From NCBI RefSeq assembly GCF_035920365.1, contig NZ_CP109150.1, positions 7,006,001 to 7,070,000 of the forward strand: DNA of 64,000 nucleotides, given 5' to 3'. The position numbers and the translations under genes are program-made. The notes below the pieces were generated by a model. The model was not told where the DNA came from and searched no databases. It worked only from the letters and a program-made list of their open reading frames with translations. The stretch is from Micromonospora sp. NBC_01740 (GTDB taxonomy: Bacteria > Actinomycetota > Actinomycetes > Mycobacteriales > Micromonosporaceae). This document shows, piece after piece, positions 1 to 64,000 of the stretch. Every line of letters starts with the position of its first letter. The stretch's first letter is position 1.

Positions 1-122
1 CGATCCTCTTCCCGTTCACGCCCAGCGACGAGGACAGCAGCAATGACGCCCTCTACGTCGAGCAGGCCCGCGCCTGGTTCGACAGCATGTGGGGCACCAT
101 CGCCCGCGAGTACGCCTCGTGA
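1..122 (+). CDS. 3' end of an unidentified gene (partial)
   Basis: Only the last 39 codons lie in the window; the frame is open from base 3 to a TGA at 120-122. The visible C terminus is aromatic and acidic (FDSMWGTIAREY near the end) and has no motif I can name. The TGA overlaps the GTG start of the next gene by two bases, so the two are probably translated from one message. In actinomycete accessory regions a regulator often precedes a HAD phosphatase like the next gene, but the fragment is too short to assign it. Confidence 0.55.
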   Translation, partial: ILFPFTPSDEDSSNDALYVEQARAWFDSMWGTIAREYAS

Positions 123-808
123 CCGCCCCCGACCTGGCCAACGTGATCGACCGCGCCCGCGTGATCCTGCTCGACTTCGACGGCCCCGTGTGCAGCATCT
201 TCGCCCAACACTCCGCGTCGACCGTCGCCCATGAGTTGCGCCGGCTGCTCGTCGACCAGGCCGTCACCCTGCCGCCCGAGATCCTGGCCGAACGCGACCC
301 GCTCGCCGTGCTCCGCTTCACCGCCACCCTTGGCCGCCCTGCCGTAGTCCGCCTGGTCGACGAGGCCATGACCCGCGAGGAAGTCACCGCGGCCCGCACC
401 GCCGAGCCGACCCCGTACGGCCGGGAAGTCATCGTCGCCGCCCACCAGACCGGCCGCCGGATCGCCGTGGTGTCGAACAACTCGGCCGCTTCCGTCCACG
501 CCTACCTGAGCGCCCGCCGGCTCACCTCGTACGTGCACCCGGTCATCGGCCGCCCCGAGGCAGCGCCCGAGCGGATGAAGCCGGACCCGTTCCCGGTGCT
601 CGCAGCCGTACGGGAGCTGGGCGCGGAGCCGGCGGAATGCGTCCTGGTCGGTGACTCGGTCAGCGACATCGAGGCCGCCCACGCCGCCGGAGTCGCCGCC
701 ATCGGATACGCCAACAAGCCCGGCAAGCGCGAACGGTTCGCCGCCGCTGATGTCGTCATCGACAGCATGGCCGAACTGGTGACCGCCTTCGCCGTCGACG
801 AGCTGTAG
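119..808 (+). CDS. HAD-family hydrolase (phosphatase-like)
   Basis: This 229-residue protein carries the four haloacid dehalogenase motifs. They are LLDFDGP (nucleophile Asp19, acid/base Asp21), a VVSNNS segment near residue 120, a lysine in MKPDPFPV, and the metal-binding GDSVSDIEAAHAAG. HAD enzymes of this size usually hydrolyse phosphate monoesters of small metabolites; the substrate cannot be read. The GTG at 119 overlaps the upstream stop (GTGA), which fixes the start; an in-frame start at 89 would add ten Arg/His-rich residues that look non-coding. A hairpin follows the stop, so it closes its transcript. Confidence 0.85.
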   Translation: MTAPDLANVIDRARVILLDFDGPVCSIFAQHSASTVAHELRRLLVDQAVTLPPEILAERDPLAVLRFTATLGRPAVVRLVDEAMTREEVTAARTAEPTPYGREVIVAAHQTGRRIAVVSNNSAASVHAYLSARRLTSYVHPVIGRPEAAPERMKPDPFPVLAAVRELGAEPAECVLVGDSVSDIEAAHAAGVAAIGYANKPGKRERFAAADVVIDSMAELVTAFAVDEL

Positions 809-829
809 CACCACCACACCGCACACGAG

Positions 830-855
830 CGCCCCGGAAGATCATCACCGGGGCG
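830..855 (+). terminator. Rho-independent-type hairpin after the HAD gene
   Basis: The arms CGCCCCGG (830-837) and CCGGGGCG (848-855) are perfect complements around a 10-base loop. A short T-rich tail (tttct) follows, 22 bases after the HAD stop. The flanking acgag/ctcgt can lengthen the stem past an internal loop. Confidence 0.6.
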
Positions 856-910
856 TTTCTCGTGTCGTCAGCTCACCTCAGGCCCGAGGACGCGGTGCAG
901 CCGCCCTGGG

Positions 911-1123
911 CTAGTCCAGGTCCCCGCGCTTGGCAGCGATCCACGCCTCAACGTCTTCGGCAAGCCAGACGTTGCCCATTTGGAGCGTGGCCACGGGCTC
1001 CGGGAAGTCGCGCCGGTTGGTGATCTGGTAGACGCGCTGGCGCGAGACGCCACCGAGCATGGTCCGGATCTCCCCCGAACCCACCAACCGCAGCTTCCTG
1101 CCCATGACGCTGACGCTAGGCAC
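911..1123 (-). CDS. AlpA/excisionase-type helix-turn-helix protein
   Basis: This 70-residue protein has the compact MerR-like winged-helix layout of AlpA and excisionase proteins: a helix-turn-helix around GGVSRQRVYQIT, then a hydrophobic wing and a C-terminal EDVEAWIAAKR helix. Such proteins regulate or direct excision of integrated elements, or act as small repressors. I take the GTG at 1123; an ATG at 1105 would remove six residues. It is divergent from the small genes at 1195-1825 and sits in an accessory region, which suits a regulator of an integrated element. No integrase is visible in the window, so an excisionase role is unproven. Confidence 0.7.
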   Translation of the reverse strand: MPSVSVMGRKLRLVGSGEIRTMLGGVSRQRVYQITNRRDFPEPVATLQMGNVWLAEDVEAWIAAKRGDLD

Positions 1124-1139
1124 ACGCCGACTAGGCGTG
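1123..1139. promoter_or_regulatory. Candidate operator between divergent genes
   Basis: CACGCC-GACTA-GGCGTG is a perfect 6-bp inverted repeat. It spans the start codon of the AlpA-type gene and lies about 55 bases upstream of the ATG at 1195. CTAG-containing motifs recur around it (ctaggca, actaggcg, cctagat). This is a plausible autoregulatory site, by inference only. Confidence 0.3.
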
Positions 1140-1194
1140 AGTCAAGTTGATAGACACCTAGATAGCGCTGCCACTGGTCGCTTACCCTTTACGC

Positions 1195-1392
1195 ATGACT
1201 AGGTCCAAGTGGTTCCAACGCCCCGACCAACCTGTCGACTACGTAGCCGGCGAGCCAGCCCCATCGAGGTACGGCCGGGAGCCGCAGAGATGGACTGGTC
1301 GCGCCGCCGTCCCCGCACCAGAGCCACCCCTGATGACCAAGGCAGGACTCTGGCGCTCCAGGAACACCGCGACGTGCCTCAACCAGAGGTAG
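1195..1392 (+). CDS. Small hypothetical protein
   Basis: This 65-residue basic, proline-containing ORF begins with ATG and stops three bases before the next ATG, with a GAGG motif just before that start, so it fits as first gene of a compact three-gene run. It has no recognisable domain. A competing frame from 1209 also stays open, so coding status is uncertain; tight packing with the following gene is the main support. Confidence 0.4.
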   Translation: MTRSKWFQRPDQPVDYVAGEPAPSRYGREPQRWTGRAAVPAPEPPLMTKAGLWRSRNTATCLNQR

Positions 1393-1395
1393 GCC

Positions 1396-1578
1396 ATGTC
1401 GATCCCGCAGCAGCGACCAGAGCCCCCGTTCCTCGTCCTGATGGCCGGCAACGTCGTCGACTTCCATAACCGCGCCACCTGCCGGCAGTGCTCCGACGAC
1501 GGATGCCCACGCCTGTCGGCGGCCGGCGAAACCCTACGCGCTTGGCGCGACAGGAAGAGCCGACGTGAAACCCGGTGA
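1396..1578 (+). CDS. Small cysteine-containing hypothetical protein
   Basis: This 60-residue protein begins MSIPQQRPEPPFLVLM and has a CRQCSDDGC cluster followed by a basic C terminus, which hints at metal binding. The ATG is preceded by GAGG. The 3' end overlaps the next gene by 14 bases in another frame, typical of co-translated small genes. I believe similar short proteins occur in Micromonospora accessory regions, but no function is known to me. Confidence 0.55.
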   Translation: MSIPQQRPEPPFLVLMAGNVVDFHNRATCRQCSDDGCPRLSAAGETLRAWRDRKSRRETR

Positions 1579-1825
1579 TGTCCTGCACCTGACCCGTGCG
1601 GCAAGTCCCCAGTTCGTACGACCGATCTTCTTCCGCCTCATTAAAATCCGGGCGGAACTCCACACCTATGACGGATGGATGTGGCTTGACGGCTACCAGC
1701 TCAACCCAATAGGGGAAGCCGTGGCACGTCGAGAGCTATTCGTTCTGAAAAAGGGAGTGCGGCTGGCACATCTACCCGCCCCGCAGCAACGATACCCCAA
1801 AATCGGCATGCGAAGGCGCCAGTAA
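1565..1825 (+). CDS. Small hypothetical protein
   Basis: This 86-residue protein starts MKPGDVLHLTRAASPQF and includes the aromatic, conserved-looking segment TYDGWMWLDGYQLNP, then a basic tail. The balanced composition and TYDGWxWLDGY core suggest a real folded protein. It overlaps the previous gene and ends 25 bases before the stop of the convergent membrane-protein gene. No function can be assigned. Confidence 0.6.
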   Translation: MKPGDVLHLTRAASPQFVRPIFFRLIKIRAELHTYDGWMWLDGYQLNPIGEAVARRELFVLKKGVRLAHLPAPQQRYPKIGMRRRQ

Positions 1826-1850
1826 GCCAAAGCGTGCGGCGCCCTGCACT

Positions 1851-2744
1851 TCACTGTCTTCGACTCAGTCCTCTACGCCTACCGCGAACACCAGCATATG
1901 AACCTTTGCGGTCGGCCCTAACACCGGACCCGGGCGATTCGGTGAGCGAAAGATTTCGCCTCTTCTCCAAAATCTTTAGCTTGAGCAGGACCGCTCGACA
2001 CTCTCGCACAAGGAAACCGCCAAATACCTCTTGCCTCTTCCGCTCATTAAGAAAATGAAGAACGGGAGCCAAGGCGCCGCAAAATAATCCAACCAATACA
2101 AACCCGTGCACAAAAATGGGCACCACCTCACGAGATAAACCGCAGAAAATGACAACCGCTGTTGCAAGAGGTGCAGCGAATGCCACTGCGAGCATCCGTC
2201 GAAGTTCCTTGTCACCCATATAAACAAGGGCCCACTTGCGAAATCTCATCAAGCGGGCTACATCTATCAGCCTTTCACCTACACTAGCGTGCCGACGCAG
2301 TTCTGCCGTCAAGCGCTGAGCGCTCTCAAGCGACACGAAAGGATCCTCAAGGCCAGCGGATATCTTCATAATTCGTCGAGCCAGCGCTCGCGCGCTTGAC
2401 TGCGGGCGATAGCTAGCCGCTAGCGTAAAACCAAAGATCAAGAGCGCAGATACGCCTAAAAAAATCAATTGCAATCCGGATAAGAAGTCATCGCGCGTTC
2501 CGCCTCCCGTAACGAGATTCACTCCAACGCCGGCCAAGATGGCCATGACGGCGGAAAGCATAGGTAAAGTCACTAGGGCACGGAACGCATCCAAAGACAG
2601 AAGCCAAAGGCGGTAGGCCGCCTCAATCTGAGTTCTAAGGATGAAATAAACAACAACCTGGAATGCAAGGTAGATCACGCCTACTGCCAACGACAGAAAT
2701 CCTGCCAGCGCAAGCGTCCGCAGAGGAAAGAGCAACACATCCAC
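1851..2744 (-). CDS. Multi-pass membrane protein next to the STAND ATPase
   Basis: This 297-residue protein has about five hydrophobic segments: one or two within residues 5-36, then near 55-77, 88-110, 185-205 and 210-230. A soluble stretch of about 70 residues (112-183) lies between the two membrane blocks, and the C terminus is strongly basic. The start is GTG at 2744, only 32 bases after the STAND ATPase stop on the same strand, so the two are probably co-transcribed. Base composition is near 50% GC, like the ATPase and unlike the flanking chromosome. I recognise no family. In defence operons such a protein could be a membrane effector or regulator, but nothing in the sequence proves that. 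Confidence 0.7.
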   Translation of the reverse strand: MDVLLFPLRTLALAGFLSLAVGVIYLAFQVVVYFILRTQIEAAYRLWLLSLDAFRALVTLPMLSAVMAILAGVGVNLVTGGGTRDDFLSGLQLIFLGVSALLIFGFTLAASYRPQSSARALARRIMKISAGLEDPFVSLESAQRLTAELRRHASVGERLIDVARLMRFRKWALVYMGDKELRRMLAVAFAAPLATAVVIFCGLSREVVPIFVHGFVLVGLFCGALAPVLHFLNERKRQEVFGGFLVRECRAVLLKLKILEKRRNLSLTESPGSGVRADRKGSYAGVRGRRRGLSRRQ

Positions 2745-2776
2745 GCATTCGAACCTAGCAGCTCACCGCCACACGG

Positions 2777-5700
2777 TCACGACTTCCTTTTTCTAAGGAA
2801 TACTTCAAGCGCATGAAGAACCTCAAAGTCCTTCACCGTTTCGGGATGATCGGGACCGAAAACCGACAGATCTATTTCGTATGCTTTACGGATAGCCGCC
2901 AAAGCTAGCTTCGATTGACGCAAAGCGAAACACGCCTGTCCGTAGTGCAGCAAAGCAGCCGGCAGCGAGAGCTTTGCTCGCGGAAGCTTCTCAAGCGCTT
3001 CAATCGTTGGCCCAAGCAGTTGCACTGTCTCTTTATATCTACGCTGATGGAAGCGTAGGCGCCCTAGTTTGAGATTGTACTCGTATCGCACCTCCGGATT
3101 CTGCCCAAAATCTGCGTCAATCAGCCGTTCCGCCTCCTTGAGTTGGCTGGCTGCCTCCTTCAAATCTTCGATATCGATTGCTCCATCCGCGAGCGAAAGG
3201 TACGAATAAACCAACGGGATGTCGGACCGAGTTCCACTTCGACGCATTTGGACTTCATGATACTTCTTATCAAAGAGATACGACCTTTCCATATCGTTCA
3301 CGTCCTTCGCCAGGAGCGAAGCAAGCCTGTAAGAGTCGGCGCGAAGATTTAGCGAGAGCCCGGTCGGAAGATCTGCGAGGAATCTGTTCAGGCGCTCAGT
3401 GGCATCGACACCTCTGCCAAGCATCCGCAATAGCTCAATCCGGACAAGCTCCACGCGGGCCGCTGGCTCTCCCTCGAAAATCCCTTCGGGTGGCAGGTCG
3501 GAAAGAATGGTCGCTGCAAGATCACGTCGACCTGTTTCCGCCGCGATGACCCCAAGATCACAGACAGCGTTCGCCATCGTCTCGCCATGTCGCAGATCGC
3601 GTCCTGTCTCCAGGTTCGCACTCAGTAAATCTATTGCTTGGTCAATCTCGCCAGACCAGAAGTATGCATGAGAAGCAGACTGCCGCTGCACCACAAGCGC
3701 CATCAGCGGCATGCGACCACGATCGACTCCGGCCGAAACCAGCTCGAGCCCTTGAGCGGCGAACATCACTGCACTATGGGGCCCGGCAGCACCGCCAAGC
3801 AACGGAAGGCGACGCGAGAGGAATGAGCAAGCCTTAACGATGGCTAAGCCATCGCAGCCAGCAGACAGTCCATGAACTGTCAGCGCTGCAATGTGACCAA
3901 CATAGGGGTCGCATTGCGGATCATCTTCGGAAGTAGACGGTAGATTAGTACTGACTAGCCCTATCCCAACCTCAAGCAAGGACACGGGGTCGGAATTCAT
4001 GTTACGCACAATCATGGCGATAATCGGGTGCAACACCAGCCCATTCCCACGACGTTGAACCAACGATGTTTCAACGAGGGCGTCGATCGAGTCTTGCCGC
4101 AGAGAATCTTTGTGAAGGTTCTGAAATATCTCCCAACCCCTCCTAGACACGCCTCGAACGAGATCGGCCCGCAGCTTTCTTAAGATAGTCGATTTTATTT
4201 TATCGAGCCGCCGCGGGAACGATGCCTGGCTGCGTAGATAGGCGATGGGCCAGTCCGACTGAAAGAGTGATAGATCAACGGGATCAGACCCATAGTACGA
4301 GAGGACACCTAGGAGGTCAGCAGCAACTGGCGCTCTCTCGGACAGCGCCGAAACGCTCAGCTGGACGGTTTTTACAACGCTTTCGGGATGCCCCGAAGCG
4401 GCCCCTTTGTTGAGTATTCGCAAGGGCTCGTGCGCGAGTCTCTCAAGGAATATGGAAGGGGACGTGTTCGTGGACCGGCAATAGCTGGTGGCCTGAACAA
4501 CAGCAAGAGGGTGATCGTGGAGTGCCGTAGCGACACTGTCGAGTTCGGCGTCCATCGCGTCAGGTATGCCGGCCTTAAGAAAGCGCAGCGTTTCTCGCCG
4601 ACTCCAGGTAGGTAGCTCTATGTGGCGAAACCCTAAGTCAAGGAAAGGGACGGTGCTGGTGATCAGTACACGGCATGCCGCTCGTCGCGGTATTACGCCT
4701 CGTATGACAGCCGCGTCAGTTACACCATCAACAATCAGAATTGTTCGGTGACCATAGGGAAGGGATGGTGTAACCGATGTACCCAAGCTTGACAGACCTG
4801 CCACTCCAGGGAGATCTTCTTGTGGATTGATTGCCCACAAGTCTCTCAGCAACGAGGCCTTGGTGCTTCCATTGACAATAACAGGACTGAATACGTCGCT
4901 CCTGAGAGCCGCAAATTGGAGGGCAAAGCTGGTTTTACCGCAGCCGGGGACGCCATGGATCACTACCGGAGCTACAGGATCCTCGATTTCCACATCAAGA
5001 AGCTCTGCCACCTCGTCAAGATAGGACTCTCGGCCAACGAATCCCGGGTCGGGTTCCCAAGAGTAGGGGTATGCAGTTGTTGTCGGGTCTAACCGATTTC
5101 TGTCCTTCAGTGGCTCGAGCAACGCCCGCATAAGCCGATCGCGGGAGAGCCAAGAGCTTCCCATACGTATATCAGCCTCGCCTCGGGCTGCGGCATGCAG
5201 GGTGGCCCCGAGCCCAATCTCGTCTACAGGGCTGTCGGTACTGGCTTCCGCTATCAAGGCAACGAGGGCTTCATACGATTCCTGCGCCTCGTTTCCCGTT
5301 GGGTCGCCATGCCGCTGGAGAAGTCGTTGCACCTTGCTAATCCCCACTGCGGAGATTTCTTTCCGCCGAGGGAGTGGCTGTCGAGGTATGGTTAAGGCAC
5401 GAATAAAATCTTCAGCCTCAGCCACGTTCACCTTAAGGTGGGCGGACATCTGCCTGACCACTTCCGATGTTAGCGGCTCTTGCAGCGCACACGTCTTCCA
5501 CAATGCATACGTTCCCCCCGTAAACCCGCCATTACTCCAAAACGCGACGCTACATCTCTTGCTTGAAGCAGTCCAAGCGAGATGCAAGTGCCGCAGAACA
5601 TCTTGCTTTTTTAGGGCAGACCAAGACCAAGAAGGTTCAGCGTACTGGTTAGGTTCACGGTGTTTAATCGATACGAGCTCTGGAGCCCCACGCGACGGGA

Positions 5701-5908
5701 CTAGGATTACATCAGTCGAATATTCTACGATGATTCCAGCCAGGCTATCGCTAGGAAGATGGTTCAGCACAGCCACAGCGACACACTCGTCCTGGTATCG
5801 GAATCTGGCGCGGGTTTCCGGGGCTGTATTCCGAGAATCGAAGCCTAGCGACTTTAAGTTCTCCAGTGAGACTGGTTCTATGCTGTAGTCGTCACCGTTC
5901 GCTGCCAT
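2777..5908 (-). CDS. STAND/NB-ARC-like ATPase with Cap4-like nuclease and TPR domains (NLR-type defence candidate)
   Basis: This 1043-residue protein has three parts. Residues about 30-120 resemble the DUF4297/Cap4 PD-(D/E)xK nuclease: FRYQDE (36-41), Glu62 and Asp66 in VEYSTDVILV, then VSIKHR with Lys82, and a Trp-rich WSWSALKK segment. Residues about 288-480 form the STAND NTPase: FVGRE (290-294), Walker A GVPGCGKT (319-326), Walker B ILIVDG (Asp394), a CRVLITST strand (412-419) and a GLPLA-like HPLAVVQA (466-473). A winged-helix-like region follows, and the C terminus carries TPR repeats, the last ending VFGPDHPETVKDF. Known Avs/bNACHT-type proteins with this order sense phage proteins through the repeats, oligomerise and cut DNA; applying that here is inference. 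The usual E/QxK nuclease motif reads SIK here. Codon use and GC (about 50%) indicate transfer. Confidence 0.85.
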   Translation of the reverse strand: MAANGDDYSIEPVSLENLKSLGFDSRNTAPETRARFRYQDECVAVAVLNHLPSDSLAGIIVEYSTDVILVPSRGAPELVSIKHREPNQYAEPSWSWSALKKQDVLRHLHLAWTASSKRCSVAFWSNGGFTGGTYALWKTCALQEPLTSEVVRQMSAHLKVNVAEAEDFIRALTIPRQPLPRRKEISAVGISKVQRLLQRHGDPTGNEAQESYEALVALIAEASTDSPVDEIGLGATLHAAARGEADIRMGSSWLSRDRLMRALLEPLKDRNRLDPTTTAYPYSWEPDPGFVGRESYLDEVAELLDVEIEDPVAPVVIHGVPGCGKTSFALQFAALRSDVFSPVIVNGSTKASLLRDLWAINPQEDLPGVAGLSSLGTSVTPSLPYGHRTILIVDGVTDAAVIRGVIPRRAACRVLITSTVPFLDLGFRHIELPTWSRRETLRFLKAGIPDAMDAELDSVATALHDHPLAVVQATSYCRSTNTSPSIFLERLAHEPLRILNKGAASGHPESVVKTVQLSVSALSERAPVAADLLGVLSYYGSDPVDLSLFQSDWPIAYLRSQASFPRRLDKIKSTILRKLRADLVRGVSRRGWEIFQNLHKDSLRQDSIDALVETSLVQRRGNGLVLHPIIAMIVRNMNSDPVSLLEVGIGLVSTNLPSTSEDDPQCDPYVGHIAALTVHGLSAGCDGLAIVKACSFLSRRLPLLGGAAGPHSAVMFAAQGLELVSAGVDRGRMPLMALVVQRQSASHAYFWSGEIDQAIDLLSANLETGRDLRHGETMANAVCDLGVIAAETGRRDLAATILSDLPPEGIFEGEPAARVELVRIELLRMLGRGVDATERLNRFLADLPTGLSLNLRADSYRLASLLAKDVNDMERSYLFDKKYHEVQMRRSGTRSDIPLVYSYLSLADGAIDIEDLKEAASQLKEAERLIDADFGQNPEVRYEYNLKLGRLRFHQRRYKETVQLLGPTIEALEKLPRAKLSLPAALLHYGQACFALRQSKLALAAIRKAYEIDLSVFGPDHPETVKDFEVLHALEVFLRKRKS

Positions 5909-5919
5909 CCGGTTACTAT

Positions 5920-5925
5920 ATTATA
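5920..5925 (-). promoter_or_regulatory. -10 box of the STAND ATPase gene, probably leaderless
   Basis: On the minus strand a perfect TATAAT ends 11 bases before the ATG at 5908. A transcript starting 6-8 bases after it would have a leader of only a few bases. No purine-rich ribosome-binding site lies between them. No good -35 box is visible at 17 bases; TTCCAC lies 19 bases upstream. Confidence 0.55.
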
Positions 5926-6169
5926 TTGAGGCCCGAGCTGGAAAGTGGAAGTTCATCTGCCGCAGTCGCGCTCGGACTGTCATACCGCGATGTGGTTTTG
6001 CTACCTGCACCATCGCATACCGGTCGGATCGCGAGTGTGAGTCCTCCACGTCTGTTGCCGATTTCCTCTGTTTTGGATCAAGGCACCGCGCTCCGCGCGG
6101 TGCGGGGCGGCAAGCCCGGCCGGCGGTAAGCCACCGACAGCCGCCGGGACACCGCCCCACGGTCGGATC

Positions 6170-6403
6170 TCAGCTCAGCGCGAGTTCGTCCGGGAAGCGC
6201 TCGTGAAGCGCGGCGACCGCATGCTTCAGGCAGTAGTCGAGGCTATGGCTGTCGACCCTGATCGCCGCGCCGTCAAGCCGCTGACCCGAGATCACCACGG
6301 TCCAGGGCTTACGCTCCCGCTCCCCGTCAATCTTGACCAGTCCTACCAGACCCATCTCCCCCAGGTGCTCCAGCAGCTCCGGCACGCACTCGTCCCACCT
6401 CAT
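6170..6403 (-). CDS. Small hypothetical protein
   Basis: This 77-residue acidic protein reads like a compact alpha/beta fold: an N-terminal helix (ELLEHLGEMG), a strand pair LVKIDGERERKPWTVVISG, then AAIRVDSHSLDYCLKHAVAAL. It has no motif of known function. The stop lies about 260 bases upstream of the STAND gene start on the same strand. The start ATG at 6403 lacks a clear ribosome-binding site; a shorter version is possible. Confidence 0.6.
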   Translation of the reverse strand: MRWDECVPELLEHLGEMGLVGLVKIDGERERKPWTVVISGQRLDGAAIRVDSHSLDYCLKHAVAALHERFPDELALS

Positions 6404-6760
6404 GCACGAATGGGACCACCAAGACCGCTACGGGAGCCAGCGGGGTCGGCCTGGTCGTGCGTCGGGGCTTCCGGCTGCCGCGCCAGTCCAACCCCGGGAC
6501 TGGCTTGCCACCGAGTCACCGGGTCGCGGCGCCAGCTCCACCGCCAGGACGTGCCCGACCCTGCTCCACAGCCGCCGGCCCCGATTCCGGAACCACCGAG
6601 CGCCGGCCCGGAGAGGCCCCGCGACGGCACAGCCAGTCCGACCCGAGACGAGGCCAACTGAGCCGGCGCTCAGGGCGTCTCCAGGGCGTCAGGGCGCCCT
6701 CAGGGCGTCAAACGTCGGCCAAAGTTGACCAAGGACGACCATCGACGCCCGAACATAGAA
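6404..6760. other. Gap without a convincing gene
   Basis: Several overlapping frames are open here on both strands, but all give Arg/Pro/Ser-rich translations typical of GC-rich non-coding DNA. CAGGGCGTC occurs at 6671, 6682 and 6701, with a related AGGGCGCCCT palindrome at 6691. The gap separates the accessory genes from rnpB and may contain the element boundary, but I see no att-like duplicate. Confidence 0.4.
6671..6709. repeat. Short direct repeats CAGGGCGTC
   Basis: CAGGGCGTC occurs three times within 39 bases (6671, 6682, 6701), with a palindromic AGGGCGCCCT between the second and third copies. This could be iterons for a DNA-binding protein or simple slippage; nothing else supports either. 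Confidence 0.4.
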
Positions 6761-6794
6761 CCAGCTCAGAGCCTTGATCGAGGCTCTGAGCTGG
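6761..6794 (-). terminator. Terminator of rnpB
   Basis: CCAGCTCAGAGCCT (6761-6774) and AGGCTCTGAGCTGG (6781-6794) are perfect 14-base complements around a 6-base loop, three bases beyond the 3' end of the RNase P RNA. Read on the minus strand the stem is followed by TTCTAT, weakly U-rich, as expected for an intrinsic terminator. Confidence 0.75.
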
Positions 6795-6797
6795 TGG

Positions 6798-7227
<430 letters not shown>

Positions 7228-7321
7228 GCACCCATCCTAACGACGCCACGGCCGCGTCCATTGCCGCCCCGGGACGACCGGCACCCGTCCTGCCGAGGCC
7301 GGGTACTAGCCTCTGGTGACC

Positions 7322-8083
7322 ATGGATGTCTCCGACGCCGCGCTGCTGCTCGCCGCCGGTCTCGCCGCGGGCACGGTCAACGCGGTGGCCGGCGGGGGCT
7401 CGCTCATCACCTTCCCGGCGATGATCGCGGTGGGCCTGCCGCCGGTGCCGGCCAACGTGAGCAATTCGGTCGCGGTCTTTCCGGGGTACGTGGCGAGCGT
7501 GGCGGGCAGCCGGCAGGACCTGCCGCCCCGGCGGATGCTGGCCACGCTGGTGCCCACCACGATCGTCGGCACGATCGCCGGCGCCCTGCTGCTGCTGGCC
7601 ACCCCGGCCCGGGCGTTCGAGCTGGTGGTGCCCTTCCTGGTGCTCGGGGCGACGGCGGTGCTGGCGTTCCAGGATCCGCTGCGCCGGCTCGTCGGGCATC
7701 CGCGCGACCTGGCGCCGCGCCGCCGTACGGTCACCGTGCAGGCCATGGTCGCCGTCGGCGCGGTGTACGGCGGCTACTTCGGCGCGGCGCTCGGGGTGAT
7801 GCTGGTCGCGGGCCTGGCCCTGGTGCTGGACGCGACGCTGGCCCGGGTGAGCGCGATCAAGAACCTGCTCTCCGCGCTGGTCGGGTTGACCACGCTCGTG
7901 GTGTTCGCGCTGTTCGGGCCGGTGAACTGGGCGGCCGTCGCGGTGGTCGCGCCGGCGACGCTGGTCGGCGGGTACGCCGGCGCGCGGCTGGTGCGCCGGC
8001 TGCCGCCGGTGGTGCTCAAGGTGCTGATCGTGGTCTTCGGCACGGCGATCGGGCTCTACCTGCTCTGGCGCGCGCTGCGCTGA
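7322..8083 (+). CDS. TSUP-family membrane permease (TauE/SafE-like)
   Basis: This 253-residue integral membrane protein has about eight hydrophobic segments and two related halves. The N-terminal half carries the family signature VNAVAGGGSLITFPA and ANVSNSVAVFPGY; the second half begins with VAVGAVYGGYFGAALGVML. TSUP proteins move sulfur-containing or organic anions such as sulfite, sulfoacetate or taurine; the substrate cannot be inferred. ATG 7322 is chosen; a GTG two codons upstream (7316) is also possible. It stands alone, divergent from rnpB. Confidence 0.85.
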   Translation: MDVSDAALLLAAGLAAGTVNAVAGGGSLITFPAMIAVGLPPVPANVSNSVAVFPGYVASVAGSRQDLPPRRMLATLVPTTIVGTIAGALLLLATPARAFELVVPFLVLGATAVLAFQDPLRRLVGHPRDLAPRRRTVTVQAMVAVGAVYGGYFGAALGVMLVAGLALVLDATLARVSAIKNLLSALVGLTTLVVFALFGPVNWAAVAVVAPATLVGGYAGARLVRRLPPVVLKVLIVVFGTAIGLYLLWRALR

Positions 8084-8122
8084 GCCTCGGCGACACGTGG
8101 CCGGCCTGGGGCACCCGAGCGG

Positions 8123-8151
8123 CTAGTGGTCGTGGAGCGTGAAGCGGGGGC
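8123..8151 (-). pseudogene. C-terminal scrap resembling the end of the 10600-11145 gene
   Basis: The minus strand reads PRFTLHDH followed by a stop. The protein at 10600-11145 ends TFFFTLNDH, and the DNA matches as agtggtcgt(t/g)gagcgtgaag at both places. The fragment abuts the transposase remnant, so it may be what is left of a second gene copy. The match is short and could be chance. Confidence 0.3.
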
Positions 8152-8280
8152 CGCCTGACCGGCCTTGATCGGGATGGTCGCCTTGATCCCTCGGCGGCGC
8201 AGGTACTCACGGTTGGCCCGCGAGCTGTAGGCCATGCCCGCCATCGCACCCACTTCGAAACGCGGCCCAGGGTGATCAGC
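8149..8280 (-). pseudogene. IS5-family transposase remnant
   Basis: About 40 residues match the conserved core of IS5-group transposases: AGMAYSSRANREYLRRRGI followed by KATIPIKAGQAA, including the Arg-rich YLRRRGI segment near the last catalytic residue. The frame then degenerates into Arg/Ser/Thr-rich sequence, and no terminal inverted repeat or further transposase sequence is visible. It is a dead relic between the TSUP permease and the methyltransferase gene. Confidence 0.65.
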
Positions 8281-8300
8281 CCACCAGTGTGATCAGCGCG

Positions 8301-9125
8301 CTACCGGCGGGCGGCAGCGCTGCGCTGGCGTGCCGATTCGTAGAGCACGACGGTCGCGGCGACCGCCGCGTTCAGGGAGCTGGCGGCCCCGGACATCGGG
8401 ACCCGGACGAGCTGGTCGCAGGCCTCACGCCAGCCGACGCTGAGACCGGTGGTCTCGTTGCCGATCAGGGTCAGCGCGGGTTGCGTGAAGTCGTACTCGG
8501 CGGCATCCAGTGCGCCGTGCTCATCGGCACCCACGATGCCGATGTCGACGCCGTCGGCGCGCACGTCGGCGACCCAGGAGAGCACCGCCTGGTGTGAGGG
8601 CGCCCGGACCACGGGCAGCGCGAACAGCGAGCCGGTGCTCGCCCGCACCGCCTTCGGGTCGTACACATCGGCGGCATGGCCGGTGACGATGACGCCGGAC
8701 GCGCCGAAGGCGTCTGCGGACCGGATGAGCGTCCCGATGTTGCCAGGGCTGGTGGGCCGGTCGAACACGACGGTGAGCATGGTCGGCCCGGCCGGGATGC
8801 GGCGCAGGTCGTCCTGCGGCAGCGCGACCACGGCCAGCAGCTCCGGAACCGTGTCCGCCTTGCCGCCCAGCATGTGCATCAGTTCACGGGAGACGGCGAA
8901 CCTCTCGGCCCGGACGGTGTCCAGGGCCTTGCGTGCCCAGCCGGAGAGCTGGACGTCGGCGTCGTAGAGCAGCTCTCGAACCTGCCAGCCGTGTTCGATG
9001 GCCATGGTGATCGGGCGCACGCCCTGCACGAGGAACTCGCCGCGACGCTGCCGCTTGGTTCGATTGCGGAGCAGTGCCTCCCACTGCTGGAATCGTGCAT
9101 TGCGGCCACTCACCCGCACCCTCAC
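8301..9125 (-). CDS. SpoU/TrmH-family RNA 2'-O-methyltransferase
   Basis: This 274-residue protein has the SPOUT trefoil-knot motifs in its C-terminal half: DRPTSPGNIGTLIRSADAFG (motif 1), LTLIGNETTGLS (motif 2) and VRVPMSGAASSLNAAVAAT (motif 3). The N-terminal part resembles the substrate-binding domain of 23S rRNA ribose methyltransferases (GEFLVQGVRPI). It would transfer methyl from S-adenosylmethionine to a ribose in rRNA or tRNA; the target nucleotide is unknown, and some relatives give antibiotic resistance. The GTG start overlaps the stop of the upstream dioxygenase gene, so the two form an operon. Confidence 0.88.
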   Translation of the reverse strand: MRVRVSGRNARFQQWEALLRNRTKRQRRGEFLVQGVRPITMAIEHGWQVRELLYDADVQLSGWARKALDTVRAERFAVSRELMHMLGGKADTVPELLAVVALPQDDLRRIPAGPTMLTVVFDRPTSPGNIGTLIRSADAFGASGVIVTGHAADVYDPKAVRASTGSLFALPVVRAPSHQAVLSWVADVRADGVDIGIVGADEHGALDAAEYDFTQPALTLIGNETTGLSVGWREACDQLVRVPMSGAASSLNAAVAATVVLYESARQRSAAARR

Positions 9126-9931
9126 CGTTGTCCCCGCCTTCCCCGTACATCAGGAACGGGGGTGTCCTGCCCGAGTCCTCGGCGAATCGCGATCTCCACG
9201 GGCGAGTACGCACCGTCGGCCCGTTCCAGTTCGAACGGCGCGGCCGGCACCAGCGGCGGCTGGGCCATGAAGCGCGGCCGCGTCCCGTGGTGCGGTTGCG
9301 CCGCGTGCACCAGGAAAGGATGGCACAGGAATACATCGCCAGGAGACCCGGTGGCCAGGGCGAGTGGCCGGTGGTCGGACGCCGCCACCAGCTCGGGCGC
9401 GAGGTCCAGCCCGCTCGCCCCGTCCTCCCCGTACTTCTCCAGCACCTTCGGCACGTCGAGGTGTGAGCCGACCCGGATCCGTGTCGGGGCGTCCTCCGCA
9501 CCGATCTCGCTGAACAGGAACAGCATCAGCAGCGCCCGGCCCCGGGAGCGAACGTTCGTGAAGTACCAGCTCGCACCCTCAGGCAGATAGCTGCCCTCGA
9601 TGTGCCAGCCCGCGTCGTTCGGCTCGTCCTTGTGCGGGAAGCGCAACGGGAACGTGCCCAGCGAGTAACGCGGCTCCCAGCGTCCCGCGCCGACGAGCAG
9701 GTCGTACGCGTGATGGAGGAACGGTGAATTGGGTGCGGCGGCGAACGGCCCCTGCGCCATGCCGGGCACCCAGTGCACGGGCTGCGTCCAGGTGGCTGGG
9801 TCGTCCGGGTCGCAGCCCGTCTCCCGCCACAGCAGCCGCGCGCAGTCCGCGGCCACGCGCGGTGCGACGGCGCCCGCCAACTTCACGAAGCCGTCGCGAA
9901 GGAACCGGGATACCAGTGTCGTGTCGTCCAT
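9122..9931 (-). CDS. Phytanoyl-CoA dioxygenase (PhyH) family protein
   Basis: This 269-residue protein resembles Fe(II)/2-oxoglutarate-dependent PhyH oxygenases. Likely iron ligands are the His and acidic residue in GWHIEGSYLP and the distal His in FLCHPFLVHAAQPH; an Arg-rich TRPRFMAQPP strand follows and may bind 2-oxoglutarate. Substrates in this family range from fatty acyl-CoA to natural products and cannot be deduced here. I start at the ATG at 9931 (MDDTTLVSRFLRDGFV, the usual N terminus of the fold) rather than at the ATG seven codons upstream. The stop overlaps the methyltransferase start. Confidence 0.82.
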   Translation of the reverse strand: MDDTTLVSRFLRDGFVKLAGAVAPRVAADCARLLWRETGCDPDDPATWTQPVHWVPGMAQGPFAAAPNSPFLHHAYDLLVGAGRWEPRYSLGTFPLRFPHKDEPNDAGWHIEGSYLPEGASWYFTNVRSRGRALLMLFLFSEIGAEDAPTRIRVGSHLDVPKVLEKYGEDGASGLDLAPELVAASDHRPLALATGSPGDVFLCHPFLVHAAQPHHGTRPRFMAQPPLVPAAPFELERADGAYSPVEIAIRRGLGQDTPVPDVRGRRGQR

Positions 9932-10085
9932 GCCCCCATCGTGTGGCGGCACCGATCCCGATCACCCGACACTTTCCGCTCCGCCTCTGTCGGGTGTGCC
10001 GCAACAGAGCCGGTCACGATACGGAGGCACTGTCGCACAGCACTACAGCTTGAGGTTCCGCCCAACTGCCGAAGGGAGCGAACGC

Positions 10086-10580
10086 ATGGAAACCCGCATC
10101 GTCGACCATCCCGCGTTTTGGCTCGTGGGGCACGCTGTCCGGGTTCCACTGATCCACCGAGGCATCAACCCGCACATCCAGCAGCACATCGCCGCGCTGC
10201 CGGCAGAGGAGCACCTGCGCTTGAAGGCACTCGGCGACACTGAGCCGGGCGGCCTGCTCGCGGTCTTCGATGACCTCGACGCGGACTACGACGAAGGCAG
10301 CGAGCTGACCTACCTGCACGGGGTCGCCGTGTCCCCGGGCACGCCGGTCCGGGGCGATCTCGAGGTCATCGAGGTCCCGGCGGGCCGCTGGGTGGTCATC
10401 CGGGCCGTGGGGCCGCAGCCGCAGACCCTGCAGAAGATCTGGGCCGCGGCCGCAGCCGAGTGGTTTCCCTTCAACCCGTGGCAACTGCGGCCGGGCCCGG
10501 AGATCGTCGCGGTGCCCGAGCCGACGGACGACCTCAGCACCGCGACCCGCGAGCTCTGGCTGCCCGTCGAGCCGGCGTAG
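10086..10580 (+). CDS. GyrI-like / effector-binding domain protein
   Basis: This 164-residue stand-alone protein resembles the AraC-type effector-binding (GyrI-like) fold: an opening beta strand TRIVDHPAFWLVGHAVRVP, a central Asp/Glu-rich region, a YLHGVAVSP strand and the typical VIEVPAGRWVVIRAVGP segment. Such proteins bind small hydrophobic ligands or inhibit gyrase (SbmC); this one has no DNA-binding domain. ATG 10086 follows GAAGGGAG, while the longer open frame upstream lacks such a site. It is divergent from the PhyH gene. Confidence 0.75.
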   Translation: METRIVDHPAFWLVGHAVRVPLIHRGINPHIQQHIAALPAEEHLRLKALGDTEPGGLLAVFDDLDADYDEGSELTYLHGVAVSPGTPVRGDLEVIEVPAGRWVVIRAVGPQPQTLQKIWAAAAAEWFPFNPWQLRPGPEIVAVPEPTDDLSTATRELWLPVEPA

Positions 10581-10599
10581 CCCGCCTCTGGAATACGGC

Positions 10600-11145
10600 C
10601 TAGTGGTCGTTGAGCGTGAAGAAGAACGTCCGGTGCTCGACGTCCAGGAAGGCGGTCCGCCACCGCGTGGACGGGGTCGCCTCGTCGTACGCCCGGCTGT
10701 GCAGCCAGCGGGGCGCGGCCGGCAGGAACGGCGCGAGAGCGGGCCAGGCGTCCGCCGGGCTGCCGGAGTGGGGAGCCTTGGCGGCGGGCGCGTACGGCAC
10801 GAAGTCGTACCGCTGCGCCAGCGTCCGCGCGTCCTCCGGACGCAGCCGGACCACGCCCTGGTAGGCCCAGTCCACCGGACCCGGCGCGCGGCCGCACGGC
10901 TCGCCCGAGAGGGAATGGACCTGCCAGTGGATCTCCAGGTAGTCGCCGAGGTCCGGCAGCTCCTGGGGCGGGTCCCACCGGTTGGTGCGCACCTTCGCCT
11001 CCTCGGCGCGCACGGACTCCCGGCACTCGGGGGTGTCGCCCGGGTCGTCGCTGACGACCCGGATCACGGCCCCCACACACCCGACGACCACCAGCAGCAG
11101 CGCGGCGGAGCCGCCGAGGACGGCCACCAGCGCGCGTCTCGTCAT
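10600..11145 (-). CDS. Membrane-anchored hypothetical protein
   Basis: This 181-residue protein has an N-terminal signal-anchor (ALVAVLGGSAALLLVVVGCVG, split by one Gly run) and an extracytoplasmic domain rich in Trp and Pro. The cysteine at the end of the hydrophobic segment could be a lipoprotein site, but the lipobox is poor. The C terminus ends HRTFFFTLNDH. No known domain is evident. Start ATG 11145 puts MTRR directly before the hydrophobic stretch; an ATG nine codons upstream is possible. A related C-terminal scrap occurs at 8123-8151. Confidence 0.65.
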   Translation of the reverse strand: MTRRALVAVLGGSAALLLVVVGCVGAVIRVVSDDPGDTPECRESVRAEEAKVRTNRWDPPQELPDLGDYLEIHWQVHSLSGEPCGRAPGPVDWAYQGVVRLRPEDARTLAQRYDFVPYAPAAKAPHSGSPADAWPALAPFLPAAPRWLHSRAYDEATPSTRWRTAFLDVEHRTFFFTLNDH

Positions 11146-11229
11146 GGTCGTCAGCGTACGAAGGGCGTCCACTCCCGCCGCGTCGCCCCCGGCCGCAGGG
11201 GGCCGGGGGCGACGCGGTCCGGGAGACGC

Positions 11230-12885
11230 TCAGGCGACCGGTTCCGGGGCGGCGTCGGCGTCCCGGTTCGGGCCGGGTACGACGCGCGGGTCGCCCTCGT
11301 CGGCGAAGTAGTCGTCCGACGTGGTGCCGTCGCCGCCGTCGCGCACCTTCGCCGCCCGCAGCACCACCGTGAGCAGCGCCGCGACCGCGAGGTTGACCAG
11401 CACCGCCACGATCCCGACGTAGATCGTCTTCGGGGTGTCGAAGCCGAAGTCGGCCAGCGGGAACGCCGAGCCGCCGAAGTGCTTGCGGCCGGTCGCGGCG
11501 TTCGGGATCTGGTAGAGCATCCACATGCCGAGTCCCATGCCCGCGATCCAGCCGCCGATCAGCGCCCCCCGGTGGAACCAGCGGGTGTAGAGGCCGAGGG
11601 CCACCGCCGGCAGCGTCTGGAGGATGATCACGCCGCCGATGAGCTGGAGGTCGATGGAGAACTGCGGGTCGAGGAAGACGATGCACGCCACCGCGCCGAC
11701 CTTGACCACCAGCGAGGTGATCTTGGAGACGTTCGCCTCCTGCGCGGGGCTGGCGTCCCGCTTCAGGTACTCCTTGTAGATGTTGCGGGTGAACAGGTTC
11801 GCCGCCGCGATCGACATGATCGCCGCCGGCACCAGCGCGCCGATGCCGATGGCCGCGTACGCGACGCCGGCGAACCAGTCGGGGAACTGCTGGTCGAACA
11901 GGACCGGCACCACCGTGTTGCTGTCCACGGTGCCCTCCTTCGACCCGGGCAGCGGCTTCACCCCGGCCGCGATGGCCATGAAGCCGAGCAGCGCGATCAG
12001 GCCGAGCAGCAGGCTGTACGCGGGCAGCGCCGACATGTTCCGCTTGATCACGTCGCGGTTCCGGCTGGCCAGCACGCCGGTGATGCTGTGCGGGTAGAGG
12101 AACAGCGCCAGCGCCGAGCCGAACGCCAGCGTGACGTACTGGAGCTGGTTGTTGGCGTTGAGCAGCACCCCGTCGTTGGGGTTCGGCGACGCGTCGAACT
12201 TCGCGTCGGCGGCGTCGAAGATCTCGCCCCAGCCGCCCAGCTTGTACGGCAGGTAGAGCACCGCCACCAGGATCACGATGTAGATCAGCGTGTCCTTGAC
12301 GAACGCGATCAGCGCCGGCGCGCGCAGCCCCGACTGGTAGGTGTACGCGGCCAGGATCGCGAACGCGATGATGATCGGCAGGTGCCGGGCCAGGGCGCTG
12401 TCGCCGGTCACCCCCATGGTCTTCAGCACCGCCTCGATGCCGACCAGTTGCAGCGCGATGTACGGCATCGTCGCCACGATGCCGGTGATCGCGATCAGCA
12501 GCGCCAGCACCGGCGAGTCGAACCGCTTGCGGACGAAGTCCGCGGGGGTGACGAAGCCGTGCCGGTGCGAGACCGACCAGAGCCGGCACAGCACCAGGAA
12601 CACCAGCGGGTAGATGACGATGGTGTACGGGACGGCGAAGAAGCCGGCCGCGCCGGCACCGAACATCAGCGCCGGCACCGCCACGAAGGTGTACGCGGTG
12701 TACAGGTCACCGCCGACCAGGAACCAGGTGATCCAGCCGCCGAAGTTGCGCCCGCCCAGCCCCCACTCGTCGAGGTGGGCCATGTCCTTCGGGGCCCGCC
12801 ACCGGGCCGCCACGAATCCCATCCCGCTGACCAGCAGGAAGAGCACCGAGAAGACGATGATCTCGGTGAGGTGGTCGCGCCACAT
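11230..12885 (-). CDS. Sodium:solute symporter (SSS family, monocarboxylate type)
   Basis: This 551-residue protein has about thirteen transmembrane segments. SSS signatures include GGRNFGGWITWFLVGGDLYT near residue 45, TPADFVRKRF, the AIGIGALVPAAIMSIAAANL block around residue 340 and LIGGVIILQTLPAVALG. The sequence and its small DUF3311 partner fit the acetate/pyruvate-type permeases (ActP/MctC group). It would import short monocarboxylates with Na+ or H+. The ATG overlaps the stop of the DUF3311 gene (TGATG). A CRP-like palindrome lies upstream of the pair. Confidence 0.9.
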   Translation of the reverse strand: MWRDHLTEIIVFSVLFLLVSGMGFVAARWRAPKDMAHLDEWGLGGRNFGGWITWFLVGGDLYTAYTFVAVPALMFGAGAAGFFAVPYTIVIYPLVFLVLCRLWSVSHRHGFVTPADFVRKRFDSPVLALLIAITGIVATMPYIALQLVGIEAVLKTMGVTGDSALARHLPIIIAFAILAAYTYQSGLRAPALIAFVKDTLIYIVILVAVLYLPYKLGGWGEIFDAADAKFDASPNPNDGVLLNANNQLQYVTLAFGSALALFLYPHSITGVLASRNRDVIKRNMSALPAYSLLLGLIALLGFMAIAAGVKPLPGSKEGTVDSNTVVPVLFDQQFPDWFAGVAYAAIGIGALVPAAIMSIAAANLFTRNIYKEYLKRDASPAQEANVSKITSLVVKVGAVACIVFLDPQFSIDLQLIGGVIILQTLPAVALGLYTRWFHRGALIGGWIAGMGLGMWMLYQIPNAATGRKHFGGSAFPLADFGFDTPKTIYVGIVAVLVNLAVAALLTVVLRAAKVRDGGDGTTSDDYFADEGDPRVVPGPNRDADAAPEPVA

Positions 12886-13166
12886 CAGCGATCACCCGCA
12901 GCCGTGTCGCCCGGCCCGTCCGACGGCGCGCCGGCCCGCTTCTTCGTCATCTGGTACACCAGCGTGGTGGTGGCCACGCCGAGCAGGATGTAGACGAGCT
13001 GGAGCCAGTAGAAGCGCGGGAAGCCGAGGAACCGGGGCGAGTCGGCGTTGAAGAAGACCGGGATCAGGGGCACCACGATGGGGATGAAGAGCAACCAGTT
13101 CCAGGGGCTGTGGTCCTTCGCCCTGGAGCGCGCCGCGGTCGGCGCCTCCGGTTCGGGTGCGGCCAT
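12885..13166 (-). CDS. DUF3311 small membrane protein
   Basis: This 93-residue protein has two transmembrane segments (WNWLLFIPIVVPLIPVFF and FYWLQLVYILLGVATTTLVY) separated by a short NADSPRFLGFPR loop, the DUF3311 pattern. Genes of this family sit directly upstream of SSS symporters and are thought to act as accessory subunits. ATG 13166 is preceded by GGAGG at 11 bases; an upstream start at 13199 lacks such a site. The stop overlaps the symporter start by one base. Confidence 0.85.
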   Translation of the reverse strand: MAAPEPEAPTAARSRAKDHSPWNWLLFIPIVVPLIPVFFNADSPRFLGFPRFYWLQLVYILLGVATTTLVYQMTKKRAGAPSDGPGDTAAGDR

Positions 13167-13224
13167 TGCGACAAACCTCCGCGAGTCGTAGATCGACACA
13201 GATGACGGCCGGAGGCTACGACCC

Positions 13225-13240
13225 TGTGACCCGGGTCACG
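13225..13240. promoter_or_regulatory. CRP/GlxR-like palindrome upstream of the symporter operon
   Basis: TGTGACCCGGGTCACG matches the TGTGA-N6-TCACA site of Crp/GlxR proteins except for the last base. It lies about 60 bases upstream of the DUF3311 start. Known actinobacterial Crp homologues control carbon uptake genes, so cAMP-dependent control of the operon is a reasonable inference. Confidence 0.55.
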
Positions 13241-13296
13241 TTCTACGGGAGGAGGTTGCTGCGCCGAACGGCGGACGGCGTGCGCCGAACGGCGAC

Positions 13297-13326
13297 CCCG
13301 GGCGGCCGGACGGCCGGCCGCCCGGG
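13297..13326 (-). terminator. Hairpin directly after the RNase H/phosphatase gene
   Basis: CCCGGGCGGCCGG (13297-13309) and CCGGCCGCCCGGG (13314-13326) are perfect 13-base complements around a 4-base loop. The stem touches the stop codon at 13327. It has no U tract, which is common for actinobacterial terminators. A GCGCCGAACGGCG direct repeat lies just beyond. Confidence 0.65.
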
Positions 13327-14547
13327 TCAGATCCCGGCGAGGTGCGCGGTGTCGTTGACCGTACGGACGGCGACCCCGCCGTCCGGCCACGTGTCGAGCA
13401 CCGAGATGCCGGCCGCGTCCAGGAAGAGCCGGTGCAGGAAGCCGTCGCCGGCCGCGAGGGCGTCGCGCAGCACCAGCTTGATCGGCGAGACGTGCGAGAC
13501 CACCACCACGGTCTCCCCCGGGTACGCCCGGCACAGCCCGTCGACCACGCGGCGGCAGCGCTCGGCGACGTCGACGAACGACTCGCCGCCCGGCGGGGCC
13601 ACCCGGGTCGAGGCCAGCCAGGCGTCCATCTCGCCCGGCCACTCCTGGCGGACCTCGGCGAAGGTGCGCCCCTCCCAGGCCCCGAAGTCGCACTCGATCA
13701 GGTCGTCCTCGCGGCGCACCGGCACGCCGCCGAGTGCCCCGGCGATCGCCTCGGCGGTCGCCGTACACCGGGACAGGGGCGAGCTGACCACGGCCGCGAC
13801 GGTCGGGGCCAGCTCGGCCACCCGGGCGGCCGTGGCCCGGACCTGGGCCCGGCCGCGCTCGGAGAGCGGCACGTCGCCGCGGCCCGAGTAGCGGCGCTGT
13901 TCGGTGAAGGCCGTCTCGCCGTGCCGGACGAGGACGAGCCGGGTGGCGGTGAAGCTCGGCCGCGGCTCCCAGGAGGCGGGCGCGGTGGCCGGGTCGGTGC
14001 CGGTGCTCGTCGCCGACGCGGCGCGGGCGGCCACCTCCCGGGCTTTCGCGCGGGCCGGCGAGTCGGGACCGGCGACCTCGCGCGGCGGCTCCACGACGCG
14101 CGGCGGCGCGACGGCGGGCCGGGCCGGCGCCTTGCCGGCGGCAGCGTCCATGGCGGCGTTGGCGAGGGCGTCGGCGTGCCGGTTGCGTTCCCTGGGAATC
14201 CAGTGGAACCGCACGGCGGCGAAGCGGTTGACCAGCCCGGCGGCCTGCGCGGCGAGCGGGCGCAGCCCGGGGTGCTTGATCTGCCAGCGGCCGCACATCT
14301 GCTCGACCACCAGCTTCGAGTCCATCCTGGCCTCGACCTCGGCGGCACCCAGCTCGGCGGCGGCCTCCAGCCCGGCGATCAGCCCCCGGTACTCGGCGAC
14401 GTTGTTGGTGGCGACGCCGATCGACTCGCCCCGCTCGGCCAGCACCTCACCGGTGTCCGCGTCGCGGACCACCGCGCCGTAGCCGGCCGGGCCGGGGTTG
14501 CCCCGGGATCCGCCGTCGGCCTCGACGACGACCACGCGCGGCGCCAC
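13327..14547 (-). CDS. Bifunctional RNase HI / histidine phosphatase (CobC-like)
   Basis: This 406-residue fusion has RNase HI in residues 1-135 with the catalytic acids Asp11 (DGGSRGNPGP), Glu52 (NNVAEYRGL), Asp76 (ARMDSKLVVEQ) and Asp126 (HADALAN). An Ala/Pro linker leads to a phosphoglycerate-mutase-fold acid phosphatase from about residue 200, with LVLVRHGET (His209). The mycobacterial orthologue (Rv2228c) has both activities: it removes RNA from RNA:DNA hybrids and acts as alpha-ribazole phosphatase in cobalamin synthesis. It is last in the operon with the zinc-ribbon and Nif3 genes, four bases after the former. Confidence 0.93.
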   Translation of the reverse strand: MAPRVVVVEADGGSRGNPGPAGYGAVVRDADTGEVLAERGESIGVATNNVAEYRGLIAGLEAAAELGAAEVEARMDSKLVVEQMCGRWQIKHPGLRPLAAQAAGLVNRFAAVRFHWIPRERNRHADALANAAMDAAAGKAPARPAVAPPRVVEPPREVAGPDSPARAKAREVAARAASATSTGTDPATAPASWEPRPSFTATRLVLVRHGETAFTEQRRYSGRGDVPLSERGRAQVRATAARVAELAPTVAAVVSSPLSRCTATAEAIAGALGGVPVRREDDLIECDFGAWEGRTFAEVRQEWPGEMDAWLASTRVAPPGGESFVDVAERCRRVVDGLCRAYPGETVVVVSHVSPIKLVLRDALAAGDGFLHRLFLDAAGISVLDTWPDGGVAVRTVNDTAHLAGI

Positions 14548-14551
14548 GGGA

Positions 14552-15289
14552 CTACAGGCCGGACTCGTTGGTACGGACCATGATCCGCCGGCAGTCCTCG
14601 CAGCGGACGACCTCGTCCGGGTCGGTCTTGCGGATCCGGGCCACGTCGGCGCCGGAGAGCGTCAGACGGCAGCCGCCGCACCGGCCGGCGGTCAGCAGCG
14701 CCGCGCCGAGCCCGGTGTCCTCGCGGATCTTGTCGTAGAGCTGCACCAGGTCGGCCGGGAGGTCGCCCGCCAGCGGCTGGCGGGCGCCGCGCTTGAACTC
14801 CTCCTCCTTGGCGATCTCCGCCAGGCTCTCGTCGCGGCGCCGCTCGGCGTCGTCGCGCTTCTCCCGCACCTCGGCGAGCCGCTGCTCGACGCCGTCCAGC
14901 ACGCCCTGGGCCGTCTCCCGCTGCTCCATCAGCTCCAGCTCGGCGTCCTCCAGGTCGCCCTGACGCCGGTTGAGCGAGACCAGCTCGTGCTGCAGGGCCT
15001 CCAGCTCCCGGGCCGGGCCGGTGCCGGCGGCGAGCCGGGCCTCGTTCTTGGACTTGCGGGCCCGCACCTGGTCGACGTCCTTCTCCATGCGGGCGATGTC
15101 CCGGTCCAGGTCGTCAACCGCGACCTGGGCGCGGACCCGCTCGTCCTCCAGCGCGGACAGCTCCCGGGCCAGCGCGTCCAGTTCGGCCCGCTCGGGCAGC
15201 GAACGCCGCCGGTGGGCGAGCTGGGCGAGGGTGGTGTCGATCGCCTGGAGGTCGAGCAGGCGGCGCTGGACCTGGGGGTCAGCCTTCAC
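14552..15289 (-). CDS. C4-type zinc-ribbon coiled-coil protein
   Basis: This 245-residue protein is a long Glu/Arg-rich coiled-coil hairpin (residues about 20-180) ending in a zinc ribbon with two CxxC pairs (RCGGC and RCEDC). It is the Rv2229c-type conserved actinobacterial protein, whose molecular role is unsettled; coiled coil plus ribbon suggests nucleic-acid or complex binding. The GTG start overlaps the Nif3 stop (GTGA). Upstream in-frame extension reads as Arg-rich shadow sequence, which confirms the GTG. Confidence 0.9.
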   Translation of the reverse strand: MKADPQVQRRLLDLQAIDTTLAQLAHRRRSLPERAELDALARELSALEDERVRAQVAVDDLDRDIARMEKDVDQVRARKSKNEARLAAGTGPARELEALQHELVSLNRRQGDLEDAELELMEQRETAQGVLDGVEQRLAEVREKRDDAERRRDESLAEIAKEEEFKRGARQPLAGDLPADLVQLYDKIREDTGLGAALLTAGRCGGCRLTLSGADVARIRKTDPDEVVRCEDCRRIMVRTNESGL

Positions 15290-16152
15290 GTTCTGGGCTC
15301 CTTGTCGTCCACCGCGGGTGGGGCGGCGTGTACGGTCCACGGGTCGGTGGCCAGGTCGGACACCAGCGTCTCGACACCCGTCGCCTCCCGCAGGAGGACG
15401 GCCAGGTCGTCCAGCCACGGTCGTTCCGTCGCCCAGTGGGCGGCGTCGAGCAGGGCCGGGCCGTCGGCGGCCAGGTGCTCGCCGGCCGGGTGGTGGCGCA
15501 GGTCGGCGGTGAGGAACGCGTCCACCCCGGCCGCGGTCGCGTCGGCGAGGAAGCCGTCCCCCGCGCCGCCGCTGACCGCGAGGGTACGAACCATACGCCC
15601 GGGATCCCCGGCGGCGCGAACTCCCCAGGCGGTGGCGGGCAGTACGGCGGCGGCGTGCCGGGTCAGCTCCGCCAGCGTCATCGGCTCCGGCAGCTCGCCG
15701 ATCCGGCCGATCCCCCGGCCGTCGCCGTGCGCGGGCGAGCCGGGTGCGGGCCGGTGCAGCGGGCGAAGCCCGGTCAGCCCGAACCGGGCGGCGAGGGCGT
15801 CGGAGACACCCGGGGCGGCCACGTCGGCGTTGGTGTGCGCGACGTACAACGCCACGTCGGACTTGATCAGCCGGTGGACGATCCGGCCCTTGAAGGTCGT
15901 GGGCGCCACCGAGGAGACGCCGCGCAGCAGCAGCGGATGGTGGGCGACGATCATGTCGACGCCGGCGTCGAGCGCCTCGGCGACCGTCTCCGGCACCACG
16001 TCGACGACGCAGAGGACCCGGCGCACCGGGGCGCAGGGCTCGCCGAGCACCAGCCCGACCCGGTCCCAGTCCTCGGCCCAGGCCGGCGGATAGCGCCGCT
16101 CCAGCTCGGCGACCACGTCGGCGACGGTCGGCGGGACTGCGTTGGTGCTCAC
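15286..16152 (-). CDS. Nif3-like dinuclear metal centre protein
   Basis: This 288-residue Nif3/YbgI-family protein has metal-ligand motifs DMIVAHHPLLLRGV (two His) near residue 65, YVAHTNAD near residue 105, and the C-terminal AFLTADLRHHPAGE and LDAAHWATE segments. The family forms toroidal hexamers with two metal ions per subunit and is annotated GTP cyclohydrolase I type 2-like, though activity is unproven. It is first gene of the operon shared with Mycobacterium. The start is GTG 16152. Confidence 0.9.
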   Translation of the reverse strand: MSTNAVPPTVADVVAELERRYPPAWAEDWDRVGLVLGEPCAPVRRVLCVVDVVPETVAEALDAGVDMIVAHHPLLLRGVSSVAPTTFKGRIVHRLIKSDVALYVAHTNADVAAPGVSDALAARFGLTGLRPLHRPAPGSPAHGDGRGIGRIGELPEPMTLAELTRHAAAVLPATAWGVRAAGDPGRMVRTLAVSGGAGDGFLADATAAGVDAFLTADLRHHPAGEHLAADGPALLDAAHWATERPWLDDLAVLLREATGVETLVSDLATDPWTVHAAPPAVDDKEPRT

Positions 16153-16238
16153 GGCGGGCCAGCTTACCGGCGCGAGCCGTGGCCGGGGCCCTCGCCCACC
16201 GACGCGGCGGCGTGTCCCAGCGCTCCCCCGGTGCCGAA

Positions 16239-16275
16239 GGGTCCCCGGCGGACGCCACACGTCAGCCGGGGACCC
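16239..16275 (-). terminator. Hairpin downstream of the flavoprotein gene
   Basis: GGGTCCCCGGC (16239-16249) and GCCGGGGACCC (16265-16275) form an 11-bp stem with a 15-base loop. It begins 12 bases after the flavoprotein stop and upstream of the Nif3 gene, so it separates the two minus-strand transcripts. Confidence 0.6.
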
Positions 16276-16286
16276 GTCGGCACGCG

Positions 16287-16859
16287 TCAGGCGACGGGGC
16301 AGAGCCGGTCCCGTACGGCGGCCAGACCCAGGGCCCACGGGAAGGCGTGCACGTGCCGCTCGCCGGTGCCCGGCGGGTGCAACGGGAAGACGTCATCGCC
16401 GAAGAGCACCGTGACCCCCCACTCCGCGAGCCGGGCGATGCCCGCCCGGAAGGCCGGGTGGGCCGCCATCGCCGCGTTCGTGTACGGCACCGCCACCACC
16501 GGCACGCCCAGGCCCTGCGCCTCCACCAGCAGACCGAGGGCCAGTGTGTCGGTGATGCCGGCCGCCCACTTGTTGACGGTGTTGACCGTCGCCGGGCAGA
16601 CGATCATCGCGTCGGCCTGCGGCAGCACGTCGAGATCGCCCGGATTCTTGTAGTGGGTGCGGACCGGATGGCCGGTCTGCCGGGCCAGCGCGGCCCGGTC
16701 GACGAACTTGGCGCCGTCCGGCGTGGTGACCACGCAGACGTCCCAACCGTCCTGGTGGGCCAGCTCGACGAGCCGGCCGACGTGGCGGGCCAGCGGCGAA
16801 CCGCAGGCGATGACGTAGAGCACCTCGCGGCGCTCGCTGCTCGGGTGCGGGCCGGTCAT
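16287..16859 (-). CDS. Flavoprotein (HFCD/flavin prenyltransferase-like fold)
   Basis: This 190-residue protein has the Rossmann-like flavoprotein fold: VLYVIACGSPLARHV at the N terminus (FMN phosphate loop), then DAMIVCPATVNTVNKWAAG (the CPAT/TxNK motif of HFCD flavoproteins) and PVVAVPYTNAAMAAHPAF. Relatives include phosphopantothenoylcysteine decarboxylase and UbiX, but short actinomycete members like this one lack an assigned substrate. It starts 16 bases after the XRE regulator stop, and this regulator-flavoprotein pairing suggests one functional unit. Confidence 0.82.
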   Translation of the reverse strand: MTGPHPSSERREVLYVIACGSPLARHVGRLVELAHQDGWDVCVVTTPDGAKFVDRAALARQTGHPVRTHYKNPGDLDVLPQADAMIVCPATVNTVNKWAAGITDTLALGLLVEAQGLGVPVVAVPYTNAAMAAHPAFRAGIARLAEWGVTVLFGDDVFPLHPPGTGERHVHAFPWALGLAAVRDRLCPVA

Positions 16860-16875
16860 CAGGCCGGCTCCGCGC

Positions 16876-18105
16876 TCATACCCCAACTCCCATGTGCTCA
16901 GCCAACTCCGCAATCGGAGAAGGCGGCGCACCACGTGTGCGACGCAGGATGTCCGACATCACCTCGTGGGCGATCGGCCGGCAGCGGATCTCCGACGGGG
17001 CGAGGCGGTCGCCGCGCAGCAGCATCTCGCCGGCGTTGGCCACGTCGCCGATCTGGGCGAAGCCCCGGGCGATGTCGAGCAGGTGGTGGGCCCGGCGTTC
17101 CGGCAGCAGGGCGCCGAAGGCCGGCTCCTGGATGCGCTGCTGGTGCACCTCGACCGCCCGGCCCCCGTCGCCGAGCTCGACCGCCGCCGCCGCCCGGTGC
17201 AGTTCCACGTTGGTCGGCCCGAACGAGGTCCAGTAGTGGTTGTGGTCGCCGCCCAACAGGACGGCCGCCTCGTGCGCGCCGTTGATCAGGTCGCCGACCG
17301 TGGCGGAGTCGCCGATCCGGGCGGCGGCCATCGCCCCCTGGAGCAGCAGCATCCCGTAGACCGAGAGCAGGGCCGGGTCGGCGGCGTTGCCGCAGCCGGG
17401 GGCGAGCCGGTTGGCGATGGTGACGTTGAGTTCGAGCGCGGGCCGGGGCCGGCCCATCGCCACCAGCGCGTTGCAGACCCGGGTGGTGGCGATGCCGGCC
17501 AGCAGCGGGTCGTCGGCGCGCTGGGCCACCGCCATCGAGCGGTCGGCGGCCAGCCAGGCCAGGTCGCACTCGCCCAGCTTGCGCAGCACCGACGAGGCGA
17601 TCTGGTAGACCTGCCCGAGCAGGTGGGCCGCCTCGACCGCCTGGTCGCCGCCGTGGCCGGCGTCGGCGGCCTGGGCGTCGCGCAGCAGCTTCGGCAGCGC
17701 CCGGGTGAGCATCCCGTAGCGGCCGTACTGGTAGGTGAGCCAGGCGTGGTTGACGGCCTTGCGCATGTCGCCCAGGGGCGGCGGACACGGCGCGGCGTCG
17801 AAGTACGCGCTCATCGAGTCGTACCGCTCCAGGGCCGCCCGGATCTCCTGCACCTCCACCTGGTCGATGCAGTTCAGCGCGTCCGTACGCCGCTCCGGGT
17901 CCTTGCCGAGCAGCAGCTGCACGTCGACCTGGAGGATGTCGGCGATCTCGTAGAGGACGGAGAACTTGTCCAGCCGGCGCACCCCGCGCTCGACCTTGTC
18001 CACCCAGCTCTTCGACTTGCCCAGCCGGTCGGCGAAGACCTGCTGCGACATCTTGCGCCGCCCCCGCCAGTAGGCCACCCGCCGCCCGATGGGTAACTCG
18101 TCCAT
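16876..18105 (-). CDS. XRE-family regulator with C-terminal TPR-like region
   Basis: This 409-residue protein has an N-terminal Cro/CI helix-turn-helix (MSQQVFADRLGKSKSWVDKV, residues about 19-38) and a long helical C-terminal part with TPR-like repeats (AHLLGQVYQIASSVLRKLG, LELNVTIANRLAPGCGN). This is a common actinomycete regulator type whose TPR part probably senses a peptide or metabolite. ATG 18105 follows GGAAGG; longer in-frame starts add Arg/Ser-rich sequence. Probably co-transcribed with the flavoprotein gene. Confidence 0.87.
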   Translation of the reverse strand: MDELPIGRRVAYWRGRRKMSQQVFADRLGKSKSWVDKVERGVRRLDKFSVLYEIADILQVDVQLLLGKDPERRTDALNCIDQVEVQEIRAALERYDSMSAYFDAAPCPPPLGDMRKAVNHAWLTYQYGRYGMLTRALPKLLRDAQAADAGHGGDQAVEAAHLLGQVYQIASSVLRKLGECDLAWLAADRSMAVAQRADDPLLAGIATTRVCNALVAMGRPRPALELNVTIANRLAPGCGNAADPALLSVYGMLLLQGAMAAARIGDSATVGDLINGAHEAAVLLGGDHNHYWTSFGPTNVELHRAAAAVELGDGGRAVEVHQQRIQEPAFGALLPERRAHHLLDIARGFAQIGDVANAGEMLLRGDRLAPSEIRCRPIAHEVMSDILRRTRGAPPSPIAELAEHMGVGV

Positions 18106-18354
18106 CCACCCGTTCCTTCCCCTGTGCCTGCTCGAGCGGGCGTGCCGGCCGGTCCTGCCGGGTGCGGCGATCGATCCGTACGTCTCAGGTTTTCGCTGGT
18201 CGCACAGCGTGTGCGTCAGCCATACAGCCAGTTCTCGTAGTTTTCGTGCAAGTTGCACGAGCCGTTCGTCAGCTCAACGATCGCGGGTTACGGCAGTGAC
18301 GGTGCTCGACATGCGACCTGGGCACCGGCCGGGTCCGGCGAGGGGAGATGGCAC

Positions 18355-19026
18355 ATGTGGGGGAATGTCGCGCCGCGCGTCGTTCAACTGTCCCCGTTGG
18401 AACGGGTGCGGCTGCGCCGGGTGGCCGTGCGGTACGCCCTGCACGGCTGGGACGTCACCCCCGGCGCCTGCCTCGCCCGCAGCCGCTTCGTCTGCGGGCG
18501 GGCCGGCTGTCCGACGGTCGGCTGCCACCCCGCCCTGGAGAACTGGGAGCACGCGGCGAGCGCCGACCCGGCCCGGGTCGCGACCTGGTGGCGCACCCGG
18601 CCGCACGGGGTGCTGCTGCCCACCGGGCGGGCGTTCGACGTGCTGGAGGTCCCCACGCACCTCGGCCGGCACGTGCTGGACGCGGTCCGGACGCACCCGG
18701 CCGGCGTCGGCGTACGCGGGCCGGTGCTGGTGACGCCGACCGGCCGCTGGATGTTCCTGGTCCGCACCGGCGACCCGCTCCGCCCCGAGTTGGACCACTG
18801 CTTCCACGTGGTCCGGCACGGTCCCGGCTCCTGGATCCCGGCCCCACCGACCCGGCTGCCGGAGGGCACCGTCCGGTGGGCGGTCGCGCCCGAACAGGCC
18901 CGCTGGCAACTGCCCGACTCCTACCTGGTGCAGAACGCGCTGATCGAGGCCCTGCGGGCCACCGGGGTCAGGATCACCTCCGACCTGCTCCCCGGGCACC
19001 TGCCGCTGCCGCGCCGGGGCATGTGA
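18355..19026 (+). CDS. Primase/polymerase (PrimPol) N-terminal-like protein
   Basis: This 223-residue protein resembles stand-alone bifunctional primase/polymerase N-terminal proteins of actinobacteria: RYALHGWDVTPGA opening, a cysteine cluster CGRAGCPTVGCHPALENWE, then WWRTRPHGVLLPTGRAFDVLEVP and PDSYLVQNALIEALR. In active archaeo-eukaryotic primases a D-x-D follows the GVLLPTG strand; here the site reads FDVLEVP, so catalysis is doubtful. AGGGGAG sits 8 bases before ATG 18355. It is divergent from the XRE gene. A regulatory or metal-binding role is as likely as DNA synthesis. Confidence 0.72.
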   Translation: MWGNVAPRVVQLSPLERVRLRRVAVRYALHGWDVTPGACLARSRFVCGRAGCPTVGCHPALENWEHAASADPARVATWWRTRPHGVLLPTGRAFDVLEVPTHLGRHVLDAVRTHPAGVGVRGPVLVTPTGRWMFLVRTGDPLRPELDHCFHVVRHGPGSWIPAPPTRLPEGTVRWAVAPEQARWQLPDSYLVQNALIEALRATGVRITSDLLPGHLPLPRRGM

Positions 19027-19107
19027 CGGCGGCGCGGCAGCGACGCCGGAGGGCCGGCGCTCGTTGAGCACGGCGACGGCGCACCCGCGCCGGGAGCGGG
19101 GGGTTAC

Positions 19108-19266
19108 ATGTCCACCGATGACACCGCGCGCCAGCCGGACGGCGCGGAGCCGCCGCCCCGGCACCGGCCGCGCCGCCGCTGGCCGGTCACCCGTCCCGTC
19201 GGCTCCCGCCCGGGCCGCCCGCGACCCCTCGGCTCCCGCCCCGCCACCACCCGCCCCTTCCGCTGA
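19108..19266 (+). CDS. Possible 52-residue Arg/Pro-rich peptide
   Basis: ATG 19108 follows GGGAGCGGGGGG. The reading frame MSTDDTARQPDGAEPPPRHR continues Arg/Pro-rich and stops at 19266, three bases before the convergent ApbE stop. It has no domain and its composition is close to random GC-rich DNA, so it may not be a gene. Confidence 0.25.
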   Translation: MSTDDTARQPDGAEPPPRHRPRRRWPVTRPVGSRPGRPRPLGSRPATTRPFR

Positions 19267-19269
19267 TCC

Positions 19270-20076
19270 TCAGCCGGCCAGGGGCAGGGCGGCGGAGTGC
19301 AGGAGGCGGGCGTCGTCGGTGACGACCGCGTGCTGGTGCCCGGGCAGGCCGTCCAGCCAGCCGATGCCGGCCGGGCCCATCGCGACGGCTGCGGTGGCGT
19401 ACGCGTCGGCCAGCCCCAGGTCCGGCCCGACCACGGTGACCGAGCGCAGCCCCCGGGCCGGCACGCCCCGGCGCGGGTCGAGCACGTGGTGGCCGCGCTC
19501 GTAGACGCCGGACGTGGCCACGGCCAGGTCGGTGCCGGTGAGCACGAGGCAGGTGGACATCGCGTCCCACGGGTGGCGGACGCCGACCCGCCACGGTCGC
19601 CCGGTCGAGGAGTGGCCGCGTATCCGCACGTCGCCGCCGGCGTTCAGGCAGTGGTTCGCCGCCCCGGCCGCGAGCAGCCGGTCCGAGGCGACCTGCACCG
19701 ACCAGCCCTTGACGTAGCCGGACGGGTCGAGCCGCCCGGTGGCGTACGCGTCGAAGAAGCCGTCGGTGGCCTTCCACAGGTCGGCGCAGCGCGCCAGCAC
19801 GTCCCGCAGGTCGGCGCCGGCCCCGGAGAGCGGCAGCTCGCCCCGGTCGACGCGGCACACCTCGCTGTCCGCCCGGTACGTGCTGAAGCGGGCGTCCACC
19901 TCGCGCAGCCAGGCGAACACGTCCCCGGCCAGCCCGTCCAGCTCGGCGGCGGGCAGGTCGTCGGCGAGGTCGAGGCTGATCGCGGTGCCCATGACCTGCT
20001 CGACCCGGCGCAGCCCCGGCCTGGTCGCCGACGGACACCCGCCCGACTCGCGCCGCCCCGCCGCCGGCACCGGCAC
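19270..20076 (-). CDS. apbE: FAD:protein FMN transferase (ApbE family)
   Basis: This 268-residue protein has ApbE signatures: VMGTAISLDL near the start, ATDGFFDAYATGRLDPSGYV, KGWSV, CLNAGGDVRIRG, the metal-binding region around ATSGVYERGHHVLDPRRG, and LADAYATAAVAMGP. ApbE covalently attaches FMN from FAD to a Thr/Ser in flavin-carrier proteins outside the membrane. Its obvious substrate is the FMN-binding protein encoded one base upstream. The GTG at 20076 is chosen because it follows that stop directly. No clear signal peptide is seen. Confidence 0.88.
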   Translation of the reverse strand: MPVPAAGRRESGGCPSATRPGLRRVEQVMGTAISLDLADDLPAAELDGLAGDVFAWLREVDARFSTYRADSEVCRVDRGELPLSGAGADLRDVLARCADLWKATDGFFDAYATGRLDPSGYVKGWSVQVASDRLLAAGAANHCLNAGGDVRIRGHSSTGRPWRVGVRHPWDAMSTCLVLTGTDLAVATSGVYERGHHVLDPRRGVPARGLRSVTVVGPDLGLADAYATAAVAMGPAGIGWLDGLPGHQHAVVTDDARLLHSAALPLAG

Positions 20077-20077
20077 G

Positions 20078-20668
20078 TCACCTCGCCCGGTCGATCGCGG
20101 CCTGCAACGACTGCTTGTACGAGGTGCTGGTGGCGGTCGCCCCGGAGACGGTGTCCACGTCGGCGCTCTGCCGCTGCACCACCAGCCCGGAGCCACCGCT
20201 GTAGCGGCCGTCGACCTGCTCGCTGCGCTGGTCGGACTGGGCGGTCTCCTCGGGCAGCTCCAGGGCCACCACGTCGACGATCCGCGTCCCGGAGAGGGTG
20301 ATCTGCACCTGCACGTTGCCGTACTCGTTCTCCACCACCGGCCCCGTGACGGTGCGGGTCGTCGGCGCGGGCGGCGGCTTCGTGGTGGTGCGCGGCGCGG
20401 ACGGCGCCCGGCTGGTGACGCTGGGCCGGCTCGCCGGCGCCCGGGTGGCGGTGCGACCGGGCCGGGGGGACGCGCTGGTGCGGGCCGGCGACGGCGGGGC
20501 GGAGACCTCCCCGCCGCCCGGGGCCGGACCGGCTGGCGCGGGGACCACCGGTGGGGGCGCCGCCGGCAGGTCCTGGGCGACCGGGCTGGTGCCCGGCGAG
20601 CCCTTCAGCACCACCATGGCGGTGGTGCCGGCCGCCAGGCCGGTGATCGCGAGCAGGGCGCGACGCAT
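20078..20668 (-). CDS. Membrane-anchored FMN-binding domain protein
   Basis: This 196-residue protein has an N-terminal signal or anchor (ALLAITGLAAGTTAMVVL), a long Pro/Ala/Thr/Arg linker (residues 30-105) that would cross the cell wall, and a C-terminal FMN-binding domain. The acceptor motif DTVSGATATS contains the threonine to which ApbE attaches FMN. It likely shuttles electrons from the membrane reductase encoded just upstream. AGGAAGG precedes ATG 20668, ten bases after the reductase stop. Confidence 0.87.
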   Translation of the reverse strand: MRRALLAITGLAAGTTAMVVLKGSPGTSPVAQDLPAAPPPVVPAPAGPAPGGGEVSAPPSPARTSASPRPGRTATRAPASRPSVTSRAPSAPRTTTKPPPAPTTRTVTGPVVENEYGNVQVQITLSGTRIVDVVALELPEETAQSDQRSEQVDGRYSGGSGLVVQRQSADVDTVSGATATSTSYKQSLQAAIDRAR

Positions 20669-20678
20669 GGAAGCCTTC

Positions 20679-22100
20679 CTACAGCTCGAACGTGGCCAGG
20701 TGGATCTGCCGGCGGGGCACGCCGGCCTCGCGGAGCACCCGCAGCGACTGCTCGACCAGGCCGGGCGGGCCGCAGAGGTAGACATCGCGCCGGGCGAGGT
20801 CGGGCACCAGCCGGCGCAGCCCGTCCGGGCTCATCACCTGGCGGGGGCCGGGATCGTGGCGGGAGCCGACGACGTACCAGATCGCGGTGTCCCGGGCCTC
20901 GGCGAGCCAGTCCAGCTCGCGGTGCAGCAGCACGTCGTCCGGGGTGCGGGCGCGGTAGATCAGCGCGGCGCCGGGCGGCAACTCCTCCAGCATGGCCCGG
21001 ATGGGGGTGATCCCGCTGCCGCCGGCGATCAGCAGGGCCCGCTCGCGGGTGCGGTGGGCGGCGGTGAAGGTGCCCGACGGGCCCTCCGCCCAGACGCGGG
21101 TGCCCGCTTCGAGGTCGCGCAGGTCGGCGGTGTGCCTGCCGACCACCTTGACGGTGAGCCGCAGCCAGCGGCCGTTGGCGGCGGCCGAGACCGAGAACGG
21201 GTGCGCCTGCCACCAGCAGCCCCGGGCGAGGAACCGCCAGCGGAAGAACTGCCCGCCGAGCATTTCCAGGCGCTCCAGCCGGTCGCCGGTCAGGTAGATC
21301 GAGATCGTGTCCGGGCTCTCCGCGACCACGTCGGCGACCCGCAGCCGGTGCCGCAGGTTGAACGCCAGCGGCGCGACGACCCGGCCCCAGAGCAGGGCGG
21401 CGAGCACCACCACGTACATCGCGATCCAGAAGGTGCGCACCGGGCCGGGCCGGAACAGCTGCGCGCCGTTGCTGAACTGGTGGGCGAAGCCGAGCAGCAG
21501 CACCGCGTAGCTCGACAGGTGCAGGGCGTGCCACAGCTCGTAGGGCAGCGCGGTCCGGATCGCCCGGACGCTGGTGAGGCCGACCAGCACCAGGATGCCG
21601 GCGGCGGCGAACGCCGAGACCATGTCCTCGTAGTCGCGCAGCAGCACGCCGGCCTCGGTGAGCACCGGGTTGTCCTCCAGGTCGGCGTAGCCGACCAGGA
21701 TCAGCGACGCGTGCGCGAGCACGGCCACCAGCAGGGTGGCCCCGACGTCGCGGTGCCAGCGGGCGATCCGCTCGCCGCCGGCCCACCGCTCCAGGATCGG
21801 CAGCCGGCTCATCATCAGCACCTGCACGAGCAGCAGGTAGCCGGCGACCAGCCCGGTGATCCGGCCGGCGGCGGTCACGGTGGCGGCCGTCGTCCGCAGC
21901 GATCCGGGCGGGGTGTCCAGCCACCAGGGCAGCACGCTGGCGAGCAGGCCGACGACGAGCAGCGCGGCCAGCAGCCGCCGGCCGCCGGGTCCGCGTCGCG
22001 GCGGCACCAGGAGGCGTACGTCCGCAGCCGGCCGGCCGCCGCGCCGGGACGGGGTCGTCCCGGCGCGGCGGCCGGCGGCGTGGGTGCGCGGGTACGTCAC
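20679..22100 (-). CDS. Ferric-reductase-like transmembrane flavocytochrome / ferredoxin reductase
   Basis: This 473-residue protein has six membrane segments in its N-terminal half with paired histidines suitable for haem (RWHRDVGATLLVAVLAHASL; LWHALHLSSYAVLLLGFAHQ). A cytosolic ferredoxin-NADP reductase unit follows: FRWRFLARGCWWQAHPFSVS (FAD), LLIAGGSGITPIRAM (NAD(P)) and DVYLCGPPGLVEQSLR. It would move electrons from NAD(P)H through FAD and haem across the membrane, plausibly to the FMN-binding protein. The GTG start overlaps the DUF1501 stop (GTGA). Confidence 0.88.
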   Translation of the reverse strand: MTYPRTHAAGRRAGTTPSRRGGRPAADVRLLVPPRRGPGGRRLLAALLVVGLLASVLPWWLDTPPGSLRTTAATVTAAGRITGLVAGYLLLVQVLMMSRLPILERWAGGERIARWHRDVGATLLVAVLAHASLILVGYADLEDNPVLTEAGVLLRDYEDMVSAFAAAGILVLVGLTSVRAIRTALPYELWHALHLSSYAVLLLGFAHQFSNGAQLFRPGPVRTFWIAMYVVVLAALLWGRVVAPLAFNLRHRLRVADVVAESPDTISIYLTGDRLERLEMLGGQFFRWRFLARGCWWQAHPFSVSAAANGRWLRLTVKVVGRHTADLRDLEAGTRVWAEGPSGTFTAAHRTRERALLIAGGSGITPIRAMLEELPPGAALIYRARTPDDVLLHRELDWLAEARDTAIWYVVGSRHDPGPRQVMSPDGLRRLVPDLARRDVYLCGPPGLVEQSLRVLREAGVPRRQIHLATFEL

Positions 22101-23476
22101 GCGTACAGCTTCATCGGGCGGTACTTCTGCCGGGGGAAGATCTTGTCCACCTCCGCGTTGGTGAGCCCGAAGCGGCCCTGCGCGACGGCCCCGTAGACGT
22201 TGAACATGTTGTTGTACTCGGGCACGTCGCCGGAGTCCAGGTCGGACAGCCCGTTCCAGGTGCCCAGCAGCGAGCCGGCGAGCTTGCGGCCGGAGAGCAC
22301 GGTGACCACCCCGCCGTGGCCGTGGTCGGTGCCGCCGCCGTTGGAGGCGACCCGCCGGCCGAACTCGCTGGAGACCATGATGGTCACGTCGGCCGACTTC
22401 TCCCCCAGGTCGGTGAAGAACGCCGCCATGGCGCCGGCCAGCTCGTTGAGCCGCCGGTGCAGCTGACCGCCGTCGCGGGTGCCCTGGTTCTCGTGGGTGT
22501 CGTAGCCGCCCATCCCGACGGTGGCGACCCGGACGTTCGCCCCGCCCTTGATGAGCTGGGCGAGCTGCTGGAACGCGTAGCCGACACCCTTGTACTCGAC
22601 GCCCTCGGCCGCCTGGTACGGCTTCGCGGCGAGGCGCTGCGCGGTGGCCAGCGCGCCCAGGCCGTCCTGCACGGCGTCCTGCACCGGGTGGTTGATCCCG
22701 GTGAAGAGCCCCTTGATCGCCTTCTCGGTCGCGGCCCGGTACCGGTCGTCGCCGTTGAGCCGCAGCGAGCCGACGCTGTTGAGCGAGAGCGCGCCGTTGT
22801 TGCCGACCAGGGACCGGGGCAGCGTGCTGCCGATGCCGACGCTGCGGAACGCGGTGCCCGTGCCGAGCGCGTCGACCAGGCTGTCCAGCCAGCCCCGGCC
22901 GCCGGTCTCGCTGGGCAGCCCGCCGAGGTTGCAGGCGTCCGCGGCCTGGAAGTGGCTGCGGGACAGCCGCTCGTCGGAGACCGCCGGGACGAAGCCCAGG
23001 TTGCCGCTCTTCAGCCACTTCTCCAGCGGCTTGAACGCGCTGGTCAGCTTGAAGCCGCGGCCCACGGCCAGGGAGTCGTCGCCGAGCAGCAGGTCGGGGC
23101 GGGCCTTGGCGAGCACCGGGTCGTCCGCCGGGGCGACCAGGCTCAGCCCGTCCAGCCCGCCGTAGAGGAAGACGTGGATCAGGGTGCCGGTCTTGGTGGC
23201 GGCGAACGAGGCCGAGGTGGTGACGAACTGGGCGGTCGCGAGGGCGGTGGCGGTGGCGGCGGCGCCGGCCACGAACGTCCGCCGGGTCACGCCCCGACCG
23301 TCCTGCTGGGCCTCCTCGAGGTCCTCCAGCCGCCGGTAGCGGTCGGCCTCGGCGGCGTTCTCGGCGGCGACGATGTCGGCCTCCGCCCGCAGCAGCGCCT
23401 CGGCCGGGTCGTCGGCCAGCCGCCGCAGGTCGGGGCATTCGGGGTGCAGGGGGAACGTGTGCACAGTCTTCTCCAT
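22097..23476 (-). CDS. DUF1501 family protein (Tat-exported sulfatase-like fold)
   Basis: This 459-residue protein has a twin-arginine signal preceded by an unusually long acidic lead: TRRTFVAGAAATATALATAQ starts near residue 64. The mature part has DUF1501 features: VFLYGGLDGLSLVAP, SRSHFQAADACN, VGMGGYDTHENQG, FGRRVASNGGGTDHGHGG. The fold is related to alkaline phosphatases and sulfatases with several His/Asp ligands. DUF1501 and DUF1800 genes are nearly always adjacent; their joint role is unknown. It starts eight bases after the DUF1800 stop. Confidence 0.88.
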   Translation of the reverse strand: MEKTVHTFPLHPECPDLRRLADDPAEALLRAEADIVAAENAAEADRYRRLEDLEEAQQDGRGVTRRTFVAGAAATATALATAQFVTTSASFAATKTGTLIHVFLYGGLDGLSLVAPADDPVLAKARPDLLLGDDSLAVGRGFKLTSAFKPLEKWLKSGNLGFVPAVSDERLSRSHFQAADACNLGGLPSETGGRGWLDSLVDALGTGTAFRSVGIGSTLPRSLVGNNGALSLNSVGSLRLNGDDRYRAATEKAIKGLFTGINHPVQDAVQDGLGALATAQRLAAKPYQAAEGVEYKGVGYAFQQLAQLIKGGANVRVATVGMGGYDTHENQGTRDGGQLHRRLNELAGAMAAFFTDLGEKSADVTIMVSSEFGRRVASNGGGTDHGHGGVVTVLSGRKLAGSLLGTWNGLSDLDSGDVPEYNNMFNVYGAVAQGRFGLTNAEVDKIFPRQKYRPMKLYA

Positions 23477-23484
23477 CGGGTGCC

Positions 23485-25560
23485 TCACCGGAGGTGGTGC
23501 TGGGGGGAAGCGAGGATCGCCCGCGCTACGGCGGTGACGGCCCCGTCGAACGTGGCGTCGACCTTGTCGCCGGCAGCCACGCCGGCCACGCCGAGGATCA
23601 GGGACCGTTCCCTGGCGCTCAGCTTCTGACCCACCAGCCGCAGGGCCAGCGCGTCCACGTACGCCCCGGCGGTGGCCGGTGGCCGGGCCACCAGCTTCTC
23701 CGGCGGGGTGTAGGTGAAGACGGTGCGTCGGCCGGCGAGCAGCTCGCCCGCCTCGTTCCAGCCGTGGACCATGGTGCCGGCGGAGGTCCAGGCCACGTAG
23801 ACGTCCGGGTAGCCGTCGGGGGTGGGCTGGCCCATCGGGTACTGGCCCAGCTCGCGCATCCGGTCGTGGATCTGCCGCAGCCCCCGGGCGTACGGGGTGC
23901 GCTTGTTGTCGCCGTTGTCGTGCTTCGGCGACGCCTCCGGGGACACCCCCAGGACCCGGTACGTGGCGACCAGGTACTCCATCGGCCGGCGCACCTTCTG
24001 GCCCACCGCCGCCCAGAACTCCGAGGAGCTGAACAGCGTCATCAGCACCGGCTTGATCATGCCCTTGTTCAGGCTGTACGACTTCGCCAGCCGCTCCACG
24101 AGGGACTTCGGCGGGGTGTCCGAGACGAACCGGGTGGCCAGGCTCTGCGCCACGTACTTCGCGGTGGACGGGTGCAGCGCGATGTACGTGATGTACGCGT
24201 CGATGGCCGCCTCGGCCTTCTTCGGGTCCTTCGAGGCGTTCGCGTGGGTGAAGCCGAGCACCTTCACCTTGCCGACGTAGTGCCGCTCGGGGCGGAACAC
24301 GTACTTCCCGTCGTTGACGCCCCGGCCGGTCTGCAGCAGGGCCGCCTGCCGGACGTCCTTCTCGGTGTAGCCGCCGTCGACGCCGACCGAGTACAGCTCC
24401 AGGTTCTCGCGGGCCAGGTTCTCGTTGACCGCGTCGGCGCGGGAGTCGTTCTGATTGAGGTAGAGCAGCAGCGCCGGGTGCCGGTTCGCGGCGAGCAGCA
24501 TCTCGGGGTAGCTGCCGAGGGCGTGCGCCCGGACGACGTCCCGGTCGAAGGACGCCCGGTAGACCTCGCCCCCGTCGAAGTCCGCGGCGACGTGCAGGAA
24601 GTCGTTCCAGAAGTCGACCATGACCTCGAACAGCTGCCGCTGCGACCAGATCTGCCGGGCGATGGTGGCGTCCACCATCTCCTTCTCCGGCTGCGCGCCG
24701 CGCTCGTTGAGCTGCTCGCGCTGCTCGCGCAGCTGCGCGGTGCCCAGCTTCAGCGTCGGCAGGTCGGCGAGCTTCAGCTCGGCCTTCGTCGGGGCGATCT
24801 TGTCGGGGTCGAGCTGCCAGCGCAGCCAGCCGTCGATGCCCCGCTCCTTGATGTCGGCGAGGACCTGCCTGGTGGCGCCGAAGGTGGCCCGGCGGGCCAG
24901 GTGCAGGATCGGGTCCTTGGCGAGCACCGTCTTGACGGTCACCTTGGTCTCCGCGGCGGCGGCGGCCGGCCCGGAGAAGGTCCGGCCGCCGGCCGGCGCG
25001 TTCTTCTTCAGCGCCTCGCCGGCCCGGGAGCCCATGTAGCTCTCGTTCTGCTCGGTGTAGGTGCGCACCGTGCTCGGCTGCTGGCCGCTCGGCCGGGCGG
25101 GGGTGCCGTCGGTGACCGTGGTGCCGGTGGCGTCGCCGGCCACCGCCTCGTCGCCGAGGAGGCTGCGGATCTGCGGGGTCATCGCCAGGGCGGCGCCACC
25201 GGCGACCACGGCCGCGGTGCCGCCGAGGGCCACGAGGGCCTTGCGCCGGCCGACCTTGGGGCCCGGCTCGTCGCCGTCGTCCAGGTTGGGCAGTCCCGGG
25301 CCGGCCGACGGCGCGGCGGCCTGCCGCGCGAAGCCCTCCGGGCCGACCCACTGCGGCCCGCGCGCGGCCGGGTGCCCGGCGTGCGCGTACTGGCCCTGCG
25401 TGTCTTCGGGGTGTCCGCCCTGGTGCGGGGCGCGCGCGTCGTGGCCGTACGGGGTGGGGGCGTAGGTGTCGCGGTGACCGTCGCCGGCGGCGGGGTACTG
25501 ACGCCCGTCCCATCCGCGATCGTCCCGCGGTCGCCGTGGTGGCACATTCTGGTCGGCCAT
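23485..25560 (-). CDS. DUF1800 family protein
   Basis: This 691-residue protein has a disordered Gly/His/Arg/Asp-rich N terminus (about 75 residues), then an RRKALVALGGTAAVVAGGAA segment (possible Tat signal or membrane anchor), then a large DUF1800 domain. That domain starts with HLARRATFGATRQVLADI and includes RQLFEVMVDFWNDFLHV, NENLARENLELYSVG and HVNA-free AALLQTGRGVNDGKYVF. It is the first gene of the five-gene redox operon ending with apbE. Function is unknown. ATG 25560 lacks a strong ribosome-binding site. Confidence 0.86.
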   Translation of the reverse strand: MADQNVPPRRPRDDRGWDGRQYPAAGDGHRDTYAPTPYGHDARAPHQGGHPEDTQGQYAHAGHPAARGPQWVGPEGFARQAAAPSAGPGLPNLDDGDEPGPKVGRRKALVALGGTAAVVAGGAALAMTPQIRSLLGDEAVAGDATGTTVTDGTPARPSGQQPSTVRTYTEQNESYMGSRAGEALKKNAPAGGRTFSGPAAAAAETKVTVKTVLAKDPILHLARRATFGATRQVLADIKERGIDGWLRWQLDPDKIAPTKAELKLADLPTLKLGTAQLREQREQLNERGAQPEKEMVDATIARQIWSQRQLFEVMVDFWNDFLHVAADFDGGEVYRASFDRDVVRAHALGSYPEMLLAANRHPALLLYLNQNDSRADAVNENLARENLELYSVGVDGGYTEKDVRQAALLQTGRGVNDGKYVFRPERHYVGKVKVLGFTHANASKDPKKAEAAIDAYITYIALHPSTAKYVAQSLATRFVSDTPPKSLVERLAKSYSLNKGMIKPVLMTLFSSSEFWAAVGQKVRRPMEYLVATYRVLGVSPEASPKHDNGDNKRTPYARGLRQIHDRMRELGQYPMGQPTPDGYPDVYVAWTSAGTMVHGWNEAGELLAGRRTVFTYTPPEKLVARPPATAGAYVDALALRLVGQKLSARERSLILGVAGVAAGDKVDATFDGAVTAVARAILASPQHHLR

Positions 25561-26029
25561 GTACCAATCCGTTTCTGCTGCGCCGCGACGACTGGCACCG
25601 GGCACGGGGGCAGGTGCGGCGACTGGTGCCTGAGGGGGTTGTCACCGGAAGGTAATGAAGCGTTCAGGTGCCTTCAAGCAGCACCGGAAGCCCCCAGGAC
25701 GGCACTTAAGGCGCCGCTCAGCGCGGGTCGGCGACACCGGAACCCGGCGCCGCCCGGCACGGACCTCGCGAGCAGGGCGTACGCGGCACGGCACGGGCCG
25801 GACCCGGCCATCGCGGCCGACCCGGCGCGGGAGGGTCATTTCATCGCCACAGGCAAATTTAAGGTTCGGCTAAGCCTGCGCTGAGGCGCTCCCCGCGCAC
25901 CCGGAGGGCCGGGGCGCGGCCGGACGGGCGTGGGCCGGGCGGGGCCGCAAAGTAGCAGCAGGACGGGAGCGTGAGCCGCCGCCGCAGCGGGTATGCCGCC
26001 GAACCGCTGAACACGTGAGGGGAAGGCAC
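25561..26029. other. Intergenic region between divergent DUF1800 and DUF3040 genes
   Basis: No convincing gene in 469 bases; open frames are Arg/Pro-rich. It must hold the promoters of both flanking genes. AT-richer islands lie at about 25654-25682 and at 25852-25875, where AATTTAAGG is followed by the palindrome GGCTAAGCC. No consensus -35/-10 pair is clear. AGGGGAAGG precedes the DUF3040 start. Confidence 0.5.
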
Positions 26030-26287
26030 ATGCTCAGCAAAGAGGATCAGCGCAGGTTCGAGCAGATCACCCGTCAGCTCCGGGAGAGCGATCCGGCGTT
26101 CTTCGCCCGGCTCGACAACCGGGCCCGGGCCCGTCGCGGCCGGTGGCTGATGCTGTTGACGATCGTGCTGTGGGCCTCGCTGCCGGCGATGACCGTGCTG
26201 GCCGGGCGACTGGCCGGGGCCGTCTGCGCGGTGGTCCTGGTGGCCAACGCCGCACTCATGTGGCGGTTCCGCCGCCGCTGGCTGTGA
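26030..26287 (+). CDS. DUF3040 small membrane protein
   Basis: This 85-residue protein begins MLSKEDQRRFEQITRQL, the DUF3040 signature (an acidic/basic helix that opens with a Leu-Ser pair), followed by two transmembrane segments (WLMLLTIVLWASLPAMTVLA and LAGAVCAVVLVANAALMW). Function is unknown; common in actinobacteria. ATG 26030 has AGGGGAAGG 3-4 bases upstream. Confidence 0.82.
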   Translation: MLSKEDQRRFEQITRQLRESDPAFFARLDNRARARRGRWLMLLTIVLWASLPAMTVLAGRLAGAVCAVVLVANAALMWRFRRRWL

Positions 26288-26318
26288 GCCGGGGCCGCGT
26301 ACCGTTCCGCCGGCGGTC

Positions 26319-27431
26319 TCACCCGCCGAGGAGCCGGTACGCCCGCCGCAGCCGCTCCAGGAGACCGGGCCCGCCGATGGCGGGGGCCGGCGCGCCGAGC
26401 TGCCGCAGCAGCAGGTCCGGTCCGGTCGACAGGCTGGGTGGCCGGTCGGGCAACGGGACCGGCGGCAGCCAGAACCGGTCGACCGCCTCGGCCAGCGGCG
26501 CCGGCGGCAGGCCGGCGAGCGCCCGCGACGCCCCGACCGGCGGGGCGGCCACGGCGTCCCGCCCGGCACCCAAAACAGCGCCGTCCCGCGTGGACTCCGC
26601 CGTCGGCAGCAACGCACCGTCCGGGATGGACGGCGCGGGCTGCGGTCCGGCACCGTCCGCCACGGACGGCACGGCACCGTCCGACATGGACGGCGAGGCC
26701 GGCACGGCACCGTCCGAGCTGGACGGCGTGGTCGGCACCGCACCGTTCGGCAGGGACGGCGACGCCGGTGCGGCCTCCGTCGCGGCCGGCTGGTCGTCGG
26801 CGCCTGCGGCATCGGCCCGCAGGACGCGCAGCCGGTCGAGCAGCTGCGTCCGGCTCCGACCCCGCCAGTGCAGCAACTGGAACGGGTCGGCGTCGAACGC
26901 CTCCGCGAGCAGGTAGAACGTGGCCGCGAGATGCTTGCAGGGAACGGCGAAGTCGGGGCAGCTGCACCGTTGACGCAGCTCCGCCACGCCGGCGGGGAAG
27001 AGCGGGGCGCCGGCGGCCCCGAACAGCTCCTCCAGTTCCGGGGGCAGGTCGCCGGCGAGCAGCCGGGCGCTGAAGAACGCCTGGGCGGCCAGCTCCGCCT
27101 CCACGCGGGCCCAGATCGCCTCCGGAAACGGCGGCAGCGCGATGCTCACCTCGTACGGCTGCGCGCGGGAGCCCTGCACGACGGCGCCGACGGTGCCCGG
27201 GGCGACCTCCAGCCGGACCACCTGTCCGGCCCGCGCGTACGACCGGCCACGGGTCAGCCGGGTGCCGAGGGCGAACGACTCCAGCACCTCCAGGAAGCGT
27301 TGGGACCACCAGGACCGGCCGATGGCCCCCCGGGTGCTGCGGGCCCGCAGCCCGCCGTCGACCCGGCGCGGCCGGCCGTAGTCGGCGAACCGGCCGCTGG
27401 CGCCGCCGTCGCCCTGCGCCTGCCCGCTCAC
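26319..27431 (-). CDS. SWIM zinc-finger protein
   Basis: This 370-residue protein has a SWIM zinc finger C156-x-C158-x6-C165-x-H167 in RCSCPDFAVPCKHLAA, in the usual context of a helicase partner (PFPEAIWARVEAELA before it, FYLLAEAFDADPFQLLHWRG after it). From about residue 220 it carries 11-residue imperfect repeats built on DGAVPASPS, encoded by 33-base DNA repeats. The C-terminal 90 residues are Pro/Leu-rich. The GTG start overlaps the stop of the SNF2 helicase gene, so the two probably form a complex acting on DNA. Confidence 0.87.
   Translation of the reverse strand: MSGQAQGDGGASGRFADYGRPRRVDGGLRARSTRGAIGRSWWSQRFLEVLESFALGTRLTRGRSYARAGQVVRLEVAPGTVGAVVQGSRAQPYEVSIALPPFPEAIWARVEAELAAQAFFSARLLAGDLPPELEELFGAAGAPLFPAGVAELRQRCSCPDFAVPCKHLAATFYLLAEAFDADPFQLLHWRGRSRTQLLDRLRVLRADAAGADDQPAATEAAPASPSLPNGAVPTTPSSSDGAVPASPSMSDGAVPSVADGAGPQPAPSIPDGALLPTAESTRDGAVLGAGRDAVAAPPVGASRALAGLPPAPLAEAVDRFWLPPVPLPDRPPSLSTGPDLLLRQLGAPAPAIGGPGLLERLRRAYRLLGG
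26578..26763 (-). repeat. 33-base coding tandem repeats in the SWIM gene
   Basis: Copies of GCACCGTCCG(N)8GGACGGC recur, with three phased at exact 33-base steps (26674, 26707, 26740) and degenerate copies at 26578, 26613 and 26650. They encode DGAVP-type 11-residue repeats and stay in frame, so copy number could vary without breaking the protein. Confidence 0.75.
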
Positions 27432-30400
27432 TCCACCACCGCCCCGGCCTCCAGGGTGAACAACTCGCGCAGCTGCGTCGTGGACAGCTCGGTGACCCAC
27501 TGCTCGCCGGTGCCGACGACCGAGGCGGCGAGGCTGCGCTTGTCGGCGATCAGCGCCGCCACCTTCTCCTCCACCGTGCCGGCGCAGACGAACTTGCGGA
27601 CCTGCACCCGGCGCCGCTGACCGATGCGGAACGCCCGGTCGGTGGCCTGGTCCTCGACGGCGGGGTTCCACCACCGGTCGACGTGCACCACGTGGTTGGC
27701 CTCGGTGAGGGTGAGTCCGGTGCCGCCGGCCTTGAGCGACAGGACGAAGATCGCCGGTCCCCCCGGGGACTGGAACCGGGTCACCATGGCGTCCCGGTCG
27801 GCCTTGCCGACCCCGCCGTGCAGGAAGAGCACCTCCCGGCCGAAGCGGGCCGACAGGTGCCCGCGCAGCATGCCACCGAACTCGGCGTACTGGGTGAAGA
27901 GCAAAGCCCGCTCCCCCGCCGCGAGGACCTCGTCCAGGATCTCCTCCAGGCGGGCCAGCTTGCCGGAGCGGCCGGGCAGCGCCGAGCCGTCGCGCAGCAG
28001 TTGCGCGGGGTGGTTGCAGACCTGCTTGAGCCGGGTCATGGCGGCGAGCACCAGCCCACGGCGCTCGATGCCGTCGCTGGACTCGATCCGCGCCATCATG
28101 TCGTCGACGATCGCCCGGTAGAGCGAGGCCTGCTCGGCGGTGAGGTTGCAGAGCACCTCCATCTCCAGCTTCTCCGGCAGGTCGGAGATGATCGAGGAGT
28201 CGGTCTTGAGCCGGCGCAGCACGAACGGGCCGGTGATCCGGCGCAGCCGCTCGGCCGTCTCGGCGTCGCCGTGCCGCTCGATCGGCTCGGCGTACTTCTT
28301 GCGGAAGGTCGCCGCCGGCCCGAGCAGGCCGGGGTTGGCGAACTGCATGATCGACCAGAGGTCCGCCAGCCGGTTCTCCACGGGCGTGCCGGTGACGGCG
28401 ATCCGGTGCCGGGCGGGCAGCGCGCGGACCGCCTCGGCCTGCCGGGTGGCGGCGTTCTTGATGGCCTGGGCCTCGTCGACGACCACCCGCCGCCAGTCGA
28501 TCCCGGCCAGCTCGACCGCGTCGCGGGCCGCGACCGAGTAGGTGGTGAGGACCAGGTCCGCGTCGTGCACGGCCGCGCCGAACGCCTCGCCCCGCGCCCG
28601 CTCCGCGCCGTGGTGCACATGTACGCGCAGCCCCGGCGTGAACCGCGCCGCCTCGCGCTGCCAGTTGCCCACCAGCGACATCGGGCAGACCAGCAGGGTC
28701 GGGCCGGCGTCCGGCGGGTCCCCGGCGAGCAGGGCGAGCAGCTGCACCGTCTTGCCCAGCCCCATGTCGTCGGCGAGCACCGCGCCGAGCCCCAGCGACT
28801 GGAGGAACGCCAACCAGGCCAACCCCCGCCGCTGGTACGGCCGCAGCGTGCCGTGGAACCCCGGCGGCGGGTCCAGCGGGGCGAGCCGGCGCTCCACCGC
28901 CCCGGCGAGCAGGTCGCCCAGCGCGCCGTCGGCGCCGACCTCCAGCACCGGCAGCGCGTCCGGCTGCTCGGCGTCGGCCAGGCCGAGCCGGAGCAGGTCG
29001 GCGACGGTCAGCTCGCCGGAGGACCGGAGCAGCCGCAGGCCGGCGGCGAGCCGCTTCGGGTCCAGTTCCACCCACTGCCCGCGCAGCCGCACCAGCGGGG
29101 TCTTCAGCGCGGCCAGCGACGCCAGTTCCTCGGCCGTGAGCGGCTGGTCGCCGAGGGACACCTCCCAGCGGTAGTCGACGAGGGCGTCCAGCCCGACGCC
29201 CCCGACGGTGGCGGTGACGGTGCCCGGGGCGGTCCGGCTGCGGGCCTGCAACCGGGCGCCGAGCCGGGACGACGGGCGCCGCCACCAGGACGGCAGCAGC
29301 ACGGCGAACCCGGCGGCGTGCAGCACCGGCGCGCCCTCGCGGAGGAACCGGTGCGCCCCCTCGACGTCCAGCTCCAGGGCCTCCGGCGTGGCCGTACGCA
29401 GGGCGGTGTCCAGCTCGGGCCAGAGCCGGCTGGCGCGCCCCAGCTCGGCGAGCAGGGTCTCCTGCGGGTCGTCGCCGCGACCGGCCAGCCCGGCGACGCT
29501 GGCCGGCGCCCGCCAGACCTGCCCGGCGTCCACGTGCAGGCTCGGCTCGTCCGCCGCCTGGAGCCCGAACTCGATGCGCCACCGCCCGGCCGGTCGCGCC
29601 GTCGCCGCCGGGTCGGCGGGCACCACGGCGACCGGCTCGGTGAGTTCCTCGGCCGGCGGCTCGACCAGGCGGAAGCTGGCCCGCACGGCGCCGCCGGCCG
29701 CGTCGCGCTGCCAGGCGTCCAGTTCGGCGCGGAGGGTGTCCAGCGCGGCCGGGTCGGCGGCGAACTCCCGCACCGGCCCGGTGAGCGCCGCCAGCCAGGC
29801 CGGCACCGCGCCGTTCGGGCGTACGCCCCGGGCCAGCGCGGTCTCCGCCAGGGTCGCCCGGACGGCGGCGTCGGTGAGCGCGTCGAGCGCGTCGGCGACC
29901 AGCGCGCCCGGCGCGTCGACGGCGGCCGGCGCGGGCCGGTGGCGTCCGGCGGGCGGGCCGGATCGCGCGCGCCGAGCGGCACCCGGTCCGGACGGGGTGC
30001 CCGCCCCGGCCGCGGCACCGGGGTCGCCCGGTTCGTCCGGCCCGGTGGCGGCGCGGGCGGCCGGGGGCAGGGCCAGCGCCAGCGCCCGGGCCCAGGCGGC
30101 GTCCGTGCCGGTCAGCAGCGGCCGCCAGACCGCCCGGGCGCCGGCCTCCGCCCGCTTCCCGCCCGCCCGGGCGCGAGCCGTCGGGGGCGCCTCGGCGAGG
30201 CCGGGCAGGACCCGGCCCCGGGCCGCCAGGTCGACCGCGAAGTCGGCCAGCTCGGCGAGGTGGCGCAGGGTCGCGCCCGGCACGGCGGCCACCGCGTCGA
30301 CGCCGCGCAGCAGGGCCAGGGCGGCGTCGGGGGCGTACCAGAGGACGGGCACCCGCCAGCCGGCGAGGGTGACCGGCCCGCGGACCGGCCCGGCGACGTC

Positions 30401-30655
30401 GGCGCGGACGAGTTCCGGGGAGTCCAGCGGTGCGCCGGCCCGGGTGGGGAGGGTGAGCAGGGCGGTGCCGAGGTGGGCCGGCTCGGCCGTCGCGGCCAGC
30501 GCGGCGACGAGCGCGGCCTGGTCGGCGGCGAACGGGTGCGGCCGTTCCCGGGGCGCCCGGCCAGGGCGGCGCGGCGCGTCGGCCGGCAGCGCGCTGTCCT
30601 CGGCCCAGACGGCGAGCCCCACGCCGGAGCGCCAGACCCCGTGGACGACCAGCAC
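27428..30655 (-). CDS. SNF2-family DEAD/DEAH-like helicase
   Basis: This 1075-residue protein has a long N-terminal region typical of bacterial SNF2 proteins, then the ATPase core. Visible motifs are LADDMGLGKTVQLLALL (motif I, about residue 630), VVVDEAQAIKNAATR (DEAQ motif II, about residue 727), VTGTPVENRLADLW (motif III), LFTQYAEFGGMLRGHL and the C-terminal SLKAGGTGLTLTEANHVVHV, DQATDRAFRIGQRR (motifs V-VI). It translocates on double-stranded DNA using ATP. GTG 30655 has GAGGAGGGGG just upstream. It forms an operon with the overlapping SWIM gene. Confidence 0.9.
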   Translation of the reverse strand: MLVVHGVWRSGVGLAVWAEDSALPADAPRRPGRAPRERPHPFAADQAALVAALAATAEPAHLGTALLTLPTRAGAPLDSPELVRADVAGPVRGPVTLAGWRVPVLWYAPDAALALLRGVDAVAAVPGATLRHLAELADFAVDLAARGRVLPGLAEAPPTARARAGGKRAEAGARAVWRPLLTGTDAAWARALALALPPAARAATGPDEPGDPGAAAGAGTPSGPGAARRARSGPPAGRHRPAPAAVDAPGALVADALDALTDAAVRATLAETALARGVRPNGAVPAWLAALTGPVREFAADPAALDTLRAELDAWQRDAAGGAVRASFRLVEPPAEELTEPVAVVPADPAATARPAGRWRIEFGLQAADEPSLHVDAGQVWRAPASVAGLAGRGDDPQETLLAELGRASRLWPELDTALRTATPEALELDVEGAHRFLREGAPVLHAAGFAVLLPSWWRRPSSRLGARLQARSRTAPGTVTATVGGVGLDALVDYRWEVSLGDQPLTAEELASLAALKTPLVRLRGQWVELDPKRLAAGLRLLRSSGELTVADLLRLGLADAEQPDALPVLEVGADGALGDLLAGAVERRLAPLDPPPGFHGTLRPYQRRGLAWLAFLQSLGLGAVLADDMGLGKTVQLLALLAGDPPDAGPTLLVCPMSLVGNWQREAARFTPGLRVHVHHGAERARGEAFGAAVHDADLVLTTYSVAARDAVELAGIDWRRVVVDEAQAIKNAATRQAEAVRALPARHRIAVTGTPVENRLADLWSIMQFANPGLLGPAATFRKKYAEPIERHGDAETAERLRRITGPFVLRRLKTDSSIISDLPEKLEMEVLCNLTAEQASLYRAIVDDMMARIESSDGIERRGLVLAAMTRLKQVCNHPAQLLRDGSALPGRSGKLARLEEILDEVLAAGERALLFTQYAEFGGMLRGHLSARFGREVLFLHGGVGKADRDAMVTRFQSPGGPAIFVLSLKAGGTGLTLTEANHVVHVDRWWNPAVEDQATDRAFRIGQRRRVQVRKFVCAGTVEEKVAALIADKRSLAASVVGTGEQWVTELSTTQLRELFTLEAGAVVE

Positions 30656-30800
30656 GCGTCCCCCTCCTCGCGACGACCCCGGCGAGGATATCGGTCCGGG
30701 CCCGGCGGCCCCGGCCAGCACACCGTCGGCCGTCCGGACGAGCGGGCGGCGGGCGGCCCGGGCCCCGTGGCCGCCGGGCGGCGGGGATAGGGTCGGGCGC

Positions 30801-31673
30801 GTGTACGACCTTCTCGTGATCGGCGGTCTCGGCGTCGACGTGCGGGTACGGGTGCCCGCGATCCCGCTGCCGGCCGCCGACTCCGTCACCGTCGACCCGA
30901 TCGACCTGCGGATCGGCAACACCGGCGCGGGGGTGGCGCTCGCCGCGCACGCGCTCGGGCTCCGGGTGGCGGTGGTGGACGTCATCGGTGTCGACCCGGC
31001 CGGCGAGGTGGTCCGCGCCGCGCTGGCCCGCACCGGAGTGCACGCCGTGCTGGGCGACGCCCCGGCCGGCACCCGGCGGTCGGTGAACATGGTCGACCCG
31101 GCCGGCCGGCGGATGTCGCTCTACGACCCGCGCCCCTGGCACGGGCCGGCCCCGTTCCCGGCGGCCGAGGTGACCGCGCTCGTCCGGCAGGCGGCCCACG
31201 TACATCTGTCGATCATGGACTGGACGCTTCCCCTGCTGACCGCCCTGCGCGCGGGGCTGGCCGACGGGGCCGTCCTCTCCACCGACCTGCACGACTGGGA
31301 CGGCGGGAACGCCTACCACCGGCCCTTCGCCGAGGTGGCCGACCTGGTCTTCGTCAGCGGGGTCCGCCTGGGCGCGGGGGCCGGCGCGCTCGCCGCCACG
31401 CTGGCGCCCCGCACGGTGCTGGTGACCCGGGGCGCGGACGGCGCCGAACTGCACACCGGCGGCGGCGCACCGACGGCGGTGCCCGCCGCCGCGCCGCCCG
31501 CACCGGTCGTCGACACCAACGGCGCGGGGGACGCCTTCGCGGCGGGCGTGATCGCCGCCCGGCTGCGCGGCGCGGCGCTGACCGACGCGGCGGCGTACGC
31601 GGCCCGGGTCGCCGCGGCGGCCTGCACCCACGACGGCATGGAGTATCCGCCCGACCTGCTGCCGCGTCGCTGA
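30801..31673 (+). CDS. PfkB-family carbohydrate kinase
   Basis: This 290-residue ribokinase-fold protein opens VYDLLVIGGLGVDVRVRV and has GNTGAGVALAAHALG (substrate glycine pair) and the C-terminal catalytic motif VVDTNGAGDAFAAGVIAA with Asp as base and the GAGD anion hole. It phosphorylates a sugar or nucleoside with ATP; the substrate is not evident. GTG 30801 is the start. It is divergent from the SNF2 operon and stands alone. Confidence 0.87.
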   Translation: MYDLLVIGGLGVDVRVRVPAIPLPAADSVTVDPIDLRIGNTGAGVALAAHALGLRVAVVDVIGVDPAGEVVRAALARTGVHAVLGDAPAGTRRSVNMVDPAGRRMSLYDPRPWHGPAPFPAAEVTALVRQAAHVHLSIMDWTLPLLTALRAGLADGAVLSTDLHDWDGGNAYHRPFAEVADLVFVSGVRLGAGAGALAATLAPRTVLVTRGADGAELHTGGGAPTAVPAAAPPAPVVDTNGAGDAFAAGVIAARLRGAALTDAAAYAARVAAAACTHDGMEYPPDLLPRR

Positions 31674-31736
31674 GCCCGCTGTGCGTCGGCGCGCGGGCGC
31701 GCCCGGGTCAGGGTCAGGTCGCCGCGCGGCCGGCGG

Positions 31737-32258
31737 TCAGAGCGCGCCGGTGGCGCCGTCGGTCAGCTCGCGGAGGATGTCGGCGTGCCCGACGTGCCGG
31801 GCGGTCTCCTCGATCATGTGCACGAGGATCCAGCGCAGCGAGACCTCACCGAGCTGCGGGTGCGGCACGACGTGGTCGAGGTCGAACCGGCCGGCGACCT
31901 CCCGGGACCGGGCGCAGGCCCGCTCGTACGCGGCGGCGAGCCGTTCGACGGTGTCGTCGTCGGTGAGCGTGAAGCTCGCCGCCGCGTCCTCCTCCGAGGT
32001 GAGGTAGACGTCGCCCGGGCCGGGGGCGAGCAGGCACGGGAACCAGTTCCGCTCCACCAGCGTCAGGTGTCTGACGAGGCCGGCGACGGTGGTGGCCGAG
32101 GGCACCAGCCGGCGGGCCGCGTCGGCGTCGGAGAGCCCGCGCACCTTGCGCAGCAGCACGCCCCGGTGGAAGTCGAGGAACGATTCGAGCACGGCGCGCT
32201 CGTCGCCGGTGCGCGCCAGCACCGGGCCGAGCGTGGGATCGATTGCCATCTCCGCCAT
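31737..32258 (-). CDS. DinB-family (DUF664) protein
   Basis: This 173-residue four-helix-bundle protein has the DinB metal triad positions: a His in GLVRHLTLVERNWFP and two in LRWILVHMIEETARHVGHAD. DinB-like enzymes use a divalent metal; actinobacterial members include mycothiol-dependent transferases, and this short DUF664 type usually lacks a proven substrate. The gene is convergent with the PfkB kinase gene. Confidence 0.85.
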   Translation of the reverse strand: MAEMAIDPTLGPVLARTGDERAVLESFLDFHRGVLLRKVRGLSDADAARRLVPSATTVAGLVRHLTLVERNWFPCLLAPGPGDVYLTSEEDAAASFTLTDDDTVERLAAAYERACARSREVAGRFDLDHVVPHPQLGEVSLRWILVHMIEETARHVGHADILRELTDGATGAL

Positions 32259-32341
32259 CCACCGACCCTAGTGCCGTCCGCCCAGGCCCGCTGCCCCGCT
32301 ATCCGCTGCGGGGTCCCCCCGGGCGGGGCAGGATGGGGCGC

Positions 32342-32548
32342 ATGGCATCAACGGCAGAGATCCCCCTGGCCGGCGGCGTGGCCGACGGCGAGACCGTCAC
32401 CGTGGAGCTGGACCCGAACGGCCGCCCGCCGCTGACCCATCACCACCTCGGCGCGAAGGGGCTGGCCGAGGCGGAGATCTACGAGCTGGAATCCGTGGAC
32501 GCCGACGCCGACCGGTGGTGCTACCGCTGGCGGGGGCCGGCGGTCTGA
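32342..32548 (+). CDS. Small acidic hypothetical protein
   Basis: This 68-residue protein begins MASTAEIPLAGGVADGETV and contains HHHLGAKGLAEAEIYELE, then a tryptophan pair near the C terminus (DRWCYRWRG). It has balanced coding composition and no family I recognise. A 3' convergent neighbour ends ten bases away. The ATG lies three codons after a weaker upstream ATG. Confidence 0.6.
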   Translation: MASTAEIPLAGGVADGETVTVELDPNGRPPLTHHHLGAKGLAEAEIYELESVDADADRWCYRWRGPAV

Positions 32549-32557
32549 GCCGGCGGG

Positions 32558-33703
32558 TCAGACCGCCGGGGCCAGGGTGCGGGCGCGCAGGCTGTCCAGC
32601 ACGGCGCGGGTGACCTGGGAGGTTCCCCGGGCCTCGTCGCACACCTCGGCCACCCGTCGGGCGGTGGCCTCGGCCCGCTGCTCCCGCTCGTCCCAGAGCC
32701 GGTCGACCTCGGCCAGGAGCGGGCCCTCGACCTCCCGCTCCACGCCGCGCAGCGCCGGCACCCCGAGCCGCTGGGCGAGGTCGAAGACCTTGCCGGCGTA
32801 CGGCAGCGGCAGGAACGGCGTGCCCGCCATCGCGGCGAAGATCAGGAAGTGCAGCCGCATGCCCACGGCCAGGTCGAAGTGGCGCATCAGCCCGAGCACC
32901 TGCTGGGGCGAGTAGGTGCCGTGCAGGATCCGGCCCCGCTCGGCGGCGACCATGTGCGACAGCACGCCGTGCGAGTGCCGGATGTCGTCGCGCTCCATCG
33001 GGACGAAGAGCACGTAGGCGTCGATCCGGTGCACCAGGAAGTCGCCGATCTGGGCGAGCAGGCGGTGGTAGCCGTCGACGTCGAGGCGCTCGGCGGCCCG
33101 GCCCGGTTCCCGCACGCTCATCCCCACCAGCCGCTTGCCGGCCGGCACCCCCTCCTCGCGGAGCAGCTCCGCCGGGAAGTCCTCGGGCTCGATCAGGAAC
33201 GCGGGATCGGCGGTGACGGTGATCGGGTTGAGCAGCCCCGCCTCCTCCAGCACCATCCGGGACTCCTGGTCCCGTACGGTCACCTGGGTGGCGCTGGCGA
33301 GGGTCTCCCGCACCATGCCGGTGTCCACGTCCTCGCTGAGCGGCCCGACCCCCACCGCGTACGTCAGCAGCGGCAGGCCCCGCTCCTGGGCGACCCGGAC
33401 CACCCGCAGGTAGCGGCGGGCCTCCCGGTCGTAGAGGATGCCGCCGCCGCCGAGGATCAGCACGTCGAGCTGGGCCAGGACCAGCGCCGAGTCGGTCCGG
33501 CTGATCCCCTCCCAGGGCACCGCCTCCACGTCGGGATGGGCGATCCTGGTGTGCTCCGGGTTCCGGGAGAAGACGATGATCCGCCCGTTCGGCTCCTGCT
33601 CGCGCAGATCGGCCAGCAGACCGCTCAGGATCGCCTCGTCACCGAGGTTGCGACCGCCGTACGAGCCGAGCACACCGATGGTCAGTCCGCCGCCATGCCT
33701 CAT
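32558..33703 (-). CDS. Polysaccharide pyruvyl transferase family protein
   Basis: This 381-residue protein has the CsaB/WcaK-type layout: GVLGSYGGRNLGDEAILSGL at the N terminus (GGxNxGDE motif), DVLILGGGGILYD near residue 80, and AVGMRLHFLIFAAMAGTPFL in the second half. These enzymes add ketal pyruvate to cell-wall or exopolysaccharide sugars using phosphoenolpyruvate. No other glycan gene is nearby, so the acceptor is unknown. Confidence 0.86.
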   Translation of the reverse strand: MRHGGGLTIGVLGSYGGRNLGDEAILSGLLADLREQEPNGRIIVFSRNPEHTRIAHPDVEAVPWEGISRTDSALVLAQLDVLILGGGGILYDREARRYLRVVRVAQERGLPLLTYAVGVGPLSEDVDTGMVRETLASATQVTVRDQESRMVLEEAGLLNPITVTADPAFLIEPEDFPAELLREEGVPAGKRLVGMSVREPGRAAERLDVDGYHRLLAQIGDFLVHRIDAYVLFVPMERDDIRHSHGVLSHMVAAERGRILHGTYSPQQVLGLMRHFDLAVGMRLHFLIFAAMAGTPFLPLPYAGKVFDLAQRLGVPALRGVEREVEGPLLAEVDRLWDEREQRAEATARRVAEVCDEARGTSQVTRAVLDSLRARTLAPAV

Positions 33704-33770
33704 CCGTCGCTCCTCCCCAGGTGCGTCCGGGGCGGGGTTCCCGCTGCGCCGGGGAACACTCCTGACGGGC

Positions 33771-34274
33771 TCAGCCGGCCGGGGAGATCCGCTTCGTCAT
33801 CTGCTGGGCGGCCACCCGGTAGCCGAGGTCGTGGTAGAGATGGATGGCCCCGGTGTTGGAGCCGAAGACGTTCAGCCCCAGCTCGGGCACCCCGAGGGCG
33901 GCGAGTTCCGCCTCGACGAGCTGGATCATCCGCCGCCCGTACCCCTGTCTGCGATGTCCGGGATGCACCTCGACGCTGTTGAGCCACGCGGTGTGGGGCC
34001 CGGCGGGGCCGCCGGGGAGCCCCACCCAGATCCACCCCACCTCGACGTCGCCCACCCGGGCCGTGCGGAGCAGGGCGCCGGCGCTGTCGACGCCGTCGGG
34101 GAGCTGTTCGCGCAGCTGGGTGGTGGCCCGCTCCAGGGCCGCGGCCGGCGCCAGGCCGCGGTCGGTGACCATCGCCTCGGCGTACGAGCGCACGAGCGGC
34201 TCCCGCACCCGCGCGAACTCCTCGGCCGTCATCGGTACCAGTTCCACCACGCCGCCTCCCTCTGTCGGAGTCAC
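33771..34274 (-). CDS. GNAT-family N-acetyltransferase
   Basis: This 167-residue protein has the acetyl-CoA loop VEVHPGHRRQGYGRRMI (RxxGxG/A) and the C-terminal LGLNVFGSNTGAIHLYHDLG that closes the GNAT fold. It is clearly paralogous to the protein at 35513-35983 (shared PMTAEE/Q opening, LPDG, GPH, VEV.P..RR.GYGR, VFG.N). GTG 34274 overlaps the stop of the TetR remnant (GTGA); an internal GTG eight codons downstream would give the more typical N terminus VVELVPMTAEEF. Substrate unknown. Confidence 0.84.
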   Translation of the reverse strand: MTPTEGGGVVELVPMTAEEFARVREPLVRSYAEAMVTDRGLAPAAALERATTQLREQLPDGVDSAGALLRTARVGDVEVGWIWVGLPGGPAGPHTAWLNSVEVHPGHRRQGYGRRMIQLVEAELAALGVPELGLNVFGSNTGAIHLYHDLGYRVAAQQMTKRISPAG

Positions 34275-34650
34275 CGGTCGACACCGCCGACCAGCCGGGA
34301 CACGAATGCCACGACCACGTCGTCGGGATCGAATCCCGCCTCGATGGACGTGCCGAGCAGATCGAGCAGCAGCCCGTCCACGGCGTAGTGCAGCAGAGCG
34401 ACCTCGAACGCGCCACCCGGTAATCCGGCGGCGAGGTGGAACGCGACGTCGTCGCGGTAGGCGCGCCGCAGGGTGTCGCCGAGGATCCGGGCCAGGTCGG
34501 GGCGGCGGGCGGCCTCCAGCCGCAGCTCGATCAGCGCCCGGGTGAGATCGGGCTGCCGCGTGGTCCGCTCGACGATGTAGCGCAGGTAGTCCGTGAACAG
34601 CTCCAGGGACGGCTCGCGGGCGCCCAGCGTCAGCCGGGCGGCGACACCGG
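34271..34650 (-). pseudogene. TetR-family regulator, C-terminal remnant
   Basis: The frame ending at the TGA 34273-34271 reads as the ligand-binding half of a TetR regulator: SLELFTDYLRYIVERTTRQP, ALIELRLEAARRPDLARILG, FEVALLHYAVDGLLLDLLG, ending VVAFVSRLVGGVDR. No helix-turn-helix sequence precedes it. Instead the frame runs into the 3' end of the hydrolase gene at about 34650, and no ATG or GTG start is in place. The 5' half seems to have been deleted or replaced. Confidence 0.65.
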
Positions 34651-35427
34651 ATGGGTGAGGAACGGCAGGACGGCGGCGGGCAGCGCCGGCGAGACGACGA
34701 TGTCGTAGTGGGTGAGTCCCGGAAGCACGGCGAGCCGGGAGGCCGGGCGGTCGGTGCCGTCCCCGCCGGCGTCCCGGTGGCCGCCGCCGAGCAGCCCGAA
34801 GAACTCCACCACGTGCGCGGCGCTGATCGAGTCGGCGTCGGCGAAGACCAGCAGGGTGGGCATGGCGAGGGCGGCCACCTCAGCCGACCAGTCGTAGTCG
34901 CGGCGCAGCAGCTCGCCCGTCTTCGCCCAGAGCCGCGACCAGTCCCCCGGCCGGGGCGCGACGCGGGTGTAGAGCGCGTGCGACGGAGTGCCCCGCATCC
35001 GCTCGCCCGCCTCCTCGTCGGGCTCGGGCATGCCCGCCAGCACCTCCGGATACCAGCCCAACCGCCGGCACGGCGCGGAGACGACGACCAGCCGGCGCAC
35101 CAGCGCCGGGTGCTGGATCGCGGTACGCAGCGCCACGCCGCCGCCGAGCGAGTAGCCCAGCACGTCGGCCTCGGCCAGGCCGAGGTGCCCGATCAGCGCC
35201 GCGACGTCGTCGGCCATCGACTCGTAGCGCAGCGGGCGGTCGACGTCGGCGGTGCGCCCGTGGCCCTGGAGGTCGACCGCGATCACCCGACGACGCGCGG
35301 CCAGCACCGGCAGGATCGGCGCGAACGTCTCCACCGACCCGAAGCCGCCGTGCAACAGCAGCAGCGGGCGGCCGGCGCCGTGCTCCTCGTGCCACAGGCG
35401 CAGCCCGGCGACCTCCGCGTAACTCAT
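34630..35427 (-). CDS. Alpha/beta-fold hydrolase
   Basis: This 265-residue protein has the alpha/beta hydrolase landmarks: LLLLHGGFGSVETF (oxyanion HGG), VIAVDLQGHGRT, nucleophile elbow GYSLGGG, LLVFADADSIS (acid) and LPGLTHYDIV (catalytic His). The substrate is unknown. The last codons overlap the TetR remnant. ATG 35427 (MSYAEVAGLRLW) is the usual family start; an ATG four codons upstream is also open. Confidence 0.85.
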   Translation of the reverse strand: MSYAEVAGLRLWHEEHGAGRPLLLLHGGFGSVETFAPILPVLAARRRVIAVDLQGHGRTADVDRPLRYESMADDVAALIGHLGLAEADVLGYSLGGGVALRTAIQHPALVRRLVVVSAPCRRLGWYPEVLAGMPEPDEEAGERMRGTPSHALYTRVAPRPGDWSRLWAKTGELLRRDYDWSAEVAALAMPTLLVFADADSISAAHVVEFFGLLGGGHRDAGGDGTDRPASRLAVLPGLTHYDIVVSPALPAAVLPFLTHPVSPPG

Positions 35428-35512
35428 CGCCCCATCCAACCCCGGCCCGCACGACGTACGCGGCCGATCGGCCGCGCTCTCCCTGGGACGGGGCGGCCGA
35501 GCTGGCCGTGGG

Positions 35513-35983
35513 CTACAGCCGCTTGCGCATCTGGATGGCGGTCGCCTCGAAGCCCAGCTGCTCGTAGAGCCTGCGCGCGGGGAGGTTGAAACCGAAGACG
35601 CTCAGGCCGATCGAGACGACTCCCCACTCCCGGCACCGCTGTTCGACGGCCTGGAACATGGCCCGCCCGTAGCCCCTGCGCCGCACTTCCGGTCGCACCT
35701 CGACGTCGTAGCAGAAGGCGTGCGGCCCGTCCGACTTCTGTTCGACGTGCAGCCAGAACATGCCGACCTCGTCGTCACCGTCGTGGACCGTCCAGAGATG
35801 GTGCCCCGGCGTGGCCAGACCGTCGGGCAGGAGCGTCCCGTAATCCTCCTGGGCCTTCCGTTCGGCCTCCGGCGCCGGCAGCGCGCCGGACTCGGCGATG
35901 TGCTGCGCGTAGCTCGCCTCCGCCCGCCGCCGATACCGGAGGTACTGCTCGGCGGTCATCGGCTCAAGTCTCAGCATCGCCAC
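35513..35983 (-). CDS. GNAT-family N-acetyltransferase
   Basis: This 156-residue protein has the GNAT acetyl-CoA loop VEVRPEVRRRGYGRAMF and the closing VFGFNLPARRLYEQLGFE strand-helix. It shares about half its pattern residues with the acetyltransferase at 33771-34274, so the two probably arose by duplication, with the hydrolase and TetR remnant between them. Substrate unknown. An ATG two codons into the frame is an equally good start. Confidence 0.85.
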   Translation of the reverse strand: MAMLRLEPMTAEQYLRYRRRAEASYAQHIAESGALPAPEAERKAQEDYGTLLPDGLATPGHHLWTVHDGDDEVGMFWLHVEQKSDGPHAFCYDVEVRPEVRRRGYGRAMFQAVEQRCREWGVVSIGLSVFGFNLPARRLYEQLGFEATAIQMRKRL

Positions 35984-36048
35984 CCCGACACCGTATTTCA
36001 GCCGTCCGGGCCGCAGCGTCCGACGAGGACAAACAGGACGGTCCGCAA

Positions 36049-36152
36049 CCGTCCTGCTCCACGGCCGTCCCGACCGGCCCTGCCGTCCCGGCTACCTCGG
36101 CCGTCCTGCTCCACGGCCGTCCCGGCCAGCCCTGCCGTCCCGGCTAGCCCGG
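36049..36152. repeat. Two tandem 52-base repeats
   Basis: Copies at 36049-36100 and 36101-36152 share ccgtcctgctccacggccgt and the following bases with only a few differences. The second copy overlaps the last two codons and the stop of the sigma factor gene. Inner ccgtccc elements suggest growth from a shorter unit. Confidence 0.75.
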
Positions 36153-38120
36153 TCGCACGCACGGGTCGGTGACCGTGCGGGTCGCGCTCTGCGCCGTCCG
36201 GCCGTCCGTGGCCGTCGCCCGTACCGACCAGGTCAGCGTCGGTGCGCGCAGCCGCCCGACGCTCGCCCGCGCGGTCGTTCCGTCCACCGTCATCGCCCGG
36301 GTCGACGTCCTGCCCCCGACGGGTGTCCAGCGCACCTCGGCGCCGCCGAGCGCGGCACTGCCGGTGGCCTGCACCACCAGGGTGTACGTGTCCGAGCCGC
36401 ACCGCACGTGGGCGGTGGCGGAGACCGTGAACGCCGCGGCGACCTGCGGTGTGGCGGTCGGCCGGGGCGCGGTCGGAGGCCTGGACGGCGCAGCGGTCGG
36501 CGACGGCGCGGGGCCACCCGGCACGGCGTCGGGCGCGTCAGTCCGGGTAACCCCGTCGCCGTCCGCCGGCGTGACCACGGGCCCGGACGTCGGACCGACG
36601 GCGCCGGCCGACGGCGGTTCGGCGGCCCGTGTACCGGTCACCGGGGCGGTGCCCGACGGCAGCGCGGAGGCGGGCGTCACCGGATCACCGGCCGCCGGTC
36701 CGTGCGTCTCCGACACCGGCTGGCCGGCGGCGTCCTGCGCGGCGGTCGGGCGCCCGGGTGCCAGCGCCCAGGTGCCGAGTGCGGCGAGGAGGATCAGCAG
36801 AGCCACGGACGCGGCCACCTGCCGGCGGTGCCGCCTGCGGTTAGCAGGCGAGGTCGTCCGCACGGGATGCGCCGCACCGCGCGACGCCACCGCGCCGCCC
36901 GGAGCGGCTGCCACATCGTCCGAGGACGCTGCCTCACCGGCCGAGGACGCTGCCGCCACACCGCCCGAGGGCCCCGCCGCCGCACCTTCCGGGGTCACCG
37001 GCCCGTTCGCCGCGGGCGTAGGCCCGTCGACCGCGTCATCCGCTGCGGGCGCGGGCCCCTCAGTGGCCCCCTGTGCCTGTCCGGTGTCCCCCATCCCGGG
37101 AAGTGCCTCGGCCGGCGGGTCGGCGGACGACGCCGGGCCGGTCGGCGAGGCCGGATCGGCGGACAGCGCCGGATCGGCCGACGAAGCCGGACCGACGGAC
37201 GGTGCCGCATCGACCGTCGACACCGGGCCCGGCGCCGCCGGATCGGCGGCGAGCGCCGGATCGGCCGGCAGCGTCGGATCGGCCGTGACCGTGCCCGCCG
37301 GATCGGTCCCCGCGCCGGCTGCCGGATCGGCCGGGGCACCGGTCGCGGCCTCGGCCAGTCGCGGCCACACCGAGTCGGCGACGACCAGGAACACCGGAGC
37401 CGTGTACGCCGACAGCAGCGCGGCCGGGCTGAGCTGTTCGCGCCGGAGCAGCCCGCACACCGCACAGCTCTCGATGTGCCGCGACACCCGCTTGCGCAGC
37501 GTCGGGGTGAGCCGGCCCTGCCACCCGTCGATCAGGTCGGCGAGACCCGGGCAGTCCCGGGCTCCGGTGCGGGCCACCAGCAGCGCCCCCAGCGCCCGTT
37601 CGAGCTGCGAGCGGGCGCGCGACAGGCGGGCGTGCGCGTGGTTCGTGGGCACCCCGAGGGCCACGCCGATGTCGGCGGACGACAGGTCGTGGCGGATGGC
37701 CAGGTGGACCACCTCACGGTCACCCGGGTTCAGCGCCGCCACCGCGGTGTGCACCAGGTCGCGTACCTGATCGGCGTTGACGCCCGTGCCGGGGTCGGCG
37801 ATGTCGGCCGCCGGCTCGCCGGCCTCCTCCAGCGGCAGGGAGCGGGACCGCTCCCGCAGCTGCCGGAGGCACTCGTTGCGCACGATCGCGTACAGCCAGG
37901 AGCGCAGCCGGTCGGGCTCGCGGAGCTGGTCGATGCGCTGGCTGGCGGTGAGGAACGCGTCGTGGACGGCGTCCGCGGCGGCCTCCGGCTCGCGCAGCAT
38001 GGTCCGGGCGTACGTGTAGAGCCGGTCGGCGTAGCGCCGGTACATGCCCTCCAGCCCGGCCCGCTCGCCGCGGCGCACCGCCTCGACCAGCGTGGAGTCG
38101 TCCTGTGCCGCCGTGTCCAT
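36144..38120 (-). CDS. ECF sigma factor fused to zinc-finger, membrane and extracytoplasmic domains
   Basis: This 658-residue protein has an ECF sigma factor in residues 1-180: region 2 (LEGMYRRYADRLYTYARTM, DAVHDAFLTASQRI, RLRSWLYAIVRNECLRQLRE) and region 4 (LNPGDREVVHLAIRHDLSSA, ALGVPTNHAHARLSRAR). Next is a zinc-finger-like HIESCAVC (His215, Cys219, Cys222, perhaps Cys190) as in ZAS anti-sigma factors, then about 180 residues of Asp/Pro/Ala repeats, one membrane span (VAASVALLILLAALGTWALA, about 435-455) and a Pro/Thr-rich tail ending in an extracytoplasmic beta domain. Fused sigma/anti-sigma proteins are known among ECF groups with C-terminal extensions. GAGGGACA precedes ATG 38120. It is divergent from a secreted-protein gene, its likely target. 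Confidence 0.88.
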   Translation of the reverse strand: MDTAAQDDSTLVEAVRRGERAGLEGMYRRYADRLYTYARTMLREPEAAADAVHDAFLTASQRIDQLREPDRLRSWLYAIVRNECLRQLRERSRSLPLEEAGEPAADIADPGTGVNADQVRDLVHTAVAALNPGDREVVHLAIRHDLSSADIGVALGVPTNHAHARLSRARSQLERALGALLVARTGARDCPGLADLIDGWQGRLTPTLRKRVSRHIESCAVCGLLRREQLSPAALLSAYTAPVFLVVADSVWPRLAEAATGAPADPAAGAGTDPAGTVTADPTLPADPALAADPAAPGPVSTVDAAPSVGPASSADPALSADPASPTGPASSADPPAEALPGMGDTGQAQGATEGPAPAADDAVDGPTPAANGPVTPEGAAAGPSGGVAAASSAGEAASSDDVAAAPGGAVASRGAAHPVRTTSPANRRRHRRQVAASVALLILLAALGTWALAPGRPTAAQDAAGQPVSETHGPAAGDPVTPASALPSGTAPVTGTRAAEPPSAGAVGPTSGPVVTPADGDGVTRTDAPDAVPGGPAPSPTAAPSRPPTAPRPTATPQVAAAFTVSATAHVRCGSDTYTLVVQATGSAALGGAEVRWTPVGGRTSTRAMTVDGTTARASVGRLRAPTLTWSVRATATDGRTAQSATRTVTDPCVRPG

Positions 38121-38252
38121 CGTGTCCCTCGCTGCTCGTCGACGGGTCCAGTAAAGCGGCGGAATATTTTTCTCCGAAGTTTCTGTTGGCATCCCGACCC
38201 GCCCCGACTCCTACCGGTGTCATCGCGACGAACAACCCGAAGGGAAGACACC

Positions 38253-39125
38253 ATGCGAGAAGGATCGAAGCACATCCGGTGGGCGCGTCGGACGGCCACC
38301 GTGGGCGGGGCCGCGCTGAGCGCGCTCGTACTCGGCCAGCTGGCCCTCGCCGGGCCGGTGGCGGCGGTGCCCGGCCTGAGCGTCAAGACGACGACCGGCC
38401 CCAGCAACAGCAGCGCGAAGACGCAGAACGCGACCTGCCCGACCGGCACCAAGGTCATCGGCGGCGGCGGCGCGATCACCGGTTCCGGCCTCGGGCAGGT
38501 CGGCATGGACATCATGCGTCCGCTGATCGGCGGGGACGCGTACTCGGTCACCGGCCGCGAGGACGAGAACGGCGTCGGCGGCAACTGGGCGGTCACGGCG
38601 AACGCCATCTGCGCCACGCCGCCGGCCGGTCTGGTGATGGTGTCCGGCAGTTCGGCGCCGAGCTTCGGCACGTCGAACTGGTTCGAGAAGTCCTGCCCGG
38701 CCGGCAAGCACGCCATCGGGGTCGGTGGCGCGGTCGTCGGGGCGGCGAACAGCGAGGTTGTCCTGGAGGACCTGCGCATCCACCAGAACAGCGTCGTGGT
38801 GGCCGGCGCCGAGGACGGCACCGGCTTCGCCGACAGCTGGTGGCTGGACGCGGTCGCGATCTGCGCCGACCCGCTGCCCGGCGAGCAGCGCGTGATCGAC
38901 GACAGCGTCTACAGCTCCGCCGCCACCCAGTCGGTCACCGCAACCTGCCCGCCCGGGACGCGGGTGCACGGGGTGGGCGGCGAGATCCTCGGCGGCGACG
39001 GGCAGGTGCGCCTGACCCAGATGCGGGCCACCACCTCGACCGTCGTCACCGTCTCCGCCGCCGAGGACGAGAACGGTTTCAGCAGCAACTGGAAGGTGCG
39101 CGCGTACGCCGTCTGCGCGAGCTGA
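38253..39125 (+). CDS. Secreted protein with three cysteine-paired repeats
   Basis: This 290-residue protein has a signal peptide (VGGAALSALVLGQLALAGPVAA, cut near residue 39). Three copies of an approximately 85-residue unit follow, each opening CPxGxxxxGxGGxI/V and closing with ED(E/G)xGF/V..xW and a final Cys (pairs 62/120, 148/204, 232/288), so three disulfide-closed beta domains are likely. The function is not known to me. GAAGGGAAGA lies five bases before the ATG. Its head-to-head position with the fused ECF sigma gene suggests that sigma factor controls it. Confidence 0.82.
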   Translation: MREGSKHIRWARRTATVGGAALSALVLGQLALAGPVAAVPGLSVKTTTGPSNSSAKTQNATCPTGTKVIGGGGAITGSGLGQVGMDIMRPLIGGDAYSVTGREDENGVGGNWAVTANAICATPPAGLVMVSGSSAPSFGTSNWFEKSCPAGKHAIGVGGAVVGAANSEVVLEDLRIHQNSVVVAGAEDGTGFADSWWLDAVAICADPLPGEQRVIDDSVYSSAATQSVTATCPPGTRVHGVGGEILGGDGQVRLTQMRATTSTVVTVSAAEDENGFSSNWKVRAYAVCAS

Positions 39126-39137
39126 TCCACCACGACA

Positions 39138-39166
39138 GCGGGCCGCCGGACCAGCCGGCGGCCCGC
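39138..39166 (+). terminator. Hairpin after the triple-repeat secreted protein gene
   Basis: GCGGGCCGCCGG (39138-39149) pairs perfectly with CCGGCGGCCCGC (39155-39166) around a 5-base loop, 12 bases after the stop at 39125. Confidence 0.7.
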
Positions 39167-39297
39167 TTCGCGTACGGGTTCCGCGCGTTGCCGTCGGGCA
39201 CCGACAATCGTCACGGGGGCCCGGTGAACGGCTCTAGAATGGGGCGACGGCCAACCGCCCGACCTGCGAACAGTCCGCACGGCAAGGATGGGTGCCC

Positions 39298-39609
39298 ATG
39301 GACTCGGATTCAGATGACGTGACCCTCAGCCCCGCGGAACAGGAAGTACAGAACAAGCTTCTGCGGGCTCTCGAAAAGGTGCAGACGATCTCGATGGCGC
39401 TCAACCATGTCGAGCATCTCCTGAATCCCGCCAACCCGTACACGCCAGCCATGAACACACCGCCGGTGAAGGCACTGTTGGCCGAGGTCGGCCCGGGCAG
39501 CACCGCCGATTCGCGGCGGGACGCCATGCTCAGCCTTCAGGAGAAACTCACCCTGGCCAGGAACGAGTACCAGAAGGTGATGCAGGAGGCGGCGAAGTTC
39601 TCGTCATGA
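39298..39609 (+). CDS. Small helical hypothetical protein
   Basis: This 103-residue acidic protein is predicted to be two helices around a Pro-rich turn: VQNKLLRALEKVQTISMALN and KLTLARNEYQKVMQEAAKF, with NPANPYTPAMNTPPVKALL between them. It has no known domain. A possible -10 (TAGAAT, 39235-39240) lies upstream. An in-frame GTG at 39292 has the better-spaced AAGG, so the protein may be two residues longer. Confidence 0.7.
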   Translation: MDSDSDDVTLSPAEQEVQNKLLRALEKVQTISMALNHVEHLLNPANPYTPAMNTPPVKALLAEVGPGSTADSRRDAMLSLQEKLTLARNEYQKVMQEAAKFSS

Positions 39610-39630
39610 CCGGCGCGAGCCGACGGCGGT

Positions 39631-40188
39631 TCAGCACCGCACCACGTAGCTGGAGCTGTAGTTCCAGGTCAGGGTGGCGTAGGAGAACCACTCCCGGTGC
39701 CAGTACCGGATCGTGGCGGTCGGGGTGGTTCCCTGGGTGGGGACCCAGCGTTGCCCGACGTACCGCTCGGTGACCGACGAGGCCGGTGGCGTCATGTCGG
39801 CGCTACTGGTGCAGTGGGCGGTGCCGGAGGCACCGGTCGTCGCGAGCGTCGTGCTCAGGACCAGGGCGATGCCGTTGCACTTGGCCACCAGGCTGTTCCG
39901 GTAGTACAGGATGGACGACCCGCTCGGCTGCTGCGCCATCCAGTACCGGTAGGTGAAGCTTCCGTTGCTCCGGCTCCCGATGAACGTCCAGGTCGTACCG
40001 ATCGACGGGTTGGCGGGGTTCGGCTCGAAGAAGCCGTTGGTGGAGCAGAACGCGTCGCCAGGCCCGGCGGAGGCGGGGGCCGCTACCACCGTGGGGGCGG
40101 CCAGGCCCAGGAGCAGCCCGAGGATCAGGAGCAGGGCCGGTGGACGACGGCGGGGGCGGGAAGCGAGCGGGACCTGGCGGGGGGACAT
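39631..40188 (-). CDS. Secreted hypothetical protein
   Basis: This 185-residue protein has a signal peptide (PALLLILGLLLGLAAPTVVA, cleavage near APASAGP). The small beta-rich mature domain has four cysteines and many Thr/Ser/Tyr/Trp residues (FIGSRSNGSFTYRYWMAQQ, VLSTTLATTGASGTAHC, YVVRC at the end). It may be an extracellular adhesive or binding domain, but I recognise no family. GGAGGTGG precedes ATG 40188. It is convergent with the small helical protein gene. Confidence 0.72.
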   Translation of the reverse strand: MSPRQVPLASRPRRRPPALLLILGLLLGLAAPTVVAAPASAGPGDAFCSTNGFFEPNPANPSIGTTWTFIGSRSNGSFTYRYWMAQQPSGSSILYYRNSLVAKCNGIALVLSTTLATTGASGTAHCTSSADMTPPASSVTERYVGQRWVPTQGTTPTATIRYWHREWFSYATLTWNYSSSYVVRC

Positions 40189-40392
40189 GGGACCACCTCC
40201 AAGACGGGGTCGCCGGCTCGGCTTCGGCGGTGAGGTCGCCGGCTTCGCTTCGGCGCCGGGATCGCTCCCACGAGCGTAGGACTTTCGTGTCCTGGCGGGG
40301 CCCACTGACGGTGATCCGACAGCCGGCCGGACACCGTGAAACGAAGCGGGCCGCCGGTCATCCGGCGGCCCGTTCCCGTGCTGGTCAGAGTG

Positions 40393-40464
40393 TGGGCGCG
40401 GCAGGTTTCGAACCTGCGACCCCTCGCTTGTAAGGCGAGTGCTCTCCCACTGAGCTACGCGCCC
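40393..40464 (-). tRNA. tRNA-Val (anticodon TAC)
   Basis: The minus strand folds as a complete cloverleaf: acceptor GGGCGCG/CGCGCCC, D arm GCTCAGTGGGAGAGC, anticodon arm CTCGC-CTTACAA-GCGAG with anticodon TAC, and T arm GCAGGTTCGAAACCTGC. Discriminator base is A; CCA is not encoded. Length is 72 nt. Confidence 0.96.
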
Positions 40465-40543
40465 GGAACGCCCGTACGGCGGGCCGGAGGGTGGCAAGCT
40501 TACCCTGCCCCCACCGGCCCGGTCGTGCGGCGTGCCCGGTCGG

Positions 40544-41011
40544 TCAGGCTGCGACGGCCTCGGCGAGGGCCTTGCGCCAGCCCTGCTGGTCGCGCGCCTC
40601 ACCCGGCATGTTCATCTCGGCGAAGCGGACCACGCCCGCCTTGTCGATCACGAAGGTGCCCCGGTTGGCGATGCCGGCGACGTCGTTGAAGACGCCGTAC
40701 GACTGGGCGACCGCGCCGTGCGGCCAGAAGTCGGCCAGCAGCGGGAACTGGTAGCCCTCCTTGTCGGCCCAGATCTTGTGGGCGTAGACCGAGTCGACGC
40801 TGACGGTCAGCACCTGGACGTCGTCGTTGACGTAGTCGTTGAGGTTATCCCGCACCTCGCACAGCTCACCCTGGCAGATCCCGGTGAAGGCGAGCGGGTA
40901 GAAGACCAGCAGCACGGTGCGCTTGCCACGGAAGTCCGAGAGCCGGACCTCCTGGTTGTTCTGGTCCTTGAGCACGAAGTCCGGCGCCTCGGCGCCAACC
41001 TCGATCGGCAT
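40544..41011 (-). CDS. ahpE: Peroxiredoxin AhpE-type
   Basis: This 155-residue thioredoxin-fold peroxidase carries the motif FYPLAFTGICQGELC: Pro39, Thr43 and peroxidatic Cys46, with a second Cys51 five residues on. It reduces hydroperoxides and peroxynitrite with thiol reductants such as mycothiol/mycoredoxin in actinobacteria. Its place next to the DUF3052 gene matches Mycobacterium (Rv2238c-Rv2239c). Confidence 0.9.
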   Translation of the reverse strand: MPIEVGAEAPDFVLKDQNNQEVRLSDFRGKRTVLLVFYPLAFTGICQGELCEVRDNLNDYVNDDVQVLTVSVDSVYAHKIWADKEGYQFPLLADFWPHGAVAQSYGVFNDVAGIANRGTFVIDKAGVVRFAEMNMPGEARDQQGWRKALAEAVAA

Positions 41012-41094
41012 GCGAGCTCCTCAGGATGGGGTCGGATGGGCAACAGCCTGCCACACCCGGCAGCGGGCGCCGCCGGGTGATCGCCGACGTCGGC

Positions 41095-41532
41095 CTACTT
41101 CTTGCCCTTGGCCCCGCGGCGCAGGACGAGGCGGGCGCCGCTCCAGTCCCGGCCGGCGTTGACGGTGGAGGTCTGCTGGAGGCCGGCGGTGGGCGCGGAC
41201 TCGGCAACCTCGCTCGGCTCGACGTGCCCCTCGCGCCCCGCCTTGGGCGTGAGCAGCCACACGACACCGTTGTCGGCCAGCGGGCCGAGGGCGTCGACGA
41301 GAAGCTCGAAGAGATCACCGTCGCCGTCGCGGTACCAGACCAGCACCGCGTCGACCACCTCGTCGGTGTCCTCGTCGACCAGATCTCCACAGCGGTCGGT
41401 CAGGGCGTCACGGAGATCCTGGTCGACGTCTTCGTCGTACCCCATCTCCATGACGACCATCCCCGGTTCGATCCCGAACCGGTCCGCCAGGCTGCGTACC
41501 CCGTCGGCGGCCTGACCAGCGGTCGCGCTCAC
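41095..41532 (-). CDS. DUF3052 family protein
   Basis: This 145-residue acidic protein reads as a compact conserved actinobacterial protein: LADRFGIEPGMVVMEMGYDE, then DAVLVWYRDGDGDLFELLVD, a NGVVWLLTPKAGREGHVEP strand and a basic tail. Function unknown; the pairing with ahpE is conserved in actinobacteria. GTG 41532 is preceded by GAGGAGG at nine bases, better than the ATG at 41550. Confidence 0.85.
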   Translation of the reverse strand: MSATAGQAADGVRSLADRFGIEPGMVVMEMGYDEDVDQDLRDALTDRCGDLVDEDTDEVVDAVLVWYRDGDGDLFELLVDALGPLADNGVVWLLTPKAGREGHVEPSEVAESAPTAGLQQTSTVNAGRDWSGARLVLRRGAKGKK

Positions 41533-41644
41533 TGTCGCGTGCCTCCTCATCTCATCCCTGCCCGCGGCGTCGCGTCGACGCCGTCAGGCAAAGTCCACAC
41601 AGTTGTGGCTCCCCGCGCAAGTGGCGCACCGGGTGGAACGGAAT

Positions 41645-44236
41645 TTACCGTGCCAGAAGCGTGCGGGCACCCTGGGTAATTGCTTCCTCGGAGACCAGAA
41701 CCTGACGGGCCGCCGGACCTAATGGTACAAAAGAGTCAACTCCGGCCACCCGCCGCGCCGCTCCGACATAGCCGGCATCCACCAGGGCCGCGATGACCCC
41801 CTCGCCGACCCCGCCGGAACGCCGGGTCTCGTCCACGACCAGCACCCGGCCGGTCGCCGCCGCCTCCCGGATGACGTCGGCCACCGGCAGCGGGGAGAGC
41901 CAGCGCAGGTCCACCACCCGGGTGCCGACCCCCTCGTCGGCGAGTGTCGCCGCCGCGCGCAACGACATCGGCACCCCGTTACCGAACGTGATGATCGTGA
42001 CATCCTCGGCGGAGCCGACGCCGTAGACGCGGGCCCGCCCGATCGGCACATGACCGCCGGTCCACGCGCCGGGCTCGGCGTAGTGGGACAGCCACTCACC
42101 GTCACCGTCGGCGTACAGGTCGCGGGTGTGGTAGAGCGCGATCGGCTCCAAAAAGACGCAGACGCTGCCGTCCACCGCCGCGCTGGCCAGGCAGGTGCGC
42201 AGCATGGGCGCGGCGTCGTCCGGCCGCGCCGGCACCGCGATCACCAGGCCCGGCACGTCCCGGAGTACGGCCACCGAGTTGTCGTTGTGGAAGTGCCCGC
42301 CGAAGCCCTCCTGGTACGCCAGCCCGGCCACCCGCACCACCATCGGGTTGCGGAACGCACCCTGCGAGAAGAACTGCATCGTGGCGGCCTCGCCACGCAG
42401 CTGGTCCTCGGCGTTGTGCAGGTACGCCAGGTACTGGATCTCGGGCACGGGCAGCATCCCGGCCAGCCCGGCGCCGAGCCCCAGCCCGAGGACCGAGGTC
42501 TCGTCGAGCAGCGTGTCGAAGACCCGGGCCACGCCGAAGCGGTCCCGCAGCCCCTTGGTCACCCCGTACACGCCGCCCTTGGCGCCGACGTCCTCGCCGA
42601 ACACCGCCATCTGCGGATGGTCGAGCATCCCGTCGGCGAGCGCGGCGTTGATGCTCTGCGCCAGCGTCAGCGGGCCGGTCAGCTCCGGCGGCTTCCCGCC
42701 GAACGCCTCCGTACGGGCGGCGGCGCCGGGGCCGCCGGCACGCGCCGCCGCGTCCGCCACCGCCCGGGCGAGGCGTGCCGGCCGGCGCGGGGCCAGCGGG
42801 GCGACCACGTCGGCCGGTGCGGTCAGCTTCGGCTCGTCCAGCACCTCCTCGGCGATCCGCCGCACCTGCCAGCCGATCTCGTCGTACCGGGCCAGCAGCT
42901 CCTCGCCGGTGGCGAGGCCCGCCCCCACCAGCAGCCGTGCCGTGGCGGTCAGCGGGTCCCGGGCGAGGTCGGCCGCGATCTCTCCGGGGCTCCGGTACGC
43001 GGTCTCGGCATCCGCGCCGGCGTGTCCCATCAGCCGTACGGTCGACAGGTGGAGCACGGCGGGGCGTCGGTGCCGGCGCACCCAGGCCGCCGCCTCGGCG
43101 GCCGCCTCGTACGCCCGCGGCAGGTCGCCGCCGTCGGCGGAGAAGTAACGGACCCCCGGCTTCGACCGCAGGGTGGTCTCCACCCAACCCTTCGGGGAGC
43201 GGACGCTGATGCCGAGGCCGTTGTCCTCGCAGACGAAGAGCACCGGGATGCGCAGGCCCGTGTGGTCGTACCAGCCGGCGGTGTTGAACGCGGCCGTGGC
43301 GCTGGCGTGGTTGACCGACGCGTCGCCGAACGAGCAGACCACGATGGCGTCCGGCGGCCAGGAGGTGTGCGTGGCACCCCCACCGCCGCTGGTCGGCACC
43401 CGGTCCCGCCGACCGGAGGTGTCCAGCCGGCGCAGCCGTTCCACGGCCAGCCCCATCCCGACGGCGCGGGGCAGGTGCGAGGCGATCGTGGAGGTGGTCG
43501 GGACGACGGCCAGGTCGGCCCGGCCGAAGACCTTGTGCCGACCGCCGGCGAGCGGCTCGCTGCTGGAGGCGACCATGCCCCGCAGCACGTCGCGGGCCGC
43601 CTCGGCGTACCCCGGGTGGAGCGGCCGGTCCACGGCGGACCCGGCGCCGCCGGTCGGCTCCCCCGGGTCGGCGGCGTCCGGCGCGGAACCGTCGCCGGGG
43701 CCGTCCGCGTCGGCCGGCGCGGCCTCGACGGGCCCGTCGGCCGCCGCCGGCAAGTCGGTGCCGCCCCGCTCGGCGTCGAACCGCCCGGCGTCGGACCGCT
43801 CGCCCGAGGGCTGGTCGGCCTCGGGTCGCTCGGCCCCGTCCCGCTCGGCCTCGGGTTGGTCGGCCTCGGGGCGCTCGGTCGGCGTCCACCCGGCGGCCTG
43901 GGCGGCGCGGACGCAGTAGAAGGCGCCCGAGCGGTAGTGCAGTAGCGCCGGGTCGGTGGCGCGCAGCGCGGCGGCGACCGCGGCGTTGCCCTCGTGGCCG
44001 GCGGAGCCGATCGTGTAGTAGCCCTCGCCGAAGCTGCGCAGCCACCGGCCGGCCAGGTCGAGCTGGCGGCTGGTGGCCTGCGCGTCGAAGAGGTCCAGCG
44101 CCCGCGCGCCGGTCAGCGTCGTGTCGTCGGTGACCGGCCGTGCGGGGTCGCGCCGCTGCGACGGGGTGGCCAGCGCGGCCAGCGTCTCCCGGAACCGGTC
44201 GTCGAGATCTTGCGGGGTGGTCACGTCGGACAGCAT
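41645..44236 (-). CDS. 2-oxoacid dehydrogenase E1, alpha and beta subunits fused (branched-chain type)
   Basis: This 863-residue protein joins both halves of a heterotetrameric-type E1. The alpha half has [20 protein letters not shown] near residue 75 and the thiamine-diphosphate motif [20 protein letters not shown]. The beta half has [37 protein letters not shown] and [17 protein letters not shown] run of about 85 acidic/Pro residues (about 115-200, [11 protein letters not shown] repeats) interrupts the alpha half. It would decarboxylate a 2-oxoacid and pass the acyl group to a lipoyl E2; no E2 or E3 gene is nearby. An internal GTG at 44224 is an alternative start. Confidence 0.86.
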
Positions 44237-44287
44237 TACCGACGAGCGGCCTGTGCGCCCACTCGGACACGAACGACGCGGTGTGGG

Positions 44288-44770
44288 TCAGTCGTCGTCG
44301 CACCGCTCGGGGCAGCCGCCGTCGGAGACCTTCCAGACCAGCTCGCGCAGGGTCGCCAGCTCCTCGACGGTGAGCCCGGCGAGCAGTCGGGAGTCCGACA
44401 TGACCTGGTGCACGCGGGCCCGCACCCGCCGCCCGGGCCCGGTCACCACCAGCGTCTTCTGCCGCCGGTCGGCGGGGTCGGCGTGCCGCTCGACCAGCCC
44501 GGCCCGCTCGAGCTTGTCGACCAGGGCGGTGACGTTGGAGCGGTCGCAGCCCAGCCCTTCGGCGAGGTCGCGGGCCGGCAGCGGCAGGTCGGGGTCCAGC
44601 TCGTGCAGCGCCCGGGCGGTCGCGGGGGTCAGCCCCAGCTCGGCGATCTCCCGGTCCTGGTGGTGGCGCAGCGCGGCGGCGACGTGCGTGATGCGGCGCA
44701 CGACGTCGCCGGCCAGCGCCGCGCGGTCGGCGGGATCCGGCGGGACGGAGGGGACGGGCTGCGGCGCCAT
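44288..44770 (-). CDS. MarR-family transcriptional regulator
   Basis: This 160-residue winged-helix protein has [20 protein letters not shown], recognition helix [18 protein letters not shown] and wing [20 protein letters not shown]. The C terminus has two cysteines ([10 protein letters not shown]) that could sense metal or oxidation. MarR repressors are released by small ligands. It precedes the fused E1 gene on the same strand, 51 bases away, so the E1 gene is a candidate target together with its own promoter. Confidence 0.87.
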
Positions 44771-44789
44771 GCCTCATATCCTACGCGCG

Positions 44790-44800
44790 TCAAAAGTTGA
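44790..44800. promoter_or_regulatory. Candidate MarR operator
   Basis: The palindrome TCAA-AAG-TTGA lies 20 bases upstream of the MarR start codon, in an AT-richer stretch. The TTGA/TCAA half-sites recall MarR boxes. It is probably autoregulatory. Confidence 0.4.
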
Positions 44801-44838
44801 GCAGCTCCACCATCGGCGGTTCGCGCGGAACCCCGCCG

Positions 44839-45243
44839 TCAGCCGGGGAGAAACGAGAAGCGGACGGTCCGGGTGGGGTTGTCGCCGTTGGAGTCGACCA
44901 GGCAGACCGACTGCCAGGTGCCCAACGCCAGCCGGCCGTCGACGACCGGCAGCGTCGCGTACGGGGGGACGAACGCCGGCAGGACGTGGTCGCGCCCGTG
45001 GCCGGGCGAGCCGTGCCGGTGCCGCCACCGGTCGTCGGTGGGAAGCAGGTCGTCGAGCGCGGCCAGCAGGTCGTCGTCGGACCCCGAGCCGGTCTCGATG
45101 ATCGCCAACCCGGCGGTGGCGTGTGGCACGAAGACGTGCAGCAGGCCGTCGCCCTGCCCGGAGACGAACCGCTCGGCCTCCGCCGTGATGTCCCGGACGG
45201 TCGGCCGGGCCCCGGTCTGGACGGTGATCACCTCACTGCGCAT
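44839..45243 (-). CDS. YjbQ family protein (UPF0047)
   Basis: This 134-residue protein carries the YjbQ signature: LLHVFVPHATAGLAIIETG, WRHRHGSPGHGRDHVLPAFV and LALGTWQSVCLVDSNGDNP. Three histidines and a Glu form a putative metal site. E. coli YjbQ has weak thiamine-phosphate synthase activity. ATG 45243 (MRSEVITVQTG) is chosen; an ATG three codons upstream is also in frame. Confidence 0.9.
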   Translation of the reverse strand: MRSEVITVQTGARPTVRDITAEAERFVSGQGDGLLHVFVPHATAGLAIIETGSGSDDDLLAALDDLLPTDDRWRHRHGSPGHGRDHVLPAFVPPYATLPVVDGRLALGTWQSVCLVDSNGDNPTRTVRFSFLPG

Positions 45244-45266
45244 ACGACGCATTCTGCCCGAGGGGG

Positions 45267-45650
45267 TCAGCAACCACCGCCGGAGTCCCCGCCGCCGCCG
45301 GAATCCCCGCCGCTGGACCAGCCGCCGCCGGAATCCCCGCCACCCCACCAGCCGGAGCCCGAAGCGGCGTCGGAGCCGCAGTCGCGGTTGTCGTAGCTGG
45401 CCCCGATGTCCCCGGCGGGCCCGACCGGCGTGAAACCGACCCCCGCGTGCCGGCCGCCCGCTCCGCCGCGACGCCGGCCACGCCGGGCGCCGCGCAGCAC
45501 CGCCACGCCGAACACCGCCAGCAGGCCCCCGCTCAGGACGATCGCCAGGAGGGCGGCGCGTCCCTCGCGCATCCCGATCCCGCCGGCGACCACCCCGGCC
45601 GTTCCGGCCGCCACCATGACCGCGCCGACGCGTGCCTTCCGCCTGTCCAT
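45267..45650 (-). CDS. Small membrane protein with Gly/Ser-rich tail
   Basis: This 127-residue protein has two membrane segments (VGAVMVAAGTAGVVAGGIG and LLAIVLSGGLLAVFGVAVL), a basic RGARRGRRRGG stop-transfer stretch and a Gly/Ser tail of DSGGG/SSGGG repeats ending in Cys. The tail resembles the Gly-rich C termini of TPM-type membrane proteins. Function unknown. It is divergent from aceE, with an inverted repeat between them. Confidence 0.7.
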   Translation of the reverse strand: MDRRKARVGAVMVAAGTAGVVAGGIGMREGRAALLAIVLSGGLLAVFGVAVLRGARRGRRRGGAGGRHAGVGFTPVGPAGDIGASYDNRDCGSDAASGSGWWGGGDSGGGWSSGGDSGGGGDSGGGC

Positions 45651-45688
45651 GCCCGGCACCGTAGAGAGGCCGGGCAAGGGCCGCTCGT

Positions 45689-45738
45689 CCGCCGGTAACG
45701 GATGGGACGCGTTGCCGGTTGCGCAAAGTTACCGGCGG
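45689..45738. promoter_or_regulatory. Inverted repeat in the aceE upstream region
   Basis: CCGCCGGTAAC (45689-45699) and GTTACCGGCGG (45728-45738) are perfect 11-base complements 28 bases apart. They lie between the divergent membrane-protein and aceE genes. AACTTTGCGCAA (minus strand, 45719-45730) within it resembles the AACTTTGC core bound by RamB, which controls aceE in Corynebacterium. An operator is more likely than a terminator here. Confidence 0.45.
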
Positions 45739-45846
45739 GTACCTGTGTCGCGCGTCGCGTCTCCGGGCGGTGGGCGTGACGACAGGTGCCACCAGGGGGC
45801 AGGATGGCGCTAGAGACCTATCCCACACAGAACCGAGGGAACGCCT

Positions 45847-48591
45847 GTGGCTACGGAACGCAAGCGCCCGGTGATCACCGCTGGTCTGCCGAGCCAGCTT
45901 CCGGACATCGACCCTGAAGAGACCAGCGAATGGGTCGAGTCGCTCGACGGTGTCATCGACGAGCGCGGGACAAAGCGCGCCCGCTACGTCATGCTGCGCC
46001 TGCTGGAGCGGGCCCGCGAGCGCCAGGTCGGGGTGCCGTCGCTGACCACCACCGACTACATCAACACCATCCCGCCGGAGCACGAGCCGTGGTTCCCGGG
46101 TGACGAGCACGTGGAACGGCGGATCCGGGCGTACGTCCGGTGGAACGCGGCCATGCTGGTGCACCGGGCGCAGCGCCCCGAGATCGGCGTCGGTGGGCAC
46201 ATCTCCACCTTCGCCAGCTCGGCCTCGCTCTACGAGGTGGGCTTCAACCACTTCTTCCGGGGCAAGAACCACCCGGGCGGCGGCGACCACATCTTCTACC
46301 AGGGCCACGCCTCGCCCGGCATGTACGCGCGGGCGTTCCTGGAGGGGCGGCTGACCGAGCACCAGCTCGACGGGTTCCGCCAGGAGCTGTCGCACCCGGG
46401 CGGCGGCCTGCCGTCGTACCCGCACCCGCGGCTCATGCCGGACTTCTGGGAGTTCCCCACGGTCTCGATGGGCCTGGGCGGGCTGAACGCGATCTACCAG
46501 GCGCGGTTCAACCGCTACCTGCACCACCGGGGCATCAAGGACACCTCGGACCAGCACGTGTGGGCCTACCTGGGCGACGGCGAGATGGACGAGCCGGAGA
46601 CGCTCGGCGCGATCGGCGTGGCCGCCCGCGAGGAGCTGGACAACCTCACCTTCGTGATCAACTGCAACCTCCAGCGGCTCGACGGGCCGGTGCGCGGCAA
46701 CGGCAAGGTCATGCAGGAGCTGGAGGCGTTCTTCCGGGGCGCCGGCTGGAACGTCATCAAGGTGGTCTGGGGCCGGGAGTGGGACCCGCTGCTCGCCGCG
46801 GACACCGACGGCGCGCTGGTCAACCTGATGAACACCACGCCCGACGGTGACTACCAGACCTACAAGGCGGAGTCCGGGGCGTACGTCCGGGAGCACTTCT
46901 TCGGCCGCGACCAGCGGACCCGCAAGATGGTCGAGGACCTCAGCGACGACGAGATCTGGAACCTCAAGCGGGGCGGGCACGACTACCGCAAGCTCTACGC
47001 GGCCTACAAGGCGGCGATGGAGCACACCGGTCAGCCGACCGTCATCCTGGCCAAGACGATCAAGGGCTGGACGCTGGGCTCGCACTTCGAGGGCCGCAAC
47101 GCCACCCACCAGATGAAGAAGCTGACGCTGGAGGACCTCAAGACCTTCCGCGACCGGCTCTACCTGGACATCCCGGACAAGGCGCTGGAGGACAACCCCT
47201 ACCTGCCGCCGTACTACACGCCGGGCGAGAAGTCCGACGAGATCGCGTACCTCAAGGAGCGGCGCCAGCAGCTCGGCGGCTACCTGCCGTCGCGGCGCTC
47301 GGGCCAGAAGCGGCTGGCCATCCCCGGCCCGGAGCGCTTCGCCGACGTCAAGCGCGGCTCGGGCAAGCAGAAGGTGGCCACCACGATGGCCTTCGTCCGC
47401 CTGCTCAAGGACGTGATGAAGGACAAGGAGTTCGGCAAGCGCTGGGTGCCGATCATCCCGGACGAGGCCCGCACCTTCGGCATGGACTCGCTCTTCCCCA
47501 CGCAGAAGATCTACTCGCCGCACGGCCAGCGCTACACCTCGGTCGACCGGGAGCTGTTCCTGTCGTACAAGGAGTCCACCGGCGGGCAGATCCTGCACGA
47601 GGGGATCAACGAGGCCGGCTCGGTCGCCTCGTTCACGGCGGCGGGCTCGGCGTACGCCACGCACGACGAGCCGATGATCCCGATGTACATCTTCTACTCG
47701 ATGTTCGGGTTCCAGCGCACCGCCGACGGGCTGTGGGCCGCCGCGGACCAGATGGCCCGGGGCTTCCTGCTCGGCGCCACCGCCGGCCGGACCACGCTCA
47801 ACGGTGAGGGGCTCCAGCACGAGGACGGCCACTCGCTGTTGATCGCCGCCACCAATCCGGCGGTGGTCGCGTACGACCCGGCGTTCGCGTTCGAGATCGC
47901 GCACATCGTGGAGAACGGCCTGCACCGGATGTACGGCGAGGCGCAGGAGAACGTCTTCTACTACCTGACGATCTACAACGAGCCGATCCTCCAGCCAGCG
48001 GAGCCGGAGGGCGTGGACGTGGAGGGGCTGCTCAAGGGCATCTACCGCTACTCCCCCGCCCCGTCGGTGGGCGACGACGCGCCGAAGGCCAACGTGCTCG
48101 CCTCGGGCACGGGCATGCAGTGGGCGATCAAGGCGCAGCAGCTGCTGGCCCAGGACTGGGGCGTGGCCGCCGACGTCTGGTCGGTGACCTCCTGGACGGA
48201 GCTGCGCCGCGACGCGGTGCAGTGCGAGGAGCACAACCTGCTCAACCCGGGCGCGGAGCAGCGGGTGCCGTACATCCAGCAGAAGCTGGCCGACGCCGAG
48301 GGCCCGAAGGTCGCGGTCAGCGACTGGATGCGCGCGGTGCCGGACCTGATCGCCCGCTGGGTGCCCGGCGACTACACCTCGCTCGGCACGGACGGGTTCG
48401 GCATGTCCGACACCCGGCACGCCCTGCGCCGGCACTTCCACGTCGACGCCGAGTCGGTGGTGGTCGCGACGCTGCGGCAGCTCGCCCTGCGCGGCGCGGT
48501 ACCGGCCAGCGTGCCGGCCGAGGCGGCCAAGAAGTACGCCATCGAGGACGTGAACGCGGCCCCGGTCGGCGAGACCGGCGGCGACAGCTAG
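45847..48591 (+). CDS. aceE: Pyruvate dehydrogenase E1 component (homodimeric type)
   Basis: This 914-residue AceE converts pyruvate to CO2 and a lipoyl-bound acetyl group in the pyruvate dehydrogenase complex. It has the thiamine-diphosphate motif [20 protein letters not shown], the N-terminal [40 protein letters not shown] active-site His region and the C-terminal [22 protein letters not shown] 45847 follows GAGGGAA. No E2/E3 gene is adjacent, as in Mycobacterium (Rv2241). An 11-bp inverted repeat with a RamB-like box lies upstream and a hairpin downstream. Confidence 0.96.
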
Positions 48592-48604
48592 GACGTACGA
48601 GACG

Positions 48605-48632
48605 AGGGCCCGGCGCACCCGCGCCGGGCCCT
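48605..48632 (+). terminator. aceE terminator hairpin
   Basis: AGGGCCCGGCGC (48605-48616) pairs perfectly with GCGCCGGGCCCT (48621-48632) over a 4-base loop, 13 bases after the aceE stop. Confidence 0.75.
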
Positions 48633-48725
48633 TGGTCGTCCGACGAGCGAAGCGGCGGTGGTCCGGAGTCCCTGGCGGGGACACCGGGCCACCGCCGTCG
48701 CGGGTGGCGCCAGGACGTGCCCGGC

Positions 48726-49172
48726 TCAGCCGACGGCGGCCAGATCGGTCAGCCGGGCGAGCGAGTCCTCCAGGTCGGCGCCGACCCTGCGCAGGCCGAG
48801 GCGGAGCAGGGCGGCCTTGACCGGACCGGCCGGCCAGCGTACGACGATGAGCCGCACGATCGTCCCGCCCTCCTCCTCGTCCACGGTGAGCTGGACGTAG
48901 ATCTCGGTGCGCGCCTCCGCCCGGGCACCGGCGCCCTTGGCGCGTTCGCGCCAGCCGATCAGGGTCGGCGCCTGATAGGCGATCACCTCGGCCTCATGCG
49001 CGGCGCCACGTCCGGCCTGGACGAGTTGTCGGCGCCCGAAGCCCTCTCCCGAGAGCACCTCGGCCGCACGGACCCCCGCCAGCCAGGCCGGCAACTGCTC
49101 GGCCCGCTGCACGACGTCCCAGACCGCTTCCACTGGCGCCATCACGTGCGCACTGCGTTCCACGAGGATCAT
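48726..49172 (-). CDS. SRPBCC-family (polyketide cyclase/START-like) protein
   Basis: This 148-residue protein has the helix-grip fold pattern: VERSAHVMAPVEAVWDVVQR at the N terminus, PAWLAGVRAAEVLSGEG, strands GTIVRLIVVRWPAGPVKAAL and a long C-terminal helix. SRPBCC proteins bind hydrophobic ligands in a cavity; the ligand is unknown. ATG 49172 follows GGAGGAAAG, which excludes the longer upstream frame. It is convergent with aceE and divergent from the beta-glucosidase gene. Confidence 0.83.
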   Translation of the reverse strand: MILVERSAHVMAPVEAVWDVVQRAEQLPAWLAGVRAAEVLSGEGFGRRQLVQAGRGAAHEAEVIAYQAPTLIGWRERAKGAGARAEARTEIYVQLTVDEEEGGTIVRLIVVRWPAGPVKAALLRLGLRRVGADLEDSLARLTDLAAVG

Positions 49173-49358
49173 TTCCGTCTTTCCTCCAGTGAGGACATCC
49201 CACGATATCGGCACTCTATGCGCAAATTCGGACGTATACGGACGGGTTCGGAAAAGACGCGCCGAAAACTCTTGCGCTGCGGCGACGTACGACCTATGGC
49301 GCAACGGCCGGCCGCCCCCTAGAGTCCCGAACACGATTCACGTACGACGGGAGGGCGC

Positions 49359-50690
49359 ATGTCGACCGCAGCGATGCCCGAGTTCCCCGCCGGATTCCGC
49401 TGGGGAGTGTCCACCTCCGCCTACCAGATCGAGGGCGGCGTCGACGAGAACGGGCGGGGAGCGTCCATCTGGGACACCTTCGCCCACACCCCCGGCCGGG
49501 TCGCCGACGGCAGCAGCGGCGACGTGGCCTGCGACCACTACCACCGGCACGCCGAGGACGTCGCGCTGCTGGCCGGGCTGGGCGTCTCCGCGTACCGCTT
49601 CTCGATCGCCTGGCCCCGGGTGCGGCCCACCGGCGACGGCCCGGTCGACGCGCGCGGGCTGGACTTCTACGACCGGCTCGTCGACGACCTGCTCGCCCAC
49701 GGCGTCGACCCGGTCGCCACGCTCTTCCACTGGGACCTGCCGCAGGCCCTCGAGGACGCGGGCGGCTGGCTGAACCGGGACACCGCCCACCGCTTCGCCG
49801 AGTACGCCGATGCGACCGCCGCCCGCCTCGGCGACCGGGTGAAGCTCTGGATCACCCTCAACGAGCCCTTCATCCACATGAGCCTCGGCCACGGCACGGG
49901 CGAGCACGCCCCCGGCCGGACGCTGCTCTTCGACGCCTTCCCGGTGGCCCACCACCAACTGCTCGCCCACGGCCTCGCCGTCGCCGCGCTGCGGGCACGC
50001 ACGACGAGCCCGGTCGCCATCGCGAACAACTACTCGCCCGTGCGGCCGGCCGGGGACACCGACGCCGACCGGGCGGCCGTCGCGGCGTACGAGGCGCTGC
50101 ACAACCGCCTCTTCACGGACCCGCTGTTCGGCCGGGGCTACCCCGCCGAGCTGGGCTTCGACACCGCCGTGGTGCGCGCCGGCGATCTCGACGTGATCGC
50201 CGCGCCGATCGACGTGCTGGGGGTCAACTACTACAACCCCACCGGCGTACGCGCCCCGCAGGAGGGCTCGCCGCTGCCGTTCGAGTTCGTGCCGCTGGAC
50301 GGATACCCGCGTACCGCCTTCGACTGGCCGGTCGCCCCCGACGGGCTGCGCGAGCTGCTCGGCTGGCTGCACCGCACGTACGCCGACGACCTGCCCCCGA
50401 TCCAGGTCACCGAGAGCGGCTGCGCGTACGACGACACGCCCGACGCCGACGGCCGGGTGCACGACCCGGAGCGCATCGCCTACCTCGACGGGCACCTGCG
50501 CGCGGTACGCGCCGCGATGGCCGAGGGCGTCGACGTGACCGGCTACTTCGTCTGGTCGCTGCTGGACAACTGGGAGTGGGCGGAGGGCTTCACCAAGCGC
50601 TTCGGCCTCGTGCACGTCGACTTCGACACCCAGCTCCGTACGCCCAAGTCCTCGTACGCCTGGTTCCGTGACCTGATCGCCCGGCCGTGA
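49359..50690 (+). CDS. Beta-glucosidase (GH1 family)
   Basis: This 443-residue GH1 enzyme has the family N terminus FPAGFRWGVSTSAYQIEGG, acid/base Glu169 in TLNEP, nucleophile Glu352 in QVTESGCAYDD, and the WSLLDNWEWAEGFTKRFGL substrate-binding segment. It hydrolyses beta-glucosides such as cellobiose, inside the cell since no signal peptide is present. The stop overlaps the GTG of an MFS transporter, suggesting uptake and cleavage of a glycoside as one unit. Confidence 0.93.
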   Translation: MSTAAMPEFPAGFRWGVSTSAYQIEGGVDENGRGASIWDTFAHTPGRVADGSSGDVACDHYHRHAEDVALLAGLGVSAYRFSIAWPRVRPTGDGPVDARGLDFYDRLVDDLLAHGVDPVATLFHWDLPQALEDAGGWLNRDTAHRFAEYADATAARLGDRVKLWITLNEPFIHMSLGHGTGEHAPGRTLLFDAFPVAHHQLLAHGLAVAALRARTTSPVAIANNYSPVRPAGDTDADRAAVAAYEALHNRLFTDPLFGRGYPAELGFDTAVVRAGDLDVIAAPIDVLGVNYYNPTGVRAPQEGSPLPFEFVPLDGYPRTAFDWPVAPDGLRELLGWLHRTYADDLPPIQVTESGCAYDDTPDADGRVHDPERIAYLDGHLRAVRAAMAEGVDVTGYFVWSLLDNWEWAEGFTKRFGLVHVDFDTQLRTPKSSYAWFRDLIARP

Positions 50691-51964
50691 CCACCGTCGA
50701 CCCGACGCCCGCGTCGCTGCCGGCGGCGCTCGCCGAGCCGACCGCGCCGGTGCGGCGGGGCTGGATCGCGCTGATCTTCGCGGCCAACCTCGGGGTCTGG
50801 ATGGCGTTCTTCACGCCGATCCAGGTGCTGCTGCCGCAGCAGCTGGAACAGATCGCCCCGGCCGACAAGGAGACGGCGCTGGCCGTGGTCACCGGCCTCG
50901 GCGCGCTCGCCGCCGTGCTCGCCAACCCCCTCGCCGGGGCGCTGTCGGACCGCACCTGCCTGCGGCTGGCCGGGCGGGAGTTCGGCCGGCGGCACGTCTG
51001 GACCGCCGGCGGCGCGCTGCTCGGCGCGGCGGCCCTGGTGCTGCTGGCGCAGCAACGCACCGTCGCCGGGGTCGCGCTCGGCTGGGTGGCCGCCCAGGTC
51101 TGCTTCAACGCGATGCTGGCCAGCCTGACCGCCGCCGTGCCGGACCGGGTGCCGGTCGCCCAGCGGGGCGGCGTCTCCGGCTGGGTCGGCATCCCCCAGG
51201 CGCTGGGGTTGGTGCTCGGGGTGGTGCTGGTCACCGCCGTGGTGAGCGGCACCGCCGCCGGCTACCTGGCGATGGCCGCGGCGGTGCTGCTGCTGGCCCT
51301 GCCGTTCGCGCTGCTCACCGCCGACGACCCGCTGCCCCGGGCGCACCGGCCGGCGCTGCGGTGGCGCGCCCTGCTCGCGTCGATGTGGATCTCGCCGCGC
51401 CGCCACCCCGACTTCGGCTGGGCCTGGATCACCCGTTTCCTGGTGCAGCTCGGCAACGCGCTCGGCACGCTCTACCTGCTCTACTTCCTCACCGACGAGG
51501 TGCGCCACCCCGACCCCGAGGGCGGCCTGCTGGTGCTGATCCTGCTCTACACGGCCGGCCTGGCGGCCACCGCCGTGGTGGCCGGGCGGCTGTCGGACCG
51601 CTCCGGCAAGCGGAAGGTCTTCGTCATCACCGCCGGCGGCATCATCGCGGTCGCCGCGCTGCTGCTGGCCGTCGCGCCGGTCTGGCCGGTGGCCGTGGCC
51701 GCCGCGCTGCTGCTCGGCGCCGGCTACGGCGTCTACCTGTCGGTGGACGCCGCGCTCATCACCCAGGTGCTGCCCGCCGCGACCGACCGGGCCAAGGACC
51801 TGGGCGTCATCAACATCGCCAACTCCGCCCCGCAGGTGCTCGGCCCGGCGCTCTCCGCCCCGCTCGTGGTGCACCTCGGCGGCTACCCGGTGCTCTACGC
51901 GGTCACCGCGGCGGTCACCGTGCTGGGCAGCGTCCTGGTGCTGAAGATCCGCTCGGTGCCCTGA
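50687..51964 (+). CDS. MFS transporter (sugar/glycoside type)
   Basis: This 425-residue protein has twelve hydrophobic segments with a GALSDRTCLRLAGREFGRRH loop after TM2, and the matching loop VAGRLSDRSGKRKVF in the second half (MFS motif A). The loop arrangement recalls the glycoside-pentoside-hexuronide/sucrose-type symporters. GTG 50687 overlaps the beta-glucosidase stop, so it likely imports that enzyme's substrate. No sugar-responsive regulator is adjacent. Confidence 0.88.
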   Translation: MTTVDPTPASLPAALAEPTAPVRRGWIALIFAANLGVWMAFFTPIQVLLPQQLEQIAPADKETALAVVTGLGALAAVLANPLAGALSDRTCLRLAGREFGRRHVWTAGGALLGAAALVLLAQQRTVAGVALGWVAAQVCFNAMLASLTAAVPDRVPVAQRGGVSGWVGIPQALGLVLGVVLVTAVVSGTAAGYLAMAAAVLLLALPFALLTADDPLPRAHRPALRWRALLASMWISPRRHPDFGWAWITRFLVQLGNALGTLYLLYFLTDEVRHPDPEGGLLVLILLYTAGLAATAVVAGRLSDRSGKRKVFVITAGGIIAVAALLLAVAPVWPVAVAAALLLGAGYGVYLSVDAALITQVLPAATDRAKDLGVINIANSAPQVLGPALSAPLVVHLGGYPVLYAVTAAVTVLGSVLVLKIRSVP

Positions 51965-52012
51965 GCCGCACCCCTGACGGAATCCGGTCGCGCGCCGCCG
52001 TAGGCTGGAGAC

Positions 52013-53422
52013 GTGACGGTACGTGTGCGCTTCGCCCCCTCCCCGACCGGTATGTTCCACGTCGGCGGTGCCCGCTCGGCGCTGCAGAACTGGATCTACG
52101 CCAAGCAGCAGGGCGGGGTGTTCGTGCTCCGCATCGAGGACACCGACGCGGCCCGCAACAAGCCGGAGTGGACCGAGGGCATCCTCTCCGCGCTGGACTG
52201 GATCGGCATCGAGCGCGGCGGCTACGAGGGCCCGTACTTCCAGTCGGAGTACGCCGGCGAGCACCGGGCCGCCGCCGCGCGGCTGCACGCGTCCGGCCGC
52301 GCCTACCACTGCGACTGCACCCGCGAGGCCGTGCAGGCCCGCACCGGCTCGCAGTACCAGGGCTACGACGGCTTCTGCCGGGACCGGGGCCTGCCGGCCG
52401 GCGAGGGGCGCGCCCTGCGCTTCCGTACGCCCGACGAGGGCGAGACCGTGGTGGTCGACCTGATCCGTGGCGAGCCGACCTTCGAGAACAAGCTGATCGA
52501 GGACTTCGTCATCGCCCGGGGCGACGGCTCGCCGGTCTTCCTGCTCGCCAACGTGGTCGACGACATGACCATGGGCATCACCCACGTGATCCGGGCCGAG
52601 GAGCACCTGCCCAACACCCCGAAGCAGCAGCTGCTCTGGGAGGCTCTCGGGGTCAAGCCGCCGATCTGGGCGCACGTGCCGGTGGTGGTCAACGAGAAGC
52701 GGCAGAAGCTCTCCAAGCGCCGCGACAAGGTGGCCCTGGAGGCGTTCCGGGACGAGGGTTACCTGGCCGCCGCGATGCGCAACTACCTGATGCTGCTCGG
52801 CTGGGCGCCGTCGGGCGACCGGGAGATCGTCGAGTGGTCGGTGATCGAGCAGGAGTACCGGCTGGAGGAGGTCAACCCCTCCCCGGCGTTCTTCGACGAG
52901 AAGAAGCTCCGCGCGTTCAACGGCGAGTACATCCGGGCGCTGCCCGTCGAGGAGTTCGTCGAGGCCTGCCGGCCGTGGCTGACGGGCACCGGCACCATCG
53001 CCCCGCCGCCGTGGCAGCCGGAGGAGTTCGACGCGGACGCCTTCGCGGCCGTGGCCCCGCTGGCGCAGACCCGGATCGCGCTGCTCAGCGAGATCGTGCC
53101 GAACGTCGACTTCCTCTTCCTCGCCGCGCCCCTGATCGACGAGGCCGCCTGGGCCAAGGCGATGAAGGAGGGCTCGGCGGAGCTGCTGGACGCCGCCACG
53201 GCGGCGTTCGAGGCGCTGGAGTCGTGGGACGCCGAGACGCTGAAGTCGACGTTGGAGGCGGTCGGCGCCGAGCGCGGGCTCAAGCTCGGCAAGGCCCAGG
53301 CGCCGGTCCGCGTCGCGGTCACCGGCCGTACCGTCGGACTGCCGCTGTTCGAGTCGCTGGAGGTACTCGGCCGCGAGCGCACCCTGAGCCGGCTGCGCGC
53401 CGCCCGGGTCCGCCTGTTCTGA
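52013..53422 (+). CDS. gltX: Glutamate-tRNA ligase
   Basis: This 469-residue class I aminoacyl-tRNA synthetase charges tRNA-Glu (and, in bacteria lacking GlnRS, tRNA-Gln). It has the HIGH-type motif [21 protein letters not shown] at residues 232-236, and a zinc-binding region with CDC (100-102) and Cys122. Length and order match bacterial GluRS. GTG 52013 is the start. A hairpin lies downstream in the gap to the convergent CopC-type gene. Confidence 0.95.
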
Positions 53423-53576
53423 GCCGGGCCCGTTCCGACGGCCACGACCGCCCTGCCGGGACGGCCCACCCGCGCCGGAAGGCGGCCTGCGACACCACCG
53501 CCACGTCGGCCCGTCGCCACGTCGGTCCGCGACCGCCGGCTCCGGCTCGGGGTGGTACCTGACGGCGGCGTACCCG

Positions 53577-53610
53577 CTCAGCGCCCGGACCCGTGGGTCC
53601 GGGCGCTGAG
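53577..53610. terminator. Bidirectional terminator between gltX and the CopC-type gene
   Basis: CTCAGCGCCCGGACC (53577-53591) and GGTCCGGGCGCTGAG (53596-53610) are perfect 15-base complements around a 4-base loop. The hairpin lies between convergent genes, 20 bases from the CopC-type stop. Confidence 0.78.
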
Positions 53611-53630
53611 GCGTCCCGGGCTCGTGCCGC

Positions 53631-54278
53631 TCAGCGGCGGGCGGAGCGGCGACGCAGCAGCAGGCCGGCGGCGAGGGCGGCGAGGAGAAGCACGCCGCCG
53701 AGCGCCCACAGCCAGCCGCGCCCGGCCGCGTCGTCGCTCTCCTTCGCCGCGGGCACCGCGGACCCCGGCGTGCCCGCGCCCGTCGGACCGGGCGCGGCCG
53801 AGGTCGGCGCGGCGCCGGACGGAGGCGGTACGGCCGACGCCGGGGCGCTCGGGCCGGCGGTGCCCGCGCCGGTCGGCGACTCGGCGGGGGTGCCGGTGGT
53901 CAGGGTGAACCGCACCTCGCCGGAGACCGGGTGCCCGTCGCTGGACGCCAACTGATAGCCGACGATGTAGAGCCCCGCCCGGCCGGGCTTGAACGGGACG
54001 CTCACCCGCGAGCCGGAGAAGGCCGGCGCGCCGCCGAGCGCGGCCACGTTGTCCGGACCGGTCACTGTGATCTTCGTCGTATTCGGGTCCGCCTTCGCCA
54101 GGAAACGCAGCTCGATCCGGGACGGCGCCTCGGCCACCCGCGCGCCGTTGCGCGGATCGCTGCCGGTCAGCGAGTTGTGGGCGGCCGCCGGCGCGGCCGG
54201 CAACACCAACGACACACCGATCGCCACGCCGACCACCACTGGCCAGGTGAGCGCCACACGTGGGAACCTGCCCCCCAT
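53631..54278 (-). CDS. CopC-domain copper-resistance-like membrane protein
   Basis: This 215-residue protein has a signal peptide ending APAAAHNS, so mature CopC begins with the copper-binding AHN. It continues DPRNGARVAEAPSRIELRF, then GLYIVGYQLASSDGHPVSGE with the second His/Asp site. A Pro/Ser/Thr/Ala linker leads to a C-terminal membrane span (LWALGGVLLLAALAAGLLL) and RRRSARR. It is the YcnJ/CopC-anchored type of actinobacteria and would bind copper outside the membrane. GGAGGGG precedes ATG 54278. Confidence 0.88.
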   Translation of the reverse strand: MGGRFPRVALTWPVVVGVAIGVSLVLPAAPAAAHNSLTGSDPRNGARVAEAPSRIELRFLAKADPNTTKITVTGPDNVAALGGAPAFSGSRVSVPFKPGRAGLYIVGYQLASSDGHPVSGEVRFTLTTGTPAESPTGAGTAGPSAPASAVPPPSGAAPTSAAPGPTGAGTPGSAVPAAKESDDAAGRGWLWALGGVLLLAALAAGLLLRRRSARR

Positions 54279-54500
54279 GAACCCCTCCGTAAAGGTACGA
54301 TCCGCCCGCTGATCCACGGCTACCGTTCATTGGTCGGGCCGGGATCACAGATAGTTCCAATTACTGTTCCACGAGCTGCAACCGATCGACGTTCTGCGCA
54401 GTCTTGAGGGTGGCACCCTGCACGGGTTCGGTCACCCCCGTCAGCCAACCAACGCGTGACCTGCAGCAAGCCATCCATCGAACGGGGCGAGGAGGCGGCG

Positions 54501-55151
54501 ATGGTCCGAACGATGCGGCGGCTGGTCGCGGTGTTGGCAGGCGGGCTCGCGGCGGCGGTCCTGTCGCTCGGTTTCGCCGGGACGGCGACGGCGGCGCCGA
54601 AGACCCCACCGGCCGGAGTGGAGATCACCGGGCATGGGCTGGCGGAACCGCTGCGGCTGCGCGCGGAGGCCCAGCCCGCGCACGTGGTGGCGGTCATCGA
54701 CCAGGTCAACTTCCTCGGCCGTACGGGGCAGCCCAAGGGCCCGAAGGCGGCCGATCTCGGTCCGAAGTACACCGTCGTGGTGTTCGCCGGTGACGTGCCG
54801 AAGCAGACGTACGACCTCTACCCGAAGGCGGTCGGCGGGCCGCGCGTCTTCCGTCCGGCCAAGCAGCCGGACGCCCGCAAGACCGCCGCGGGCTGGTTCC
54901 TCGGCCGGCTCAGCATGTCGGAGACCCTCCGCACGGCGGGCGTGCCGCTGGAGCGGCAGTTCGACACCGTCAGCGGGGGCGTCGGCGGCGGCGAGCGCGT
55001 CATCCCGGAGGACGCCCTCAACCCGGCGAAGGACATCGACGAGGCGCTCGGCGAGTTGCAGCGGCTGCTGCTGCTCAACGTCGCGGTGGTGCTGGTCATC
55101 ACGTCGGGGCTCGCCGGGATCGCGCTGCTGGTCCGCCGCCGCACCCGCTGA
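54501..55151 (+). CDS. Secreted/membrane-anchored hypothetical protein
   Basis: This 216-residue protein has a signal peptide (LVAVLAGGLAAAVLSLGFAG, cut near ATAAPKT), an extracytoplasmic domain (GPKYTVVVFAGDVPKQTYDL) and a C-terminal anchor (LLLLNVAVVLVITSGLAGIALLV) followed by RRRTR. No family is recognised. It diverges from the CopC-type gene across 222 bases, which suggests shared control, possibly by copper. GAGGAGG precedes ATG 54501. Confidence 0.75.
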   Translation: MVRTMRRLVAVLAGGLAAAVLSLGFAGTATAAPKTPPAGVEITGHGLAEPLRLRAEAQPAHVVAVIDQVNFLGRTGQPKGPKAADLGPKYTVVVFAGDVPKQTYDLYPKAVGGPRVFRPAKQPDARKTAAGWFLGRLSMSETLRTAGVPLERQFDTVSGGVGGGERVIPEDALNPAKDIDEALGELQRLLLLNVAVVLVITSGLAGIALLVRRRTR

Positions 55152-55230
55152 GCCCACACCCGCCGAGCCCGCGCCCGCCGGTCCCACCGTCACCCGGCGC
55201 CCCGCCGCACGACCCCGTCCCGCGCGGGGG

Positions 55231-56166
55231 TCAGACCTCCAGGACCACCTTGCCGCGGACGTGCCCCGCCTCCACCAGGCGCTGCGCGTCCGCCGCCTGG
55301 GCCAGCGGGAACGTCCGTTCGACGTGGACGGTCAGCCGGCCGGCGTCCACCAGCCCGGCGAGCATGCCCAGGTCCACGGTCGACGGCTTGACGAACAGAT
55401 AGCTGCCGCCCAGCCGGGTGACGTGCTCCGGGTCGGCCGTCGAGATGAGCCGCGCGGGACGGGTGATCAGCTCGGCCGACACGTCGAGCGCGTCGCCGCC
55501 GAACAGGTCGAGCACCACGTCCACCCCGTCGGGCGCGACCGCCCGGACCCGGTCGGCCAGCCCGTCGCCGTACGCGACCGGCTCGGCGCCCAGCGACCGG
55601 ACGAAGTCGTGGTTGGCCGCGCCGGCCGTGCCGATCACGCGGTCGGCGCCGAACGCGCGGGCGATCTGCACCGCCAGGTGGCCCACCCCGCCGGACGCCC
55701 CGTGCACCAGCACCGTGTCGCCGGCGCCGGTGCGGGCCGACTGGAGCGCCTGGTACGCCGTGAGTCCCGCCAGGGGCAGGCCGCCCGCCTCGGCCCAGGA
55801 CGCCCGCACCGGCTTGGCTGCCAACGTCCGCTCGGGCGCCGGGACGAGTTCGGCGTACGTGCCGTACTGGACGTGGTCGCGTCGGACGTAGCCGACGACC
55901 TCGTCGCCGACGGCGAACCCGGTCACCGCCGGCCCGACCGCCTCGATCACCCCGGCCGCGTCCCAGCCGGGAACGAGCGGGAAGTGACCCGGGATCGCAC
56001 CGGCCAGGTGCCCCTCGCGCACCTTCCAGTCGACCGGGTTCACCCCGGCCGCCCGCACCCGTACGAGCACCGTGTCCGGGCCGACCGGCGGGTCGGGCAG
56101 GTCCCGGACGGTCAGCAGGTCGGCCGGGCCGTACGTGTCGATCGCGATCGCCTTCACACCGGTCAC
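55231..56166 (-). CDS. NADP-dependent oxidoreductase (quinone reductase-like MDR)
   Basis: This 311-residue zinc-independent medium-chain dehydrogenase has VRAAGVNPVDWKVREGHLAG at the N terminus, PLVPGWDAAGVIEAVG, and the nucleotide-binding loop VLVHGASGGVGHLAVQIARA (AxxGGVG). It lacks the catalytic-zinc Cys/His pair, as in quinone oxidoreductases. It would reduce enones or quinones with NADPH; the substrate is unknown. A GTG three codons downstream is an alternative start. Confidence 0.87.
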   Translation of the reverse strand: MTGVKAIAIDTYGPADLLTVRDLPDPPVGPDTVLVRVRAAGVNPVDWKVREGHLAGAIPGHFPLVPGWDAAGVIEAVGPAVTGFAVGDEVVGYVRRDHVQYGTYAELVPAPERTLAAKPVRASWAEAGGLPLAGLTAYQALQSARTGAGDTVLVHGASGGVGHLAVQIARAFGADRVIGTAGAANHDFVRSLGAEPVAYGDGLADRVRAVAPDGVDVVLDLFGGDALDVSAELITRPARLISTADPEHVTRLGGSYLFVKPSTVDLGMLAGLVDAGRLTVHVERTFPLAQAADAQRLVEAGHVRGKVVLEV

Positions 56167-56193
56167 GCTAGCCGCCGGGCGGCGCCGCCGTGG

Positions 56194-56532
56194 TCAGCAC
56201 CAGCGGCGTGGCGGCCGCTCGCGGCGGGTGACGCGCTGCCGGGGGCGGACCGGGCCGTGCCGGTGCGCGCCGGCCCAGCCGGGCAGGTCGCTGCGGCAGC
56301 CCGGGAGCGCCGCCAACTCAGCCTCGCCGGCCGGAGCCGGTTCCGCGACGCGCTGCCGGGGCACCGTGACGTCGTCCTCGGGGCGCTCGGGCGCGCGGGT
56401 CGGGTGCTCCGGCGAGTGGGCCGGGAGCCCTCCGGGCAGCCGGCGGTGCTTTGCTGCCGCCTGCTGCTCGTGGTGGCCCGGCCGGCAGGGCTCGCCCTGG
56501 GCGCAGCCGTGCTCGGCCTCCCCGTGCGCCAT
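56194..56532 (-). CDS. Possible His/Cys-containing hypothetical protein
   Basis: This 112-residue frame starts MAHGEAEHGCAQGEPCRPGH with several His and Cys, then becomes Arg/Pro-rich. GAGGAG lies five bases before ATG 56532. Composition and the lack of any domain leave coding status open; the His/Cys start could bind metal. It ends 27 bases before the oxidoreductase start on the same strand. Confidence 0.35.
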   Translation of the reverse strand: MAHGEAEHGCAQGEPCRPGHHEQQAAAKHRRLPGGLPAHSPEHPTRAPERPEDDVTVPRQRVAEPAPAGEAELAALPGCRSDLPGWAGAHRHGPVRPRQRVTRRERPPRRWC

Positions 56533-56647
56533 CGGAGTCTCCTCACGCTCGCCCCGCCCGCCGGGGTCGCTCCGACGGGCCCTGTCACCGTACTGGCCGG
56601 CACCGACGCCCCACCCGACTCCCCCACCGCGCCCGCCTCCTCCCTCG

Positions 56648-56718
56648 CGATCATGCAGTCGTGGTGGGAATTTCGTACGCCGGTGCAGCTTTCGTCCCCC
56701 ACCACGACTGCATGATCG
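56648..56718. repeat. 21-base perfect inverted repeat with 29-base spacer
   Basis: CGATCATGCAGTCGTGGTGGG (56648-56668) is repeated as its exact reverse complement at 56698-56718. The spacer contains TTTCGT twice. The arms are AT-richer than the surroundings. It could be an intergenic repeat element, a bidirectional terminator, or a regulator site before the histidine kinase gene. Confidence 0.8.
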
Positions 56719-56733
56719 GCGGAAACGGGCGGG

Positions 56734-57966
56734 GTGGGGGTGTGGTGGGATCGGGGGGTGGGGGCGGGTGGGTGGGTGAGGGTGGCTGGGTGGGTGGGGG
56801 CCGGGACGGGCGGGCGGGACGTCATGCTGGCGTGCGCCTCCCTGGTTGGCGGGGCGGTCCTGTACGGCCTGGGCACGCAGCCGCAACTGTCCTGGCACCC
56901 GGACCTGCCGGAACCGCTGTTCCTGCTGCCGCTGGCGGTGGTCTGCACGGCGGTGGGCCTGCGCCGGGTCGCCACCCGGGCCAGCCTGGCGCTCGGCACG
57001 GTGGCGGTGGTGGCCGACCTCGCGATGGGCGGCTCGCTGGCCACCGTCCTCGTCTACACCCAGGTGCTCTACGACGCGTGCGTGTTCGGCTCGGCCCGGA
57101 CCTGGCGCCGGCTGCTCCAGGTCACGATCGGATTGAGCGTCCTCGGCACGGCGGTGGGGGTGCTGCTGAGGGGCGACTGGCGGGGCGTGGGCATCGGGGC
57201 GCCCGTGGTGCTGGCCGGGGTGCTGCCGGTGCTCACCGGGGTCAGCGTGCGGCAGTACCGGGACCAGGCGGTCGCCGAACGGGCCCGGGCCGAGCAGACG
57301 GCCCGGCTGGTGGAGCTGGACCGCCGGCAGGCCGTCGGCGCGGAGCGGGCCCGGATGGCCCGGGAGCTGCACGACGTGATCGCCAACCACCTGAGCGCGG
57401 TGGCCATCCACGCCACGGCCGCGCTCTCCGTGCCCGGGCTCGACCGGTCGCAGGTCGAGTCGGCGCTGCGGGTGATCCGGGAGAGCAGCGTGCAGGGGCT
57501 GGGCGAGATGCGGCAGATGATCGGCCTGCTGCGGGAACCGGCGGAGGGCGGGGCGGCCGTCGACGCCACCGACGAGACGACCCGGGCGCGGCTCAGCGAG
57601 GTCGACGCCCTCGTGGACCGGGTGCGCGCCGCCGGGCTGACCGTCCGGGCGACCCGACGCGGCGAGCCCCGCGCGCTGCCGGTCGGGGTGGACCTGGCCG
57701 CGTACCGGATCGTGCAGGAGTCGCTGACCAACGCGCTCAAGCACGGCGCCGGCGAGGCCGACCTGCTGGTCGCGTACGAGCCGGCAGGGGTGGTGGTGGG
57801 CGTGGAGAACCCGGTCGGCGCCGGCCGGGGCACCCTGACCGGCGCGGGCGCCGGCCTGATCGGGATGCGGGAGCGGGCGGCGCTGCTGAACGGCCGGTTC
57901 GCCGCCGGCCCGGCGGAGGGCCGCTGGCGGGTACGGGTGGAGCTGCCGACGGAGGTGGCGTCGTGA
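56734..57966 (+). CDS. NarL-type sensor histidine kinase
   Basis: This 410-residue kinase has about four or five membrane segments in residues 30-170, a HisKA_3 dimerisation domain with phospho-acceptor His213 in ARELHDVIANHLSAVAIHA, and an HATPase domain (AAYRIVQESLTNALKHG N-box; GAGAGLIGMRERAALLNG G-box). The signal is unknown. The start is uncertain: the first 28 codons are encoded by GGGTGGG-type repeats and may be partly untranslated; ATG 56824 (MLACASLVGG) is an alternative. It pairs with the response regulator 16 bases downstream. Confidence 0.87.
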   Translation: MGVWWDRGVGAGGWVRVAGWVGAGTGGRDVMLACASLVGGAVLYGLGTQPQLSWHPDLPEPLFLLPLAVVCTAVGLRRVATRASLALGTVAVVADLAMGGSLATVLVYTQVLYDACVFGSARTWRRLLQVTIGLSVLGTAVGVLLRGDWRGVGIGAPVVLAGVLPVLTGVSVRQYRDQAVAERARAEQTARLVELDRRQAVGAERARMARELHDVIANHLSAVAIHATAALSVPGLDRSQVESALRVIRESSVQGLGEMRQMIGLLREPAEGGAAVDATDETTRARLSEVDALVDRVRAAGLTVRATRRGEPRALPVGVDLAAYRIVQESLTNALKHGAGEADLLVAYEPAGVVVGVENPVGAGRGTLTGAGAGLIGMRERAALLNGRFAAGPAEGRWRVRVELPTEVAS

Positions 57967-57982
57967 GGGGACGGGGCGTGGC

Positions 57983-58651
57983 ATGGCCGAGGTGATCCGG
58001 GTGCTGCTCGCCGACGACCAGCCGGCGGTGCGGGCCGGGCTGGCGCTGATCCTGGCCGGTGCGGCCGGCGTCGAGGTGGTGGGTGAGGCCGAGGACGGCG
58101 CCGAGGCGGTCCGGCTGTGCCGGGAGCTGCGCCCGGACGTCGCGGTGCTGGACGTGCGGATGCCCCGGCTGGACGGCATCTCGGCCACCCGGGAGATCGC
58201 CGCCGACCGGCTCGCCGACGTGCTCGTGCTCACCACCTTCGACGTCGACGAGTACGTCTTCGGGGCGCTGCGGGCCGGCGCGGCGGGCTTCGTCCTCAAG
58301 GACATCGACGCGGCGGGGCTGGTGGCGGCGGTGCGGACGGTCGCCCGGGGCGAGGGGTTCATCGCCCCGGCGGTCACCCGCCGCCTGATCACCGAGTTCG
58401 CGGCGACCGCCCCCACCACCTCCGCCGCGGCCCGGCAGGCGGTCGACGCGCTGACCCCCCGGGAGCGCGACGTGCTGGCCTGCCTCGGGCTCGGCCTGTC
58501 CAACCAGCAGGTCGCCGACCGGTTGGCGATGGCCGAGAGCACCACCAAGACCCACGTCAGCCGGATCCTCGCCAAGCTGGACCTGCGCAGCCGGGTGCAG
58601 GCCGCCATCCTGGCCCAGGAGCTGGGACTGCCCGTCCCGCCGCCGGCCTGA
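57983..58651 (+). CDS. NarL/FixJ-family response regulator
   Basis: This 222-residue regulator has a receiver domain with acidic pocket Asp11-Asp12, phospho-acceptor Asp57 in VAVLDVRMPRLDG, switch Thr in LVLTTFD and Lys in FVLKDID, and a LuxR-type helix-turn-helix (LTPRERDVLACLGLGLSNQQ, ESTTKTHVSRILAKL). It is phosphorylated by the kinase encoded directly upstream and binds DNA as a dimer. Target genes are not evident. Confidence 0.92.
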   Translation: MAEVIRVLLADDQPAVRAGLALILAGAAGVEVVGEAEDGAEAVRLCRELRPDVAVLDVRMPRLDGISATREIAADRLADVLVLTTFDVDEYVFGALRAGAAGFVLKDIDAAGLVAAVRTVARGEGFIAPAVTRRLITEFAATAPTTSAAARQAVDALTPRERDVLACLGLGLSNQQVADRLAMAESTTKTHVSRILAKLDLRSRVQAAILAQELGLPVPPPA

Positions 58652-58688
58652 CCCACCGCCGCAGGTCGGGGCGTGTCAGGCTGGGGCG

Positions 58689-59945
58689 GTGAGCGAGCCG
58701 GGCGGGACGGAACTGTCGGCCACGCTGCGCCGGATCGAGCGGGCGGCGGGGGCGCTGGCCAGCGCCAGCGTGGCCCGGATGGACGAGACGCTGCCCTGGT
58801 TCCGCGACCTGCCGCCCGACCACCGCTCGTGGGTGATGCTGGTGGCCCAGGCCGGCGCCCGGTCGCTGGTGCAGTGGCTGCGCGACGGCGGCGGCACGGC
58901 GGACAGCACCCAGGAGGTCTCGGACGAGGTCTTCGCCACCGCGCCGCAGGCGCTCGCCCGCTCGATCAGCCTCCAGCAGACCGTCGCGCTGGTGAAGGTG
59001 ATGATCGACGTCGTCGAGGAGCAGGTCTCGCACCTGGCGGCGAAGGGCGAGGAACAGCAGTTGCGCGAGGCGGTGCTGCGGTTCTCCCGGGAGATCGCCT
59101 TCGCCGCCGCCCGGGTGTACGCCCGGGCCGCCGAGTCGCGCGGCTCCTGGGACGCCCGGTTGCAGGCGTTGCTGGTGGACGCGCTGCTGCGGGGCGACTC
59201 GCCGGACGTGCTGGCGAGCCGGGCGGCGGCGCTCGGCTGGGCGGACGCCCCGCCGGTGGCGGTGGCGGTCGGCCGCTCCCCCGGCGGGGAGGTCTCCGCC
59301 GTGCTGCACACCGTCCACCGGCAGGCCCGGCGCATCGGCACGGAGGTGATCGGCGGGGTGCACGGCGATCGGCTGGTCATCGTGCTGGGCGGCGCCGCCG
59401 ACCCGGTCGCGGCCACCGGCAAGCTGCTCGGCGCCTTCGGGGACGGGCCGGTGGTGGTCGGTCCGGCCGTGCCGAGCCTGGACGAGGCGACCGAGTCGGC
59501 GCGCGCCGCGCTGGCCGGCTTCCGGGCCGCACCGGCCTGGCCGACCGCGCCCCGGCCGGTGCCGGCGGACGACCTGCTGCCGGAGCGGGCGCTGGCCGGG
59601 GACGCGGAGGCGCGCCGGCGGCTGCGGCACGACGTCTACGCCGCGCTGGTGCGGGCCGGCGGGGAACTGCTGGAGACCCTCGACGCCTTCTTCGCGGCCG
59701 GCGGCACGCTGGAGAGCGCCGCGCGCTCCCTCTTCGTGCACCCGAACACCGTGCGCTACCGGCTGCGGCGGATCTCGGACGTCACCGGCTTCTCGCCGCT
59801 CGCCGCGCGGGACGCCTTCGCGCTCCAGGTGGCCCTCACCGTCGGTCGGCTCGACCCGGTGGTCCCGGTGGTACCAACTCAGACAATGACCCCGAACGCC
59901 AGCAAAACTCCACACACAGGTGATGATCGCCGCCGATTTTTGTAG
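58689..59945 (+). CDS. fasR: PucR-family regulator of fatty-acid synthesis genes (FasR-like)
   Basis: This 418-residue protein ends in a PucR helix-turn-helix (SARSLFVHPNTVRYRLRRIS) after a GGDEF-like central part and a helical N-terminal part (QTVALVKVMIDVVEEQVSHL). It lies immediately upstream of fabD as do Streptomyces FasR, a known activator of fabD-fabH-acpP-fabF, and mycobacterial Rv2242. By that synteny it should activate the operon that follows. A polar tail of about 30 residues follows the HTH (TQTMTPNASKTPHTGDDRRR). GTG 58689 is the start. Confidence 0.88.
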   Translation: MSEPGGTELSATLRRIERAAGALASASVARMDETLPWFRDLPPDHRSWVMLVAQAGARSLVQWLRDGGGTADSTQEVSDEVFATAPQALARSISLQQTVALVKVMIDVVEEQVSHLAAKGEEQQLREAVLRFSREIAFAAARVYARAAESRGSWDARLQALLVDALLRGDSPDVLASRAAALGWADAPPVAVAVGRSPGGEVSAVLHTVHRQARRIGTEVIGGVHGDRLVIVLGGAADPVAATGKLLGAFGDGPVVVGPAVPSLDEATESARAALAGFRAAPAWPTAPRPVPADDLLPERALAGDAEARRRLRHDVYAALVRAGGELLETLDAFFAAGGTLESAARSLFVHPNTVRYRLRRISDVTGFSPLAARDAFALQVALTVGRLDPVVPVVPTQTMTPNASKTPHTGDDRRRFL

Positions 59946-59964
59946 GAACCCTCCAAAGGTTCTA
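59944..59964. promoter_or_regulatory. Candidate FasR operator upstream of fabD
   Basis: AGGAACC-CTCCAAA-GGTTCTA contains a GAACC-N7-GGTTC inverted repeat, in an AT-richer patch 60-80 bases before the fabD start. It begins at the fasR stop. This is the place expected for an activator site of the fab operon. Confidence 0.45.
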
Positions 59965-60023
59965 GTGCGGTTTGGTCGAGGGCGGCACAGCGCTACCCGC
60001 GCGTATCCGGGAGAGTCATAGGA

Positions 60024-61193
60024 GTGCTCGCCGTACTCTCGCCCGGCCAGGGTTCCCAGAAACCCGGCTTCCTGACTCCCTGGCTGGACCTCACCGGCGC
60101 CGAAGCACGTCTGCGCTGGTGGTCGGCGCTGGCCGGGGTCGACCTGGTGCACCTCGGCACCGCCGCCGACGCGGACGAGATCAGGGACACCGCGCGGACC
60201 CAGCCGCTGCTGGTCGCCGCCGCGCTGCTGGCCGCCGAGCACCTGCCGATGTACGACGTCACGCTCACCGTCGGCCACAGCGTCGGCGAGCTGGGCGCGG
60301 CGGCGCTCGCCGGGGTGCTCCCGGCGGAGGCGGCGATCACCCTGGCCGGCGTACGCGGGCGGGAGATGGCCGCGGCCTGCGCCCTGGAGCCGACCGGGAT
60401 GGCCGCCGTGCTGGGCGGGGACCCCGACGAGGTGCTCGCCTCGATCGTCGCGCACGGGCTGCACCCGGCCAACCGCAACGGCGCCGGCCAGTTCGTCGCC
60501 GCCGGCTCCGTCGAGGGGCTGGAGAAGCTCGCCGCCGAGCCGCCGGCCAAGGCCCGGGTGATCCGCCTGAAGGTGGCCGGCGCCTTCCACACGCCGTACA
60601 TGGCCCCCGCCGAGACGGCGCTGGCCGCCGTGGCCGCCGGGATCACCCCGAGCGACCCGGCCCGGATCCTGCTGTCGAATCTCGACGGGGCCGCGGTCAA
60701 CCACGGGCGCGACATGGTGCAGCGCCTGGTCCGCCAGGTCACCGCGCCGGTGCGCTGGGACCTCTGCATGCGCACCCTGGCCGACCTCGGGGTGACCGGC
60801 GTGATCGAGCTGCCCCCGGCCGGCACCCTCGCAGGCCTGGTCAAGCGGGAGCTGAAGGGGGCCGGGGCCCCCGAGGTGGTCACCCTGAACACCCCGGACG
60901 ACCTGCCCGCCGCCCGGGACCTGATCGCCCGGCACGGCATGGCGCCGGGCCACGAGCCGACCATGCACTTCCGCGTGGTGGTGGCCCCGTCGGCCGGCAC
61001 CTTCGAGCCGGCACGGGAGCTCACCGAGGGCGACACGCTCCGCGCCGGCCAGGTCGTCGGCCACGTGGCCACCCGGCAGGGCCCGGTCGAGGTGACCGCC
61101 CACGGCAGCGGTGTGCTCACCGAGTGGCTCGCCCACCACGACGACCCGGTCGCGCCGGGCCAACCGCTCGTCCGCATCGGAGGTCACGTGTGA
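60024..61193 (+). CDS. fabD: Malonyl-CoA:ACP transacylase with C-terminal lipoyl-like domain
   Basis: This 389-residue protein loads malonyl groups onto ACP. The acyltransferase fold (residues 1-about 305) has LSPGQGSQ (oxyanion), nucleophile Ser86 in GHSVGELG and catalytic His189 in GAFHTPYM. About 74 extra residues follow (316-389) that read like a biotinyl/lipoyl barrel: VVVAPSAGTFEPARELTEGD, GQVVGHVAT, TAHGSGVLTEWLA and DPVAPGQPLVRIG. The usual modified Lys is replaced (ATRQG). FabD is normally about 310 residues, so this is an extension. It is first gene of the fab operon, start GTG 60024. Confidence 0.93.
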   Translation: MLAVLSPGQGSQKPGFLTPWLDLTGAEARLRWWSALAGVDLVHLGTAADADEIRDTARTQPLLVAAALLAAEHLPMYDVTLTVGHSVGELGAAALAGVLPAEAAITLAGVRGREMAAACALEPTGMAAVLGGDPDEVLASIVAHGLHPANRNGAGQFVAAGSVEGLEKLAAEPPAKARVIRLKVAGAFHTPYMAPAETALAAVAAGITPSDPARILLSNLDGAAVNHGRDMVQRLVRQVTAPVRWDLCMRTLADLGVTGVIELPPAGTLAGLVKRELKGAGAPEVVTLNTPDDLPAARDLIARHGMAPGHEPTMHFRVVVAPSAGTFEPARELTEGDTLRAGQVVGHVATRQGPVEVTAHGSGVLTEWLAHHDDPVAPGQPLVRIGGHV

Positions 61194-61251
61194 GCGCGAG
61201 GAATGAGCCGGTCCTGCGAGTCCCGCAGTCGCGAACGGAAGGACAGCTCTG

Positions 61252-62196
61252 ATGACCGGCAGTCGGATCGTCGCGATGGGGCACTACCAGCCCTCCCGCG
61301 TGGTCACCAACGACGACATCGCCCAACTGGTCGAGACCAGCGACGAGTGGATCCGGGACCGGGTCGGCATCGTCACCCGGCGGATCGCCGACGGTGAGAC
61401 GGTCGCCGACATGGCCGCCGCCGCCGCCGGCAAGGCACTGGCCAACTCCGGGCTCACCGCCGCCGACATCGACCTGGTCGTGGTGGCGACGTGCAGCTCC
61501 GCCGATCGCAGCCCGAACGTGGCCTGCCGGGTCGCCGCCAAGCTCGGCATCACCGCGCCCGGGGCGTTCGACCTCAACACGGCCTGCTCCGGCTTCGCGT
61601 ACGCGCTGGGCACCGTGGACCACGCCATCCGGGCCGGCGCCTCGCGCAACGCCCTGGTCATCGGCGCGGAGAAGCTGTCCGACATCGTCGACTGGACGGA
61701 CCGCTCCACCTGCATCATCTTCGCCGACGGCGCCGGGGCCGCCGTGGTGTCGGCCGTCGGCGAGGGCGAGCCCGCCGGCGTCGGCCCGGTGGTCTGGGGC
61801 TCGGTGCCGGAAAAGGGCGACGCGGTACGCATCGAGGGCTGGCGCCCGTCCATCCAGCAGGAGGGGCAGTCGGTCTTCCGCTGGGCCACGACGGAGCTGG
61901 CGCCGCTGGCCCGGCAGGCGTGCGAGCGCGCCGGGGTGGACCCGTCGGAGCTGGCGGCCTTCGTGCCGCACCAGGCCAACGCCCGGATCATCGACGGCAT
62001 CGCGAAGCGGCTCGGCATCCCGAACGCGATCATCGCCAAGGACATCGTCGAGTCCGGCAACACCTCGGCGGCGAGCGTGCCGCTGGCCCTGTCCAAGCTG
62101 GTCGAGCGGCGGGAGGTGCCCTCCGGCGCCCCGGTGCTGCTCTTCGGCTTCGGCGGTGGCCTGACCTATGCCGGTCAGGTCGTCCGCTGCCCCTGA
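61252..62196 (+). CDS. fabH: Beta-ketoacyl-ACP synthase III
   Basis: This 314-residue enzyme condenses an acyl-CoA primer with malonyl-ACP to start fatty-acid synthesis. The Cys-His-Asn triad is Cys112 (NTACSGFAYALG), His240 (VPHQANARIID) and Asn270 (ESGNTSAASVPL). TSDEWIRDRVGI is the conserved N-terminal FabH signature. AAGGACAGC precedes ATG 61252. In actinomycetes FabH usually accepts branched primers, which fits iso/anteiso lipids, by inference. Confidence 0.95.
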   Translation: MTGSRIVAMGHYQPSRVVTNDDIAQLVETSDEWIRDRVGIVTRRIADGETVADMAAAAAGKALANSGLTAADIDLVVVATCSSADRSPNVACRVAAKLGITAPGAFDLNTACSGFAYALGTVDHAIRAGASRNALVIGAEKLSDIVDWTDRSTCIIFADGAGAAVVSAVGEGEPAGVGPVVWGSVPEKGDAVRIEGWRPSIQQEGQSVFRWATTELAPLARQACERAGVDPSELAAFVPHQANARIIDGIAKRLGIPNAIIAKDIVESGNTSAASVPLALSKLVERREVPSGAPVLLFGFGGGLTYAGQVVRCP

Positions 62197-62279
62197 AAGC
62201 CCCTCCGGCCGCTGCGCCGGGGAGTGACGGTCGGCGTCGTCGGCCGTCGAATGATCCACGATGAGAGGAACCAACCGCA

Positions 62280-62519
62280 ATGACCCGTGACGAGATCACC
62301 GCCGGCCTCGCCGAGATCCTCGAAGAGGTTGCCGGGGTGAACCCGGACGACGTGGCCGAGGGGAAGTCCTTCACCGACGACCTGGACGTCGACTCGCTCT
62401 CCATGGTGGAGGTCGTGGTGGCGGCCGAGGAGAAGTTCGGCGTCAAGATCCCGGACAACGAGGTGCAGAACCTGAAGACCGTCGGGGACGCCGTCAGCTA
62501 CATCGAGGCGCAGTCCTGA
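62280..62519 (+). CDS. acpP: Acyl carrier protein
   Basis: This 79-residue acidic four-helix protein has the phosphopantetheine attachment Ser39 in DLDVDSLSMVEVV. It carries growing acyl chains between the Fab enzymes. GAGAGGAA precedes ATG 62280. The stop is three bases before fabF (TGATC ATG). Confidence 0.96.
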   Translation: MTRDEITAGLAEILEEVAGVNPDDVAEGKSFTDDLDVDSLSMVEVVVAAEEKFGVKIPDNEVQNLKTVGDAVSYIEAQS

Positions 62520-62521
62520 TC

Positions 62522-63748
62522 ATGGCTCACACCGACGTCGTCGTCACCGGGCTCGGCGCGACCACCCCGCTGGGCGGGGACGTCGCGTCGACCTGGGACG
62601 CCATGCTCGCCGGCCGCTCCGGGGTGGGTCCGCTCACCCAGGAGTGGGCCGAGCAACTGCCGGTCCGGATCGCCGCCCGGCTCGCGGTCGAGCCGACCGG
62701 CCTGATCGACCGGGTCAAGCTCCGCCGGCTCGACCGGTCCGAGGCGATCGCGATCATCGCGGCGCAGCAGGCCTGGGCGGACTCCGGCCTGGCCGACTCC
62801 GGGCTGGACCCGGAGCGGCTGGGCGTCAGCGTCGGCTCCGGCATCGGCGGCGCGCTGACGCTGCTCGCCCAGGACGACATCCTGGAGGCGTCGGGCCCGC
62901 GGCGGGTCTCCCCGCACACGATCCCGATGCTGATGCCGAACGGCCCCGCCGCCTGGGTGGGGCTGGAGCTGGGCGCGAAGGCCGGGGTGCACTCGGTGGC
63001 CAGCGCCTGCGCGACCGGCGCCGAGGCGATCGCGCTCGGCATGGACATGATCCGTGCCGGCCGGGCCGACGTCGTGGTGGCCGGCGGCACCGAGGCGGTC
63101 ATCCACCAGCTGCCGATCGCCGGGTTCAGTTCGATGCGGGCGATGTCGACCCGCAACGACGAGCCGGAGCGGGCCTCCCGGCCGTGGGACAAGGGCCGCG
63201 ACGGCTTCGTGCTGGGTGAGGGCGCGGGCATCGTGGTGCTGGAGCGGGCGGAGCACGCCGCCGCCCGGGGCGCCCGGGTCTACGCCCGGCTGGCCGGCGC
63301 CGGACTCACCTCCGACGGCTACGACATCGTCCAGCCGCACCCGGAGGGCGAGGGCGCGATCCGGGCGATCGCGAAGGCGATCGCGGACGCGGGCGTCGCC
63401 AGGGCGGACATCGTGCACGTCAACGCGCACGCCACGTCGACCCCGGTCGGGGACGTCGCGGAGATCACCGCGCTGCGCGCGGCGCTGGGTGACCACCCGG
63501 TGCTGACCTCGACCAAGTCGATGTCCGGTCACCTGCTGGGCGCGGCGGGCGCGCTGGAGTCGATCGCCACCATCCTGGCGATCCGCGACAGTGTCGTACC
63601 GCCGACGATCAACCTGGAGGACCCCGACGACGGGCTCACCCTGGACGTGGCCGCCAACGAGGCGCGCCACATGGACATCCCCGCCGCGCTGAACAACTCG
63701 TTCGGCTTCGGCGGGCACAACGTGGCTCTCGTCTTCACGCGGGCCTGA
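62522..63748 (+). CDS. fabF: Beta-ketoacyl-ACP synthase II
   Basis: This 408-residue elongating ketosynthase has Cys163 (ASACATGAEAI), His303 (VNAHATSTPVGD) and His337 (KSMSGHLLGAAGA), the C-H-H triad of KAS I/II enzymes, and the C-terminal NNSFGFGGHNVALVF loop. It extends acyl-ACP with malonyl-ACP. It is tightly linked to acpP. The mycobacterial counterpart at this position is kasA. Confidence 0.95.
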   Translation: MAHTDVVVTGLGATTPLGGDVASTWDAMLAGRSGVGPLTQEWAEQLPVRIAARLAVEPTGLIDRVKLRRLDRSEAIAIIAAQQAWADSGLADSGLDPERLGVSVGSGIGGALTLLAQDDILEASGPRRVSPHTIPMLMPNGPAAWVGLELGAKAGVHSVASACATGAEAIALGMDMIRAGRADVVVAGGTEAVIHQLPIAGFSSMRAMSTRNDEPERASRPWDKGRDGFVLGEGAGIVVLERAEHAAARGARVYARLAGAGLTSDGYDIVQPHPEGEGAIRAIAKAIADAGVARADIVHVNAHATSTPVGDVAEITALRAALGDHPVLTSTKSMSGHLLGAAGALESIATILAIRDSVVPPTINLEDPDDGLTLDVAANEARHMDIPAALNNSFGFGGHNVALVFTRA

Positions 63749-63770
63749 GACCACAGCCATGGAGGCTCAC

Positions 63771-64000
63771 GTGACCACCACCGCCGTTGGCGTGGACACC
63801 TCGTCCGTCGCGGACCATCGGGATCCGGAGGTTCGGCTCCGGGCGTTGTTCGACGCCGGTTCGTTGCGGCTGTCGGTGCCACGGGACACCTCGGGTGTGC
63901 TGTGGGCGCGCGGTGAGGTCGAGGGCTCGCCGGTCGTCGCGTACGCCACGGACGCGACGCGGATGGGCGGGGCGATGGGCACCGAGGGGTGCCGGCACGT
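63771..64000 (+). CDS. Acyl-CoA carboxylase beta subunit, 5' end (AccD6-like)
   Basis: The frame is open from GTG 63771 to the window edge (76 codons). It starts TTTAVGVDTSSVADHRDPEV and includes RLRALFDAGSLRLSVPRDTS and VVAYATDATRMGGAMGTEGC, matching the N-terminal half of the biotin-dependent carboxyltransferase (acetyl/propionyl-CoA carboxylase). GGAGG lies five bases before the GTG. In Mycobacterium the equivalent place holds accD6, which makes malonyl-CoA for the Fab enzymes. Truncated by the window, not by mutation. Confidence 0.8.
   Translation, partial: MTTTAVGVDTSSVADHRDPEVRLRALFDAGSLRLSVPRDTSGVLWARGEVEGSPVVAYATDATRMGGAMGTEGCRH

Follow-up and report, generated by a model that had tools for sequence, protein, structure and literature searches.

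A predicted nuclease–STAND–TPR protein and an orphan membrane gene in a variable cassette slot beside rnpB in Micromonospora

In Micromonospora sp. NBC_01740, two neighboring genes of low GC content raise the question of whether they form a two-gene antiphage system or whether the larger one is a defense protein in its own right. Both lie in a stretch of 64,000 nucleotides (the window).

2777..5908, minus strand: P0001, a 1043-residue protein read as nuclease–NB-ARC/STAND–TPR, intact ORF
1851..2744, minus strand: P0002, a 297-residue orphan membrane protein with about five spans, intact ORF

A sequence-only reading had described this layout, and both ORFs are indeed intact and placed as stated, on the same strand and separated by 32 bases. 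Judging only from gap and strand, P0002 is probably transcribed jointly with P0001 in the present genome. The same reading gave about 50% GC for both genes; the values, 0.549 and 0.529, are somewhat above that figure and far below the surroundings (0.740 in window positions 8001–64000). The acquisition of P0001 and P0002 as a foreign low-GC cassette is supported.

Three regions can be delimited in P0001.

5054..5908, minus strand: PD-(D/E)xK nuclease domain of Cap4/LmuA/HamA/Avs3 type, residues 1–285 (predicted fold)
4256..5050, minus strand: NB-ARC/AP-ATPase-like STAND NTPase, residues 287–551 (motifs and profile match)
2813..3841, minus strand: TPR region, presumed sensor, residues about 690–1032, limits approximate (Pfam and profile matches)

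In the predicted model, the N terminus has the α-β-β-β-α-β core of the Cap4 class, and residues 1–285 are predicted to be a nuclease of the Cap4/LmuA/HamA/Avs3 type. The Cap4-like N terminus proposed earlier is thus recovered as a predicted fold: a PD-(D/E)xK fold, on whose absence the proposal would have fallen, is predicted, with its extent corrected from residues 1–130 to about residues 30–270. At the sequence level, Pfam Cap4_nuclease (PF14130) reaches 20.6 bits on residues 31–103 (E 5.7e-4), under the cut-off of 26.2, and PADLOC gives a weak LmuA match on residues 26–223 (E 2.6e-5). PF14130 is a precomputed annotation on three homologues of P0001 (P0014, P0021, and P0025). In sequence searches the N-terminal profile (A3) picks up neither Cap4 nor LmuA chains and hits just a ribosomal protein (E 0.86), and the fold assignment therefore rests on the model.

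The canonical D/E of the (D/E)xK motif is replaced by S80 in P0001. Together with the weak Cap4 HMM scores, this could mean that the domain is inactive and that P0001 works otherwise, for example as a scaffold, in plasmid exclusion, or as a toxin held by P0002. However, E62, D66, and K82 are invariant in both alignments of P0001 relatives: in the 21 rows of A1, E62, D66, and all of S80–E85 (SIKHRE) are kept, and in the 17 rows of A3, E62, D66, E77, S80, K82, H83, and R84. Such invariance is what selection on an active site would be expected to leave, and we regard an inactive nuclease as improbable.

In the core, the motifs listed in the sequence-only reading (FVGRE, GVPGCGKT, ILIVDG, and HPLAVVQA) are all found, with the Walker A motif GVPGCGKT at residues 319–326 (K325), D394, and PLA at 467–469. 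The family profile of P0001 matches Apaf-1 at profile positions 292–422 (E 4.4e-4). P0001 itself has no Pfam NB-ARC match, and AAA_16 scores 26.5 bits, under its cut-off of 32.6. By its Walker A and B motifs and the Apaf-1 profile match, the core is an NB-ARC-like STAND NTPase, an assignment upheld also by an NCBIfam match. In the C-terminal part, the proposed TPRs are borne out by TPR_12 (32.9 bits, over the cut-off of 30.1) and by profile matches. As read from sequence, the succession nuclease, STAND, and TPR is the tripartite layout of NLR-like defense proteins.

TPR–STAND proteins also act as regulators in actinomycetes, and FxsT of the FxSxx-COOH system is defined with an adjacent radical SAM gene. 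The best named family match of P0001 is FxSxx_TPR (NCBIfam NF040586, FxsT), with 141.1 bits on residues 288–565, and the AfsR model scores 28.7 bits, so that P0001 might be a regulator or RiPP-system protein instead of a defense protein. However, these scores are far below the cut-offs (300 and 1430 bits, respectively), the nearest radical SAM match (PF04055) lies at a distance of about 53 kb, a nuclease fold is predicted for the N terminus, and the slot in which P0001 resides often holds defense genes. The FxsT/AfsR identity was rejected on the low scores and the distant radical SAM gene, and a regulator of this kind appears very improbable.

The slot is apparent from comparison of the flanks.

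850..1747, no strand assigned: left slot flank, with a 64-residue gene of HTH/AlpA-like type (Pfam score under the cut-off) and a gene of about 90 residues
6056..6160, no strand assigned: right boundary element, hairpin-forming, with a sharp start, about 105–150 bases
6170..6385, minus strand: 71-residue gene adjoining the boundary element, present in many fetched loci
6460..6828, no strand assigned: one copy of a 372-base direct repeat (85%), the other copy lying at −2937..−2569, left of the window
6802..7219, minus strand: rnpB, the RNase P RNA (RF00010, 273 bits)

Of 25 loci, 11 match on the left, and in these flank homology breaks off at 1699–1765; it restarts at about 6055. P0001 and P0002 therefore occupy a cassette slot next to rnpB. 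The limits of the cassette are at about 1748 and 6055, wider than the 1851..5908 first described. The repeat copy at 6460..6828 extends 27 bases into the end of rnpB, and no rnpB match occurs near the left copy. The right boundary element has no credible Rfam match in the same search that picked up rnpB. A cassette slot with variable cargo beside rnpB is a new observation.

In other Micromonospora, the same slot contains different, mostly low-GC genes. Known or candidate defense genes, among them NACHT, DRT-UG22 with HEPN, type IIG R-M, and McrBC, occur at 9 of the 21 slot loci that were scanned, a purely descriptive proportion, the loci having been picked for cargo beside the slot edge (mostly of low GC). 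The remaining 12 show no clear defense family. The family scans covered 30 cargo proteins at these 21 loci, with small further genes and the cargo of L068, L096, L102, and L106–L115 left aside. Genes in the G and L loci are our own predictions rather than annotations, and their start positions may be off. Of the 18 long stretches initially fetched around the TauE or HAD gene, 11 lack any gene with a GC content of 0.60 or below. This context and the neighbors of P0001 homologues, both descriptive observations, speak for the proposed defense role.

The second question is whether P0002 belongs to the system. The hydropathy scan of P0002 gives seven overlapping segments, read as about five spans (11–38, 51–81, 85–112, 181–205, and 213–234) and compatible with the five previously proposed. 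As also claimed, P0002 matches no recognised family in the family-model scans. Its AF2 model is poor (pLDDT 59.2, pTM 0.47, four sequences in the alignment). Protein searches, each scoring only the 7998 candidates with most words in common, find three relatives, all in Micromonospora; homologues of P0002 include P0030 of M. saelicesensis and P0031 of M. sp. NPDC049089. Weak matches in G045, G277, and G077 (27%–29%, E 7e-6 to 4e-4) we take as membrane-helix similarity. P0002 has no match on plasmids, and neither gene has relatives in viral contigs among the stretches matching their peptide patterns. P0001 has partial plasmid matches only, in 18 records; the best of the 10 listed (28.6%, residues 1–446) is on a Rhodococcus plasmid, beside an IS3 gene, and is uninformative.

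In a true two-component system, P0002 would be required, as membrane anchor, injection sensor, inhibitor of the idle NLR, or second membrane-damaging effector. The short same-strand gap, the matching low GC, and the one shared cassette agree with this. P0002 is apparently under purifying selection (dN 0.17 and dS 0.72 by NG86 over 258 codons; 0.20 and 0.49 by YN00). Genome G268 has a P0002 homologue at the same slot edge, with window positions 1685–2629 matching at 76.5%, and at two Streptomyces loci a short, unrelated membrane-like gene lies upstream of the P0001 homologue in the same orientation (158 residues, gap 165, in L038; 134 residues, gap 312, in L039). However, a relative of P0002 occurs at none of 11 loci of P0001 homologues (six long and five partial; best E 0.007; L054 stops at a contig end on the downstream side). 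An NLR homologue at 85% (P0004) is from M. palythoicola, a species with no separate P0002 entry, although cluster P0028 would conceal any copy at 90% or above. In G268, P0001 matches only STAND stretches, at 29%–32%, but this is not decisive because the locus is truncated upstream. We consider a required P0002 unlikely. Neither a conserved membrane partner nor the membrane protein as defining second component is supported, no relative of P0002 having been found at the 11 homologue loci and the only clear relatives found being in Micromonospora. Our reading is of an NLR-type protein encoded by one gene, with an orphan membrane gene associated locally; we do not take the layout for an established NLR defense type of two genes. 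P0002 is most probably a passenger or an optional accessory and not part of the core.

Several known systems resemble P0001 in part. Cap4 (CBASS), LmuA (Lamassu), and HamA (Hachiman) share the predicted effector fold; their regulation depends on a SAVED domain, an SMC complex, and a helicase, respectively, and not on a fused STAND module as in P0001. No SMC family match, as for an LmuB-type partner, is found in P0002 or the flanking genes scanned. Avs3 (AVAST type 3) shares the nuclease fold class with the predicted N terminus, but its chain 8dgc has 2028 residues versus 1043. Unlike Apaf-1, 8dgc is absent from the PDB sequence matches listed for P0001 and its profile (for the profile, the best 60 of 82). 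PADLOC holds Avs models, and none matches P0001 at E≤1. To our knowledge, few nuclease-armed NLR-type proteins of Actinomycetota have been tested so far, and no experimental work on the P0001 family was found in the literature. The bNACHT25/32 proteins (clade 6), as excerpted from PMC12169576, likewise carry a PD-(D/E)XK DNase at the N terminus of a STAND architecture, but with NACHT and NCH1 where P0001 has an NB-ARC-like module and TPRs; P0001 has no Pfam NACHT match at E≤10. Actinobacterial conflict proteins share the AP-ATPase–TPR fusion, with genes adjoining caspases, TIR, and kinases and with REase-fold effectors in related networks; a Cap4 fusion of the P0001 kind is not described in the excerpted text (eLife 2021, PMC8195603). 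Among the papers listed for the terms used in an open-licence library, none deals with the P0001 architecture or with an rnpB defense slot.

Our preferred reading, which we consider likely, is that P0001 is a single-gene, single-polypeptide, nuclease-armed NLR-type (STAND) defense protein, for which we infer ligand, oligomerisation, DNA cutting, and antiphage effect. The case is made by computed features: the predicted nuclease fold with invariant E62/D66/K82, the NB-ARC-like NTPase with Walker motifs, the TPRs, the variable-slot cassette, and defense-type slot genes elsewhere. The C-terminal TPR superhelix would bind a protein of the phage (or a host protein disturbed by it). The NB-ARC-like module would then exchange ADP for ATP, and P0001 would oligomerise. 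The N-terminal Cap4/LmuA-type PD-(D/E)xK domains, thus joined, would form an active DNase, and the degradation of phage and host DNA would halt infection, the cell itself probably being lost.

A broader proposal is doubtful: Micromonospora would have a dedicated defense-cassette slot beside rnpB and second sites (for example, by a GajA/OLD-like gene in the same genome), the structured boundary element would be a site-specific recombination or attachment point, and intact defense units would be swapped between strains, here the NLR nuclease with its membrane accessory as a two-part system.

If the preferred reading of P0001 is true, an NB-ARC-like, TPR-bearing, nuclease-armed protein from Actinomycetota joins the bacterial proteins related to the NLR immune receptors of plants and animals. 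The slot offers a route to new defense candidates, with cargo of no clear known defense family at 12 of the 21 scanned loci, and the conserved boundary element makes unit-wise exchange of defense genes a testable question.

As the sequence-only reading had described, two minus-strand ORFs stand 32 bases apart, and they are the only genes called inside the slot edges of the window:

2777..5908, minus strand: P0001, 1043 residues, with a predicted Cap4-type nuclease N terminus, an NB-ARC-like STAND core and TPRs
1851..2744, minus strand: P0002, a membrane protein of 297 residues
6056-6160: boundary element, hairpin-forming DNA at the right slot edge
6802-7219: rnpB, adjoining the slot

The GC contents of the P0001 and P0002 genes are 0.549 and 0.529 (vs. 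0.740 in window 8001-64000). In the Pfam scan of P0001, TPR_12 exceeds its cut-off and AAA_16 and Cap4_nuclease fall under theirs; in PADLOC, there is a weak LmuA match at residues 26-223 (E 2.6e-5), with the remaining matches weaker still. P0002 had been described as belonging to no recognized family, and the family scans indeed give no credible match.

The proposal of a conserved membrane partner is not supported by the survey of homologues: no P0002 relative was found (best E 0.007) at 11 P0001-homologue loci, six with long homologues (L038, L039, L048-L051) and five with partial or truncated ones. The short membrane-like genes upstream of the P0001 homologue in two Streptomyces loci are unrelated to P0002. 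Other than itself, P0002 has three relatives in two protein searches, every one in Micromonospora, and it matches at E<=1e-3 in 5 of the 354 genomes of the family (strongly only in the window's genome and in genome G268). In G268, P0002 is present, yet the P0001 matches are only STAND stretches at 29-32%. Since the homology of G268 covers window 1685-2629 (76.5% identity), its P0002 is at the same slot edge. Past P0002 there are a 266-residue gene resembling an IS transposase (by reading alone) and then the contig end; therefore, an NLR may once have stood there. At this locus (L047), the P0002 homologue is cut off upstream at the slot edge, and a nearby gene encodes a protein with a pretoxin HINT domain as well as RHS repeats. 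Because dN/dS is below 1 (0.17/0.72 with NG86, 0.20/0.49 with YN00), P0002 looks like a real gene, which we rate as an optional accessory or passenger.

The neighbors of P0001 homologues were scanned for families at 5 of the 11 loci, with type I R-M and AIPR/AbiU in L052, GmrSD in L051, NB-ARC-TPR in L050, and STAND proteins with NACHT matches under cut-off in L049 and L053. The N-terminal effector domain of P0001 is mobile. It occurs also on P0025 (1660 residues, precomputed NACHT domain) and on a kinase-like protein adjoining a helicase of the Mokosh type and a gene resembling MkoB. In L055 and L057-L060, the joined Cap4-like nuclease and kinase-like domains are followed by this helicase and the MkoB-like gene. 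Family scans covered all three genes in L059 (Pkinase 28.7 bits, cut-off 31.7; MkoA E 4.9e-115; MkoB E 3.2e-18) and the helicase in L055; the rest is a reading by eye, in which L057, L058, and L060 have a similar gene order to L059. This arrangement is possibly a nuclease-bearing Mokosh variant.

The downstream gene TauE has a match in 61/61 Micromonospora searched (2 of these at only 60% identity). Regions were retrieved via TauE, the HAD gene, and both flanks, in batches of 20, 20, and 11. Among the 25 regions used in the boundary test, 23 match on the right and 11 on the left. Of the 23, 22 share a right-flank homology start within window 6049-6056, and the remaining one starts at 6076; on the left, homology stops within 1699-1765 in all 11. 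Speaking against a strong interpretation of the slot, 11 of the 18 long stretches in the first batch are without any gene at GC <=0.60. A 372-base direct repeat (85% identical), with copies at window -2937..-2569 (L046) and 6460-6828, brackets a larger 9-kb region; one copy overlaps the final 27 bases of rnpB (3' end), and the repeat could be the trace of an earlier integration event at rnpB.

Known or candidate defense genes are present in 9 of the 21 slot loci from which cargo (30 proteins) was scanned; cargo GC is mostly 0.51-0.60.

Slot cargo by locus, from family scans
L062: NACHT with hydrophobic stretches
L065: DRT UG22 reverse transcriptase and HEPN
L066: Mrr-nSTAND3 (PDC-S73)
L071: OLD-like AAA_21, ~3 kb off the boundary element, with unscanned and unrecognized genes intervening
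L086: PDC-M02A/B
L097: GmrSD_N (PDC-M55C)
L098: type IIG R-M
L100: NNH1-NACHT
L104: McrBC and methylase
L080: NACHT under cut-off
L095: HD-CE and HATPase
L088: PIN
L087: pentapeptide
L103: methyltransferase

The cargo of L080, L095, L088, L087, and L103 is at most suggestive of defense. The scanned cargo of L081, L085, L089-L091, L099, and L101 gave no clear family. Scanned proteins without a clear family are those of L085 (477 residues), L089 (476), L090 (806), L091 (684 and 218), L099 (670 and 241), and L101 (174), and these six loci hold candidate new defense genes.

In many Micromonospora loci, the boundary element (105-150 bases) borders cargo that varies and is mostly low in GC (window 6056-6160; L062, L065, L066, L068, L071, L080, L085-L091, L095-L102, L104-L115); it was looked for and not found in L081 and L103. 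In the alignment of 22 copies, the window's own among them, it starts sharply on the cargo side, mostly with TGCCGA. It contains a perfect 9-bp hairpin stem, kept by a paired change in the second copy of genome G239, but the stem is shortened in L080 and mismatched in L068, so that selection on the hairpin is only suggested by the sequences. Folding of the 161-base region is only mildly better than that of shuffles (z about -1.6). With a strict pattern, there are 1-2 copies per genome (10 genomes scanned), and looser copies occur at further sites. The second copy in the window's own genome, at 1,586,083 (L105, 1,577,500-1,588,500), stands beside a gene matching OLD-family nucleases (E 3e-9) and GajA (E 1.3e-8) and another matching UvrD-like helicases. 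The element may be a terminator, an attachment site, or a mobile-element fossil, in no order of preference.

In the parts of the published work considered here, STAND proteins share an effector-NTPase-sensor layout, with nucleases as the effectors of Avs1-4 (PMC12931631); bNACHT25 and bNACHT32 bear PD-(D/E)XK DNases, and D48A abolishes defense (PMC12169576); AP-ATPase-TPR proteins and REase effectors are members of conflict networks, including in actinobacteria (PMC8195603, PMC7159879). The portions of the open-licence literature searched yielded no description of the P0001 domain combination or of its slot. Thus, as far as these sources go, proteins of the general kind of P0001 are already known.
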